From Phycisphaeraceae bacterium (lineage in GTDB: Bacteria; Planctomycetota; Phycisphaerae; Phycisphaerales; Phycisphaeraceae): 56,591 nucleotides of DNA. The notes below the pieces were generated by a model that was not told the DNA's origin, did not search any database, and worked only from the letters and a program-made list of their open reading frames with translations. The stretch is taken from positions 1-56,591 of the forward strand of contig JAJDCU010000027.1 of NCBI GenBank assembly GCA_029260655.1, read 5' to 3'. Shown here piece by piece: positions 1 through 56,591 of this stretch; positions within the stretch are counted from its first letter, which is position 1, and every line of letters begins with the position of its first letter. A program made the translations under genes and the position numbers.

Positions 1-141
1 TTCAGCATGATCAAGCGAAACCTCGGCCACGCCGTCACCGGACGCTCTCATCACGCCCGCAACCGCGATATCCTCCTGCACTGCCTGACCCACAACGTCA
101 TGATACTCAGGCGGCAATGCGGAGGTTTTCTACAGAGCAGG
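1..141 (+). mobile_element. Insertion-sequence 3' end, left copy (partial)
   Basis: These 141 bases are identical to the reverse complement of 56451-56591, and identity stops sharply after the shared tail ending GAGCAGG. The encoded peptide (FSMIKRNLGHAVTGRS at its start) matches the C-terminus of DDE transposases of the IS4/IS5 type. The sharp end of identity marks the IS terminus. The contig starts inside the element, so the rest of the IS is missing. Family assignment is inference from the peptide. Confidence 0.8.
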
Positions 142-168
142 ATAAGCCCCTTATTGACGGCTTATTGA
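1..168 (+). CDS. DDE transposase, C-terminal fragment (contig edge)
   Basis: The frame is open from the first base and reads into an IS4/IS5-type transposase C-terminus. The motif following the catalytic Glu region in such enzymes (FSMIKRNLG...HHARNRDILLHCLTHN) is visible. No stop codon occurs before the IS end at 141, so the frame runs about nine codons into flanking DNA and stops at TGA 166-168. The 5' part is missing because the contig starts inside the gene. It is not functional as seen here. Confidence 0.65.
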   Translation, partial: FSMIKRNLGHAVTGRSHHARNRDILLHCLTHNVMILRRQCGGFLQSRISPLLTAY

Positions 169-264
169 CGGTTCCCACTCTCCGTGTCTCATCGCCTCCG
201 CGCCCTCCGTGATTGGCTTCACGTCTTCCCAATCTGTGTTATCTGCGTAGCCGTGGTACACGTA
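142..264. repeat. Intergenic stretch with low-complexity repeat phrases
   Basis: Next to the IS end there is an 11-base direct duplication (CTTATTGACGG twice, about 151-172). It is followed by phrases such as CTCCGCGCCCTCCGTG and ATCTGTGTTATCTGCGTAG. Similar phrases (ATCTGCGCAATCTGCGGA, CTTCGCGTCTTCGTGG) occur in the other terminal intergenic region near 55983-56035. I see no gene here. This looks like a dispersed non-coding repeat family. Confidence 0.45.
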
Positions 265-295
265 CAAAAAAAACCCACGCCATCCCTGGCGTGGG
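265..295 (-). terminator. Rho-independent terminator of the bc-complex operon
   Basis: A perfect 9-bp stem (CCCACGCCA / TGGCGTGGG, 274-282 with 287-295) closes a TCCC loop. On the minus strand it is followed by a run of about nine T. It lies about 50 bases downstream of the P460-like gene and ends that minus-strand operon. Confidence 0.9.
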
Positions 296-342
296 CCTAA
301 GTTCTCACGGCCTAAGCCGCGGAAAGAATCGTTAGCGGTTGA

Positions 343-897
343 TTACTCGGTATCGTTTGAGAACAGGTAATCGTCGCCGCCGGCGTTGGCGTGGCAGGCG
401 ATGCAGCCCTTGGGCATGCCCTTGGCGACGCGGCCGGCCAGCTTCATGTCCATCGGGTTTTTCAGGACTTCGCCGGCGGGGTTGAACTTGACCCAGAACC
501 AGTTGGCGTTGTCGTCGTCGTAGCCATCCTCGCGCTGGAGCATGATGGTGACGGCCTTGAGCCATTCGTCGGGGTATTGCGTGGCGACCTCCTCAGAGAC
601 GCCGCGGCCGCCGAAGTTTTCCTTGATGATGATCGGGTGTGCTTCGCCGTCGACCGTGATGAAGGTCGAGAACAGCCGGACAAAGGCGCCGTGGGGGCTT
701 TGGCCCTTGTAGACCGGGGTCTGCAGCTTCCAGTCACGGTAGCCGTCCATCGCTTCCCACACCTTCGCGGCGTAGGCGACATCATCCTCACCGCCGAACG
801 GCTGCTCCATCTCGGCGTCCTGGGCCTGCATCGGCAGCGACACCGCCACGATCAAGCCGACCGCTATCACCAACATCGGGGTCCATCTTGTCAACAT
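343..897 (-). CDS. Cytochrome P460-like c-type haem protein, exported
   Basis: This 184-residue protein has an N-terminal hydrophobic signal segment ending near MQAQ, and a single C-terminal haem-c motif CIACH at about residues 165-169. The middle carries features of the cytochrome P460 family: a PHG motif, an IIIKEN strand, a GYD...NWFWVKF block and a terminal DYLF after the haem motif. Family members bind an unusual cross-linked haem in the periplasm and act on hydroxylamine or NO in some bacteria; activity here is unknown. The start is ATG 897, with AGGAG about 7 bases upstream. An in-frame TTG at 915 would overlap the upstream gene. It is the last gene of the Rieske / cytochrome b operon, so it probably exchanges electrons with that complex. 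Confidence 0.8.
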   Translation of the reverse strand: MLTRWTPMLVIAVGLIVAVSLPMQAQDAEMEQPFGGEDDVAYAAKVWEAMDGYRDWKLQTPVYKGQSPHGAFVRLFSTFITVDGEAHPIIIKENFGGRGVSEEVATQYPDEWLKAVTIMLQREDGYDDDNANWFWVKFNPAGEVLKNPMDMKLAGRVAKGMPKGCIACHANAGGDDYLFSNDTE

Positions 898-907
898 GTT
901 CGATCTC

Positions 908-2272
908 CTATTCAAGGGTTAAAAGGTAAGTCACAAGTGCGTCGAGTTCGTCCTCCGTGCCCTCGAACGCGGGCATGTCGGTATCGGGTTTGAAGTTTCG
1001 CGGGTTACGGACCCATGCGGGGATGAAGTCCTCGCGAAGCCGGGTGGAAACGTGGGTCAGGTCCGGGGCCTTGGAGCCGCCCACGCCATTGATCGAGTGG
1101 CACTGGTTGCACTTCTTCTCATCAAACAAGAGCCTGCCGTGCTCGATCGGGGTCAACCCGTCGGCCTCAACCGAATCTTGCCCGTGGGTCTTGGGCGCGG
1201 TGAGGATGCCTTGAGCGGTTAGGCCAACGATTCCCACGATGATTAGCGCCCCGGCGACAACCCAGAACTTGCGCTTCTTCCAGTGCCTGTCCGGTCCGCG
1301 GTCCAGGAAAGGCAAGGTCATCAGCACGGCCAGCAAGAGGTTTGGCAGGACGAACGTGCCAACGACCTGAATGCTGCCGGGGAGCATCTTGAGTATTTCG
1401 TAGTGAGAGAGGAAATACCATTCGGGCCTGGGAACAAAGTTTCCTGCGGCGGGGTTGGCCGGGCCGGTGTCGTGTGTCTTGACCAGCGCCGCAACCGCAC
1501 ACAGCAGCAGCGCGCCGGCGGCGGCGACCAGCACGTCCTTAACCGCCTGGCTTGGGTAGAACGTCTTGATCGGCTCGGGGGTCGAACCGTCCGATGGGCC
1601 GGACGACCCGGTCTTTTGGAGGATCGAAAGGTGCAGTCCGATCAGGCCAAACAGCACCAGCGGCAGGACCGTGACGTGCAGGATGTAGAACCTGGACAAG
1701 GTGGCCGGTCCGATGTCGCCGTACCCGCCGGTAAGCAATTGACCGACCAGGTCGCCTGCGCCGGGCGCGCTCGAGGCGATGCTGATGCCGACGACGGTCG
1801 CCCAGTAGCCGCGCTGATCGTAGGGCAGCAGTTGCCCGGTGAAAGCAAACAAGGTCAGCAGCACGCCCAGCATCAGCCCGGTGATCCACAACAGCTCGCG
1901 CGGCTTCTTGTACGAGCCCAGGAAGAACGAGCGAAGCAGGTGCAGGAAGACGGTGACGATGATGAACCCCGCGCCGTAGCGGTGGAGGTTGGTCAGGAAC
2001 CGGCCGAGCAGCAACTCTTCGCGGATGTAGGTGTAGCTCTGGTGGGCCGAGTCGACCGACGGGCTGTAGTAGAACCCAAGGAGCACACCGGTGAGGACCT
2101 GAAACAGCAGATATACCAGCAGGAGACTGCCGAGGGTGTGCAGCCACCCGACGTTGCGCGGCAGGGGCTTATTCAAAAATGTAAGCGCCTGATCGGGCCC
2201 GGCCCATCGCGGGGTGACCCATGCCCACCCCGCCTGTGCGAGTTTGCCAAGCTTGCCGCCCAGCCCGCTCAT
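908..2272 (-). CDS. Cytochrome b/c fusion subunit of a bc-type quinol oxidoreductase
   Basis: The 454-residue protein joins a full cytochrome b to a C-terminal cytochrome c domain. The four b-haem ligands are visible as His97/His111 and His199/His214; 14 residues separate the second pair, the spacing usual for b6f-type proteins. The quinol-site motif PEWYF is at 283-287. After the last membrane helix (about 336-355) a soluble domain carries CNQCH at 388-392. The protein passes electrons from quinol through two b haems and receives Rieske electrons on its own c haem. Its start overlaps the Rieske stop by 4 bases (ATGA), so translation is probably coupled. It lies 10 bases before the P460-like gene. 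Confidence 0.93.
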   Translation of the reverse strand: MSGLGGKLGKLAQAGWAWVTPRWAGPDQALTFLNKPLPRNVGWLHTLGSLLLVYLLFQVLTGVLLGFYYSPSVDSAHQSYTYIREELLLGRFLTNLHRYGAGFIIVTVFLHLLRSFFLGSYKKPRELLWITGLMLGVLLTLFAFTGQLLPYDQRGYWATVVGISIASSAPGAGDLVGQLLTGGYGDIGPATLSRFYILHVTVLPLVLFGLIGLHLSILQKTGSSGPSDGSTPEPIKTFYPSQAVKDVLVAAAGALLLCAVAALVKTHDTGPANPAAGNFVPRPEWYFLSHYEILKMLPGSIQVVGTFVLPNLLLAVLMTLPFLDRGPDRHWKKRKFWVVAGALIIVGIVGLTAQGILTAPKTHGQDSVEADGLTPIEHGRLLFDEKKCNQCHSINGVGGSKAPDLTHVSTRLREDFIPAWVRNPRNFKPDTDMPAFEGTEDELDALVTYLLTLE

Positions 2273-2898
2273 ACCGTTGCTCCCCCGCCATCGGCGCTGT
2301 TCGCGGAACCGCCGCCGGCCTCGGGCAGGCGGACAAAGCAGTCGTCGCCCTCGATCTTGACTTCCAGTTGGGTCAAAGCCCGCGGGGGCGGGCCGGAGAC
2401 GACTTCGCCCTGATCGTCATACGTCCCGCCGTGGCAGGGGCACTTGAATTGGCCCGCGTCACGGCTCCACTTCACCGAACAACCCAGATGGCTGCACGTC
2501 GACAATAGCGCCAGCGGGGTCTCGGGCTTGCCTTGTTGATCGACCCGGTCCTTGATGTAGATATCCACCGGGACCCGCTTGCTGACCCAGGCATGCTCGT
2601 GAGCGACCTGGACGATGTGCCGTTGGAACGTCTCAACGTTCAGGACATCGGTGTCGTCGACCCGGCCGAGCCTGATCCACGGGTGATCGGTTTTTCGGCC
2701 AATGGCGTTGGACAAGAACCCCGCCGCCAGCCCCATCGACCCAAGCATCAACGTCCCGGCGCCGGCCAGGATCAACGCCAGCGCCGACCGCCGACCCGGA
2801 TCGGCCAAACCGCCGCCACAGGCACAACCGCCATCATCATGAGACTTCGATGTCATCAGCCAGATGTGCTCCCGGCCTGTTGTGAAAAGATCGATCAC
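2269..2898 (-). CDS. Rieske iron-sulfur protein of the bc-type complex
   Basis: This 209-residue protein has an N-terminal membrane anchor (about residues 38-60, preceded by a GRRS twin arginine that suggests Tat export). The Rieske cluster site is CSHLGC at 135-140 and CPCHGG at 153-158: ligands Cys135, His137, Cys153 and His156, with Cys140-Cys155 as the likely disulfide. It is the first gene of the minus-strand operon with the cytochrome b/c fusion and the P460-like cytochrome. The start is uncertain: GTG 2898 gives the full frame but no clear ribosome site, and ATG 2856 follows a GGGAG placed rather far away. The N-terminus is Cys/Gly-rich (GGCACGGG). Confidence 0.92.
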   Translation of the reverse strand: MIDLFTTGREHIWLMTSKSHDDGGCACGGGLADPGRRSALALILAGAGTLMLGSMGLAAGFLSNAIGRKTDHPWIRLGRVDDTDVLNVETFQRHIVQVAHEHAWVSKRVPVDIYIKDRVDQQGKPETPLALLSTCSHLGCSVKWSRDAGQFKCPCHGGTYDDQGEVVSGPPPRALTQLEVKIEGDDCFVRLPEAGGGSANSADGGGATV

Positions 2899-3388
2899 CT
2901 GTCACGTTGAGCCATCACCGGTTGGCACGGGGGAGGAAAGACCCACCGCTTGGCCGGGATGTCGTCCACAAGCACGATAACCACGGGTTTCGCAGCTTTA
3001 TTTCCTCAATCCCGCATTTCGCCCATCTCCACCTTCCGAGGAGACCGGCCGAAGGGGTGTCCGAGAACCGCCCACCGGCCGAGCGGTCAGAGAAACGCTG
3101 GATCGCACCCCAAGCCTGACCGAAAATAGACTTGACGGCAGGCCGGGAATCGCTATTCTTTCCTGACTCCGCGCTTATAATCCAAGCTGGGGACCTCGGA
3201 TCCCGTAGATGGCGCCCCGGTCGAGGGTGCCGGGTGCGGGTCGGAGCCGATCGAACGCGATCGGATACCGGCCGGCCACAGCGGCCCAGGACTGTTTTTA
3301 CTCAATGGCTAAGTCTGACGCCGCCCGGCCAAGGCCCGGCTCGGTGAAGACCCAACAGACCGTACCGACAGACAGAAGGTAAAGCATC
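2899..3388. other. Divergent intergenic region between Rieske operon and fusA
   Basis: No convincing gene is present in these 490 bases; the short open frames lack ribosome sites. The region must hold promoters for both directions. On the plus strand it contains the TTGACG/TATTCT pair and a separate TATAAT listed separately. The stretch 3190-3388 is GC-rich and would be a long fusA leader. Confidence 0.5.
3132..3159 (+). promoter_or_regulatory. Candidate sigma-70 promoter for fusA
   Basis: TTGACG (3132-3137) and TATTCT (3154-3159) are separated by 16 bases. This would give a leader of about 220 bases before fusA. A perfect TATAAT hexamer lies at 3176-3181 but has no good -35 box. Assignment is by consensus only. 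Confidence 0.45.
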
Positions 3389-5533
3389 ATGACGACCGCG
3401 ACAGCAACCAAGGACGGCAAGACCGACAGGCTCGCCTTCACACGCAACTTCGGGATCTGCGCCCACATCGACGCCGGCAAGACCACCGTCACCGAGCGCA
3501 TCCTCTACTACACCGGCAAGAGCTACAAGATCGGTGAGGTCCACGAGGGCACCGCCACCATGGACTTCCTCGAAGACGAGCAGCAGCGCGGCATCACCAT
3601 CCAGTCCGCCGCCACCACCTGCCCGTGGACCCACGCCGGCAAAGACTACACCCTGAACCTGATCGACACCCCAGGCCACGTCGACTTCACCATGGAGGTC
3701 GAGCGCTCGATGCGTGTGCTCGACGGGGCCGTGGTCGTGTTCGACGGCAAGGAAGGCGTCGAGGCCCAGTCCGAAACCGTCTGGCGTCAGGCCGACCGCT
3801 ACGAAGTCCCCCGCCTGTGTTTCATCAACAAGATGGATAAGCTCGGCGCCGACTTCGAGTACAGCTTCAAGACCGTCAAGGACCGCCTGGGCGCTCCGGC
3901 CATCGCCGTGCAGATCCCCATCGGCGCGGGCAACGAGTTCGAGGGCGTCATCGACCTGTTGACCATGAAGGCCTACTACTTCTCCAAGGAAGACATGGGC
4001 TCGAAGGTCGAGGAAAGGGACATCCCCGACGACTACAAGGAGATGGCGGAGCTTTGGCATCACGCCCTGGTCGAGCGCGCCGCCGAGCTGGACGACGACC
4101 TGACCGAGAAGTTTCTTAACGACGACGACCTGACCCCCGACGAGATCCGTGCCGCTCTGCGAAAGGGCACGATCGATCGGCGGGTCCACCCGACCTACTG
4201 CGGCGCGGCGCTTCAGAACATCGGCGTGCAACGTCTGATCGACGGCGTCATCGACTACCTGCCCAACCCCACCGAGGTCCCCGAGGTCCAGGGCACCGAC
4301 GTCAAGGACGCGACCAAGAAAATCACACGCCCGCACAGCGAGGACGCCCCGTTCTCCGGGCTGGTCTTCAAGATCGTCAACGACGCCCACGGCGACCTGA
4401 CCTACGTACGGATCTACTCCGGCATCCTCGAAAAGGGCACACGGGTGCTCAACTCCAACAACGGCCGACGCGAGATCATCAGCCGGATCTTCGAGATGCA
4501 CGCCAAGGACCGCCAGGCACGCGACAACGCCAAGGCCGGTGAGATCGTCGCCATCGTCGGATTGAAGAACTCGATCACCGGCGAAACACTCTGTGCACAA
4601 GACAAACCGATCGTCCTGGAGCGCATGGACTTCCCCGACCCCGTCATCTCCATGAGCATCGAGCCTGCCACCAGCGCCGACAAGGAAAAACTCGGCAACG
4701 CGCTGGTCACCATCCGCCGGGAGGACCCCAGCTTCCAGAGCCACTACGACGATGAGACCGGTCAAACCATCATCGCCGGCATGGGCGAGTTGCACCTGGA
4801 CATCATCAAGACCAAGCTGGTCCGCGACATGAAGGTCGGCGTTAACGTCGGCACGCCTCGCGTCGCCTACAAAGAGTCGATCAGCAAATCCGCAGAAGCC
4901 CGCGGGATCCACAAGAAGCAGACCGGCGGCCGCGGCCAGTTCGCCGACTGTACGATCAGCGTCGAACCGATCACCGCCGAGCAGGCAGCTGAGCAGGAGC
5001 TGGATTACAAGGACGGCGTCGCGTTCGAGAACAAGATCGCCGGCGGTGCGATCCCCAAGGAGTACATCCCCTCGGTCGGCGCAGGTGCCCGATCGACCGC
5101 CAAGAGCGGCGTCCTCGCGGGCTACCCCCTGCTTGGCGTCAAGGTCACCCTCCTGGACGGCAAGTTCCACGACGTCGACTCCTCCCAGATCGCCTTCGAG
5201 CAGGCCGGCACACTGGCCTTTAAGGAAGCGACCCGAAAGGCCGGCCTGGAACTGCTTGAGCCGATCATGAAGGTCGTCATCACCACACCCGACGAGTTCC
5301 TGGGCAACGTCACCGGCGACCTGAACCGGCGACGCGCCATCATCAACGAGACCGAACAGCGCGGCGTCACCCGCGTCGTCACCGCCGAGGCCCCGCTCTC
5401 CGAGATGTTCGGCTACTCCAACACCCTTCGCGGCATGAGCCAGGGCCGAGCCAGCTACGCCATGGAACCCTTCACCTACCGCCCCGTCCCCGGCAACATC
5501 GCCAAGGAAATCCTCGAGGGCGCGCAGAAGTAA
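3389..5533 (+). CDS. fusA: Translation elongation factor G
   Basis: At 714 residues this is a full-length EF-G, the GTPase that moves tRNAs and mRNA through the ribosome. The GTP-binding motifs are all present: AHIDAGKTT (about 25-33), DTPGH, and NKMD. The switch I region ([11 protein letters not shown]) and the domain IV tip region (GGRGQFAD...) are intact. The ATG at 3389 follows AGAAGG with suitable spacing. The gene stands alone: rpsL, rpsG and tuf are not beside it, and rpoBC lies 21 kb away on the other strand. A strong terminator follows at 5602-5630, so it is probably a single-gene transcript. Confidence 0.97.
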
Positions 5534-5601
5534 GACCGCAAGCCCTCGGCCTCCGGGCCGTAGGACTTCAATATAGTTTCACAACTCAAAATTTCTCAAA
5601 A

Positions 5602-5630
5602 CCCCGCGGATCCTTCCGCGGGGTTTTTTT
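5602..5630 (+). terminator. Rho-independent terminator after fusA
   Basis: A 9-bp stem (CCCCGCGGA / TCCGCGGGG) with loop TCCT is followed by seven T. It sits 68 bases after the fusA stop codon. Confidence 0.92.
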
Positions 5631-5678
5631 ACGTATACTTTGCGAAGTTCACCCTGCCGAATGAATAAAGGAAGCATC

Positions 5679-6458
5679 ATGAGTCAGATACAATGGCTGA
5701 GCGTGTTCGTGTTATTGTTTGCCGTAAGTCATAGCACGGCCGAAGTCACAACCGAGCCCGTCCCCTACACGCACGACGGCGTCCAACTGCAAGGCTATCT
5801 CGCGATCCCCGATGGGGAAGTGCGTGGCGCGGTGCTGGTGGTGCATGAGTGGTGGGGGCACAACGAGTATGCGCAGATGCGGGCGCGGATGTTGGCGGAG
5901 CTTGGGTACGTTGCGTTCGCGGTGGACATGTACGGCAAGGGGAAGGTGACGGACAGCCCCGAGCAGGCCGGGCAGTGGGCCGGCGAGGTAACCAGTGATC
6001 GGGCGCTGTACCGGGCGCGGGCGACTGCGGGGCTTGAAGCGTTTAAAGCAACCGAGCATGTGACGGATGGCATGAAGATCGCGGCGATCGGGTACTGCTT
6101 CGGCGGGACCACCGTCACCGAACTCGCCTACTCGGGCGCGGACCTGGTCGGGGTCGTCGCGTTCCACGGCAACCCCAAGCCCCCCCTACCCGATGATCAG
6201 ATCACGGCTGCGATCCTGTTCTGCCACGGCGGGGCCGACCCGCTGGTACCGGACGACGCGATCAAGGCCGCGACCGCCGGGCTGGACGCAAAAAACGTGG
6301 ACTGGCAGTTGATCCGCTACGCCGGAGCCAAGCACGCATTCAGCAACCCCAAGGCCGACACCTACGGCCTGCCCCCGGTCGGTTACGACGAAAAGGCCGA
6401 CAAGCGATCATGGGCGCATATGCGGGTGTTCTTCGATGAAATCTTTACGGGCCCGTAA
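5679..6458 (+). CDS. Exported dienelactone hydrolase family protein
   Basis: From ATG 5679 the protein has 259 residues, with a signal peptide of about 21 (ending HSTA). It has an alpha/beta hydrolase fold with the dienelactone hydrolase triad: Cys140 in GYCFGG, Asp187 in GGADPLV and His219 in KHAF. A HEWWG motif (about 56-60) is typical of the family. Members hydrolyse lactones or esters; the substrate is unknown, and export suggests an extracytoplasmic compound. The start is chosen because AAGGA lies about 7 bases upstream and a signal peptide follows directly; an in-frame start at 5640 would bury it. A small membrane methyltransferase follows 4 bases later. Confidence 0.85.
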   Translation: MSQIQWLSVFVLLFAVSHSTAEVTTEPVPYTHDGVQLQGYLAIPDGEVRGAVLVVHEWWGHNEYAQMRARMLAELGYVAFAVDMYGKGKVTDSPEQAGQWAGEVTSDRALYRARATAGLEAFKATEHVTDGMKIAAIGYCFGGTTVTELAYSGADLVGVVAFHGNPKPPLPDDQITAAILFCHGGADPLVPDDAIKAATAGLDAKNVDWQLIRYAGAKHAFSNPKADTYGLPPVGYDEKADKRSWAHMRVFFDEIFTGP

Positions 6459-6462
6459 CGCC

Positions 6463-6903
6463 ATGCGCCCCCTGCCGCCTGTCTACTTCCTCGCCGCCCT
6501 GCTGATGATGGCCGGCCTGCACCGGGTCCTGCCCGGCGCGCACTGGCTTGAGCGGCCCTGGCGCTACTTGGGCTTGGTCCCCATCGCCGCAGGGTTCGTC
6601 GTGGTCCTCTACGCCGCCGGCCTGTTCCGAAAACACCGAACCGCTATCAAGCCGTTCAAGGAATCGTCCGCCCTGGTCACCACCGGCCCCTACCGCTTCA
6701 CGCGCAACCCGATGTACCTGAGTATGGTGCTGATTCTCCTGGGCGTCGCCGGCCTGTTGGGCACCGCCACCTGCCTGCTCGTCCCGCCCATCTTCGCCTG
6801 GCTGATCACGGTGCTGTTCATCCGCAAGGAAGAAGCCATGCTGACCGAGCGCTTCGGCGAAACCTACCTTGCCTACCAGAAGCGCGTGCGGCGTTGGGTC
6901 TAA
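6463..6903 (+). CDS. Isoprenylcysteine carboxyl methyltransferase-like membrane protein
   Basis: This protein of about 146 residues has four hydrophobic segments and the motif GPYRFTRNPMYLS in its middle, with a terminal ERFGETYLAYQKRVRRW block. Both are hallmarks of the ICMT/PEMT-like family of integral membrane methyltransferases. The bacterial substrate is unknown; some relatives modify lipids. ATG 6463 lies 4 bases after the hydrolase stop. An in-frame ATG at 6436 inside the hydrolase gene would add nine residues. The close spacing suggests co-transcription with the hydrolase. Confidence 0.8.
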   Translation: MRPLPPVYFLAALLMMAGLHRVLPGAHWLERPWRYLGLVPIAAGFVVVLYAAGLFRKHRTAIKPFKESSALVTTGPYRFTRNPMYLSMVLILLGVAGLLGTATCLLVPPIFAWLITVLFIRKEEAMLTERFGETYLAYQKRVRRWV

Positions 6904-7116
6904 AAAAACACGCTTAGATCCGAGCCCCCCCGTTTAGCCTGGCCGTCCACGACCCGTCCCCCTACTTGCTCATAGAGCGAAACGATCGCATCGCCGCCAC
7001 ATCACACCAGCAAGAGTCGAACGGCCTCACAGACAGCCATAGACGATATCCGGGGCTTGGCCCTGAATACGAGTAATTATCCCAGAATTTATTTTTGATT
7101 AACGGGTACTTAGTGC
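6904..7116. other. AT-richer intergenic stretch upstream of the NxxGxxAF protein
   Basis: No gene is recognisable. A 64-codon frame on the minus strand has no ribosome site or family features. The sequence becomes AT-rich from about 7070 and leads into the promoter at 7117-7146. Confidence 0.5.
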
Positions 7117-7146
7117 TTGACATGCGGAGGAGAGATGACGCATAAT
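7117..7146 (+). promoter_or_regulatory. Promoter of the NxxGxxAF repeat gene
   Basis: A perfect TTGACA (7117-7122) is followed after 18 bases by CATAAT (7141-7146). Transcription would start near 7153, just before a strong hairpin, giving a leader of about 83 bases. Confidence 0.65.
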
Positions 7147-7161
7147 AGCGCTGCAAGATAT

Positions 7162-7204
7162 AGGTTTGGAAGTTCGGTGGTCACCCCCTGGCCACCTCAA
7201 ACCT
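7162..7204 (+). promoter_or_regulatory. Two-part hairpin at the 5' end of the leader
   Basis: The outer stem AGGTTTG / CAAACCT (7162-7168 with 7198-7204) encloses an 8-bp stem GGTGGTCA / TGGCCACC (7176-7183 with 7189-7196, one G-T pair) with a five-C loop. There is no T tract, so it is not a terminator. It would form within about 10 bases of the predicted transcript start, where it could protect the mRNA or regulate it. Confidence 0.55.
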
Positions 7205-7235
7205 GAATTAGAATTTAAATATAGGAGAGCAGGCC

Positions 7236-8903
7236 ATGACCGGGAAGATGCTCAAGACGTACGCTGTCAGTGTAGCCGTGGTGGGGCTGATCGCGCTGTC
7301 AAGTCTCGACGCTCAGGCCGAAGTCTCCTACAGAACCGTCGCGTTGACCGCAGACCCCGCGCCGGGGGCAGGACCGGGGGTGGTGTACAGCGGCACCGAA
7401 AGCCCCTCAACCTTAGCCTTTGGCGCCCCCGTGCTCAATGGGGCCGGGCAAACTGCGTTCGGCGGCTCCCTCACTGGCCCGGGCGTGGATGGCACGAACA
7501 ACAGCGGCATCTGGTCGGAAGGGTCGGGCTTACTTAGCCTAGTCGCCAGGACAGGCGACACCGCGCCGGGCACTGAGTTGGGGGTGGTGTATAGCGCAGT
7601 TGCTTCACCCGTGCTCAATGGGGCCGGACAGACCGCGTTCGAAGGCTCCCTCACTGGCCCGGGCGTGGATTCCACAAACATCAGCGGCATCTGGTCGGAG
7701 GGGACGGGCTCGCTGAGCCTGGTCGCGCGGGAAGGTGGCACCGCGCCGGGGGCAGGACCGGGGGTGGTGTACAGCGAACTGTTCTTCAATCCCATACTCA
7801 ACGGGGCCGGGCAGACCGCGTTCAGCGGCGCCCTCACTGGCCCGGGCGTGGATTCCACAAGCAACACCGGCGTCTGGTCGGAGGGGTCGGGCTCGCTTAG
7901 CCTGGTCGCGCAGGCAGGCGATGCCGCGCCCGGCATGGAAGCAGGGGTAGTGTTCGCCCAAACCGGGTCCAACCTCACGTTCAACGGAGCGGGGCAGACC
8001 GCGTTTGTGAGTGACCTCATCGGACCGGACGTGGATTTCTCTAACAACTTTAGTATCTGGTCGGAGGGCTCAGGTTCACTGAACTTGGTAGCGCGTCAGG
8101 GCGACGCCGCGCCGGGCACAGGGCCAGGGGTGGTATGGGACGGCTTTAATGGCCCCACGCTCAACGGGGCCGGGCAGATTGCGTTCCAAGGATTTGTACA
8201 AAGTACGGGCGTGGGAAGCACCGGCATCTGGTCTGAGGGGTCGGGTTTGCTGAGCCTGGTAGCGAGTGAGGGTGACGCCGCACCAGGAACGGGTCCGGGC
8301 GGGGTGTTCAGCACATTTGATGTACCCATAGTCATCAACGACGCGGGTCAAACCATGTTCCTCGGCCGCGTCTCCGGCTCGGGCGTGGACCCCACAAATA
8401 ACACCGGTATTTGGTCGGAGGGGTCGGGTTCGCTGAACTTGGTAGCGCGTGAGGGCGACGCCGCACCAGGAACGGGCCCGGGTGAAGTGTTCCGCGACTT
8501 TAATGCTATCACTCCCGTGCTCAACGGCGCGGGTCAGATCGCATTCCTAGGGTTCCTTACAGGCACGGACGTGGACGAGATGAATAACGGCGGAATCTGG
8601 GCGACCGATCCTAACGGCCTTCTCACGCTGATCGCACGCGAGGGTGACTTATTCGACGTCAACATCGATCCGCTTATCGACGACCTCCGCACGATTAAAT
8701 TCGTGATCATGTACACCGGCTTCCCTGGCTCTGGTGGTGAAGATGGTCGAGCCACCTCCTTCAACGACGCCGGTCAACTTGCGTTCAGGCTCTTCTTCAC
8801 AGACGGCAGCGAAGGTGTCTTCGTCGCGACAGTCCCCGAGCCGGGGATGGTGGCGGTGTTGGGCTTGGGGGTGCTGGCCTTGTTGCGACGACACGGCCGG
8901 TAA
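7236..8903 (+). CDS. PEP-CTERM protein with tandem NxxGxxAF repeats
   Basis: The 555-residue protein starts at ATG 7236 behind AGGAG (8-base spacing). It has a signal peptide ending near LDAQA. Residues about 30-470 are about seven repeats of 57-62 residues, each with WSEGSG, SLVAREGDAAPG, GVV, an NGAGQTAF motif and GPGVD. The C-terminus VPEPGMVAVLGLGVLALLRR is a PEP-CTERM signal: a recognition motif, one membrane helix and an arginine cluster, normally cleaved by exosortase. The repeat type matches the choice-of-anchor tandem repeat NxxGxxAF family. Seven similar units suggest a closed beta-propeller (inference). Function is unknown; the product is probably at the surface or released. Confidence 0.9.
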   Translation: MTGKMLKTYAVSVAVVGLIALSSLDAQAEVSYRTVALTADPAPGAGPGVVYSGTESPSTLAFGAPVLNGAGQTAFGGSLTGPGVDGTNNSGIWSEGSGLLSLVARTGDTAPGTELGVVYSAVASPVLNGAGQTAFEGSLTGPGVDSTNISGIWSEGTGSLSLVAREGGTAPGAGPGVVYSELFFNPILNGAGQTAFSGALTGPGVDSTSNTGVWSEGSGSLSLVAQAGDAAPGMEAGVVFAQTGSNLTFNGAGQTAFVSDLIGPDVDFSNNFSIWSEGSGSLNLVARQGDAAPGTGPGVVWDGFNGPTLNGAGQIAFQGFVQSTGVGSTGIWSEGSGLLSLVASEGDAAPGTGPGGVFSTFDVPIVINDAGQTMFLGRVSGSGVDPTNNTGIWSEGSGSLNLVAREGDAAPGTGPGEVFRDFNAITPVLNGAGQIAFLGFLTGTDVDEMNNGGIWATDPNGLLTLIAREGDLFDVNIDPLIDDLRTIKFVIMYTGFPGSGGEDGRATSFNDAGQLAFRLFFTDGSEGVFVATVPEPGMVAVLGLGVLALLRRHGR

Positions 8904-8957
8904 GCAGGCCTCCGCCGGGGGTTATTCAAGGGGCTTGGGAGTCAATCGGGGGATCAA

Positions 8958-8987
8958 CCCATATAGTCCCGGGCTTGCTCGGGGTGG
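8958..8987 (+). repeat. 30-base hairpin repeat, copy 1
   Basis: This copy reads CCCATATAGTCCCGGGCTTG and continues with a GC-rich arm that pairs back. It matches three other copies at 9035-9064 (minus), 39869-39898 (plus) and 40464-40493 (minus), all between genes. The core shared by the copies is CATATAGCCCCGGGCTTG with few changes. Confidence 0.65.
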
Positions 8988-9034
8988 CGTCGGGTTGTTT
9001 CGTGTTGTCCGGGTATTGAATGATCGCCATGCAC

Positions 9035-9064
9035 CGACCCCCGGCAAGCCGGGGGCTATGTGGG
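9035..9064 (-). repeat. 30-base hairpin repeat, copy 2 (inverted)
   Basis: On the minus strand this reads CCCACATAGCCCCCGGCTTG and forms a perfect 8-bp hairpin (CCCCCGGC / GCCGGGGG). It faces copy 1 about 50 bases away in inverted orientation. It lies just upstream of the ABC-F gene. Confidence 0.65.
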
Positions 9065-9106
9065 TACGGTGATCGCAAGCGTGTAACCTGTTACCTTACG
9101 CGGCTC

Positions 9107-11101
9107 ATGGCATTAGTCAGCGTAGCCAATCTGGTGTTGAGCTTCGGCGATCGGCGGGTGCTGGACGGGGTGAACCTGACCCTTGACGCCGGGCAGCACG
9201 TCGGGATGGTCGGGCGCAACGGCTGCGGGAAGTCGACCCTGCTGAAGCTGATCGCCAAGCGCCCGGGGCTCAAGCCCGACAGCGGACACGTACAGTTGGC
9301 GCGCGGTACGAAGGCGGGGTACCTGACACAGGACCCGGACCTGAGCCCGGACCACACGCTGCGCGAGGAGGCGGGCACGGCGCTGGCGGAACTGGACGCG
9401 CTGCATCGTGAGATTGAATCCCTCAGCCACAACATGGCCGAGGCCACGGGCGACAAGCTGGATCGGCTGCTCAAGCGATACGAGCTGTTGGAGGTCCGGC
9501 TCCAGGCTTTGGGCGGTTACGCAACGGATCACCTGGTCGACCAGGTACTCCACGGGCTGGGGCTGACCGACGACTTTTTCAACGTGAAGGTGCGCGACCT
9601 GTCTGGCGGGCAGAAGGGGCGGCTGGCACTGGCGAAGTTGCTGCTGGCGCATCCGGACGTGCTGCTGCTGGATGAGCCGACGAACCACCTGGACATCGCC
9701 GGCCGTCAGTGGCTCGAGGGTTTCCTGGCGACGTACACCGGTGCGGTGCTGCTGGTCAGCCACGACCGGTGGGTGCTGGACCGGGTGGTGACGAAGATCT
9801 ACGAGATGGAGGAAGGCCGGCTGGTCGAGTACCCCGGGAACTATCAGAAGTACCGCGAGCTCCGGGCCGAGCGGCACCTGGCGCAGCGGCGGGCGTTCGA
9901 CAAGCAGCAGACGGCGATCAAGCAGGAGCAGGCGTTCATCGCGCGGTACAAGACCGGCCAACGCGCCAAGCAGGCCCGGGGCCGGGAGAAACGACTCGAC
10001 CGGTTCAAACGCGACGATGCGCTGGATCGGCCGATCGAACTCGACACGATGAAGCTTCAGTTCAAGCCCGGGCCGCGCTGCAGCGACAACGCGATCATCA
10101 CCCACGAACTGGGCGTTGAGTACGAGACGCGCAAGCTGTTCGCGAACCTGAGCGTCACGATCAAACGCGGCGACACGATCGGGATCATCGGGCCCAACGG
10201 CTCGGGCAAGAGTACGGTGGTGCGTTGCATGCTCGGCGAGCAGGAACCGACCGCGGGCCATACCCGGATCGGGGCGCAGGTCGACGTCGGGCACTACAAA
10301 CAGACCCACGAGCACCTGGACCTGTCACGGACCGTGATCGAGTACCTGCGTCCGGTCACCCCCCATCAATTAGAACAGGAGGCGTGCGACCTGGCTGGCG
10401 CCTTTCTTTTCTCCGGAGATGAGCAAGGCAAACAACTGGGCGTGCTGTCCGGCGGGGAGCGCAGCCGGGCTGTGCTGGCGGGGCTTGTCGCCGGCGGGCA
10501 CAACCTGCTGGTCCTGGATGAGCCGACCAACCACCTGGACATCCCAAGCACCGAGAGGCTGGAGGAGGCGCTGCGCCGGTTCAGTCAGCCGGCATCGGGT
10601 TACGGCCAGAACCGCAGCCCCGAAGGCACGCTGCTGATCATCAGCCACGACCGGATGCTGCTGGATAACCTCGCCAGCCAACTGCTGATCTTTGACGGCC
10701 GGGGTCACGTTAAACACTTCTTGGGGACTTACAGCGAATACCTCCGGACCCAGGATACGCCGGACGTGGTTAAGGACGACGCCCGGGATGTGACTGCGAA
10801 GCCGAAGAAGACGAAAACCGCGAAACCACAAGCCAGCACGAAACAGAAATCGAAAAAGAAATCTAAGGCCGTAAAGGCGCCGCGTAAGAAGTCGCGCTAC
10901 TCGCACATGAGTCAGAAGAAACTCGAAACCATGATCGAGCAGACCGAAGCGAAGCTCGCCGAGTTGGATGCGCAGCTCGCCGACCCCGAGGTATACCAGG
11001 ACAGGCACCGGTTTAACGACCTGCACGAGCAGCGGGAGAAGGTTCAGGCGGAACTGACACCGCTTGAAGAAGAGTGGGCTCGCCGGGCGGACGAGGGATA
11101 G
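9107..11101 (+). CDS. ABC-F family ATPase with lysine-rich linker and C-terminal coiled coil
   Basis: The 664-residue protein has two ABC ATPase domains and no membrane segments, which defines the ABC-F family acting on ribosomes. Walker A sites are GRNGCGKST and GPNGSGKST; signatures are LSGGQKGR and LSGGERSR; both Walker B sites read LDEPTNHLDI. The interdomain linker is charged (about residues 240-320). A lysine-rich stretch (KKTKTAKPQ...KKSKKKSK) and a coiled coil end the protein, as in the Uup/YdiF-like group. ATG 9107 is chosen because the family start MALVSVANLVLSFG follows it; the frame opens earlier at 9020. A second ABC-F gene is at 37964-39793. Confidence 0.9.
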   Translation: MALVSVANLVLSFGDRRVLDGVNLTLDAGQHVGMVGRNGCGKSTLLKLIAKRPGLKPDSGHVQLARGTKAGYLTQDPDLSPDHTLREEAGTALAELDALHREIESLSHNMAEATGDKLDRLLKRYELLEVRLQALGGYATDHLVDQVLHGLGLTDDFFNVKVRDLSGGQKGRLALAKLLLAHPDVLLLDEPTNHLDIAGRQWLEGFLATYTGAVLLVSHDRWVLDRVVTKIYEMEEGRLVEYPGNYQKYRELRAERHLAQRRAFDKQQTAIKQEQAFIARYKTGQRAKQARGREKRLDRFKRDDALDRPIELDTMKLQFKPGPRCSDNAIITHELGVEYETRKLFANLSVTIKRGDTIGIIGPNGSGKSTVVRCMLGEQEPTAGHTRIGAQVDVGHYKQTHEHLDLSRTVIEYLRPVTPHQLEQEACDLAGAFLFSGDEQGKQLGVLSGGERSRAVLAGLVAGGHNLLVLDEPTNHLDIPSTERLEEALRRFSQPASGYGQNRSPEGTLLIISHDRMLLDNLASQLLIFDGRGHVKHFLGTYSEYLRTQDTPDVVKDDARDVTAKPKKTKTAKPQASTKQKSKKKSKAVKAPRKKSRYSHMSQKKLETMIEQTEAKLAELDAQLADPEVYQDRHRFNDLHEQREKVQAELTPLEEEWARRADEG

Positions 11102-11169
11102 CGGCATTCACAGACGGGGGATGGATGACGCCCGCCACCGCCAGGCAGGAGCGTCACAAGACGAAGACA

Positions 11170-12015
11170 TCAGACATCCGAATCGGGCGCGTCGTCGGCC
11201 TGGGTCTGATCGAGCCCGACCGGCGGCTGGGGGTAGGCTTGCGTAGGTTCGTCCCAAAACTTGAACTTCTGAAACTTGCCCGGGGGCTTTTGGTAGGGCA
11301 TGTAGGTGTACCGCCTCTGCTGGGCAAACAGATCGCTGCGGTGGTCGTCCGCCCAATCCAGCCAGTCCCCGCCGTCGGTCCCGAGGTCCTGCCCGGTCAA
11401 CAGCGACAAGGAAACAGCGGCGGTCTGCACGACCCCGAAGTTATGATCCGAAAGCGCACCGACAAGGGCATTGAACACCGGCTTCTTCGGATATTGGCCC
11501 AACGCCGCCGCCGCCGACAGACGCACGTCCGCGTCCTCGTCGTCCCCAACCGCGCGGATCAACGGCCCGACCGCGTCGCCGTGGTGGATCTTCTGCAGGG
11601 CCTTGGCGGTTTCCCAGCGGACAAAACCGGTGGGGTCGTTCAGCAACGGGGTCAGCAACGCCGCGTCCTGGGTCGTGCCGTGGATCCCAAGGGCATGGGC
11701 GCAGGCCGCGCGGACGGTCGGGTCCTGATCGTCGATCAGTAGCCGGTACATCCTGACATACGGTTCCTCATGCCCAAAGTGGGAAGCCGAGATCAGCGCG
11801 ACGCTGCGACGGCGTTTGTCGGCGTCGTAGACGTTGAAAGCCTCGCGGGCAACCTGCGACGGGTCGGGCGGGATGAACGGCTCGACGATGTCGGCGAAGA
11901 TGTCCCCGCCGTTGTTCGGGCCGGTGCATCCGGAGAAACACCCCGCCAGGAGGCAGACACATACCAGCGAGGTCAAACCGATGGAGCCGGGATGTGTTCG
12001 GTGTTTGGTCCGCAT
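11170..12015 (-). CDS. HEAT-repeat lipoprotein
   Basis: This 281-residue protein has a lipoprotein signal peptide with lipobox LLAGC at about residues 22-26, so it should be lipid-anchored. Residues about 55-210 form HEAT-like helical repeats: SVALIS..., DPTVRAACAHALG, DPTGFVRWETAKALQKI, DADVRLSAAAALGQY and FGVVQTAAVSLSLL. Such repeats are protein-binding scaffolds. The C-terminal 60 residues are Pro/Gln/Asp-rich. The gene is convergent with the ABC-F gene and divergent from the UbiA-like gene. No specific function can be assigned. Confidence 0.8.
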   Translation of the reverse strand: MRTKHRTHPGSIGLTSLVCVCLLAGCFSGCTGPNNGGDIFADIVEPFIPPDPSQVAREAFNVYDADKRRRSVALISASHFGHEEPYVRMYRLLIDDQDPTVRAACAHALGIHGTTQDAALLTPLLNDPTGFVRWETAKALQKIHHGDAVGPLIRAVGDDEDADVRLSAAAALGQYPKKPVFNALVGALSDHNFGVVQTAAVSLSLLTGQDLGTDGGDWLDWADDHRSDLFAQQRRYTYMPYQKPPGKFQKFKFWDEPTQAYPQPPVGLDQTQADDAPDSDV

Positions 12016-12146
12016 GACGGGAAAGTGTATCGTGAGCCGGTCTGTCCTGCATGTTATCGGTCTGCCAGCAGGTGGGCCTTGACCTCAAAAGCGGCGGGGC
12101 GGGTGTGTCCGTGAGTTTCAGGCAGTTAAGTGGTCCAAAACTGGTC

Positions 12147-13097
12147 ATGAAGAACGTTGCAAGCAAACTGACGCGATGGCGTGAACTGGCCCGGCCGGAT
12201 TCCCTGGCGGCGCTAGTCAGCGGGCTGTGGCTGATGATCTTCCTGGCGTTCTACGTCGAGCCGCAAGCTCAGCGCAACGCCGCATTGGATGCGCTGGGCC
12301 TGGGCGGATCCCTGGCGCTCTCGGCGGTCGTCGCCGTGGGGTTGGGCGTATTCGTCATGACCTTGAACGACGTATTGGACGCCCGCCACGACCGTGCGTT
12401 TGCGCCCACTAGGCCGATCCCCGCCGGTCGTATCACCCAGCGCGCGGCGCTGACCTGGTCTCTGGCCGGGTTGCTGGCCGCGCTGGGCGCATCGGTCGCA
12501 CTGGGACCGGTCAGCGTGGTGCTGGCGCTGGTCACAGCGGGGGCGATGGTGTTCTACAACCTTGCCGGGCGATTCGTCCCTGCGGTCGGGCTGGTCACCC
12601 TGGGTCTGGTCATCGCCCTGATGATGGTCATCCCCAATCCGCGGCTGGCGTTCGCCTGGCCGATCCTGCTGACCCTGACCCACGTCATCGCCGTCGGGAC
12701 CGTCCGCTACTGGCTAGCAGGCAAACGCCCCCGGCTCACCCCGATCAACGGCTGGGGCATCTGCGTGGGCTGGGCGTTTTGGATCCTGGTCGTCCTGGCG
12801 TTGATCAAGGTCCGTGGCGGCGGTGCGATGCGCCACGAGCTGGGCCTGATCTGGATCGGCCCGGCGGTCGCGACGGGAGGTTTCTGTTTACTCACATGGT
12901 TGATGCTCGGGCCCTCGGCGATGGCCCCACGCGCAAGGCGCGCAACAGCGGTGCGCTTCACCAAACTAGCCACAGCATGGCTGATCGTCTTCAACGCCAG
13001 CTGGCTGCTCTCTGCCGGACTCTGGTGGCAGACGGCGGTGGTGCTGGCGTTGCTGATCGTACCAACGGCACAATCCGCACCTACCGCTAATCGGTGA
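12147..13097 (+). CDS. UbiA-like prenyltransferase family membrane protein
   Basis: From ATG 12147 the protein has 316 residues and about eight membrane helices. The first UbiA motif is clear near residue 80: NDVLDARHDRAFAPTRP followed by IPAGRI. This is the Mg-diphosphate site in prenyltransferases that make quinones, haem A, chlorophyll or archaeal-type lipids. The second Asp-rich motif expected between helices 6 and 7 is not visible; that region reads TVRYWLAGKRPRLTP. The enzyme may be diverged or inactive, and no substrate can be named. The start is uncertain, since no ribosome site is obvious and the frame is open from 12051. Confidence 0.78.
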   Translation: MKNVASKLTRWRELARPDSLAALVSGLWLMIFLAFYVEPQAQRNAALDALGLGGSLALSAVVAVGLGVFVMTLNDVLDARHDRAFAPTRPIPAGRITQRAALTWSLAGLLAALGASVALGPVSVVLALVTAGAMVFYNLAGRFVPAVGLVTLGLVIALMMVIPNPRLAFAWPILLTLTHVIAVGTVRYWLAGKRPRLTPINGWGICVGWAFWILVVLALIKVRGGGAMRHELGLIWIGPAVATGGFCLLTWLMLGPSAMAPRARRATAVRFTKLATAWLIVFNASWLLSAGLWWQTAVVLALLIVPTAQSAPTANR

Positions 13098-13109
13098 AAA
13101 ATCGCTCCG

Positions 13110-13859
13110 TTAGCTTCCGCGATTTCGTCTCAGTAACAACGGACACCCTATGGCCCACAGAGTCAATAGCCCCGGCTCGGGAACCACGTTGATGTGGATA
13201 AGCCTCGGGATTGCCGACAAACCGGGCTCGGGGTAAATCCCGCCCGTGAAGAAGCCAAAAATCACCAGATCTACTGTTTCCAGAGTATCCAGTGTATACA
13301 GATCAGGGCCGTCGCCAATCAATGGCCGAAACTCCTCGAAAGGTGTAGGCACACCATCTACATCACGATACAGAGTCGAATAGTTGTACCACACAGACAG
13401 GTCGCCTTCATGAAATGTGAGGGTGGTCCCTAACGGCACATCCACAACGACTTCCGAACCTGATGTATCAAGAACATCATATCCCATCCCGGCGGAGCTT
13501 AACTCCGCAGGCTCACTAGGAAATGTGAACAGGTAAGAAGAATCCATGGGGATCACGATGTTGGGAAACTTGGGCAGAAAAGGGATGGACTCCCGCGTAT
13601 TCGCCTGGATCGGGTCGCTGGTGTAGCCAAAGTATAAGCCTTCACCGCCGGATGCTTCACCGCAACCAAAAGTGCCTGATCCACCAGTACAGGAGCCAGG
13701 ATTCTCTATTCCATGAGTGCCCGCTGCCCAGGGGAAGAGCGACGGCACGCTCGAGGGCAACCCGAAGAAGTTGGTCTTCAACACCACCCCGCCACTCGCG
13801 GCCGGCGCACCAAACAGCATGATAAGGACCAGGCCTGCCAAATAGGCCGAAAGCTTCAT
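13110..13859 (-). CDS. PEP-CTERM exported protein of unknown function
   Basis: The 249-residue protein starts at ATG 13859 behind GGGGAGAG. It has a signal peptide (MKLSAYLAGLVLIMLFG..., cleavage near PAASG) and ends in a PEP-CTERM tail: VVPEPG, a hydrophobic helix and RRNRGS. The body is rich in Gly, Ser and Pro, with a GSCTGGSGTFGCGE segment holding two cysteines. No known domain is recognisable. It is predicted to be sorted by an exosortase encoded elsewhere. Its 3' end is only 12 bases from the UbiA-like gene, which is convergent. Confidence 0.8.
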   Translation of the reverse strand: MKLSAYLAGLVLIMLFGAPAASGGVVLKTNFFGLPSSVPSLFPWAAGTHGIENPGSCTGGSGTFGCGEASGGEGLYFGYTSDPIQANTRESIPFLPKFPNIVIPMDSSYLFTFPSEPAELSSAGMGYDVLDTSGSEVVVDVPLGTTLTFHEGDLSVWYNYSTLYRDVDGVPTPFEEFRPLIGDGPDLYTLDTLETVDLVIFGFFTGGIYPEPGLSAIPRLIHINVVPEPGLLTLWAIGCPLLLRRNRGS

Positions 13860-14106
13860 TATAACTCTCCCCGGCCTTTGGCCGTGTGATGAAAACACCC
13901 GGAGCAACCCCGCAGATCAACCCTCATAAGAATACGCCCTCCCCCCACTGATGCACAAGACAATTGAAGTGAAAATAGCGAGAATATGCTGGCACGCCCC
14001 GGCCGGCTGAGCCCAATACTGGCGGGCGGCCTACCTCATCAATGTTCCCCGATGATCCCAGGTCGTCAACCACATTCCAAAGCCCTCTTGAATCCCGTCA
14101 CCGCGC

Positions 14107-15960
14107 ATGGTACAAACGGGGATGCCCCCCCAAAAAGACGCCAACGACGACGCTGACCCCTCCCAGCGCACCTCGGACCTGCTGGCCGAGGCCGGTCACG
14201 CCTCCCAGGAATCCGAGTTCTTCAACCCTATCCCGCCGGGCTATCAGAAGGGGCGACATAAGTACGTCGTCGTCCTGGGCACGGTGATGAGCGGGCTGGG
14301 CAAGGGGATCTTCTCCTCCAGCCTGGCGAAGCTGTTCAAGGACAAGGGGATGAACGTCGCCCCGATCAAGATGGAGGGGTACCTGAACATCGACTCGGGC
14401 ACGCTCAACCCCTACCGCCACGGCGAGGTCTTCGTCCTGGACGACGGGCTCGAGACCGACATGGACCTGGGCACCTACGAAAGGATGCTCGACCAGAACC
14501 TGACCCGGCAAAACTACACCACCAGCGGGCAGGTCAACAAGCGGGTGCTGGATAAGGAGCGCCACGGCGGGTACCTCGGCCGGGACGTGCAGATGATCCC
14601 CCACGTCACCGGAGAGGTGAAGTACCAGCTGCGCGAGTTGGCGGTGAAGCAGGATGCCGACGTGGTCTTCGTCGAGGTCGGCGGGACGGTCGGTGACCAC
14701 GAAAACGCGTTCTACATCGAGGCGGTGCGTCAGTTGGCGTTCGAGGAAGGCGAGGGTGCGGTCTGCTTCGTGGCTCTGACGTACGTGATCGAGCCGCCGG
14801 CGCTGGGCGAGCAGAAATCCAAGGCGGCGCAGCTCGGCCTGAAGAAGCTGATGGAGGCCGGGGTCCAGCCGCACATCATCGCCGCGCGGGCCAAGAACCC
14901 GGTCGAGTCGTCGGCGGCGCAGAAGATCGCCATGTTCAGCAACGTCCCGCTGCACCGGGTCTTCTCGATGCACGACCGCGAATCGATCTACACCATCCCC
15001 GACGCGATGCGCCAGGCCGGGCTCGACCGCGAGGTGCTGACCATGCTCGACCTGCACGGGCGGGTCGATCAAGGCAAGGAAGACCGGGCCCGGGAGAATT
15101 GGCAATCGTTCGTGGGCAAGCTCACCGGGGGACGCAAGTTCAACGCCCGCATCGGGATCACAGGCAAATACGCCTCGCTGCGTGATGCCTACGCCTCGAT
15201 AGACAAGGCGATCGAACACTGCGGGGCGCACCTAAGCTGCGATATCGAAACGGTCTGGCTGGACACCACCCGGTTCGAGCCCAAGGACGCGGCCGAGAAA
15301 CTCAAGGGCATCGACGCGGTGATCGTGCCCGGCGGGTTTGGACACCGAGGGACCGAAAGCAAGATCGCCTGCGTCAAGCACTGCCGGGAAACCGGCCTGC
15401 CCTACCTGGGGATCTGCCTGGGTTTCCAGATGGCGGTGGTCGAGTACGCCCGCAACGTCGTGCAGCTGCCCGAAGCGGCCAGCACCGAGTTCGACAAGCT
15501 CTCGGACGCCCCGGTGATCGACATCCTCCCGGAGCAGAAAAAGATCGAGGGCCTGGGCGGCAATATGCGCTTAGGCGGCAAGGACGTATTGATCCAGCCT
15601 CATACGCTGGCATCGTTGCTCTATCAGCCGGACGCCGACAAGCCCTTCACGATCCGCGAACGGTTCCGCCACCGTTACGAGGTCGATCCCAAATACATCG
15701 AGGTGCTGGAGAAAACCGGCCTGGTCTTCTCCGGCCGACACCCCAAGCAGCCGATCATGCAGGTGTTGGAACTGCCCGGGCACCCCTACTTCATCGGCGC
15801 CCAGTTCCACCCGGAGCTGACAGGCCGACCGCTTCGGCCCCAGCCGATGTTCATGGGACTGGTCGCAGCAGCGATCCGCCACCACCACCCAGACGCCGAG
15901 CACGCTGAAATCGGTCAACGCTGGCTCGCGCAGGTCAAGCCGACCACCACGGTCCGATAA
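14107..15960 (+). CDS. pyrG: CTP synthase, divergent, with N-terminal extension
   Basis: This enzyme makes CTP from UTP, ATP and glutamine. At 617 residues it is longer than the usual 530-550, mainly through about 50 extra N-terminal residues rich in Asp, Glu and Ser. The synthase domain keeps LGKG, HGEVFVLDDG, ETDMDLG (magnesium Asp) and VEVGGTVGD (magnesium Glu). The glutaminase domain keeps GICLGFQ (nucleophile Cys) and QFHPEL (His, Glu). Two otherwise very conserved blocks differ: GGV(V/I)S is GTVMS, and K(L/I)DPY is KMEGY with Asp to Glu. No clear ribosome site exists at ATG 14107; ATG 14122 is an alternative. Confidence 0.93.
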   Translation: MVQTGMPPQKDANDDADPSQRTSDLLAEAGHASQESEFFNPIPPGYQKGRHKYVVVLGTVMSGLGKGIFSSSLAKLFKDKGMNVAPIKMEGYLNIDSGTLNPYRHGEVFVLDDGLETDMDLGTYERMLDQNLTRQNYTTSGQVNKRVLDKERHGGYLGRDVQMIPHVTGEVKYQLRELAVKQDADVVFVEVGGTVGDHENAFYIEAVRQLAFEEGEGAVCFVALTYVIEPPALGEQKSKAAQLGLKKLMEAGVQPHIIAARAKNPVESSAAQKIAMFSNVPLHRVFSMHDRESIYTIPDAMRQAGLDREVLTMLDLHGRVDQGKEDRARENWQSFVGKLTGGRKFNARIGITGKYASLRDAYASIDKAIEHCGAHLSCDIETVWLDTTRFEPKDAAEKLKGIDAVIVPGGFGHRGTESKIACVKHCRETGLPYLGICLGFQMAVVEYARNVVQLPEAASTEFDKLSDAPVIDILPEQKKIEGLGGNMRLGGKDVLIQPHTLASLLYQPDADKPFTIRERFRHRYEVDPKYIEVLEKTGLVFSGRHPKQPIMQVLELPGHPYFIGAQFHPELTGRPLRPQPMFMGLVAAAIRHHHPDAEHAEIGQRWLAQVKPTTTVR

Positions 15961-16248
15961 TCCACTCACTCAACGCCGATCCTCGGCCACCCCATCAGAC
16001 AGATTCCAGCTATTCCCAGTAGGTGGACCAGACCGCAACCGCTGCCCACCCCTGCGTTTCCACACAGGGCTCAGCGCAGAGTCAAATTGGGATCCGTCGC
16101 AGACACCCGATGGCTGCGGGTTACCCTGTTCGGTCCTGACACCGTTCATACTTCAACGGATAGGCAGACGCAGATGAACCCGCCCAATCGCTTGGCCGAT
16201 AAATGCAAGGGATCAGCATCGACTAGGCAGTGCAGATTGGACCGGCAT

Positions 16249-17868
16249 ATGACGGACCCGAAAACCCCGGATCAAGCCTCAAGCTATTCGAGCAAGCTGA
16301 CCCGTCGGCTAATCGAAGAGGCCGAGTCTTTGCTGGGTGACGATCTGGACAATGAGCAGATCGACCAGCGGTTCGCTGCGCTGGGTGAAGAAGCCCTCGA
16401 GGGGCTTGGTGCCGACGGTAAGCAGCTAAATGACCTGACCAATCTGGTGTCACTGATGAGCCAGACCGACGGGTCAGAGGTCGGCCTTGACGGGATGTTC
16501 AAACTGGCCGAAAGCGACGACGAGATGTTCATCACCGTGTCGATCACGAGGCCGATCGGCCGGGGGAGCCCGGTCACCGTCAAGGACATCATCGCAAGAT
16601 TACGCAGCCGGGAAATCGCACAGGGCGTGATGATCAGCGCGATCAAAACAGCGGTGCAGGAGGCTGAAGACGGCAACGATGTCAATGATGCCGTGATCGT
16701 CCGTGGCATGCTGCCCAAGCCGGGGGCCGATCCGTGGATTGCGTATTTCGGGCGATCGTTCGGCGGTGAGATCAAGGAGATAAGCGAAGATAAGCACGGC
16801 AACAAAGCCGAAGACCCGATCCTCTGTCAGGCCGGCGACACCATCGCGCGCGCGAACCACGTCGATCCCGGCATGCCCGGGTACACCGCATTAGGCAAGC
16901 CCTTACCCGCGCCCGCCTGTAAGTCGGTGGAGTTGGAGGCCGGGCCCAACGTAGCTGTTTCGGGCAACAACTACGTCGCCCAGATCAGCGGCGTGATCCT
17001 TCTCACGGAAGAACACATCGAGGTTCAGAAGGCCTTGATCTTCAACCGGGACGTGGGGCGCTCGATGAGCCCGGTCAAGTTCACCGGCTCGGTCTTCGTC
17101 CACGGCGGGGTCCACAGCGGCGTGGTCATCGAAGCGACAGACAACATCGTCATCGACCGGGTTGTCGAAGGCGCGACCATCGTCTCGACAGAGGGCGATG
17201 TCGTGCTCCACGCCGGGATCGCCGGCCAAAACCACGGGATGGTCCGGGCCGCGAACGACTTCATCGGCGGCTTCGTCGAAAACGCCTCGATCGTCGCCGG
17301 CCGTGACATCAAACTTCAGGTCGGCTCACTGAACAGTCAGATGACGGCCAAACGGGACATCCTCGCCGAGTCCGGCAAGGGCAGTATCGCGGGGGGCGTC
17401 CTCATCGCAGGCAACTGCATCCACGCCAAGCGGATCGGCAGTTACGGGGCTAAGACCATCATCATCAACGGTGTCGGGCCCGAGGAAATCCCCGGGCTCA
17501 GCGAGATCAGCGAAGCCGCGGCTAACAACCATGTCCGGCTCAAGGAGATCTCGGAACTGGTCGCCCAGTTCGATCGGGCCGTGCGAGACCCCAGCAAGCT
17601 CACCCCGCAGGAGTTGAGTATGTACACCAACCTCCGCAAGCTCCGTGTCATCTTCGAGCACGAACTGGGCGAGCTCGAGAACCGGCGTAACGATATCCTC
17701 GATCATTCCGTGGCCAACAGCGAAGGCGACGTGAAGATCTATCAAAAACTTGATTCGGATGTCGAATTCCGCGTCGGGTCTTTGAAGTACACCCACCGCG
17801 AAGCGAAGGGCCCGATGACGATCACGTACGACCCCAACCGCAACCGGATCATCTGCCACAGCCGATGA
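16249..17868 (+). CDS. FapA-like DUF342 polymer-forming domain protein
   Basis: This 539-residue protein has an N-terminal variable domain and a central DUF342/FapA-like region. The central region is a repeating beta-helix: ...GSVFVHGGVHSGVVIEATDNI, ATIVSTEGDVVLHAGIAGQ, NASIVAGRDIKLQVGSL and GSIAGGVLIAG. It ends in a coiled coil (about 440-500) and a short beta tail. FapA in Bacillus is linked to flagellar assembly, but many DUF342 proteins lie outside flagellar loci, and no flagellar genes are near. It is probably cytoplasmic, since no signal peptide is seen. ATG 16249 is favoured; ATG 16174 and 16087 are in-frame alternatives. Confidence 0.82.
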   Translation: MTDPKTPDQASSYSSKLTRRLIEEAESLLGDDLDNEQIDQRFAALGEEALEGLGADGKQLNDLTNLVSLMSQTDGSEVGLDGMFKLAESDDEMFITVSITRPIGRGSPVTVKDIIARLRSREIAQGVMISAIKTAVQEAEDGNDVNDAVIVRGMLPKPGADPWIAYFGRSFGGEIKEISEDKHGNKAEDPILCQAGDTIARANHVDPGMPGYTALGKPLPAPACKSVELEAGPNVAVSGNNYVAQISGVILLTEEHIEVQKALIFNRDVGRSMSPVKFTGSVFVHGGVHSGVVIEATDNIVIDRVVEGATIVSTEGDVVLHAGIAGQNHGMVRAANDFIGGFVENASIVAGRDIKLQVGSLNSQMTAKRDILAESGKGSIAGGVLIAGNCIHAKRIGSYGAKTIIINGVGPEEIPGLSEISEAAANNHVRLKEISELVAQFDRAVRDPSKLTPQELSMYTNLRKLRVIFEHELGELENRRNDILDHSVANSEGDVKIYQKLDSDVEFRVGSLKYTHREAKGPMTITYDPNRNRIICHSR

Positions 17869-18238
17869 CCGGGCCTCGGGTTTCAAGGGGCGAAACATCG
17901 CATCGCATATTTCAGCAAACCAGCCCCGTATGGCTGCGCAGGGCCCCGCTTGCCTATCTATCACCATCGGTACACAGCGCGTTGACCCGGATCACAAGCC
18001 AACCCTCGGATACCCCCCTGAATCGTTAGCTTTCTGAAACGCTTCTTGCCTTCCAAGCCTGCCGTGGCGGGGTCGGTCATGGCGAAGCGACACATCTACC
18101 GCTGATCTGCCAGACATTCTGGGCATCACTATCAGTTATATAAATGGTTGCACCAAATTTTTTTCCACTATTATTATAAATTGATAAATATCAATTGTTT
18201 CTGTCAATATACGCCTATCTGGCCCTGTCGGATTTATC
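17869..18238. other. AT-rich upstream region of the PEP-CTERM cluster
   Basis: No gene is seen. From about 18130 the base composition drops sharply to AT-rich, unlike the rest of the window. A perfect 14-base palindrome TTGATAAATATCAA lies at 18181-18194, about 45 bases upstream of the -35 box of the next promoter, where an activator or repressor could bind. Confidence 0.5.
18181..18194. promoter_or_regulatory. Palindromic operator candidate
   Basis: TTGATAAATATCAA is a perfect inverted repeat (6-2-6) in the AT-rich region before the promoter at 18239. Its size suits a dimeric regulator. No regulator is known, so this is a candidate only. Confidence 0.35.
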
Positions 18239-18266
18239 TTGACATTTAGCCATCAGGTATTATGCT
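18239..18266 (+). promoter_or_regulatory. Promoter of the first PEP-CTERM cluster gene
   Basis: TTGACA (18239-18244) and TATGCT (18261-18266) are separated by 16 bases. Transcription would begin near 18273, giving a leader of about 205 bases. Confidence 0.6.
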
Positions 18267-18272
18267 CATGAT

Positions 18273-18478
18273 GTTAATTCATTGCGCATGTCTCGTGCAA
18301 TGGCTAGGAGAGAGAGAGAAATCCTTCGCTAAGCGGATGAATCGTTCAGCATCACACGATGCTAAATAGCCGACGCAGGCAAGCCCTAAGGGCCGGTCCT
18401 GAGCGAAGGTTGGATGGAACTGATCAAGATACGCGCAAATCGCTACTGATTTTTTTCTAATTTTGGAGGAGAGAAACC
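18273..18478 (+). promoter_or_regulatory. Long structured 5' leader, possible regulatory RNA
   Basis: The leader holds a perfect hairpin AGCATC-ACAC-GATGCT (18348-18363), a GCCC-TAA-GGGC hairpin (18383-18393) and GA-rich single-stranded stretches. It ends in GGAGGAG just before the ATG. The segment GACGCAGGCAAGCCC faintly recalls riboswitch cores, but no known class fits. Length and structure suggest regulation of export-protein synthesis. Confidence 0.4.
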
Positions 18479-19390
18479 ATGATAAAACCTCTGTTTGGCG
18501 TCGCGGTCGCTGCTGTGGCTATCACCACAAGCAGCGCCTCGGCACAGTTGTTCAGCGAGGACTGGGACGACGGCGCGGGTGCCGGTCGCTGGTCCGCGCC
18601 GATCGTCGCGCTGGAATGCGCGGCGTGCGGATTCGACGGGAACGTCGACTACGCCTTCAATTACGCCTCGATCGGCGCCCCCCCGGCCCCCGGAACTGCT
18701 GGCGGGACAACCATCGGCATCATGATGGAGACCAACACCACCGTCAATCGAAATGAGGCTGGGGCCGCAGTGTTCCAGGGCGAAGGCGTCGGCGTGGTGC
18801 CCTTGGGCTTTAACCTCCCCGCAGGGGACTTCGTCCTTACCTCCGACGTTTACATGTTCTGGAACGGCGGCGGCGGCAGTACCGAATACGCCGGCCTCGG
18901 GGCCTTCTCAGGCGGCACCGCCACACCCGTCCGCTTCAACATCGACAACGGCGACGGCCTGGCTTGGCAAGCCGACACCGATGGCGACTCAGGCGTCGAC
19001 CTGTACCGCTACGAGGGTGCACCAAACAACCTCGAAACCCCTCTCGGCGGCTATGAAGACATCCCCAACGGATCGATCCCCAACGTTGTTACTGGCCCCA
19101 GCAAGATCGGCCCGTTTAACCAGTGGATCGAGTTGAAGATCGAAAGTATCGCCAGCCAGGTCAGCTTCTCGATGAACGGCTTCGTCATCGATACCTTTGA
19201 CAACTCCGGCGGAGCGTTTAGCGGCGGAACCGTCCTGCTCAACCAAAGCGACCCGTTCGACTCCGTCAACGCGGACGACATCTTTGGCTTCAGCAACGTC
19301 ACGGTCTTCGATAACGTCGTGGTCACCCCAGAACCCGCTTCCATGGCCCTGCTGGGGCTAGGCGGCCTGGCGATGCTGCGTCGACGCTAA
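18479..19390 (+). CDS. PEP-CTERM exported protein, lectin-like fold suspected
   Basis: The 303-residue protein has a signal peptide (cleavage near SASA|QLF) and ends in TPEPASMALLGLGGLAMLRRR, a complete PEP-CTERM signal. The mature start LFSEDWDDG...FNYASIGAPPAPG resembles those of the three PEP-CTERM proteins downstream (FxDxF...GFNYxxxGxPxAP), so they are one family. The body is beta-rich with DTDGDSG and WNGGGGSTEY motifs, as in secreted jelly-roll or concanavalin-like domains (inference). GGAGGAG precedes ATG 18479. It has its own promoter and terminator. Function is unknown; surface or extracellular placement by exosortase is likely. Confidence 0.85.
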   Translation: MIKPLFGVAVAAVAITTSSASAQLFSEDWDDGAGAGRWSAPIVALECAACGFDGNVDYAFNYASIGAPPAPGTAGGTTIGIMMETNTTVNRNEAGAAVFQGEGVGVVPLGFNLPAGDFVLTSDVYMFWNGGGGSTEYAGLGAFSGGTATPVRFNIDNGDGLAWQADTDGDSGVDLYRYEGAPNNLETPLGGYEDIPNGSIPNVVTGPSKIGPFNQWIELKIESIASQVSFSMNGFVIDTFDNSGGAFSGGTVLLNQSDPFDSVNADDIFGFSNVTVFDNVVVTPEPASMALLGLGGLAMLRRR

Positions 19391-19437
19391 GGTTTACGGT
19401 TGGCACGTTGCGGTTAGCCAACTTCCATAACAGTCAA

Positions 19438-19469
19438 AGCCGCCGAATCATCTGATTCGGCGGCTTTTT
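19438..19469 (+). terminator. Rho-independent terminator after first cluster gene
   Basis: A 13-bp stem (AGCCGCCGAATCA / TGATTCGGCGGCT) with a two-base loop region is followed by five T. It lies 47 bases after the stop codon. Confidence 0.9.
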
Positions 19470-19592
19470 ATTGTTAAGTAATATAGAGACACGACTTAAG
19501 CATCCCCTTGCCCTAAATGGCTCTCCACGGCCATTCGGGGCGATCAGTGTCTCCCGGCGGCAGATAAGACTGGTATTTATAGAATATTTCGG

Positions 19593-19621
19593 TTGATTAA
19601 TATACGCCCATTCGTTACTCT
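19593..19621 (+). promoter_or_regulatory. Candidate promoter of the prepilin-like gene
   Basis: TTGATT (19593-19598) and TACTCT (19616-19621) are 17 bases apart. The leader would be about 180 bases. The sequence AATATACGCC in the spacer also occurs near 18207 upstream of the neighbouring promoter. Confidence 0.4.
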
Positions 19622-19809
19622 ATTTTACTGATGGGTTCGTACTTGAGCACCTGGAGACAGGTGCCAAGTGCAGGTCTTTACGGTTCGTCTGAGAAACGTC
19701 TGACACAACTCTTACATCCACGGCAGAGATAGCTGCCACCGTGTCTGACAAAAGGTAATCGGATCAGGGCGTCTTGCCCGCTGTCTACAAATTTCCAGGA
19801 GATACCCAG

Positions 19810-20751
19810 ATGGTGAAATCTGTAACACGACCACAACGAGCATTCACACTGATTGAACTGCTCGTGGTGATCTCGATCATCGCCCTGCTGGTGGGGATCC
19901 TCTTGCCGGCGCTGGGCGCAGCCCGGCGGACCGCTCAGAATATCAAGTGCATGAGCAACATCCGCCAGCTCGGCATCGCCTCGACGACCTACGCCACGGA
20001 CAACAAAGATTTCTTCGTCCAGTACAAGCCTCGCGTTTATTCAAGAAGCTATCCCGCGGCCAATAAGGTAGGCGGCGGGCTCTGGTGGTCCGCCCAATTG
20101 GTTTTCCTGGGCTACCTGCCCGGGCCGCAAGCCTACGACTGCCCCACCTTCGAGCAGGAGTATTCCGACAACGCCATCAATACGGACATGAGATTAGAAG
20201 ATGCATCCGTTGAGTTTTCCGATGAAGCCGAAAGAATCGAAAACCTCGGATCGGCGAACTGGGCCTTCGTCGAGTACGGCATGAACTCCAGCAACATCGG
20301 CACGATCCAGCGTGAATGCGGGTTTATTAACGACTGGTGCTACAGGCCCCGTCAAAAGGTCACGGGCACGCAGAATTTCTATGCCCCAGGCGGCAACCAC
20401 CCCACCCAACAACAGGCCTCGATCATCAAAACCAGCACGATGATCTACTACGCCGACTCGTTCGACAAGGCTGGGAAGAATGAGGGGGCCGGCATCACCG
20501 GTGCGGCGTTCCTCTGGGACACGCCCACCTGGGAAAACTTCGGGCCCCACGCCCGACACAACAGCGCCGTCAACATCGTCTGGGCCGACGGCCACGGTTC
20601 AGCCCAGCAAGTCACCGGCACCGACGAGGAGCTCTACGAAGACCTGACGATCTATGACAAGGAAAACCTGGGCGATGCCGAGGAGGATACCCCCAACCTC
20701 TGGACGCTCGATAATCGGGCGAACCCCAGGCATCACTTACCCGCCCCTTAA
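19810..20751 (+). CDS. Prepilin-like protein with type IV pilin N-terminus and H-X9-DG-type end
   Basis: From ATG 19810 (AGGAGA 7-8 bases upstream) the protein has 313 residues. Near residue 12 it has a type III signal sequence, [20 protein letters not shown], which a prepilin peptidase would cleave before Phe and methylate. A later [15 protein letters not shown] matches the H-X9-DG motif of the prepilin-processing-associated family abundant in planctomycetes (DUF1559-like group). Such proteins are thought to form pseudopilin-like surface structures. It sits between PEP-CTERM genes, so two export routes are encoded side by side. No terminator is obvious behind it. Confidence 0.88.
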
Positions 20752-20918
20752 ACACCGTATTGAATGGGTCGGCAGATAGCATTCGCAGGCGGACCAATGA
20801 CGTACCACATCCAGACAAACATGCTTTTTTCTTAGTCACGGGTCATAAAAACCCATCGTTCAACGTAGCGGTTTTAAAAAAAACAGCACAACAGTCTTTT
20901 ACACGAGGAGGATAGAGA

Positions 20919-22205
20919 ATGACTTTGCGATCACATGCTTACATGGCCCTCGCGGCAGCGGGCGGCCTGAGCCTGCTAGTCGGCACGGCTTCGGCGCAAT
21001 TCACAGACAGCTTTGAAGACGGGCTGGGCGCGACCCGTTACGACCAGGTCTCGTTCTTCGAAAACGGGATCCAGGACGGGATTGTCAACTACGGCTTTAA
21101 TTACGTCGCGGCCGGCGTCCCGGTAGCACCGAACAGCACCGGCGGAGACACGCTGGGCCTCTATGTTCAATCCAACCTCACCGACGACTGCTCAGGCGGA
21201 GCAATCACCCCCGGCGCCGTCTGCGACGCCAACGACAATGAGGGCGAGCAGTACGCCTTCTACCCCAAAACCGGCGCCAGCTTCGGGCCCAGCGACGACT
21301 ACATCCTGCAATTCGACTTCTACGCCTTCGTCGAGAATGTTGGCGACATCTTCGCGATGACCGAGCGGATGGGGATGGGGATCAACGCCGACCCCTCCCA
21401 CGCCAACTGGTTCTTTAGCCCCGGGCCCACCAGCGGAAGCTGGTTCTCGATGAATCTCGACGGCGACTCCGGAAGCGACATCCGCGCACTGGAAGGCGAC
21501 GCGTCGAACCCGCCGACAGGCACCGGAAACATCTGGCGCGAAATACTCGAAGACGATGACGTCGAGCCGCTACTCCAAAGCGTGAACGGACTGCTCAGTG
21601 GCAGCCAGTCCGCCGCCAACCCGGTCACCGGGCAGCCATTTAGCGCCGGTTGGTCCACCTTCCAGGTTGAGAAAAGTGGCACTACCGTCACCTGGCGCAT
21701 CAACGCCAACCCCGAGTCCGACAGCATCTTCGAGGACCTGGTAAGTTTCGATCAGTCCGCGGCGATCGTCGCCCACCCGGACCCTTTGAGCAGCTTCAAT
21801 ATCACCGGGGACAGCGGATCGGACTTCACCTCCGGCTCCGCATGGTTCGGCTACGGCGACTTCGTCAACTCCGTCATGGCTTTCGGCGAACTCGGCGGGA
21901 TCTTCGATAACATCAATATCTCCGTCACCAACGCCTCCCTGCTGGGCGACTACAACGACGACGGGTTCGTCGGGATCGAGGACCTGAACCTGGTCCTGCA
22001 GAACTGGAACGCCAACGTCACCCCGGGCAACAAGCTGCTAGGCGACGGCACCGGCGACGGGTTCGTCGGGATCGAAGACCTCAACGAGATCCTGGGCAAC
22101 TGGAACGCGGGCACACCGCCCCCGCCCGGTTCGATTGTGCCTGAGCCGACCACCTTGGCCCTGCTTGGCCTCGGCGGCGTAGCGATGCTTCGGCGTCGGC
22201 GCTGA
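20919..22205 (+). CDS. PEP-CTERM protein with dockerin-like EF-hand module
   Basis: The 428-residue protein starts at ATG 20919 behind GAGGAGG and has a signal peptide ending at TASA. The long beta-rich body has the family start FTDSFEDG...GFNYVAAGVPVAPN. Residues about 345-395 form a dockerin type I-like pair of calcium loops: GDYNDDGFVGIEDLNLVL and GDGTGDGFVGIEDLNEIL, each followed by NWNA. A PPPPG linker leads to the PEP-CTERM tail IVPEP...GGVAMLRRRR. Dockerins bind cohesins, but no cohesin is seen in the window. The module may act in calcium-dependent assembly. Confidence 0.88.
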   Translation: MTLRSHAYMALAAAGGLSLLVGTASAQFTDSFEDGLGATRYDQVSFFENGIQDGIVNYGFNYVAAGVPVAPNSTGGDTLGLYVQSNLTDDCSGGAITPGAVCDANDNEGEQYAFYPKTGASFGPSDDYILQFDFYAFVENVGDIFAMTERMGMGINADPSHANWFFSPGPTSGSWFSMNLDGDSGSDIRALEGDASNPPTGTGNIWREILEDDDVEPLLQSVNGLLSGSQSAANPVTGQPFSAGWSTFQVEKSGTTVTWRINANPESDSIFEDLVSFDQSAAIVAHPDPLSSFNITGDSGSDFTSGSAWFGYGDFVNSVMAFGELGGIFDNINISVTNASLLGDYNDDGFVGIEDLNLVLQNWNANVTPGNKLLGDGTGDGFVGIEDLNEILGNWNAGTPPPPGSIVPEPTTLALLGLGGVAMLRRRR

Positions 22206-22225
22206 ATCTGACCGCGAAATACCTC

Positions 22226-22261
22226 GCCAAGCCCTTGCGGAAGTGGGGGCTTGGCCTTTTT
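22226..22261 (+). terminator. Rho-independent terminator after dockerin gene 1
   Basis: A 9-bp stem (GCCAAGCCC / GGGCTTGGC) with a 12-base loop is followed by a T-rich tract (CTTTTTG). It is 20 bases after the stop codon. Confidence 0.85.
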
Positions 22262-22321
22262 GTCTGTGTTTTAAGAGTGATTTTTTTTTTTGCATTTCCG
22301 GTTTATGGGAGGATCTAACCA

Positions 22322-23455
22322 GTGAAATATGTACTTACCACCGCAGTGGCGGCGGGCCTGTTTGTTGCAGGGTCGGCGTCGGGCGCGACCCTGCTCTCGG
22401 ATGACCTGAGCACCGGCGTTAACTTCACCGTCGCCGGCTCGGCCGACAGCTCCGCAACGTTCGGCTTCGACTACAGCACGGTCGGCATCCCGGCGGCCCC
22501 GGGCGCTGCGGACACCCTCGGGCTCAAGCTCGAAGCCAACAACGGCGACGCCGTGGGCGCCCCCGAATCGATCAACGCCGTCACCAATACGGTGTTCTCC
22601 GGCCAATACACCGTCGAGTTCGACATGTGGCTGAACTACACCGGTCCGCTTGAGTTCGGCGGCTCCGGGTCGACCGAGTACGGCGGCGGGGTGATCGGAC
22701 ACGACGGTGTGTCCTCGGGGTTCGGCGCCAGCGGCGCGGACGTGACCTTCTCCGGCGATGCGGGCGGGGCTATCGACTTGGTCGCCCGCGAAAACGGAAC
22801 CCAGCAGACCTTGCTTGACGGCGGGTTCAACCCCGTGCTCACCGGGTTGAATCACCCGAACATCGGCGGGGAGTTGCTGCTGTTCCCGGCGACGACCGCC
22901 CCCGCGGCGCAGGTCGCCCTGCACCCGTTCCAGGTCGAGGCCACCCGCGCAGGCGCCGCCGGTTTCGCCTGGCGGCACTTCAGCATCGACGTCGATAATA
23001 CCGCGGGCACCGCCGCCTTCACCGTCGACGGCGTCCACGTGGTCACCCACAGCGCCCTGGACGGGACGGGCTTCAGCACCACCGGCAGAGTTGGCTTTGT
23101 CTTCGCGGATACCTTTGCCTCCATCGCGGGGAACACCGCGGTGTCGTTTGGCCTGTTCGACAACCTGGTCGTGTCAGATGTCGTTGCCGCGCTCGCTGGC
23201 GACTACAACACCGACGGGTTCGTCGGGATCGAGGACCTGAACATCATCCTGGGCAACTGGAACGCCACCGTCACCCCGTTCGATTTAGCGGCCGGCGACG
23301 GCACGGGCGATGGGTTCGTCGGGATCGAAGACCTCAACCAGGTCCTGGGCAACTGGAACGCCGGTACCCCGCCCCCGCCGGGCTCGGTCGTGCCTGAGCC
23401 GGCCACCCTGGCCCTGCTTGGCTTAGGCGGCGTGGCGCTGCTGCGTCGACGCTGA
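22322..23455 (+). CDS. PEP-CTERM protein with dockerin-like module, paralog of next gene
   Basis: The start is GTG 22322 with GGAGG about 9 bases upstream. The 377-residue protein has a signal peptide (near GSASG), a body with NYTGPLEFGGSGSTEY and AAQVALHPFQVEATRAGAAG, a dockerin-like pair (GDYNTDGFVGIEDLNIIL, GDGTGDGFVGIEDLNQVL), a PPPPG linker and the PEP-CTERM tail VVPEP...GGVALLRRR. The body matches the next gene (23960) closely, down to 30 identical bases at 22904-22933. The dockerin and tail match the preceding gene. It therefore looks like a hybrid of its two neighbours. A run of 11 T precedes it at about 22279-22290. Confidence 0.88.
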   Translation: MKYVLTTAVAAGLFVAGSASGATLLSDDLSTGVNFTVAGSADSSATFGFDYSTVGIPAAPGAADTLGLKLEANNGDAVGAPESINAVTNTVFSGQYTVEFDMWLNYTGPLEFGGSGSTEYGGGVIGHDGVSSGFGASGADVTFSGDAGGAIDLVARENGTQQTLLDGGFNPVLTGLNHPNIGGELLLFPATTAPAAQVALHPFQVEATRAGAAGFAWRHFSIDVDNTAGTAAFTVDGVHVVTHSALDGTGFSTTGRVGFVFADTFASIAGNTAVSFGLFDNLVVSDVVAALAGDYNTDGFVGIEDLNIILGNWNATVTPFDLAAGDGTGDGFVGIEDLNQVLGNWNAGTPPPPGSVVPEPATLALLGLGGVALLRRR

Positions 23456-23527
23456 GTTCGATCGGATTCATTATGCCTTGGAGGGGACGACACCAAACTC
23501 GGTTTGTTGCCGTCCTCAAACACTGAA

Positions 23528-23560
23528 CCGGGTGTCGCATCCCACGGCACCCGGCTTTTT
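23528..23560 (+). terminator. Rho-independent terminator after dockerin gene 2
   Basis: A 7-bp stem (CCGGGTG / CACCCGG) with a 13-base loop is followed by CTTTTT. It is 72 bases after the stop codon. Confidence 0.8.
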
Positions 23561-23752
23561 ATTGGTTTCACCCGGATACGACCTGAGATGCCCCGGCTAC
23601 GGAGGTACAGTTATTACAGCCCAGACGCCAGCGCAAGTTACCTGGTTTCACAGACTTACCTATCCTATCAGCCCAGGAGCCCCCAGTAGGGCCCTGAAGA
23701 TGAACCCCAAATAATTTAGTTACAAACATCCAATGATTATAAAACATTACCC
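23561..23752. other. Non-coding stretch before the last PEP-CTERM promoter
   Basis: I see no gene in this stretch; short open frames lack ribosome sites. It turns AT-rich from about 23700 and leads to the TTGACA box at 23753. Confidence 0.4.
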
Positions 23753-23781
23753 TTGACAAGGGGCCTGATTTCGGTGATTAT
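23753..23781 (+). promoter_or_regulatory. Promoter of the last PEP-CTERM cluster gene
   Basis: TTGACA (23753-23758) and GATTAT (23776-23781) are 17 bases apart. The leader would be about 170 bases and contains a GCTAG / CTAGC hairpin (about 23811-23831) flanked by GTG and CAC arms. A second TTGACA at 23913 has no good -10 box. Confidence 0.55.
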
Positions 23782-23959
23782 ATAGGTGTCATTTGAAGGC
23801 CCAAGCGTGTGCTAGGACATATTACTAGCTGGCACGAATAATGGGCACAGGCGAGGAGAAAGGTTCACATTAATCTGTTTGTTTCACACCGTGTGTGTGT
23901 GCGTATCATTTTTTGACATGTCGCATAGTCATGCTTTTCCATTTTTAGGAGGATGAGAG

Positions 23960-24916
23960 ATGAGTAAGTTTGGAATTGGAATCGCGGCTTTAGCCGCAGG
24001 GTTTACGGTTTCGACCGCGTCCGCTCAGGTCACGTTGCTGTCTGATGACATGAGCACCAGCGGAAACTGGAGCACCGTCGATACGGGTGACAACCTCGCG
24101 ACCTTCGGGTTCGACTACAGCACGATCGGTGTGCCGCCGGCCCCCGGCCAATCCTTGGGCTCGGAGACGGCTCTGAAGCTCGAGTCCAACCTCGGCGCTC
24201 TCGCGGGTTCCGACCAGATCGCCGCGATCAGCAACGCCAGCTTCGCAGGCACCTACCAGGTCTCGTTCAACTTCTGGGCTAACTACACCGGTCCGCTTGA
24301 ATTCGGCGGCTCCGGCTCGACCGAGTTCATCGGCGGTGGTGTCGCGCACGACGGCGTGGCTCAGGGCACAGCCTCGGGTGCTTCGCTGTTCTGGACCGGC
24401 GATGCCGGCTCAGGCACCGACCTGCGGGCCCACAAGAACGGCTCCCTGATCGCCACAGCCGGCAACGTAGCCACCACATGGGGCTTCAACCCCGCGTTCA
24501 TCAACGGTAACCACGACGGCATCGCTGGTGCCGGCCTGTTCCCGTCCGTAACCGCTCCTGCGGCGCAGGTCGCCCTGCACCCGTTCCAGATCGAAGCCAC
24601 CCGCGCTGGTGCGGCCGGTTTTGCCTGGCACGAAGCTGTCATCACAGTAGTGGCGGCTGGTGGTGGTAAGGCTCACTTCGACGTCGACGGCATCCGCGTG
24701 CTGACGATGGATCAGAACGCTGCTCAAGGTGGCGCGTTCTCCACCACCGGTCAGGTCTCGCTGATCTACGCCGACCTGTTCAGCTCACTCGCTGGGAACC
24801 CCGCCGTTTCGTTCGGCCTGTTCACCAACGTCCTCGTGACTGATGCCCCCGAACCCGCCTCCTTGGGCCTGATGGGTATCGGTGGTCTGATGATGCTGCG
24901 TCGCCGCTCGGCCTAA
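23960..24916 (+). CDS. PEP-CTERM exported protein, paralog lacking the dockerin module
   Basis: The 318-residue protein starts at ATG 23960 behind AGGAGG and has a signal peptide ending at TASA. Its body parallels that of the gene at 22322 over nearly the whole length: GFDYSTIGVPPAPG, NYTGPLEFGGSGSTEF and AAQVALHPFQIEATRAGAAG. It goes straight from the body to the PEP-CTERM tail APEPASLGLMGIGGLMMLRRR. The dockerin pair present in its paralog is missing, so either it was gained there or lost here. Codon use is slightly more T-rich at third positions than in the paralog. Function is unknown. Confidence 0.87.
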   Translation: MSKFGIGIAALAAGFTVSTASAQVTLLSDDMSTSGNWSTVDTGDNLATFGFDYSTIGVPPAPGQSLGSETALKLESNLGALAGSDQIAAISNASFAGTYQVSFNFWANYTGPLEFGGSGSTEFIGGGVAHDGVAQGTASGASLFWTGDAGSGTDLRAHKNGSLIATAGNVATTWGFNPAFINGNHDGIAGAGLFPSVTAPAAQVALHPFQIEATRAGAAGFAWHEAVITVVAAGGGKAHFDVDGIRVLTMDQNAAQGGAFSTTGQVSLIYADLFSSLAGNPAVSFGLFTNVLVTDAPEPASLGLMGIGGLMMLRRRSA

Positions 24917-24952
24917 TAAGCCAGTGACGATCAGTTCAGTTTGATGTTCTAG

Positions 24953-24983
24953 CCGTCGGGTGTAACCCACCCGGCGGTTTTTT
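24953..24983 (+). terminator. Rho-independent terminator closing the PEP-CTERM cluster
   Basis: A 10-bp stem (CCGTCGGGTG / CACCCGGCGG) with a five-base loop is followed by six T. Confidence 0.9.
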
Positions 24984-25076
24984 CATGCGCGCTGCACGCC
25001 GACAGCGACTTGCGATGGAGCTCGTGCCGACAAGTACCCCCGCCATGATACGGGTTGTGTTTGATACGAAGGCAAT

Positions 25077-25104
25077 CCCGGCATCACCATGCCGGGCTGG
25101 TTTT
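25077..25104 (+). terminator. Hairpin with short T run, possible terminator
   Basis: CCCGGCAT / ATGCCGGG (25077-25084 with 25089-25096) closes a CACC loop and is followed by CTGGTTTT. It lies between the cluster terminator and the DUF481 gene with no gene of its own, so its role is unclear. Confidence 0.4.
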
Positions 25105-25199
25105 CAGGGGAAGTGGGGTTGATGCCCGAGATGATGTCACAAGGTGTATGAGGTATTCTAGCACTTTCGCCCCCCCACTAACCCCACTGGAGACGACCT

Positions 25200-26201
25200 G
25201 TGCTGAGGATACTGTACGTTGTTGCCGCGCTATCCATGACATGGACCCCCGTCAACGCCGACACGGTGGAGTTGGTCAATGGCGACCAGCTCCACGGCAC
25301 GGTCGTGGAGCAGACACCCCAGCAGATCGTCCTGGAGCACCCGGTGCTGGGCAGGATTAAGCTCCCGGCCGATCAGGTCAACGCGGTTGTTGTCGCACCG
25401 GACGAAGCAGAGACACCGGCGACCGAAACCCCCAAGCCGACCGATGCGCCGCAACCCGGGCAGAACAAATCCGCCTCGGCATCGATCAGTACAAGCAACC
25501 CCGGCCAGGCGGACGCTGGCAAGCAAAACGATCTGCCCCACCGCCTGCTCCCGGGATGGGACAAGCACTTCGAACTGGGATTCACCGGCAGCGATGGCAA
25601 CTCACAGACGTTCAACCTCAATTCACGCTTCACCGCAAGCCGTGAAGATGAGCAGGACCGCTGGAAGTTTGACGCGGCTTATTTCAGAACCCAGGACGAC
25701 GGTTCCCGCACCCGCAACGAACTCACCGGCGAACTGGTCAGGGACTGGCTCATGCCGGACAGCCCGTGGTTCAAGTTTGCCAACGCCAAGCTTGAGTACG
25801 ACGAGTTCCAGGATTGGGAAACGCGCACCAGCGGTTTCCTGGGTATCGGCAAGACACTGCGAGACTCGCCCAAACATAAGCTTGCAGGCCGGGCCGGCCT
25901 CGGCGGCAGCTACGAGTTCGGGGTGGTCAACGAGCTGGTCCCCGAGGCGATGTTCGGCTTGGAATGGGCCTACCAGATCAATGACCGTCAGACCTTGATC
26001 AGCCACGCCACCGTGTTCCCCGACCTCGACGAGTTCGGTGAATCTCGCACCCTCGCGGGCGTCGCCTGGTTAATCGAGCTGGATCATGCCGACGGCCTGA
26101 GCCTGAAACTAGGGATCGATGACGAGTACGAATCCACCACCGAGGGGCCCGCCGATCACAACGACGTGAAGTACTACGGGGCGTTGGTGTATGATTTCTG
26201 A
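25200..26201 (+). CDS. DUF481 (YdiY-like) outer-membrane beta-barrel protein
   Basis: The start is GTG 25200 with GGAGA 6-7 bases upstream. The 333-residue protein has a signal peptide (near VNA|D), a small N-terminal domain (DTVELVNGDQLHGTVVEQTPQQIVLEH), a Pro/Ala/Ser-rich linker (about 65-105), and a C-terminal region of amphipathic strands ending in Phe (GALVYDF), as in outer-membrane barrels. The blocks FELGFTGSDGNSQTFNLN and DRWKFDAAYFRTQDDGSRTRNE are typical of DUF481. The family is of unknown function; E. coli YdiY is acid-induced. It is divergent in context from rpoC, which ends 257 bases downstream on the other strand. Confidence 0.85.
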   Translation: MLRILYVVAALSMTWTPVNADTVELVNGDQLHGTVVEQTPQQIVLEHPVLGRIKLPADQVNAVVVAPDEAETPATETPKPTDAPQPGQNKSASASISTSNPGQADAGKQNDLPHRLLPGWDKHFELGFTGSDGNSQTFNLNSRFTASREDEQDRWKFDAAYFRTQDDGSRTRNELTGELVRDWLMPDSPWFKFANAKLEYDEFQDWETRTSGFLGIGKTLRDSPKHKLAGRAGLGGSYEFGVVNELVPEAMFGLEWAYQINDRQTLISHATVFPDLDEFGESRTLAGVAWLIELDHADGLSLKLGIDDEYESTTEGPADHNDVKYYGALVYDF

Positions 26202-26390
26202 TGACGGATGGTGAATAGCGGATGGCCTGGGCATACGCGCGCACGGGCCATCCAGCCCTCATCTTGCCCCTTCAAGTCATGCCGATTGTGATTCATCCTC
26301 GATCGCGCTTTCAACAAAACCCCCGACCCTGCCCCGCATTGCCATACTGGGCTCATCCTATGTAGTCATCACAATCGGTATCACACAAAA

Positions 26391-26422
26391 GAAAACCCCC
26401 CGACTCAGAAGTCGGAGGGTTA
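26391..26422 (-). terminator. Rho-independent terminator of rpoBC
   Basis: On the minus strand a stem of about 11 bp (CCCTCCGACT / AGTCGGGGGG) with a short loop is followed by TTTTC and a T-rich tail. It lies 36 bases beyond the rpoC stop codon. Confidence 0.85.
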
Positions 26423-26457
26423 CTGTTGGATCGTATGGCGGCCGGTCAGCCGGTGCT

Positions 26458-29400
26458 TCAGCTCTTATTCCCACCGGGCAACTCTTCGCCGAGCAACTGG
26501 GCGACCAGTCGGGACTCGCCGACGGTGGTCTCGATCTCGTCAGGGGCTTCGGCGCCGGCGGCTTCGGCGACCGCGGCGGCGTCTTCCAATTCCTCGTCGC
26601 GTGTCGGCAATTCCTGGGTCGAGGGCTCGGCGAGCTTGACAACCTTCATGCCGGTGTACTTCTTGAATCCGGTGCCGACCGGGATCAGGTGGCCCAGCAG
26701 GACGTTCTCCTTGAGGCCTTCCAACGGGTCGATCTTGCCCGCCAGGGCCGCCTCTGTGAGGACCTTGGTCGTTTCCTGGAAGGACGCGCCCGAGAGGAAG
26801 GATTCGCTCTGGAGACTTGCCTTGGTGATCCCCAGGAGAAGGATCTTGGCGGTCGCGGGGCGGCACTTGGAGGTCTTGACGATCTGCTTGCCGTCGGCTT
26901 CGAGCTTGGCGTTGATCTCCTTGATCTCGGCCTTGGTCACGATCGTCCCGATTTCCAGGCCGCCGTCCCCGGTATCCTTGACCTTGACCTGAGCGGTCAC
27001 GACCTCGTTGGCGGCGCGGAAGCGGAACTTGTCGATGACCTCGTTGGGCAGCAGGTCGGCGTCGCCGGGGTTCTCCACCCGGACCTTGCGGAGCATCTGC
27101 GAAACGATGATCTCGATGTGCTTGTCATTGATCGGCACGCCCTGGGCACGGTAGACGTTCTGGACTTCTTCCAGGAGGTAGTTGTACAGAGCTTCTTCAC
27201 CCTTAACCCGCAGGATGTCCTGGGGGACCAGCGGCCCGTCGATGATGGGGTCTCCGGCGGTGACAAAGTCCCCGGTGTGAACCAGCAGGTGCCGGTCCTG
27301 TGGGACGTGGTGCTCGGCTTCCAGGCCGGCGTCGGACTTGACGATGATGGTCATCTTGCCGCGACGTCGGTCGTTTCTTAGCTCGACGTCGCCGGTGATC
27401 TCAGCCATGACCGCGGCTTCCTTGGGCCGACGTGCCTCGAAGATCTCGGTGACCCGGGGCAGACCGCCGACGATGTCACTGGACCCGGTCGCCTCACGCG
27501 GCTGGCGTGCGAGCATCTGCCCGGCCTCGATCGCCTGACCTTGCTTGACCTCGATACGCGCCTTCGCAGGAAGGTAGTGGAAGTCCAGGATCTTGCCGTC
27601 GGCGTCTTCGATCACGATCCGCGGATGCATCTCGCCCTTGTGCTCGATGACGACCAGGCTCTCGCCCTTCTCTTCGTCCTGCGCCTTCTTCTTGCCCTTG
27701 CCGGGGGCCTCGGCCTCGGGGCGGACGGTCTCGCCGACAACGATGTCTTCGAAGCGGATCACGCCGGCCTTCTCGGCGAGGATCGCGGTACGGTGCAGGT
27801 CCCACTGGACCAGGATCTGGCCCTTCTTGACCAGATCGCCGGTCTTCACACGGATGTACGAACCGTACTGGACCTTGAACTTCTCAAGCTCCCGGCCCTT
27901 GTCATCGAGGACGGCGACCTCACCGTTGCGTTTGAGTGCAACGAAGGTTTCGTTGCCGTCCTCGTCGAGGGTCGGGACCTCATTACAGTCACGGACCTCA
28001 ATCGTGCCGGCCTGGGAGGCCTGGTAAGCGCTTTCGATGAGGCTGGTCGTCGCGACGCCGCCGGTGTGGAAGGTACGCATCGTCAACTGTGTGCCGGGCT
28101 CACCGATGGATTGTGCGGCGATGATCCCGACGGCGAGGCCTTCCTCGACCAGCCGGCCGGTGGAAAGGTCCTGCCCGTAACACAGGGCGCAGACACCATG
28201 ACGCGACTCGCAGGTCAGCCCGGAACGGACCATCACCGCATCGATGCCCAGGGCCTCGATCTTGAGGGCGGCTTCGTCGGTAACGATCTGGTTTTCCTGA
28301 ACGATCAGTTCGTCCGTGATCGGGTTGCGGATCGTCTCGCGCGCGGTTCGGCCAACGATGTTTTCTCGCAGCGGGACGTCGATCTCTTCGCCCTTGTAGA
28401 TCGCACGCTTGGTGATGCCTTGCTTCGTCCCGCAGTCGTGGTCCGCGATAAAAACGTTTTGGGCGACGTCGGCAAGCTTACGGGTGAGGTACCCGGAGTC
28501 GGCGGTCTTCAGCGCGGTGTCGGCCAGGCCCTTACGCGCACCGTGGGTCGAGGAGAAATACTCCAGCACGCTCAAGCCCTCACGGGCGTTGGCCTTGATG
28601 GGGGTCTCGATGATCTCACCGGACGGCTTACTCATCAGCCCACGCATACCGGCGAGCTGCTGGACCTGGCTGACGTTGCCACGGGCGCCCGACGCGTCCT
28701 TGCTCATGATGAACACGGGGTTGATGCAGAGCTTACCCTCGGTCCCATCGGCGGGCAGGGGCATGCCGTTTTCGTCGCGGCGGTCGTTTTTCAGTTCCTT
28801 GAGCAGTTCCTTGGTGACGCTCTCCCGGCAGTGTGTCCAGAGGTCCAGGAGCTGGTTGTAGCGCTCACGCTCGGTGATCGCACCTGCGTGGTAGGCCTTC
28901 TCGACCCGATCGACCTTCTTCTGAGTCGCGTCGATCAGTTCCTGCTTCTTCTGCGGGATGCGCAGGTCGGTCAACCCGAACGACAAACCGGACGTCGTCG
29001 AGTACTTGAACCCGATGGCCTTGAGGTTGTCCAGCAGGTCGATCGTCGCCGGCCGGCCGCAACGTGCGTAGGTGTCGTCGATCACGCGGCTGCACGCCTT
29101 GGAACCCAGGGCGAAGTTGTAATAGTGCATCCCCTCGGGCAGGATCTCGTTGAATAACAACCGGCCAACCGTGGTGACGATCCGGTTATTCTTCGGCAGC
29201 GCCTCGGGCTGGTTTTTCATGTCCGTGATGATGTCCCCGTACCGTCCCTTGGGCAGGCGGACCTGGATCGGGGTAAGCAGGTCGATCTTCTTGAGGTCGT
29301 AAGCAAAGATCGCCTCGAACGGGTCGCGGTAGAACGGACACTTGGTCGGGTCAAGCGAGTCGTCCCCACGGACCATCGTCAGGTAGTACGCACCCAGGAG

Positions 29401-30903
29401 GATGTCCTGAGACGGGCTGATGATGGGGTTGCCGTTGGCCGGGCTGAAGATGTTGTGGGTCGCCAGGATCAGGACGCTGGCTTCGGCCTGGGCCTCGACG
29501 CTCAGCGGCAGGTGGACCGCCATCTGGTCGCCATCGAAGTCGGCGTTGAACCCGGCGCAGACCAGCGGGTGGATCTTGATCGCGTTGCCCTCGACCAACA
29601 CCGGCTCGAATGCCTGGATACCCATGCGGTGCAGGGTCGGGGCACGGTTCAAGAGGACCGGGTGCTGGTAGATCACCTCTTCGAGGATATCCCAGACCTC
29701 GGGGTCCCGGCGTTCGAGCATCTTCTTGGCGCTCTTGATCGTATCGACCAGGCCGTGCTCTTTGAGCTTGCGGATGATGAACGGCTGGAACAGCTCCAGC
29801 GCGATCTTCTTAGGCAGGCCGCACTGGTTGAGCTTCAGTTCAGGGCCGACCACGATCACCGACCGGGCCGAGTAGTCGACGCGCTTGCCCAGCAGGTTCT
29901 CGCGGAACCGGCCTTGCTTGCCCTTGATCATGTCGGTCAGGGACTTCAGCGGGCGGTTGCTGGAACCGAGCACCGGGCGTCGGCATCGGCCGTTGTCGAA
30001 CAGCGCATCCACCGACTGCTGGAGCATCCGCTTCTCGTTGCGGATGATGACCTCGGGGGCGTTGAGGTCCATCAGCTTCTTAAGCCGGTTGTTACGGTTG
30101 ATGATCCGGCGGTACAGGTCGTTCAGGTCGCTGGTTGCGAAGTTGCCCGACTCCAGCAGGACCAGTGGACGCAAGTCCGGCGGGATCACCGGGACCACGT
30201 CCATGACCATCCACTCCGGCTTGTTCTCCGAGTGGCGGATCTGCTCGACGATCTTCAGACGCTTGGAAAGGTCCTTGATCTTCTGCTTGCTGCGTGTGTT
30301 GCCCAGGTCTTCACGGAGTTGGGCCTGCGTGTCGTGCAGGTCGAGCTTGACCAGCAGTTCCTTGATCGCTTCGGCGCCCATGGTCGCGACAAACCCGTGG
30401 CCGTATTGCTCACGCGCGGTGCGGTACTCGTCTTCGGTCAGGAGCTGCCGCTCTTTTAGCGGGGTGTCACCGGGATCGATGACAGCGTAGTCCTGGAAGT
30501 AGACGACCTTCTCGATGTCGCTGGTCTTCATCCCCAGGAGGTTGCCCAGGTGCGAGGGGATCGCCTTGAAGAACCAGATGTGGACGATGGGCGCCGCGAG
30601 GTTGATGTGGCCCATCCGCTTGCGTCGGACGCGGGAGTGGGTGACCTTGACCCCGCATCGGTCGCAGATGATGCCTTTGAACTTCGTGCCCTTGTACTTG
30701 CCGCAGGCGCACTCGTAGTCGCGCTCGGGCCCGAAAATCCGCTCACAGAACAGCCCGTCCTTCTCCGGCCGGTAGGTCCGGTAGTTGATCGTCTCCGGCT
30801 TCTTGACCTCCCCGAAGGACCAGGAGCGGATATCGTTAGGGCTCGCCAGGGTGATCTTCACCGAGGCGTAGTCGTTCACGCGGTCGTACATCAGTTCAGC
30901 CAT
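26458..30903 (-). CDS. rpoC: DNA-directed RNA polymerase subunit beta'
   Basis: At 1481 residues this is a full beta' subunit. The catalytic magnesium loop [12 protein letters not shown] lies near residue 455. The N-terminal zinc site has CACGKYKG...CDRCG and the second zinc site has [13 protein letters not shown]. The bridge helix and trigger-loop regions ([18 protein letters not shown]) are intact. ATG 30903 is preceded by GGGAG about 11 bases upstream. It follows rpoB after 92 bases in the same operon and ends at a strong terminator. No ribosomal protein genes follow, unlike the usual rpoBC-rpsLG-fusA order. Confidence 0.97.
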
Positions 30904-30995
30904 AGTTCAAAACGCTCCCAAGGTTATGAGCGTGAATAGTTTTCGTTTCGGTCAGGCGGTTCGTCGGCACACGCCGCGTACCGCCGGGCGTCCGG

Positions 30996-34778
<3,783 letters not shown>

Positions 34779-34866
34779 CGATTACCTCGATCTTGCGAAT
34801 GATAAATGTAGTTTATGACTGACCTTAGGGGGACCCGATCACCGTTTTCTGCACCGCGAACCTAAT

Positions 34867-34895
34867 AGTATAGAGCAAAAGAAAAAGCGACACAA
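34867..34895 (-). promoter_or_regulatory. Promoter of rpoBC
   Basis: Read on the minus strand, TTGTGT (34890-34895) and TATACT (34867-34872) are 17 bases apart, giving a leader of about 80 bases. The surrounding 34800-35000 is unusually AT-rich for this window. Confidence 0.6.
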
Positions 34896-35053
34896 CCCGG
34901 GTTGCCATTTTTTTTGCTAAAGAAGCCGGATTGGCCTCGACTTTGCGTATACCAATTTCCATCAATCTTATAACTATAGACAAATCATATAATTACATGT
35001 TTAGCGGGCCCGGGCCCGTGGGGCTCTCGCCCGAGAAAACCCCTTATCAGCCC

Positions 35054-35998
35054 TTAAGTTATCAACAATTCAAGGCCGATCCCGTCGGCAAGACAGATCT
35101 CCAGCGGGGTCGCCTCGGCAGGGTCGCCATCGATCTGGATCGGCGCGGGTGTGGATAAGGAGGTCCTCACGCCCAGCCGTAACGCACGCCCGTGTTTCAC
35201 ATCCGCCCTGCCCAGGTGACCGCCTCGCAGCACCGACAGGGCGTAGCTCAGCAACGGCCCGGCCCCAGGCCTTTCAAACAGTACCCAACTCAGCCGTCCA
35301 TCATCTTCGACGCAACCCGGCGGACAGAGCCTCAGCCCTCCGCCATACGCAGGCAGGTTAAAGACGAACAGGTGCGCACCGGCCAACGCCTGCCCATCCA
35401 CGTCGACGGTCAGCATCGGATACGCATACCCAAACGCAGACGACATCAGCCTTGGAAGGTAACTCAGCCGACGAACTCGGCGAAGCCCCCCGCCCCTGGC
35501 CCGCCAGCGATCCATGCGATGCACCACCTCACCGTCGTAACCGACCCCGGCCATCAGGGTAAACAGCCTGCCCCCGGCCCGGACCAGGTCGACCCGTCTC
35601 GTACGACACCTCTGGATCGCACCGGTCAACGCATGGACATCACACCCAAACCTGAAATGGCCGGCGAACAGGTTTTCGTTGCCCATCGGCAGCGTCGCCA
35701 ACGACACCACAGACCCATGAGATGTATCCAACTGGCCCGCTGCGCCAAGTTCGTTCACCACCGCCCCGATCGAGCCGTCCCCCCCCGCCACCACGACGCA
35801 TCGGCACCACCTGTTCAGGCCCGGATCAGACAGCAGCTTCCCCCGCTCTTGCAGGTCCCAGACCAGCCTGGGCTCAAGCCCCCCCGCCGACAGCGCCGCC
35901 GCCAGATCGTCGACGCACCGTCGGTTGGGCCCCGAACCGCTGAACGGATTCGCACACACCAGAACACCCCGCGGATCAGACGTGCCACGATCATCCAT
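35054..35998 (-). CDS. Diacylglycerol/lipid kinase family protein
   Basis: The 314-residue protein has the DAGK catalytic domain. NPFSGSG near the start and GGDGSIGAVVNEL (about 72-84) form the nucleotide site, and later strands carry AGVGYDGEVV. The usual GTxNDFAR loop reads MGNENLFAG, so the conserved Asp is replaced. The C-terminal half (DVDGQ..., PAPIQIDGDPAE) matches the YegS/LcbK type. Such enzymes phosphorylate diacylglycerol or other lipids at the membrane; the substrate cannot be read from sequence. It lies upstream of rpoB on the same strand, but AT-rich DNA with its own promoter separates them. Confidence 0.85.
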   Translation of the reverse strand: MDDRGTSDPRGVLVCANPFSGSGPNRRCVDDLAAALSAGGLEPRLVWDLQERGKLLSDPGLNRWCRCVVVAGGDGSIGAVVNELGAAGQLDTSHGSVVSLATLPMGNENLFAGHFRFGCDVHALTGAIQRCRTRRVDLVRAGGRLFTLMAGVGYDGEVVHRMDRWRARGGGLRRVRRLSYLPRLMSSAFGYAYPMLTVDVDGQALAGAHLFVFNLPAYGGGLRLCPPGCVEDDGRLSWVLFERPGAGPLLSYALSVLRGGHLGRADVKHGRALRLGVRTSLSTPAPIQIDGDPAEATPLEICLADGIGLELLIT

Positions 35999-36064
35999 CT
36001 TTAGTCCCTACTCATCCACGCCTGCACTGGGCGCAGCGAGGGCCCGGGTGCACCTGACATCCAT

Positions 36065-36268
36065 TCAATAATGCGGCGGCTTCTGCGCCTCCAGGTCGTC
36101 CGGGTCATCCGTCTCCTGGTCCTGCTGGATCTGGGCCTGCAACTGCCCCATCTCGCGACGCATCGCCGCCAGGCTCCCATGCAGTTCCTGCATCACGCCG
36201 TCGAGTTCGCCTACAAACCGCTCGAGGTGCGCTATCTTCTCTTCAACGAGGGTCAACCGATCTTCCAT
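36065..36268 (-). CDS. slyX: SlyX family protein
   Basis: This 67-residue protein is almost entirely a coiled coil with heptads (EDRLTLVEEKIAHLERFVGELD...). It ends in PPHY, the diagnostic terminus of SlyX. SlyX has no proven biochemical role. Length agrees with the family (about 70). It sits 66 bases upstream of the DAGK-like gene on the same strand and may share its transcript. Confidence 0.85.
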   Translation of the reverse strand: MEDRLTLVEEKIAHLERFVGELDGVMQELHGSLAAMRREMGQLQAQIQQDQETDDPDDLEAQKPPHY

Positions 36269-36513
36269 GCAGGCATTGTAATGCCCTCACAACCAACCGG
36301 GAGAGCCACCTTGAGATGAAGCGATTCGAGATGATGTTGCATCCTTGAGCTCCGGCCACATGCCCTGCCCGGTGATGCACCTTTCATCTCCGCCGCTCGC
36401 GACGGATTATTCTAGTTGTTATACTCTAGGGCCTGTCATATGAAATGATTCGTCAGCGTCAGTTATTACAAAAACACGGGCAAGCCGGGGCTTAAAAAAA
36501 GAAAGCAGCGTAG

Positions 36514-37872
36514 ATGCGCCACGATAAATACCCTCTGATCCCCCAGCAGCCAGCCGCCCCGAAACTGGTCACCGATCTGCCCGGGCCCAAGGCCAAGGCC
36601 CTGACCGAGCGCGACCAGAAGGTCACCAGCCCGTCGTACACGCGCGACTACCCCCTGGTCATGGAAAGCGGGATCGGGTCGGTTGTGGTCGACCCGGACG
36701 GCAACCACTTCCTGGATATGGCCGCCGGGATCGCGGTCACCGCCAGCGGGCACAGCCACCCCTACGTTGTCGAAGCGATCATCGAGCAGACCCAGCGCTT
36801 CATCCACATGTCCGGGACCGACTTCTTTTATCAGAGCCAGATCGAGCTGGCTGAGCGGTTGGCCAAGCTCGCGCCGATGTCGGGTAAGAACCGTGTGTTC
36901 TTCACGAACTCCGGGGCCGAGGCGCTCGAAGCGGCGTTCAAGCTGACCCGTCACCATACCGGGCGTCAACACGTTCTGGCGTTCTGGGGGGCGTTCCACG
37001 GCCGAACGTATGGCGCGATGTCCCTAACCGGGAGCAAGGCGATCCAGCGCAAGCGCTTCGGGCCGATGGTGCCTGGCGTCCAGCACGTCACATATCCCAA
37101 TCCGTTTAGACCGGCCGGCGGCGTGAAACCAGACAAGGTCGTGGACTTCACGTTCGATGAGATCGAGCGGCTATTCACCCGGAAGGTCGACCCGTCGGTG
37201 CTGGCGGCGATCTTTGTCGAGCCGATCCAAGGCGAGGGCGGGTACATCGTGCCCCCGGCCGACTTCTTCCCCAGGCTCCGCGAGCTCTGCGACAAACACG
37301 GGATCCTCATGGTCTGCGACGAGGTCCAGGCCGGGTTCGGCCGAACCGGGAGGATGTGGGCGTGCCAGCACTACGGCGTCGAGCCGGACATCATCACCAG
37401 CGCCAAGGGCATCGCCAGCGGTATGCCCCTGGGTGCGATGATCGCCAAGGAATCGGTCATGGACTGGCCCTACGGCGCACACGCCTCGACCTTCGGCGGC
37501 AACCCCGTCGCCTGCGCCGCGTCGCTGGCCACCATCGACCTGCTCGAAGCCGGGCTGACCGACAACGCCGCCAAGGTCGGCGATCACCTTCAAACTAAGC
37601 TCCACGAACTGCAGCAAAAGTTCCCCGCCATCGGCGATGTGCGCGGCAAGGGTCTGATGGTCGTCGCCGAGTTCGTCAAGACCGACGGCAGTAACGCCCC
37701 GGACCCCGACCTGCGCAACAAGATCGTTATGGCCAGCTTCGACAAGGGCCTGCTCGTGCTGGGCTGCGGCGAGTCCGGCATCCGTTTCTCACCCGCCCTG
37801 ACCGTCAGCGCCGACCAGATCGACACGGCTGTGAAACTCATGGGCGAGGCGATCGCGGAAGTCTCCGCCTGA
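36514..37872 (+). CDS. Class III (PLP) aminotransferase, ornithine/GABA-like
   Basis: The 452-residue protein is a fold-type I aminotransferase of class III. It has the phosphate-binding NSGAEALEAAFKLTRH, the substrate/PLP region AFWGAFHGRTYGAMSLTG, CDEVQAGFGRTG with the cofactor-nitrogen Asp, and the PLP lysine in ITSAKGIASGMPLGA. The EPIQGEGGYIVPP block is shared by 4-aminobutyrate and acetylornithine aminotransferases. Length fits the GABA or broad-specificity amino-acid racemase/aminotransferase group; which amine is used cannot be told. It is a single gene with its own terminator. Confidence 0.88.
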   Translation: MRHDKYPLIPQQPAAPKLVTDLPGPKAKALTERDQKVTSPSYTRDYPLVMESGIGSVVVDPDGNHFLDMAAGIAVTASGHSHPYVVEAIIEQTQRFIHMSGTDFFYQSQIELAERLAKLAPMSGKNRVFFTNSGAEALEAAFKLTRHHTGRQHVLAFWGAFHGRTYGAMSLTGSKAIQRKRFGPMVPGVQHVTYPNPFRPAGGVKPDKVVDFTFDEIERLFTRKVDPSVLAAIFVEPIQGEGGYIVPPADFFPRLRELCDKHGILMVCDEVQAGFGRTGRMWACQHYGVEPDIITSAKGIASGMPLGAMIAKESVMDWPYGAHASTFGGNPVACAASLATIDLLEAGLTDNAAKVGDHLQTKLHELQQKFPAIGDVRGKGLMVVAEFVKTDGSNAPDPDLRNKIVMASFDKGLLVLGCGESGIRFSPALTVSADQIDTAVKLMGEAIAEVSA

Positions 37873-37900
37873 CCACACACCTACAACAACGCTTTCACAA

Positions 37901-37925
37901 AACCTCGGCCTTGGTCGGGGTTTTT
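37901..37925 (+). terminator. Rho-independent terminator after the aminotransferase
   Basis: An 8-bp stem (CCTCGGCC / GGTCGGGG, with G-T pairs) and TT loop is followed by five T, 30 bases after the stop. Confidence 0.85.
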
Positions 37926-37963
37926 ATTTAGCCCCGTGTCGTCATCGCGGCGCCGCACGGGCT

Positions 37964-39793
37964 CTACCGAATCGATTCCAATTCTTCCCAGCGTTCGTAG
38001 AGTTGTTCGACACGGGTTTGTGCCTGGGTAAGTTGGTGACAGACTTCTTCGTGGCGTGTGCGGTCGGCGATAACGGCCGGGTCGGCGGCAAGGTCATGAA
38101 GGGCCTCGTGCTCGGCCTCGGCCTTGAGGATCGCATCCTGCATCTGGTCCAGTTCCCGCTGGAGTTTGTAGCTCAGCTTCCTGGATGAATTCGAGCCGGT
38201 CGAAGTAATGGAGGCGGCGGGCTTTTTCTGCTTAACGGTGCTTGCCTCGGCGGTCTCTGAGGCTGCTTCCTTGCGTGCCCGGTCGTCTTGCCACTGGGCG
38301 TAAGACATGTAGCGTTTGGTCTTGCCTGCCCCGTCCAGCGCGATCAGCTCGGTCGACAGCCGGTCGAGCATGAACCGGTCGTGGGTGACCAGCACGATCG
38401 CGCCGGGGAACTCGGTCAGGGCCTGTTCGAGCACCTCAAGCGACGGGATGTCCAGGTCGTTGGTCGGCTCGTCCAGGATCAGGACATCCGCCGGCTTGAG
38501 CATCAGGTTGGCGATCAGGATACGGGCCTGCTCTCCGCCGGAGAGGTCGCCGACGGAGACGTTGAACTTCGACGGGTCAAAAAGGAACTTGCGTGCCCAC
38601 CCGGCGACATGGACCGGTTTGCCGCGGTATTCGACCGTATCACCGGCCGGGCAGAGCGCCTCGCGCAGGCACATGGTCGGGTTCAGGTCCTCGCGGTGCT
38701 GGGTGAAGTTGACGATCCGCAATTCGGGGGCGGGCTTGACCGACCCAGAGTCGGGCCTGAGTTCACCTGTCAGCAAGCGCAGAAGCGTCGTCTTGCCCGA
38801 GCCGTTAGGGCCCAGCAAACCTAACCGCATGCCCGGGGAAAGCTTAAGGTCCAGCCCGTCGAACAGAAGCTTGCCGCCCATCGTTTTGGTTAAGTGGTGC
38901 GCGGCAAGCAGCTTGTTTGTCTTGCGCTCGGTCGCCTGGAAGTCGATGGCGGAGGTCTGCTTGGGGGCTTTGTTGCGCAGGACGGTGGCCTTGAAGTCGC
39001 CTAGGCGATCCTCGGCGGCGGCGACCTGTGTCTTGTTGCGCGTCTGCCTGCCTTGGATCCCCTGTTTCAACCACGCCGTGTCGCGACGGACCTTCCCGCC
39101 TAACGCTGTCTGTTGCGTTGCCTGCGCGTCAAGGAACTCGTCCTTGCGGCGCACGAACTCCGAGTAGTTGCCCCGCACCTCGAACAAACCATCGGGGTAG
39201 GCCCGTGACAACTCCACGACCCGCTTGGCCATACGATCGAGGAACACCCGGTCGTGTGTGATGAACACCATAGCCATCGGCGCCTGCCGGACGAAGCTCT
39301 CAAGCCAGAGCACGCCTTCAAGATCCAGGTGGTTCGTCGGCTCGTCGAGCATCAGGATGTCCGGCTCGTGAGCCAAAGCGCAGGCGATCGACAACCGTTT
39401 CTTCCAACCGCCTGACAGTGTCGAGACCGGCTGATCCAATACCGTAAAACCCAGATTGCTCAACGAGATCGCCGCACGCGTCTGGGCGTTGAGCGCCGTG
39501 CCCGGCTTTTCTTCGCCCAACTCAGCCAACACCACTGACATCGGCGTGGCCCCTTCATCAAACGTATCTTCCTGATCGACGTAGGCGATGTGCAGCTGCT
39601 TTCGCCGGGTGATCTCCCCCTCGTCCGGCTCGACCAGCCCGGCAAGGATCTTCACCAGCGTCGACTTCCCCGACCCGTTGGGCCCGATCAACCCGAGCCG
39701 ATCCCCCTCCGAAAGACTCAGCGCCACCCCCGTAAACAGCGTGTGCGTCGCGTAGGTCTTGCTCAAGTCTCGGGCCGTCAGCAGCGTCGCCAT
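37964..39793 (-). CDS. uup: Uup-type ABC-F ATPase
   Basis: The 609-residue soluble protein has two ABC domains: Walker A GPNGSGKST and GPNGSGKTT, signatures LSGGWKKR and LSGGEQAR, and Walker B LMLDEPTNHLD and LILDEPTNDLD. The linker reads AWLKQGIQGRQTRNKTQV, close to the Uup sequence, and the C-terminal 80 residues form the Uup coiled-coil domain. Uup acts on ribosomes and affects transposon precise excision in E. coli. Together with the gene at 9107 this window encodes two ABC-F proteins of different subgroups. Convergent with the aminotransferase gene. Confidence 0.9.
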   Translation of the reverse strand: MATLLTARDLSKTYATHTLFTGVALSLSEGDRLGLIGPNGSGKSTLVKILAGLVEPDEGEITRRKQLHIAYVDQEDTFDEGATPMSVVLAELGEEKPGTALNAQTRAAISLSNLGFTVLDQPVSTLSGGWKKRLSIACALAHEPDILMLDEPTNHLDLEGVLWLESFVRQAPMAMVFITHDRVFLDRMAKRVVELSRAYPDGLFEVRGNYSEFVRRKDEFLDAQATQQTALGGKVRRDTAWLKQGIQGRQTRNKTQVAAAEDRLGDFKATVLRNKAPKQTSAIDFQATERKTNKLLAAHHLTKTMGGKLLFDGLDLKLSPGMRLGLLGPNGSGKTTLLRLLTGELRPDSGSVKPAPELRIVNFTQHREDLNPTMCLREALCPAGDTVEYRGKPVHVAGWARKFLFDPSKFNVSVGDLSGGEQARILIANLMLKPADVLILDEPTNDLDIPSLEVLEQALTEFPGAIVLVTHDRFMLDRLSTELIALDGAGKTKRYMSYAQWQDDRARKEAASETAEASTVKQKKPAASITSTGSNSSRKLSYKLQRELDQMQDAILKAEAEHEALHDLAADPAVIADRTRHEEVCHQLTQAQTRVEQLYERWEELESIR

Positions 39794-39868
39794 AGGGCGG
39801 GAATGTAGCAGAAATGATCATGCCGCTATCACATCAACCGTTGTCGCGACGGATCACCCACCGCTGTT

Positions 39869-39898
39869 CCCATATAGCCCCGGGCTTGTTCGGGGTTG
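39869..39898 (+). repeat. 30-base hairpin repeat, copy 3
   Basis: This copy reads CCCATATAGCCCCGGGCTTG followed by a pairing GC arm and a short T run (GGGGTTGTTTTTATTT). It lies at the 3' end of the zinc-ribbon gene, where with the T run it could also act as a terminator on the plus strand. Confidence 0.65.
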
Positions 39899-39901
39899 TT
39901 T

Positions 39902-40435
39902 TTATTTAACGGATGCGCACTGTTCCCGCCCACACTCCGGACAAACACCCGACGGCGAGCCGCGTAGGTCGTACCCGCACTTACGGCAGATCCCGACAGT
40001 GAAGTAGCGGTGCTTGATGTGAAGTACTAACGCGACAGCCGGCCAGGCACCGAACAGCAGTGTCGGTAGCCAGAAGGGGACGGTAAGGTTGGTGCCTGTC
40101 CACGTCCCATAAGGATGTGGTGTTGATGAAGTGTGATAACCGTATGGCAGGTACTCACGTAGCGTTTTCAGGTCCGTATCAAAACTACGGAGCTGGTCGA
40201 TATTGTCTCGCACCTCATTAAGTGAATTGTATTCTATAGCCAAATCAGTAGGCCATTGCGGTGGACTTCCGTAGCTCGTTCCAATCGACGCGCGGCCCGC
40301 TATGGCGTCCATCATCAATGAGGAATTGTCTTCCCAGAGTGGTGCCCGCGCACTTACGATGTAATAGTAGGAGACAACCCAAAGCATCACACAGACGATG
40401 GCGAGCAGGGCAAAGATATTTCTAAGCCATCGCAT
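39902..40435 (-). CDS. Membrane protein with CxxCGYDL zinc ribbon
   Basis: From ATG 40435 the protein has 177 residues: an N-terminal membrane helix, an exported-looking domain of about 100 residues with no recognisable family, a second hydrophobic segment, and a C-terminal zinc ribbon CRKCGYDLRGSPSGVCPECG. This ribbon is widespread in planctomycetes and is shared with the protein at 52444-52779. The longer frame starts at TTG 40450. It is flanked by inverted copies of the 30-base hairpin repeat. Function unknown. Confidence 0.7.
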   Translation of the reverse strand: MRWLRNIFALLAIVCVMLWVVSYYYIVSARAPLWEDNSSLMMDAIAGRASIGTSYGSPPQWPTDLAIEYNSLNEVRDNIDQLRSFDTDLKTLREYLPYGYHTSSTPHPYGTWTGTNLTVPFWLPTLLFGAWPAVALVLHIKHRYFTVGICRKCGYDLRGSPSGVCPECGREQCASVK

Positions 40436-40463
40436 TACTTCAATCCCCAAATGATTTCATGCG

Positions 40464-40493
40464 CCACCCCGGCCAAGGCCGGAGCTATATGTT
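40464..40493 (-). repeat. 30-base hairpin repeat, copy 4 (inverted)
   Basis: On the minus strand it reads CATATAGCTCCGGCCTTG and continues with GGCCGGGGTGG. It is inverted relative to copy 3, and the pair flanks the zinc-ribbon gene. Confidence 0.55.
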
Positions 40494-40525
40494 TGGTATC
40501 GGACACGCCGTCGTTGTGAATGGAA

Positions 40526-40609
40526 TGCCGGTGGAGGGACTCGAACCCACATGGTGTTGCCACCAACGGATTTTGAATCCGTCGCGTCTGCCAATTCCGC
40601 CACACCGGC
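40526..40609 (-). tRNA. tRNA-Leu, anticodon CAA
   Basis: The minus strand folds into an 84-base class II tRNA. The acceptor stem is 7 bp (GCCGGTG / CACCGGC), the D arm is GGCGGAATTGGCAGACGC, the anticodon stem ACGGA / TCCGT has loop TTCAAAA (anticodon CAA), a long variable arm follows, and the T arm contains GGGTTCGAGTCCC. The discriminator is A. CCA is not encoded. It decodes UUG leucine codons. Confidence 0.95.
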
Positions 40610-40623
40610 CGGTGTGAGCAGGC

Positions 40624-40652
40624 AAGTTACCTGCCGTGTAGGACCCCGGCAA
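40624..40652 (-). promoter_or_regulatory. Candidate promoter of tRNA-Leu
   Basis: On the minus strand TTGCCG (40647-40652) and TAACTT (40624-40629) are 17 bases apart, placing the transcript start a few bases before the tRNA. Confidence 0.45.
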
Positions 40653-40698
40653 GTGGTCGCAGACGGTTTAGATGGTGGGGCGTGGGGTTGCAAAGGAC

Positions 40699-40722
40699 AG
40701 CCGCAGGTTTCCACCTGCGGCT
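40699..40722. other. Perfect 10-bp hairpin
   Basis: AGCCGCAGGT / ACCTGCGGCT closes a TTCC loop. No T tract follows on either strand. It lies between the divergent tRNA and the signalling operon; it may be a binding site or a bidirectional structure. Confidence 0.5.
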
Positions 40723-40856
40723 CGGGGCGTAAAGAAATCACTCAAATAATGCAGGGCGGCGCCATAAACGGCTTCCGGGGGCGACTACCGATTGGCAGGC
40801 GAGGGTATCGCCGAGGCCGGTTGCGATTGTAAACCGTTACTGAAAGGAGATTTGTG

Positions 40857-41711
40857 ATGTTAGGTAAGTGGATTAAACGCGGTGTGATCGCGACCGTGGG
40901 GCTGACCCTGGTCGGCGGTCTGTTGTTCGGCAAGGACCTGGTCAGCTATGTCAAGAGCTCGGCTCACGCGGTCCAGGGGCACGTCAAGAGCAGCGTGCCG
41001 ATCGAGTTCGAGCTGACCCGGGCCCGTGATCTTCTCGATGAGATCATCCCCGAGATGCACGCGAACGTCCGGCGGATCGCGACCGAGGAGGTCGAGTTGG
41101 CATCGCTCAAGGCCGACATCCAGGCCAGCAATGAGAAGCTCACCCAAGAGCGTGCCCGTGTAGCGAAGCTTCGGAACGTGGTCGGCGTGGAACTCGCCAG
41201 CTACCGCGTCGGTGGGCGCAAGTACACCCATGAGCAGGTGGTCGAAGACCTGTCTCGCCGGTTCGACCGTGTCAAGGAGGCCGAGATCATTTTAGCCGGC
41301 AAGGAGCGTCTGCTGACCCAGCGCGAGGCGACCCTGGCTGCTGCGGAGCAGATGCTTGCGAAGACCCGCTCGCAGAAGTCGCTGCTGCAGGACAAGATCG
41401 AATCGCTGGCGAGCCAACACCGGTTGGTGCAGGCGGCGGCGGTCGGGTCACACATGGAGATGGACAACAGCAAGCTAGCGCAGACCGAGAAGCTGATCAA
41501 CCAGATCAAGAAGCGTCTTGATGTGGCCGAGCGCGTGCTGGCGCGTGAGTCGGAGTTTGTCCAGCCGATCGAGGTCAGCGTGGTCGATGAAGTCGATCTG
41601 TTGGCGCAGGTGGACGAGTATCTGTACGGCCCGGCTGAAATATCAGCCGAGCTTCCCGGCGAGGCGGCCGACGAAGCGTCGCGGCTGGCCGAGGCCGGCT
41701 CGCTTAATTAA
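40857..41711 (+). CDS. Membrane-anchored coiled-coil protein, PspA-like in build
   Basis: ATG 40857 lies 8 bases after AAAGGAG. The 284-residue protein has one N-terminal membrane helix (about 8-26) and then a long alpha-helical coiled coil with Glu/Lys/Arg/Gln-rich heptads (about 50-235). The C-terminal tail is acidic (EISAELPGEAADEASRLAEAG). Blocks such as TREATLAAAEQMLAKT resemble phage-shock-protein A-like scaffolds, but I cannot confirm the family. It is probably anchored with the coil in one compartment as a scaffold or sensor. It is the first gene of the kinase/sigma locus, though 171 bases with two hairpins separate it from the next gene. Confidence 0.75.
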   Translation: MLGKWIKRGVIATVGLTLVGGLLFGKDLVSYVKSSAHAVQGHVKSSVPIEFELTRARDLLDEIIPEMHANVRRIATEEVELASLKADIQASNEKLTQERARVAKLRNVVGVELASYRVGGRKYTHEQVVEDLSRRFDRVKEAEIILAGKERLLTQREATLAAAEQMLAKTRSQKSLLQDKIESLASQHRLVQAAAVGSHMEMDNSKLAQTEKLINQIKKRLDVAERVLARESEFVQPIEVSVVDEVDLLAQVDEYLYGPAEISAELPGEAADEASRLAEAGSLN

Positions 41712-41731
41712 AAGCTGATGCGGTCCTCGGG

Positions 41732-41816
41732 CCGCCGGGTTGCGGTGTAGCGCCCGGCGGTGCGGGGGCACTAACTGAAACATCCCGTTCGGCCGGCGAA
41801 ACACCCGACCGGACGG
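41732..41816 (+). promoter_or_regulatory. Two GC-rich hairpins between the first and second genes of the signalling locus
   Basis: The first stem is CCGCCGGG / CCCGGCGG (41732-41739 with 41753-41760). The second pairs CCGTTCGGCCGG with CCGACCGGACGG (41785-41796 with 41805-41816; 11 of 12 pairs). Neither has a T tract. They could slow RNases or attenuate transcription so the first gene is made in excess. Confidence 0.5.
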
Positions 41817-41882
41817 ATTGAAAAGAACGATCTGTCAGGGACTTATCCGGGGAGTTGGGCGGACAGCGTAGGAGCCTGCAAG

Positions 41883-42116
41883 ATGAACGCGACGGAATCC
41901 AACCTGCTTGTCCGGGCCGATCAGATGAACGAATCCACATTGATACGGCTGGAAGACTGGGAGTTGGCGCACCTGCGATTGGCGATGCTGCACCAGGTCA
42001 AGGAGACACTCGAGGCGTCCCTGGTTGATTGTGCCCATGGGGCCGATGAAGGGTGCGCGTTGTCTGACCGAGATCATGAGCCTGTCCAGGTGTGCGTGTC
42101 GGAGGACCCACGGTGA
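41883..42116 (+). CDS. Small acidic protein of the signalling locus, unknown
   Basis: This 77-residue acidic protein (MNATESNLLVRADQ...) is helical in its middle (LEDWELAHLRLAMLHQVKETLEASL) and has two Cys. No family is recognised. GGAG lies about 9 bases before ATG 41883. Its TGA overlaps the GTG start of the TPR/FHA-like gene (GTGA), a common sign of translational coupling. This supports it being real. Confidence 0.6.
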   Translation: MNATESNLLVRADQMNESTLIRLEDWELAHLRLAMLHQVKETLEASLVDCAHGADEGCALSDRDHEPVQVCVSEDPR

Positions 42117-43696
42117 CTTTCCTGCGAGTCAAACAAGCGCAGATCGCCCTGGCCGACGGTCGGCTTGACGAGGCGCACGAGCTACTTAGCCGTGACGAAG
42201 TGCGTTCGCATCGTCACGGTCAGCGTCTTACGACGAAGCTGGTTAAGGCCTACGTCAAGCGTGGCCGAACACACCTGCAAGAGGGGCGTCTACCCGAGGC
42301 GCTAGCTGATTGCGAGAAGGCCGGCTCGCTCGGCGGGCATGGGGCCGAGGTCGGCGAGCTGCGCCAAGAGGTCATCGCACAAATGGATGCTCGGCGTAGC
42401 GAATCACAGCGCCGGGTGTTGACGCTGGGGGCCGCGAATCAACACGCACGGGCGGGGTTTCTCTCCGCCGGGGAATCGATGCTGCGCGACGTCAACGGTA
42501 AGAACACACAGGTTTTGCAGGCGCAGCAATCGTTCGAGCTTCACCGCGCCAAGGCGGACGCGTCGCTGGAGCGAGCCGAGGCGGCGCTTAAGCGAGAGGA
42601 CTGGTCTGCGGCCGGGCATCATTTGGCCGAAGCACGCCGCCTGCGTCCCTATGATCGCCGGACCGATTCGTTGGCCGGTCGGCTCTCGGATAAGGCGGCG
42701 GCGCAGATAGGCGATGCGATCCGGCGCGGCCGGGTCGATTCGGCCGAGGCGCTGCTGCGTGCGGTAGCGCCGGTAGCAGGCGATCGGTTGGCGTTGCGTG
42801 AACTGCGCGAGGTGGTCGACCAGGCGGCCGGTGCGTCGTCGGCGTTTGCTCGGGGTGACGCCAGGTCGGCCGGGCGAGCCCTGCGCCGGGTCAAGGCCCT
42901 GATGCCCGAGGCGAATTGGGTCGGCGAGGCGATCAAGTTGGCCGACCGGATCGCGGAAAGCCGGGACGAGCTGGAAGCCGGCCCGCTTGGGCTGATCTCG
43001 AAGTCATACGCCCCAGACATCACCGCCGACACGCAACCGCTTGCACCGCCAACACCACAATCGGGCCCGGACCCCGCGATCCCGTATCATCATGGGCTTG
43101 GGAGCCACGACTTGTTGCCGAAGCACTTTCTAATCCAGGTTGACGGCTCGGGCTCGGCGCTAACGTCGTGCGAGGGTATGGTGACGATCGGCCCGATCAG
43201 CTCGAAGGATCGGCCGCAGATCGGCCTGATCGCCGACCCCGGCGTCCCGACCGTGACCCTCCAGCGCGTGCAGGACGATTATTTCCTCCGATGCAAAAGA
43301 ACGGTGAACGTCAACGGCAAGCCGACCAACGACCGGCTGCTCAGTGATGGAGACAAGATCGAATTGTCGCCGCGTTGCCGATTCAGGTTCCGCCTGCCGC
43401 ACGCGGCGAGCACCACGGCTGTGATCGAGTTGACCGGCGCCCGTCTGGTCCGTGGCGATATCAAGCGGATCGTGCTGATGGACCGGCAAATGGTGCTCGG
43501 TGCGGGCCCAGCCTGCCACATCCGGGCCGAAGGCGCGGATAAGCCTATCATTCTCTGTATCCGCGACGGCCGGCTGGTCTGCCAGTCGCCGCAGACAGTG
43601 AAGGTGGGGGCAGATCCCTACGACCCCTCGGCGGGTGTCCCGATGGACACGCCCGTGACTGTGGGTGCGGTTTCGTTTCGTATCACGGAGGCATGA
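42113..43696 (+). CDS. TPR-like and FHA-like domain protein
   Basis: GTG 42113 lies 7 bases after GGAGG and overlaps the upstream stop. The 527-residue protein has TPR/helical repeats (QIALADGRLDEAHELLSRDEV, GRTHLQEGRLPEALADCEKAG, AALKREDWSAAGHHLAEARRLRP). A Pro-rich linker follows, then a C-terminal beta-rich region with FHA-like blocks: VTIGPISSKDRPQIGLIADPGVPTVTL, VNVNGKPTNDRLLSDGDKIEL, and a second MVLGAGPACHIRAEG...VGADP unit. FHA domains bind phosphothreonine, which fits the kinase encoded next. No signal peptide or membrane segment is seen, so it should be cytoplasmic. Confidence 0.72.
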   Translation: MTFLRVKQAQIALADGRLDEAHELLSRDEVRSHRHGQRLTTKLVKAYVKRGRTHLQEGRLPEALADCEKAGSLGGHGAEVGELRQEVIAQMDARRSESQRRVLTLGAANQHARAGFLSAGESMLRDVNGKNTQVLQAQQSFELHRAKADASLERAEAALKREDWSAAGHHLAEARRLRPYDRRTDSLAGRLSDKAAAQIGDAIRRGRVDSAEALLRAVAPVAGDRLALRELREVVDQAAGASSAFARGDARSAGRALRRVKALMPEANWVGEAIKLADRIAESRDELEAGPLGLISKSYAPDITADTQPLAPPTPQSGPDPAIPYHHGLGSHDLLPKHFLIQVDGSGSALTSCEGMVTIGPISSKDRPQIGLIADPGVPTVTLQRVQDDYFLRCKRTVNVNGKPTNDRLLSDGDKIELSPRCRFRFRLPHAASTTAVIELTGARLVRGDIKRIVLMDRQMVLGAGPACHIRAEGADKPIILCIRDGRLVCQSPQTVKVGADPYDPSAGVPMDTPVTVGAVSFRITEA

Positions 43697-43750
43697 CAGG
43701 TTACAGACGGCAAAGGCATGGCCGGCATTCAAGCCGGCGGGACTAAGACG

Positions 43751-46339
43751 ATGCACACATACCAATACCAACCCGGCGACACGCCCCTGGAGGGCTACAC
43801 GATCAAGAGCGCCGCGGGCCACGGCGGGTTCGGCGAGGTGTATTACGCCGTCAGCGACGCCGGGCGGGAGGTCGCGCTCAAGGCGGTTCAGGGCTACGAA
43901 CAGATCGAGCTGCGCGGCATCAGCCAGTGCATGAACCTCAAGAACCCGCACCTGGTCACCATCTTCGACGTCAAGCACAACGACAAGAACCAGCCCTTCG
44001 TGTTGATGGAATACGTCGCGGGTCCGTCGCTCGCCGATCTGATTGATGAGTCGCCCGGCGGTCTGGGCGCGCAGAAGACCGCGTTCTTCCTCCGCGAAAT
44101 CGCCAAGGGGCTTTCCTACCTGCACGATCACGGCATCGTCCACCGCGACCTTAAGCCAGCGAATATCTTCTACGAAAACGGCTACGTCAAGATCGGAGAC
44201 TACGGCCTGAGCAAGGCCATCAACGCCGACCACCATCAGAGCCAGACCGTCACCGTAGGGACCGTCCACTACATGGCCCCCGAGGTCGGCGCCGGGAAGT
44301 ACGACCGCAGCATCGACATCTACGCGATGGGCGTGGTCGTTTACGAGATGCTCACCGGCAAGGTCCCGTTCCAGGGCGATACCCCAAGCGAAATCCTGAT
44401 GAAGCACCTGTCGGCCAAGCCCGACCTCGACGAAATCGAAGAGCCTTTCCGGGAAGCGATTCACAAGGCGATGGACAAGGACCCCACGAAGCGCTACCAG
44501 AGCGTCAACGAGATGGTCCAGACGGTCTTCGGCGAAGCGCGTATGAAACAGAGCATGGCCAGCTACTCGGCGGCTGACCTGAGCATGGCCGCGGCGCATG
44601 TCGGCAGGAAGGTCCGCGTCGGCGGCGCGGGCGCTGCCAGCTCTGGCGCGGATATCGCGGGGTACGGGCAAGCCACCAGCCCCGCGCACGCCGGCCCGCC
44701 CCCTGAGAAAAGCACGATGTACCAGGCGGGTAGGGCCTACGGCCGGGCGTTCCATGATCGGGGGCGCAGGGTGCCAAGTCTTGCCGACCCGCTGCGCGAC
44801 CCGATGCGCCCGGGGCAGCGGCGCACACTTTCAGCGATCGCATTGGGGGTGGTCGCACTAGGCGCCGGTCTCCTGGCCGGGGCCGGTGCTCAGCAGGAAC
44901 AGATGTTCATGCTGTTCGCCTTCACCGCGTCGCTGGGTGCGGTATTCGGGCTTTCGATCGCACGCAGACGATTGCTGCCGACGCTCGAGGATGAACCGAT
45001 GCTTGCTCGGCGTGTGACTGTCGGCGGGATGGCGATCTTCGTCTCGGGGCTGTTGGCGTTTCTGGGTACGTCATCGTTCATCGGGGGTTGGGATGCGCCC
45101 CAGACCATGACCATCCTGACCCTCGCCGGCCCGTTGTTGCTCATGGACTGGATCAAGGCGATGTCACCCGGCCGGTCGCAACGTCTATCGTTCGGCTCGG
45201 CGTTCAGCGCAGGGCTGCTGGGCTGGATCGCGTCATGGTTCTTCAGCGACATGAGCTCGCTGCTTGCGATCGGTATCCCCGCCGCGGTCATGCTCGGCAC
45301 ACAGGCGCTCAGCCCGTTCGACCCGACCGTCACCGAGGACTGGGCTGTTGATGACGACGATGTAGATCCCGGGTCCGCGCACTGGACACCGGCAGATGCT
45401 GATCTACGCCGTGGGGACGATCACGGACGCAGAAAACACAAGGCGGCTCACGCGACCGAGCAGGTCAACGCCTACTCCGCCGTGATCACCAGCAACACAT
45501 CTTCCAAGAGCCGACTGATCGCGCTGCTGTTGTCGCTTGTCCCATTCGTGACGGGGACCCCGATCTTTGGTTTGCACCGGTTCTATGCCGGCAAGATCGG
45601 CACAGGGATCCTCTGGCTCCTGACTTTCGGGTTGTTTGGGATCGGTCAACTGATCGACATCATTATGATCGCCTGCGGCACGTTCAAGGACGCCGCCGGC
45701 AAGCCCATAGCCGTTTGGCAGCCGGGTCACCACGGCAGCATTAATCCTTTGCACGCGCACAAGCGTGCGCCCCAGCCGCCGCATGCACCGCTGTTTCCCA
45801 GTTTCATCAGCGTCGTGCTCTCACTGATCGCGTCGCTGATGATGCTAGTCGGATTGACGATCGGCCTGGGCCTGGTACTGCAACTGCCCGAGGCGGTCGC
45901 AGCCGATATGCTTGCCCCGGGACTCAGTACAAACATGAATAAGTTGTTTGGGTACGACGGTTGGCCGGGCCTGATGCAGGGCGCCGGGCTCCCGCTGTCC
46001 TTTGGGTTGCTAGGCCTCGGCGGTGTCCTGTTGACCGCCGCCAGAAGACTCGAGGGCGTGCCCCACATGCTCCGCGCGATATCCGGCGCCGGTGGATTGA
46101 TGCTGGCGATGGGCATCGGGACCGGTTTGATGAACAACAACCACCACGTCTGGGAAATAGTCGCGCCCGAGATCCGGGCCGACCGGATCGGCCCGGCCGT
46201 GGAATTGTTCTTAAACAGCACCGACCAGGCGGCGGGTGTGTTTGCCCTCGTCTTCCTGGCCGCATCGGTCCTGATCCTGGCCTGGCCACCGAAACCACAG
46301 AGGGTCACCGTCGGACAATCAGCCGAGGAAGGAGCGTAA
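43751..46339 (+). CDS. Ser/Thr protein kinase with multiple membrane helices and a TM2 domain
   Basis: The 862-residue protein (from ATG 43751; ATG 43718 adds 11 residues) has an N-terminal Hanks-type kinase. It carries the Gly-rich GHGGFGEVY, Lys44 in VALK, HRDLKPAN (131-138), DYG at 150-152 in place of DFG, and a GTVHYMAPE activation segment. A linker of about 110 residues leads to five or more helices (from about 370), then a TM2 domain (LIALLLSLVP...GLHRFYAGKIGTGILW...) and more helices to the end. The kinase faces the cytoplasm, with helices as sensor or partner surface. It ends 3 bases before the next gene. Confidence 0.92.
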   Translation: MHTYQYQPGDTPLEGYTIKSAAGHGGFGEVYYAVSDAGREVALKAVQGYEQIELRGISQCMNLKNPHLVTIFDVKHNDKNQPFVLMEYVAGPSLADLIDESPGGLGAQKTAFFLREIAKGLSYLHDHGIVHRDLKPANIFYENGYVKIGDYGLSKAINADHHQSQTVTVGTVHYMAPEVGAGKYDRSIDIYAMGVVVYEMLTGKVPFQGDTPSEILMKHLSAKPDLDEIEEPFREAIHKAMDKDPTKRYQSVNEMVQTVFGEARMKQSMASYSAADLSMAAAHVGRKVRVGGAGAASSGADIAGYGQATSPAHAGPPPEKSTMYQAGRAYGRAFHDRGRRVPSLADPLRDPMRPGQRRTLSAIALGVVALGAGLLAGAGAQQEQMFMLFAFTASLGAVFGLSIARRRLLPTLEDEPMLARRVTVGGMAIFVSGLLAFLGTSSFIGGWDAPQTMTILTLAGPLLLMDWIKAMSPGRSQRLSFGSAFSAGLLGWIASWFFSDMSSLLAIGIPAAVMLGTQALSPFDPTVTEDWAVDDDDVDPGSAHWTPADADLRRGDDHGRRKHKAAHATEQVNAYSAVITSNTSSKSRLIALLLSLVPFVTGTPIFGLHRFYAGKIGTGILWLLTFGLFGIGQLIDIIMIACGTFKDAAGKPIAVWQPGHHGSINPLHAHKRAPQPPHAPLFPSFISVVLSLIASLMMLVGLTIGLGLVLQLPEAVAADMLAPGLSTNMNKLFGYDGWPGLMQGAGLPLSFGLLGLGGVLLTAARRLEGVPHMLRAISGAGGLMLAMGIGTGLMNNNHHVWEIVAPEIRADRIGPAVELFLNSTDQAAGVFALVFLAASVLILAWPPKPQRVTVGQSAEEGA

Positions 46340-46342
46340 GCG

Positions 46343-47752
46343 ATGACATATAGCGTTGGTATTTTGGGCTTATTACTTCTCCTGGCTCTTGGCCTGGGCG
46401 GGTTGCTCTTCGTCGCTGTGTTGATCGCGATCATCGTCAAGGCGTTGAGCAAGAGCCGAAGTGCGGGCCATGTGTTTGCCGGGGGGTTTGCGGCGGTTTT
46501 GGCATTATTGATAGTCGGCTCGGTTGTGGGCCTGTTTATAGGTATGTTCTCCGTACAAAGAAAAGCTGTTGTCTCTCACACACCGTCCTATACAAATGAT
46601 AGAGCCGTGGTCGATCTGATGATCGCGGAGAACGGTCAGGCAAGTGTGCCGGCCAACCAGTCCCAAGACGTCACCGGATTGGTGAGCGTGCCCCCACAGC
46701 AAGCACAGCAGAGCACCGGCATCACGGTCGCGGGCACCCCGTGGACCAACGCGGTCGAGGAGTTTCAAGACTTCGAGGCGGACGTTTATCCGTCGCTTGA
46801 GTCCGCGGCCGAGGCACTGGGAAGGCGTGTCGGTGCGCGGCTGAAGAAATCGTCCGACACGGGTGATGGCGATAAACAATCCATCTATGTCTGGCATGAC
46901 ACCGAGAGCCAGACATTTTCATCGCCAAGAGGCGAACCGGTCATCTCACGCGACATACTCGATGCGGTGGCTGCTGGGTTGAGGCAGAAGCTCGACGATC
47001 CAGCGTATGTCTCAGTCGAAAGGCCCGTATCCGGGATAGTGGTGCGTGTGGCGATTCAGGAAATTGACTTCGATCATCGCAGCAACCGCTGGGGGCGACA
47101 TGCCCTGTCAAGCTCAGGCGGGCTTGCGCTACGGGTCGAAGCGCCGGGCGGGCCGTTCTCGGTCTCCACGCGCTTCGTGGATGCGCCCTGGGTTGAGGAC
47201 CGCAACATCTTTGGCCCTGAATACGCTGGCGATTGGCTGGTCGCCTACTCCGGTGGCGCACATACCACGCACGATGGGGCCAAGCAGGATGCGCTTGCCG
47301 CTGCCAGCGAATCCCTGCTGCCTCTGGCACGGGCGAGGATCCAGAAGCTCCCCGCATCTGATCAACACAACTTCATCCGGCAGATACAGAAGAACCCCGA
47401 CTGGTTGCGTGACCGTATCTCTGCCGAACTGGTCTCGGGTAATCAGATGATGCACCGGTTTGCGCAGCGTTATGATCGGCCGTACGGCGCGACGATCTGG
47501 CGAGAAGCGATCCTGGTCGATGCTTCGTCCGTAAAGGTCGAGACCATAGCCCGCTCTCTGATACAAGGTGTTGAATCGCGCGTTGCGCACACCCGGACAA
47601 CCTTCCTCTCCTTCGTGGGCCTAGGTGTGCTGGTGTTCGGGACATACCTGTTTCTGAATATGGCAACGAAGGGGTATTATGTCTGGGCCCTGCGCTTCGC
47701 CGCCGTCGGAGGGCTGGCCGTTGCGGGTTTCGTGGTGACGCATCTACTGTAA
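46343..47752 (+). CDS. Large membrane protein of the signalling locus, unknown
   Basis: The 469-residue protein has two N-terminal helices (about 8-33 and 46-68), a soluble domain of about 320 residues (probably extracytoplasmic), and two C-terminal helices (about 423-441 and 450-466). The soluble region includes ESQTFSSPRGEPVISRDIL, VRVAIQEIDFDHRSNRWG and VDAPWVEDRNIFGPEYAGDWLVAYSGG. No known domain is recognised. AAGGAG precedes ATG 46343, and the kinase stop is 3 bases upstream. A topology with a domain outside the cytoplasmic membrane suits a sensor, but that is inference. Confidence 0.72.
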   Translation: MTYSVGILGLLLLLALGLGGLLFVAVLIAIIVKALSKSRSAGHVFAGGFAAVLALLIVGSVVGLFIGMFSVQRKAVVSHTPSYTNDRAVVDLMIAENGQASVPANQSQDVTGLVSVPPQQAQQSTGITVAGTPWTNAVEEFQDFEADVYPSLESAAEALGRRVGARLKKSSDTGDGDKQSIYVWHDTESQTFSSPRGEPVISRDILDAVAAGLRQKLDDPAYVSVERPVSGIVVRVAIQEIDFDHRSNRWGRHALSSSGGLALRVEAPGGPFSVSTRFVDAPWVEDRNIFGPEYAGDWLVAYSGGAHTTHDGAKQDALAAASESLLPLARARIQKLPASDQHNFIRQIQKNPDWLRDRISAELVSGNQMMHRFAQRYDRPYGATIWREAILVDASSVKVETIARSLIQGVESRVAHTRTTFLSFVGLGVLVFGTYLFLNMATKGYYVWALRFAAVGGLAVAGFVVTHLL

Positions 47753-47776
47753 CGGGGGTTTGATCGACCGACCGGC

Positions 47777-48688
47777 ATGAACGGACTTTCAGAGGCCGAA
47801 CGATTCCTGCTCGACGCGGTGCGTCGGGGGGATGAACAGGGCTGGCCGCAACTGGTGGACCGCTACCAGGGGCGGTTGCTGGCGTTTGCGCGCAGCCGGG
47901 TCCGTAGCGCTACCGATGCCGAGGACCTCGTGCAGGAGACGTTCATCGGGCTGCTGCGAGGGCTCGAAAGGTTCCGAGGCGATTCGAGCCTGGAGACGTA
48001 CCTCTTCTCGATCCTGCGTCGGCGGATCATCGATTCGCACCGCGGCAAGGCCCGGGCCGTGTGCCTCTTAAACGACATCACAGGAAGCGGTGGCGGCGGC
48101 GATGACAGCGACCCCGGGCCCGAATCACGCCTGCCCGCGCCCGACCCGACCGCGAGCTGGTACGCCAGGCGCGATGAACAGCACGACGCGTACCGGAGCG
48201 TACTGGCGATGGCGGTCGGCGAGCTGGTACGGGGCTACAAAACATCCTTGAATTTCCGGGAGCTGAAGATCATCGAGCTGCTGTTTTACGCCCAGCTAAA
48301 GAACGCCCAGGTCGCCCAGGCGGTCGGTGTCGAAGACGGCCACGTCGCGACGGTCAAGCACCGCAGCCTCGCACGCATCCGAAAACATCTGCTGGACCAC
48401 GCCGAGGGCCTTTCGCAATCCCACATCGACCCGCCGGACGCGCTGCTGACCGAGGTCTGGGAAGGCCACCGCCTAAGCTGTCCAAAGCGCAGCACCATCG
48501 GCGGCTATCATTTGGGCACCCTCGAAGATGCCTGGACGGACTACGTCGACTTCCATCTCAACAAGCTCGGCTGCCGGTTCTGCCTGGCCAACCTACACGA
48601 CCTGCAAGCCAGCGACGACCAGGCCCAACTCGACCGGGTCCGCCAACGCATCCTGCAATCGACCGTGGGGTTTTTCAAGAAAAGCTGA
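47777..48688 (+). CDS. ECF-type sigma factor with C-terminal Cys/His-rich extension
   Basis: The 303-residue protein has a sigma-2 region (ATDAEDLVQETFIGLLRGLERFRG...LETYLFSILRRRIIDSHRG, about 44-90) and a sigma-4 helix-turn-helix (ELKIIELLFYAQLKNAQVAQAVGVEDGHVATVKHRSLARIR, about 162-202). Typical ECF factors are about 190 residues; this one has a C-terminal extension with Cys235, His245, His260, Cys266, Cys269 and His274 (GCRFCLANLHDL). The H-x5-C-x2-C layout recalls the H-x3-C-x2-C of zinc-binding anti-sigma domains. It is last in the kinase locus, so it is probably the output. Confidence 0.85.
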   Translation: MNGLSEAERFLLDAVRRGDEQGWPQLVDRYQGRLLAFARSRVRSATDAEDLVQETFIGLLRGLERFRGDSSLETYLFSILRRRIIDSHRGKARAVCLLNDITGSGGGGDDSDPGPESRLPAPDPTASWYARRDEQHDAYRSVLAMAVGELVRGYKTSLNFRELKIIELLFYAQLKNAQVAQAVGVEDGHVATVKHRSLARIRKHLLDHAEGLSQSHIDPPDALLTEVWEGHRLSCPKRSTIGGYHLGTLEDAWTDYVDFHLNKLGCRFCLANLHDLQASDDQAQLDRVRQRILQSTVGFFKKS

Positions 48689-48754
48689 GCCCGCAACTAC
48701 CTCGCGGCCGGCAAATGTGCAAACGAAACACCGGGTTCAGAAAAGAGCGCCTGC

Positions 48755-49894
48755 TCAAGCCTCCGGCATCACCGGTAGTGTCACAAGCGCATCACGTTTG
48801 CGAGACATGAGGGAATTGGGGGCGTCGGCGATGGGGTGGCCCGGGCCGTGGGACGTGGCGGTGGCGGGCTCGGCTTCGTGCTCGACCTCGTCGAAGGTGG
48901 TGTAGCCAAGGCCTAAATCCTTGAGCATCTGGTGGTCGTCTTTGGGGGATCGGCCGAAGGTCGTGAGGTAGTTGCCGATCAGGAAGCTGGACCCGCCGGC
49001 GAAGAAGATCCAGCTCTGCATGTCACGGAGGATCTTCTCCCTGCCGCCTGCGATTTTCAGCTCACGGTCGGGGAGGATGAACCGGAACACGGCGATGATC
49101 TGCAGCGCCTCCAGCGGCTCAAGCGGCGTGGTCTTCTCGTAGAGCGGCGTGCCCTGCATCGCGTTGAGGAAGTTGATCGGGACGACGTCAGCGCCCAGAT
49201 CGCGCAGCTCCAATGCCACATCGATGCGGTCGTCCCAGTCCTCGCCCATCCCGAAGATCCCGCCGGAGCAGACCGAGAGCCCGGCTGCCTTGGCGGTCTG
49301 GATCGTGCGCTTGCGGTCGTCGTAGGTGTGGGTGCTGATGACGCTGGGGAAGAAGCGTTCGCTGGTTTCGAGGTTGTGGTTGATCCGCTTTACGCCCATG
49401 GCTTTGAGGCGTTTCGCCTGGGGCTCGGTGAGTTCGCCGAGGGTGGCGCAGGGGCGGATCGTGCCTTGGTCGGCGGTCTTTTTAAAGAACGGCTCGAGCC
49501 AATCGAGTTCGCGGTCGGTCGGACCGCGGCCGGAGTTGACGATCCCGAAACTGGAGGCCCCGTTTTTTTCCGCTTCCGCCGCCGCTTCATGCATCTGATG
49601 GACCGACATCTTGTCGGGGCTGACGTGGGTCTTGTAGTGCTTGGACTGGGCGCAGTAGCCGCAGTCCTCGCTGCACGCGCCGACCTTGCCGGTGACGATC
49701 GAGCAGAACTTGACCTGCCGGCCGACGAAGCGGATGCGGATCTTGTTGGCCCAGTAGAACAGGTCGTAAAGCTCGTCCCCGGTTGCCCGCGCGAGGGTTT
49801 GAGCCTGGGTCCGGTCGATTGGGTGGCCGGCGAGAACCTGCTGGGCGATATCGGCGATCGATCCGTCCAGCGGGCCGGGGTTCGTCTGAATCAT
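48755..49894 (-). CDS. bioB: Biotin synthase
   Basis: The 379-residue radical SAM enzyme inserts sulfur into dethiobiotin. The [4Fe-4S] motif is CSEDCGYC (Cys74, Cys78, Cys81). [2Fe-2S] ligands are visible in IRPCATLGE, GLSVCSGGIFGMGE and the Arg of KIAGGRE. Length is slightly longer than the usual 320-350, from a C-terminal tail of about 45 residues rich in Glu, Ala and Pro. No other biotin genes are nearby. GGGATG upstream gives a weak ribosome site at ATG 49894. Confidence 0.94.
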   Translation of the reverse strand: MIQTNPGPLDGSIADIAQQVLAGHPIDRTQAQTLARATGDELYDLFYWANKIRIRFVGRQVKFCSIVTGKVGACSEDCGYCAQSKHYKTHVSPDKMSVHQMHEAAAEAEKNGASSFGIVNSGRGPTDRELDWLEPFFKKTADQGTIRPCATLGELTEPQAKRLKAMGVKRINHNLETSERFFPSVISTHTYDDRKRTIQTAKAAGLSVCSGGIFGMGEDWDDRIDVALELRDLGADVVPINFLNAMQGTPLYEKTTPLEPLEALQIIAVFRFILPDRELKIAGGREKILRDMQSWIFFAGGSSFLIGNYLTTFGRSPKDDHQMLKDLGLGYTTFDEVEHEAEPATATSHGPGHPIADAPNSLMSRKRDALVTLPVMPEA

Positions 49895-49941
49895 GTGGCG
49901 ATCATCCCTGATGCGCTTGTTCTGGGCTGATGTTGAGCCTG

Positions 49942-50280
49942 TCAGCGAGTGCGACGCCGCCCATCTCTGTCGTCGTCGTCACCACCGCCGCCGGTGCCTC
50001 GGCTGAAGATATCACTCATGTCGGCCCCGCCCGCCAATTCCAGCCTCTCACGCCCGAGGTTCAGGCTGTAGATCAGAAGCTTGCTGGTGGTGTTGTTCAG
50101 GATGAACAGGGCCTCTTCGTTGGAGCGTGTCTTGGCGGTCATCAGCGTGAAGTTGTCCCGCGCGATGACCAGCCCGGCCTCGGCGGTGTTGGGCATCGCA
50201 GAGAGCTGGTTCAGCAGGAGCCCGGCCAGGACGAAGGCCGAAGCGATCAGGAAGTAGCAGGCGGTTTCGATGCGTTTCAT
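49942..50280 (-). CDS. Small exported/membrane protein 1, unknown
   Basis: The 112-residue protein has an N-terminal hydrophobic segment (about 5-27) and a compact beta-rich domain with AGLVIARDNFTLMTAKTRS and EEALFILNNTTSKLLIYSLNL. The tail is disordered and charged (GGGGDDDDRDGRRRTR). GGGAG lies 8 bases before ATG 50280. The next upstream gene (50328) encodes a similar build, including a segment on data or signal display (AIYIIDLNTSRVVAVMF). The two are likely paralogs in an operon. Function unknown. Confidence 0.7.
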   Translation of the reverse strand: MKRIETACYFLIASAFVLAGLLLNQLSAMPNTAEAGLVIARDNFTLMTAKTRSNEEALFILNNTTSKLLIYSLNLGRERLELAGGADMSDIFSRGTGGGGDDDDRDGRRRTR

Positions 50281-50327
50281 GTCGAATCTCCCGGCGCCCT
50301 GCGCGGGCGGTTGGGTTTAGGTAAGTC

Positions 50328-50621
50328 CTAGCGGTTCTGCGTGGCCCGCTCGGCATCCTCGGAGATGTTCCGGCCGGCGATGAACTCCAGCTTATTGTTC
50401 GAGCCGTTGAACATCACGGCGACGACACGGGAGGTGTTCAGATCGATGATATAGATCGCGGCCTGTGACTCGCGCCCGGTCGCGTTGCCGGCGATCATCA
50501 TGTATTGACCGCCGCCACCGAACTGCGCCTGCACCGGCGCGGGGCTCAGCGCCGCGACAACCAACGCCGCCAACAGCACCGCGTTGATCAGGATCAGGCC
50601 TGCCAGAGAACGTTTGTTCAT
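50328..50621 (-). CDS. Small exported protein 2, unknown, related to protein 1
   Basis: ATG 50621 has AGGAG 8 bases upstream, giving 97 residues. A signal peptide ends near PVQAQF. The domain has GGQYMMIAGNATGRESQAAIYIIDLNTSRVVAVMF, like the neighbour's FTLMTAKTRSNEEALFILNNTTSKLLIYSL. The longer frame open to 51233 is rejected because it would overlap plsY and has no ribosome site. Function unknown; the pair may form an exported unit. Confidence 0.72.
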   Translation of the reverse strand: MNKRSLAGLILINAVLLAALVVAALSPAPVQAQFGGGGQYMMIAGNATGRESQAAIYIIDLNTSRVVAVMFNGSNNKLEFIAGRNISEDAERATQNR

Positions 50622-50677
50622 GGTGAAACTCCTGTAACTATGAGTTGGCCCCAACCGGGCCGAAACAACAGCCCGGG

Positions 50678-50887
50678 TTAGTCCTGATGGCCTCGCTTGG
50701 CGCTGAGGAAACTGACGATGGCGATCAGCAGCATCAAAAAGAACGCGGCGACGACGGAAGCCCAGGGCTTGGCCATCGCCGATTTTGGCGGCTGGGCCTT
50801 GCTGGCGTTTTGAGCCAGCACCGGCAAGGCGGTAAGCAGCCAGGTCACAACAGCGGCAGGCAGGGGTATCCATCTCATACAAAACAT
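50678..50887 (-). CDS. Small membrane protein 3, unknown
   Basis: This 69-residue protein has a signal-like N-terminus (IPLPAAVVTWLLTALPVLAQ), a short Lys/Ala/Pro linker, and one C-terminal helix (SVVAAFFLMLLIAIVSFLSA) with a basic end (KRGHQD). AGGGG lies 7 bases before ATG 50887. It is first of three small minus-strand genes between plsY and bioB, which may form one transcript. No family is recognised. Confidence 0.6.
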   Translation of the reverse strand: MFCMRWIPLPAAVVTWLLTALPVLAQNASKAQPPKSAMAKPWASVVAAFFLMLLIAIVSFLSAKRGHQD

Positions 50888-51036
50888 GATAGGCCCCTGA
50901 CTCCGCCGTGTAAATGCTGAGATCGAGGAGGATTCCGAGGATAGCCCACGGCAAGCCGGGTTTTAGGTGCGTATGACTCGCCATGGTGGAGATCGGCAGA
51001 TACCGAGCCCTCGCCGTGGGTGATAGGATACGAGAG

Positions 51037-51726
51037 ATGAGCGACACGGCCGGATGGTTACTGTGGTTGATGGGGTCGTACCTGATCGGATCGGTGCCGT
51101 TTGGGCTGCTGATTGGTCTATCACGTGGCGTGGATATCCGCGAGGTGGGCAGCGGGAACGTGGGGGCGACCAATGCCGGGCGTGTGCTTGGCCGGGGCTG
51201 GGGCTTTTTGTGCTTCGGGTTAGATGTGTGCAAGGGGTTTGCCCCCGCGCTTGGCTACGGCTTGTGGTCGTGCCAGGCAGGGGTTCAGGCCGCATCCGGT
51301 GGTGGGCCGTGGGCGGTGCTTGGGTGGCTGACGGTGTCAGCGGCGGCCGTGTTCGGACACGTGTTCCCGGTCTGGCTGAAGTTCAAAGGCGGCAAGGGCG
51401 TGGCGACAGGCCTGGGGGTGCTGCTTGGGTTCTGGCCGGTACTGACACTGCCGGGGGTGCTAACGGGCGTGCTGTGGGTCGTGCTGGTGAAACTCACGGG
51501 GTATGTGAGCCTGGCAAGCGTCGCGGCGGCGTGCTCGCTGCCGGTGCTGGCGATCGTCAGCGGATTGTGGTGGGGACGGGGCGCCGGCGAGGTGGCGGTG
51601 TACGCCGGGGTGTCTGCGGTGCTGGCGCTGCTGATCACCGTGCGCCACCGTGGGAACCTCAGCCGCCTACGCGCGGGCACCGAGCCCAAGGCGGGGTGGG
51701 CAGAGAAAAAACCAAAAGACACCTGA
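51037..51726 (+). CDS. plsY: Glycerol-3-phosphate acyltransferase PlsY
   Basis: From ATG 51037 the protein has 229 residues and about six membrane helices. It keeps the conserved blocks GSGNVGATNAGRVLG (acyl/phosphate loop), GHVFPVWLKFKGGKGVATGLG and the C-terminal RHRGNLSRLRAGTE. It transfers acyl groups from acyl-phosphate to glycerol-3-phosphate, the first step of phospholipid synthesis. The earlier ATG at 50983 would add 18 residues without family match. Confidence 0.94.
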   Translation: MSDTAGWLLWLMGSYLIGSVPFGLLIGLSRGVDIREVGSGNVGATNAGRVLGRGWGFLCFGLDVCKGFAPALGYGLWSCQAGVQAASGGGPWAVLGWLTVSAAAVFGHVFPVWLKFKGGKGVATGLGVLLGFWPVLTLPGVLTGVLWVVLVKLTGYVSLASVAAACSLPVLAIVSGLWWGRGAGEVAVYAGVSAVLALLITVRHRGNLSRLRAGTEPKAGWAEKKPKDT

Positions 51727-51824
51727 TGACATCATCTCAGACATCATCTCACTTAGTACGGTTACACCGCCTGAGCATTTCCAGGTCGGGCTAGGCCTGT
51801 CAATCCATCACAACCCGTGAATGC

Positions 51825-51858
51825 AAAAAAACACCGGCCGAGGGGTGCTCGACCGGTG
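51825..51858 (-). terminator. Rho-independent terminator of the DUF3568-like gene
   Basis: A stem CACCGG / CCGGTG (51832-51837 with 51853-51858) continued by CGAG / CTCG pairs is followed on the minus strand by seven T. Confidence 0.8.
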
Positions 51859-51896
51859 ATCAGAAAATATAACTTTCCGAAACGTGCAAAAGTCTG

Positions 51897-52343
51897 CTAT
51901 TTGCCATCGCCGTTGCTATCTTCGGCCTCGGCGTCCGTGTCGCTGTCCTCTTCCGGTTCATCGGGGACGATCCCCAGTTCCTCCTTGATCTCCCTGAGAA
52001 TCGTCAGGCTCAACTCGGTGTCGCCGATCTTCCCTACCCGGATCGAAATCTCGCTGACATTCTCGCCGACCTTGTCCGCGTCGATACGGACGCGCATGTC
52101 CTGTGCCGTGCGGGCGGTGATCCGTCCGTCGATTGAAGTCGACTCGCTGTTGACGATGACCAGTTCCATTTCATCGAGCACATCCTGGGCGGCCTCGATC
52201 ACAGCCGCGGGCTTGGCGTCGACCATCGCCTTGATGGTCCCGACACGGTTGGTCACACCCGATTCGGTTGTCTGGCAGCCGGCAACCGCCAGCAGGCAAA
52301 CCGCCAGAACCCACAGCGTCACACCGCTTCTCATCGCGTTCAT
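51897..52343 (-). CDS. DUF3568-like lipoprotein
   Basis: ATG 52343 has AGGAG 7 bases upstream, giving 148 residues. The lipobox is LLAVAGC near residue 24. The domain with VIEAAQDVLDEMELVIVNSESTSIDGRITART...MRVRIDADKVGENVSEISIRVG matches the DUF3568 family of envelope proteins with unknown role. The C-terminal tail is very acidic (PEEDSDTDAEAEDSNGDGK). It is the only gene of its transcript, with its own terminator. Confidence 0.78.
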   Translation of the reverse strand: MNAMRSGVTLWVLAVCLLAVAGCQTTESGVTNRVGTIKAMVDAKPAAVIEAAQDVLDEMELVIVNSESTSIDGRITARTAQDMRVRIDADKVGENVSEISIRVGKIGDTELSLTILREIKEELGIVPDEPEEDSDTDAEAEDSNGDGK

Positions 52344-52443
52344 CACGTATCTCCTAAAGGTTTGGATAGATGTCTGAATTTGGGGCACCCCTGATCGGCC
52401 AAAATTATAACGCGCCGCGGCCCCGGGGGGTAACGTAGCCGAG

Positions 52444-52779
52444 TTATCTGCGCCTAAGTGACAAACCGCTGACGACGGCGCCTGTAAGGAGAATCAGCGA
52501 AACGACCCCCGTCAGGATCAACGACCCGGGCTTGCCGACGTTCCAAGACGCCAAGGCTCCCAAGCCCAGGATCAGTAGCGCCACCACCACCAGCCCGGCG
52601 ACCTTCATGACGCCCATCACAAAGTCGCCTCGCTCGTGCTTGTCCATCAGGCCCCCGCCAAGCCCCTCACCGCTCCAGCCGTCGTAATAACCCCCGCACT
52701 CCGGGCAACGTCCCTGGATCTCCAGGCCCGTCAGGTCGTACCCGCAGTTTCTGCACGGCTTGTCGATTACCTTGCCCAT
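52444..52779 (-). CDS. Zinc-ribbon membrane protein, unknown
   Basis: The 111-residue protein begins with a zinc ribbon (CRNCGYDLTGLEIQGRCPECG, about residues 9-29), then a GGG-rich linker and two membrane helices (about 56-77 and 83-106), ending RRR. The ribbon is the same type as in the protein at 39902-40435 and typical of planctomycetes. No function is known. Ribosome site is weak. Confidence 0.7.
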   Translation of the reverse strand: MGKVIDKPCRNCGYDLTGLEIQGRCPECGGYYDGWSGEGLGGGLMDKHERGDFVMGVMKVAGLVVVALLILGLGALASWNVGKPGSLILTGVVSLILLTGAVVSGLSLRRR

Positions 52780-52902
52780 AAGCCACCATCTAACACCATC
52801 ACAGCCCTATCGGCAACGTCCACGCGGGCCTGACAAATCTCCTACAATCCCCCATCTCGACCCACCACCCCCGACCGCCTGAGAACAAAAGAGATACACA
52901 CC

Positions 52903-54579
52903 ATGCCTGCGAATCTCAAACCCGTCGTGCTGATTGTCCGCGACGGCTGGGGCAACAACCCCAACCCCGAGCACGACGGCTTCAACGCCATCAAGCTCGC
53001 CGATACCCCCTGCAACGACGCTCTTGTCGCACGCTACCCCCGCACCCAGATCCACACCAGCAGCCGGGACGTCGGCCTGCCCGACGCCACTATGGGCAAC
53101 TCCGAGGTCGGCCATCAGAACATCGGCGCCGGCCGGATCGTCTACCAGGAGTCCGTCCGCATCAGTCTCGCCATCGAAGACGGTTCGTTCTTTGATAACC
53201 CCGCCCTCCGCGACGCCATCAACGAAGCATTCAACGCCGGTGGGAAGGTCCACCTGATGGGCCTGTGTTCCGACGCAGGCGTACACGCACGGCTGGATCA
53301 CCTTTTCGCTTGCCTGGAGTTATGCAAACGCATGGCAGACGCCAAGCTCGGGGCTCAAGGCCCGGACACCGTCTGCGTGCACCTCTTCATGGATGGCCGA
53401 GACACCGGCCCCTTCACAGGCAAAGGATTTCTTGAACAAGTCGAAGCGAAGATGGCGGAGATCGGCATAGGCCAGATCGTCTCTATTGTCGGCCGGTACT
53501 ACGCGATGGACCGCGACAACCGCTGGGAGCGTGTCAAACAGGCTTACGATCTGCTTACGGGGCGGGACGAGAACCTGCCTCAATTCGATGCAGTAGACTT
53601 GGCGATCAGCGATTATTACGAAAATCCATCCAACGAATCCCAGCAAGGCGACGAATTCGTAACACCGCGCGCCGTTGGAGAAAATTGGCGGGACAGCCGA
53701 ATTACTGAATCAGACAGCGTTATTTTCTTCAACTACCGGGGCGACAGGCCTCGCGAAATCACCAAGGCTTTCGTACTACTCGATGAGGATTGGGCCAAGG
53801 CGCCCCCCTCTCCTGATTCTGGCAACAACGGATTTGATCGCGGCGACCGTCTCGACCTGCAGAGTTATGTCATGATGACGGCCTATGAAGAAGGCCTCGT
53901 GGATTACGAGTACATCGACGTCGCCTTCCTCAAAGCCGCCAAGATGGACAACATCGGCGGGGACTACCTCGCGCAGCTTGGCAAGACACAGTTCCGATGC
54001 GCCGAGACCGAAAAGTTCCCCCACGTCACCTTCTTCTTCAACGACTACCGGGAAGAGCCTTTCCCCGGCGAATCCCGGGAGATGGCGCAATCACCCAAGG
54101 TCGCAACGTATGACCTTCAGCCCGAGATGAGCGCCAACGAGATCTGTGGCCTCGTGCTGGGCCGGATCAACGCAGACGACGGCGAGGACATGATCATCGT
54201 CAACTTCGCCAACGGCGACATGGTCGGGCACACCGGCAAGCTCGACGCCGCCATCCAAGCCGTCCAGACCGTCGATGCCTGCGTCCAAAGAATTGTCGAC
54301 GCCACGCTCGTCAAGGGCGGCAAGCTCATCGTCACCGCGGACCACGGCAACGCCGAACAGATGTTCGACCCCAACACCAACGCCCCGCACACCGCGCACA
54401 CGCTTTATGATGTCGACTGCATCATCGTCGATCCCGACCTTAACGAGGACACCCCGCTACGCCCCGACGGCCGGCTCGCCGACGTGTTCCCCACGGCACT
54501 GGCGCTGATGGGCCTTGATAAACCCGCCGAGATGACCGGCGTGAGCCTGCTGGAATTAGCCGCGTCCACAATTGTCTAA
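52903..54579 (+). CDS. gpmI: 2,3-bisphosphoglycerate-independent phosphoglycerate mutase
   Basis: The 558-residue enzyme interconverts 3- and 2-phosphoglycerate in glycolysis, using two metal ions and a serine nucleophile. Motifs are DGWG (14-17), the phosphoserine GNSEVGH with Ser67, FMDGRDT, ETEKFPHVTFFF, GDMVGHTGK and DHGNAE. It is longer than the usual 510. An insert (EDWAKAPPSPDSGNNGFDRGDR, about 295-315) accounts for most of it. AGAG and a weak site lie before ATG 52903. It is not linked to other glycolytic genes here. Confidence 0.95.
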   Translation: MPANLKPVVLIVRDGWGNNPNPEHDGFNAIKLADTPCNDALVARYPRTQIHTSSRDVGLPDATMGNSEVGHQNIGAGRIVYQESVRISLAIEDGSFFDNPALRDAINEAFNAGGKVHLMGLCSDAGVHARLDHLFACLELCKRMADAKLGAQGPDTVCVHLFMDGRDTGPFTGKGFLEQVEAKMAEIGIGQIVSIVGRYYAMDRDNRWERVKQAYDLLTGRDENLPQFDAVDLAISDYYENPSNESQQGDEFVTPRAVGENWRDSRITESDSVIFFNYRGDRPREITKAFVLLDEDWAKAPPSPDSGNNGFDRGDRLDLQSYVMMTAYEEGLVDYEYIDVAFLKAAKMDNIGGDYLAQLGKTQFRCAETEKFPHVTFFFNDYREEPFPGESREMAQSPKVATYDLQPEMSANEICGLVLGRINADDGEDMIIVNFANGDMVGHTGKLDAAIQAVQTVDACVQRIVDATLVKGGKLIVTADHGNAEQMFDPNTNAPHTAHTLYDVDCIIVDPDLNEDTPLRPDGRLADVFPTALALMGLDKPAEMTGVSLLELAASTIV

Positions 54580-54642
54580 CCATCGCCGGGCCTGAGACAC
54601 TCATCGAGTGTTGAACGCCCGGGTGTCCCGGACCACGAACAG

Positions 54643-55875
54643 ATGAACGACCTCTTCGGCTGGACACTGATCGGGCTGTGTATCGCCTGGGGCACGCAAG
54701 CCGTCCTGGCCGTGGTCGCTCAACGCAAACTTGCCGAGCGCGCCAAGCGTCCGCAGACCCAGCGCTTCGCCACCTACCGCCCCACCGCCGTGCTGATCGT
54801 CCCGTTCAAGGGCGTCGAACCCGCGCTTAAAGGCAACCTTCTGGGCCTGTTCACCCAGGACTACCCCGACTACCGCCTGCTGCTGATCGTCGAGGATGAA
54901 TCTGATCCCGCCACCCCCCTGCTGCGTGAAGCGCTCTCGCAACACCCGGACCGCTGCGCCGACATCCTCTTCGCAGGCGTCGCCGGGCCCAACGAAGGGC
55001 AGAAGGTCCACAACCTGATCGCAGCGGTTCAGAAGCTGCAACAGGAGGACGCCGGCGAGGAGGTCTGGGTCTTCGCCGACTCCGACGCCGTGCCCGGCCC
55101 CAACTGGCTGGCAGAACTCGTCGGCCCGCTGTGCCAGGAACGCACCGCCGTCACCACCGGCTTCCGCTGGCTGATACCCGATCCCCCGGAAGCGGGCGGC
55201 GCTGCGACATTCTGGTCCAAGATCGCCAGCATCCTCAACAGCTCCGCCGCCGGGATGATCCGCCGGGACGCCTTCACCCACGCCTGGGGCGGGTCCATGG
55301 CCATGCGCGTCAGCACCGCCCAATCAGCCGACCTCCTTGGCCGTTGGCGCGGCGCGATCAGCGACGACTACCAGGTCACACGGATGTGCCGGGACCTTGG
55401 CAAGCGCGTCTACTTCGTCCCCGAATGCCTTGTCGCCTCACCCGTCGACTACGACTTCAACGGCCTGTGCAACTTCGCCTACCGCCAGTACGTCATCACC
55501 CGTATCCACGCCCCGCTTGTCTTCTTCGCCGCCATCTTCATCAACGCGCTGTATTTCCTGGGACTGGCCGCCGCCGCCACGCTCCTGGTCAGACACCCAA
55601 CCCCAGACCACACCCGCTTCGCCATCGGCGTCTTCGTGATCGTCTTTATCGCCAACCAGGTCCGCGCGACCTACCGCCGCCTCGCCGTGAAACGCACGCT
55701 CGGCCCCGAAGTCTGCGCAAAACTCAAGCCCACCTTCACACTCGAACGCTGGACCACCCCCCTCTGGCTGGGCATCAACCTCCTGCTGCTCATACGCGCC
55801 ACGGTCGGCAAAACCATCTCCTGGCGCAACATCCGATATCGCATAGATGGGCCACAGCAGATCCAACGGCTGTGA
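54643..55875 (+). CDS. Membrane glycosyltransferase, ceramide-glucosyltransferase-like (GT2/GT21)
   Basis: The 410-residue protein has an N-terminal helix (about 5-25), a GT-A domain and three or more C-terminal helices (about 296-400). Motifs are VLIVPFKGVEPAL near the start, DESDPA, FADSDAVPGPNWL (metal site), ISDDYQV (acid/base) and YRQYVITR, in place of QxxRW. The pattern is that of ceramide glucosyltransferase and hopanoid HpnI-type enzymes: transfer of a sugar from a nucleotide donor to a lipid at the membrane. Substrate unknown. It starts 63 bases after gpmI. Confidence 0.85.
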   Translation: MNDLFGWTLIGLCIAWGTQAVLAVVAQRKLAERAKRPQTQRFATYRPTAVLIVPFKGVEPALKGNLLGLFTQDYPDYRLLLIVEDESDPATPLLREALSQHPDRCADILFAGVAGPNEGQKVHNLIAAVQKLQQEDAGEEVWVFADSDAVPGPNWLAELVGPLCQERTAVTTGFRWLIPDPPEAGGAATFWSKIASILNSSAAGMIRRDAFTHAWGGSMAMRVSTAQSADLLGRWRGAISDDYQVTRMCRDLGKRVYFVPECLVASPVDYDFNGLCNFAYRQYVITRIHAPLVFFAAIFINALYFLGLAAAATLLVRHPTPDHTRFAIGVFVIVFIANQVRATYRRLAVKRTLGPEVCAKLKPTFTLERWTTPLWLGINLLLLIRATVGKTISWRNIRYRIDGPQQIQRL

Positions 55876-55877
55876 GG

Positions 55878-56095
55878 GATTGGGGGTTAGGGGTTTGGGG
55901 CGCAGGGCAACGCCGAGGAGAAGTATCCGCAGATTGCGCAGATGACACAGATCAAAAAGCTGCGCGCGGGCACATCTTTCTTCATCTGCGCAATCTGCGG
56001 ATCACTCGCCTTGCTCTTCTTCGCGTCTTCGTGGTTAAAAGCTTTTCATCGTCTTCAAACCCCCAAACCCTAATCCCCAAACCCCCATTTCAGAT
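55878..56095. repeat. Intergenic inverted repeats with G/C tracts
   Basis: A perfect 21-base inverted repeat pairs 55925-55945 with 55982-56002. Outside it, a G-rich run (GGGGGTTAGGGGTTTGGGG, about 55881-55900) faces a C-rich run at about 56059-56090 holding the same phrases in reverse. The phrase CTTCGCGTCTTCGTGG at about 56019-56034 recalls the repeat at 142-264. No gene is seen. Confidence 0.6.
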
Positions 56096-56345
56096 CCTCA
56101 CGAAGCTCCGGCGGTAACGGCAGGCGCGGGGTCAGCGGGACCGGGCCGGGCCCGCGTCCTGTTGTCCGTCATCTAGCCGGGACGGTCCGCTACCAAGTCC
56201 CGTCACCGGCACACGCCTTTTGAGCGCGGCTTTCCGTGAGGGCAGCCCTCGAGTCCCGGTCCTTTTAATCTTTGGATACTCAGGGTAGCTGTCGACCGTC
56301 GCCGTGAGGTTGTCGAAGGTGCGATCAAAATAAATCGCGCCTCTA
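56096..56345. other. Non-coding stretch before the right IS end
   Basis: I see no convincing gene. The frame read through this stretch on the minus strand has no ribosome site, no membrane or domain pattern, and is rich in Arg/Pro/Gly as expected of shadow frames in GC-rich DNA. Confidence 0.4.
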
Positions 56346-56591
56346 CTAAGGGACGCAAAGACGCGCTTGTGCGCATGAGGATGTCGCGGCGGGCCGCCGG
56401 GAATGATGTAACCCCCGCCTTTCAAGGGCACAAAGAAAAATGGGTGTTGCCCTGCTCTGTAGAAAACCTCCGCATTGCCGCCTGAGTATCATGACGTTGT
56501 GGGTCAGGCAGTGCAGGAGGATATCGCGGTTGCGGGCGTGATGAGAGCGTCCGGTGACGGCGTGGCCGAGGTTTCGCTTGATCATGCTGAA
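56346..56591 (-). CDS. DDE transposase, C-terminal fragment (contig edge, right copy)
   Basis: The minus-strand frame enters at the last base and carries the same transposase C-terminus as 1-168. It then runs past the IS end at 56451 into flanking sequence (ATPIFLCALERR...) until TAG at 56346-56348. The part outside the IS is unrelated to the left copy, as expected for two insertions in different sites. The N-terminal part lies beyond the contig. Confidence 0.6.
   Translation of the reverse strand, partial: FSMIKRNLGHAVTGRSHHARNRDILLHCLTHNVMILRRQCGGFLQSRATPIFLCALERRGLHHSRRPAATSSCAQARLCVP
56451..56591 (-). mobile_element. Insertion-sequence 3' end, right copy (partial, inverted)
   Basis: These 141 bases are the exact reverse complement of 1-141, ending at the last base of the window. 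The IS terminus would be at 56451 (CCTGCTCTG...). Two inverted copies at both contig ends indicate a multi-copy IS that the assembly could not cross. Confidence 0.8.

Follow-up and report, generated by a model that had tools for sequence, protein, structure and literature searches.

Probable fusion of a divergent zinc-binding anti-sigma domain to an ECF-like sigma factor in a kinase-linked locus of Planctomycetota

The ECF-like sigma factor of 303 residues encoded at 47777..48688 on the + strand of the window (that is, the whole stretch of 56,591 nucleotides from a Phycisphaeraceae bacterium that was analysed) ends in an extension which is probably a divergent class-I, CHCC-type zinc-binding anti-sigma (ZAS, zf-HC2) domain, fused to its own sigma factor and presumably relieved by a kinase. 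Both C-terminal ZAS fusions (ECF48, ECF52 and ECF53) and metal-binding tails (CorE) are already known; what is different here is the soluble, membrane-free domain with an x5 spacing, the fact that it is fused in some genomes and separate in others, and its association with a kinase. Planctomycetes possess many kinase-linked sigma factors, the mode of control of which is unproven, and the EcfP model requires the absence of the DAED motif, which is present here; an anti-sigma-like domain acting in cis, with a natural counterpart in trans, offers a concrete and easily tested alternative to that model, and the cis/trans pair represents a natural experiment on the fusion of anti-sigma factors to their targets.

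In this gene product, recognised as an open reading frame and by Pfam, sigma region 2 (residues 26-93; 47852..48055, +; Pfam), with the DAED motif intact at residues 47-50, precedes region 4 (residues 157-203; 48245..48385, +), the Pfam Sigma70_r4 score of which (20.8 bits) is slightly below the cut-off of 24.1; TIGR02937 covers residues 25-205 and lies above its cut-off. Residues 204-303 have no Pfam match, and the extension of about 96-100 residues past region 4 agrees with the preliminary description, where some 100 extra residues had been noticed. The ZAS-like domain, delimited by conservation, AlphaFold models and structure searches, occupies residues ~220/221-303 (48437..48685, +); AlphaFold predicts helices at 221-231, 238-246, 251-264 and 267-300, and no membrane-spanning hydrophobic stretch is seen by eye in residues 204-303. 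On the same strand, the domain includes Trp228 (48458..48460), the four proposed zinc ligands, namely Cys235 (48479..48481), His260 (48554..48556), Cys266 (48572..48574) and Cys269 (48581..48583), two further histidines, H245 (48509-48511) and H274 (48596-48598), and the C-terminal motif S295-T296-V-G-F-F (48659..48676), a candidate sigma-binding or phosphorylation site; the protein terminates 34 residues past C269.

Cys235, His245, His260, Cys266, Cys269 and His274, which the preliminary description had taken together as a single Cys/His cluster with an H-x5-C-x2-C stretch, are all present as described, and their conservation among homologs had been set beforehand as the test of the proposal, which it withstands at four key positions. 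The tail of 85 residues, used as the sole query, finds matches in 91 of 298 genomes of the class (best E 4e-34), and a tail profile in 84 of 392 genomes of the phylum. C235, H260, C266 and C269 are kept in 40 of the 41 homologs collected irrespective of the motif, the sole exception being a marginal match (E 3e-5), are present in all 40 rows of alignment A1, and are invariant, as C-x24-H-x5-C-x2-C, in 59/59 copies when fused and stand-alone forms are taken together. The closer alignment used for the contig scan is biased towards the motif, and the claim of conservation is not based on that set alone; L064, a marginal match, was excluded. Positions 245 and 274 vary, being mostly Leu and mostly Asp or Glu, respectively, across the homologs; the six-residue site was accordingly dropped and, as judged from the sequences, H245 and H274 are not ligands and the cluster consists of the four residues C-H-C-C. 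Trp228 is invariant in fused and stand-alone copies, the C-terminal [ST][ST]-x-G is strongly conserved in both architectures alike, and K237-R238 is strongly conserved among the fused forms; the named relatives all belong to the Planctomycetota (Phycisphaerae, Sedimentisphaerales, Rhodopirellula, Stieleria). A chance origin of the cluster within a variable tail is ruled out for practical purposes by the invariance of four residues across the phylum and in two gene architectures.

The likeness to zinc-binding anti-sigma domains, also put forward from the sequence alone, is borne out by the predicted fold, by the order and placement of the ligands, and by stand-alone relatives that exceed the zf-HC2 cut-off. 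The AlphaFold model of the whole protein has a pLDDT of 88 and a pTM of 0.58 and, at this pTM, does not establish a contact between tail and core; since the fold search with the whole protein was swamped by the sigma core, the tail was modelled separately (pLDDT 80). With this model Foldseek returns from the PDB, as its top two matches, ChrR (prob 0.94, 1.5 A over 50 columns) and RsiW, and RslA within the top six, with E-values which are all weak, above 1 (E 1.2); in VIA-align the top four rows are all ZAS (RslA, Z 5.8; RsiW, 5.6; ChrR, 4.1 and 3.8), the best unrelated chain having a Z of 3.3. The model and its best PDB matches concur on a three-helix zinc bundle and a helix after it; each structure score is modest by itself, and it is the agreement of three ZAS families that argues for the ZAS fold. 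In both AlphaFold models, C235 precedes one helix and H260 belongs to the helix after it, with C266 at the turn and C269 on the final helix. RsiW has the same arrangement, with C3 in L1', H30 in helix 2, C34 in L3' and C37 in helix 3 (PMC5358783), and the ligands of RsrA are C11, H37, C41 and C44 (PMC4960319). Ligand order, near-spacing and ligand-bearing predicted helices are shared with RsrA and the cytosolic domain of RsiW (both CHCC), and with ChrR and RslA (HHCC). According to the ZAS rule, a Cys or His is found 23-26 residues ahead of H-x3-C-x2-C (PMC4960319); the invariant C235-x24-H260 spacing falls within this range, but the H-to-C spacing is x5 in all copies and not the ZAS-defining x3, the tail being in this respect a divergent form. 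The tail further differs from the soluble ZAS factors in being covalently joined to the sigma factor, in having an extra Trp-containing helix ahead of the first Cys, and in that its fused form is unseen by zf-HC2: indeed, the fused tail has no match to Pfam zf-HC2 (PF13490) and no credible match to Pfam or PDB sequences even at E 10. Among ten stand-alone copies, two are above the zf-HC2 cut-off (28.4 and 23.2 bits against 22.2) and several slightly below it, and there is in addition a sub-threshold match to an NCBI anti-sigma model; the stand-alone profile matches a ZAS panel at E 5e-5, the result for the fused-tail profile (E 0.038, with a reversed control at 0.21) being only suggestive. Given the weak zf-HC2 and Foldseek scores of the fused form, the homology rests on the consistency of these results and on the stand-alone relatives, and zinc would be held by C235, H260, C266 and C269.

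The same CHCC set in RsrA serves as a redox switch, the trigger disulfide being formed by Cys11 with Cys41 or Cys44 (PMC4960319), and a redox-sensing role is common among cytosolic ZAS proteins (PMC7406223). By analogy, a C235-C266 or C235-C269 disulfide could expel the zinc and free the sigma factor, a reading compatible with the fused anti-sigma domain preferred here; it is nonetheless unlikely, because RsiW shares the CHCC site and yet is not released by oxidation (PMC5358783), and because the conserved partner of the fused loci is a kinase, with no recurrent redox gene seen next to them among the neighbours surveyed.

Fusion of an anti-sigma-like zinc domain to the C-terminus of a sigma factor is also found in ECF48, ECF52 (SCO4117) and ECF53 (PMC8999054). 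These fusions are actinobacterial, with one or two transmembrane helices, long extensions and a supposed release by proteolysis (PMC8999054); the tail described here is instead short and without a membrane helix, and a kinase lies beside its gene. A further difference is the occurrence of the domain as a separate gene. When a tail-less sigma core was searched over the same 392 phylum genomes as the domain profile, it was found in 84, of which 83 are common to the domain set, leaving one core-only and one domain-only genome; the co-occurring genomes are related by descent, so that a Fisher test on them yields no quotable probability, but the pattern covers many families. The domain-only exception (G609) has a partial, broken core at a contig start, and in the other one (G650) there is only a very weak match (E 0.004) within a frame of 1041 aa. 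The 83 shared genomes contain 84 domain copies: 30 are fused, 26 lie directly downstream of the core in a gene of their own, on the same strand and no more than about 1.1 kb away, and the other 28 are located elsewhere; the genome with two copies (G603), one fused and one separate, has exactly two matching cores. In the core tree, a single change splits the fused from the split forms (97/86 support; 96% of bootstrap trees), the tree setting no direction for this change. The preliminary description had suggested self-inhibition or partner docking, and either role, while conditional, is strengthened by the presence of a separate domain gene in nearly every sampled genome with a tail-less core; on the other hand, it is unusual for an anti-sigma factor that 28 separate copies do not lie near the sigma gene, which counts against the preferred explanation.

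The stand-alone domain ORFs, present in many genomes of the phylum, are short (about 135-170 residues), and in their products an N-terminal helix pair, resembling a zinc-free anti-sigma hairpin, precedes the CHCC domain; small proteins of this kind are encoded at L209:6627-7034 and in L211-L221, L226 and L228. At the first of these loci, the gene order is kinase, membrane protein, tail-less sigma factor (5121-5777), one further ORF and the stand-alone domain. In one family, the stand-alone proteins are encoded at a constant position next to transketolase and acetyltransferase-like genes and at a distance from their sigma factor, and a 693-aa ORF (L072:5706-7787) also bears the domain, the upstream kinase-like ORF opening with a canonical zf-HC2-like motif (HLEQCEAC).

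By analogy with the tails of other sigma factors, the domain could be an activator or a chaperone and not a brake. The tails of CorE and ECF42 are essential for activity (PMC8999054), and a positive or structural element needed for the activity or stability of the sigma factor, on which the kinase would dock, might be expected to be kept as strictly as this one is, in cis or in trans; the conserved motifs KR[SN]T and A-N-x-x-D-L could serve such docking. Even so, the best fold matches are inhibitory ZAS domains and the stand-alone form carries the anti-sigma-like hairpin, and this reading is rather improbable. The likeness to CorE/CorE2 (ECF238, former ECF44) is limited to a Cys-containing metal-binding tail within the sigma factor, the metal being predicted in our case; by literature description the Cys pattern of CorE/CorE2 is different, they are metal-responsive activators, and no kinase partner is described for them. 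The CXC motif, said to hold only for the former ECF44 (PMC8999054), is absent from the linker of the sigma factor of the window, which has a single Cys96, and the tail, with three Cys, has no Cys-rich stretch. Cys96 (48062-48064) is the lone Cys of the linker between regions 2 and 4, is kept in 64 of 79 close relatives and not in distant ones, and could pair with the tail.

No separate anti-sigma gene is present at the window locus, as had been noted before, and the genome of the window has no zf-HC2 match at E <= 1e-3; what accompanies the sigma factor is a membrane Ser/Thr protein kinase with a TM2 domain (43718..46339, +; Pkinase at residues 27-268, TM2 at 596-649), the true start of which may be a later ATG near 43751. 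Between kinase and sigma factor lies the gene of a probable membrane protein of 469 aa (46343..47752, +), without a specific family and conserved at many fused loci. A homologous kinase is found upstream on the same strand at 50 of the 54 fused loci of the named set and at 29 of the 40 of the class-wide set, the other 11 of these 40 having no adjacent kinase, and a kinase also occurs at most of the split cores examined.

A conserved adjacent kinase, with no anti-sigma gene at the locus, relates this sigma factor to the Ser/Thr kinase-linked ECF43 pair EcfP/EcfK and to the planctomycete groups ECF59, ECF61, ECF62 and ECF217, the likeness to the latter four being one of gene neighbourhood. In ECF43 the DAED motif is missing and the charge is gained by phosphorylation (PMC8999054, PMC8103513); control of the EcfP/ECF43 type would hence mean that the charge needed to bind polymerase comes from phosphorylation of region 2.2, the tail being incidental. 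The adjacent Ser/Thr kinase is a hallmark of those groups (PMC8999054), and some split relatives carry Ser at the first two motif positions, but ECF43 members are without DAED, whereas D47-A48-E49-D50 is intact in the window, with one gene between kinase and sigma factor, and nearly invariant among the fused relatives; the tail, moreover, is too highly conserved for an incidental part, which makes such control very unlikely here. As a separate observation, the tail-less cores of L209, L210, L261, L262 and L273 have Ser in the first positions (PSED, SSED, TSED, VSED), compared with mostly DAED in the fused forms.

Because an intact DAED does not fit activation by phosphorylation of the EcfP type, another brake is to be expected, and the simplest account casts the zinc domain in this role, acting in cis in the window and in trans in relatives, with the kinase relieving it. 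Most likely, one zinc on C235, H260, C266 and C269 would tie three short helices into a ZAS bundle, while the long last helix (267-300), ending in [ST][ST]-x-G, would pack, like its counterparts in the RsiW-SigW and RslA-SigL complexes, on region 2 or region 4 of the sigma factor; in complexes of the RsiW type, this is the part that touches region 2 (PMC7406223, PMC5358783). Packed in this way, the tail would deny the sigma factor access to core polymerase or promoter in the absence of a signal, and the membrane Ser/Thr kinase, the gene of which lies two genes upstream, would most likely deliver that signal by phosphorylating the tail or the sigma factor; in relatives, the same domain would act in trans as a small protein, encoded next to the sigma gene or elsewhere. 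Within this scheme, the conservation, the predicted ZAS-like fold, the exchange between cis and trans, the co-occurrence and the kinase synteny are observed, and zinc binding, inhibition by the tail and its kinase-driven release are inferred. The [ST][ST]-x-G motif with which the long helix closes is, by its sequence, a candidate phosphorylation site; T240, also considered as a target of the kinase, is weakened by the Gln, Glu or Ile found there in many stand-alone copies. That planctomycetes share a phylum-wide module of this design, with a soluble ZAS-type domain that has switched between cis and trans and through which a membrane Ser/Thr kinase would govern the sigma factor, and with a kinase-relieved auto-inhibition distinct from both EcfP-type activation and the proteolysed membrane ZAS fusions, is a generalisation that we advance tentatively, at somewhat less than even chances.

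A second form of fused sigma factor was observed in L133, L134, L136, L137, L139, L144, L146, L147, L152-L154 and L156; the kinase close to it, in most cases its direct neighbour, is more divergent (E 1e-20 to 1e-27) and has about 1,050-1,230 aa, and the two apparently form a paralogous module in Sedimentisphaerales-type genomes. Downstream of the sigma gene in the window, two ORFs on the - strand (49942-50280 and 50328-51233) seem to encode small exported proteins whose cores resemble each other (FILNNTTSKLLIYSLN and IYIIDLNTSRVVAVMFN), and are possibly a duplicated pair.
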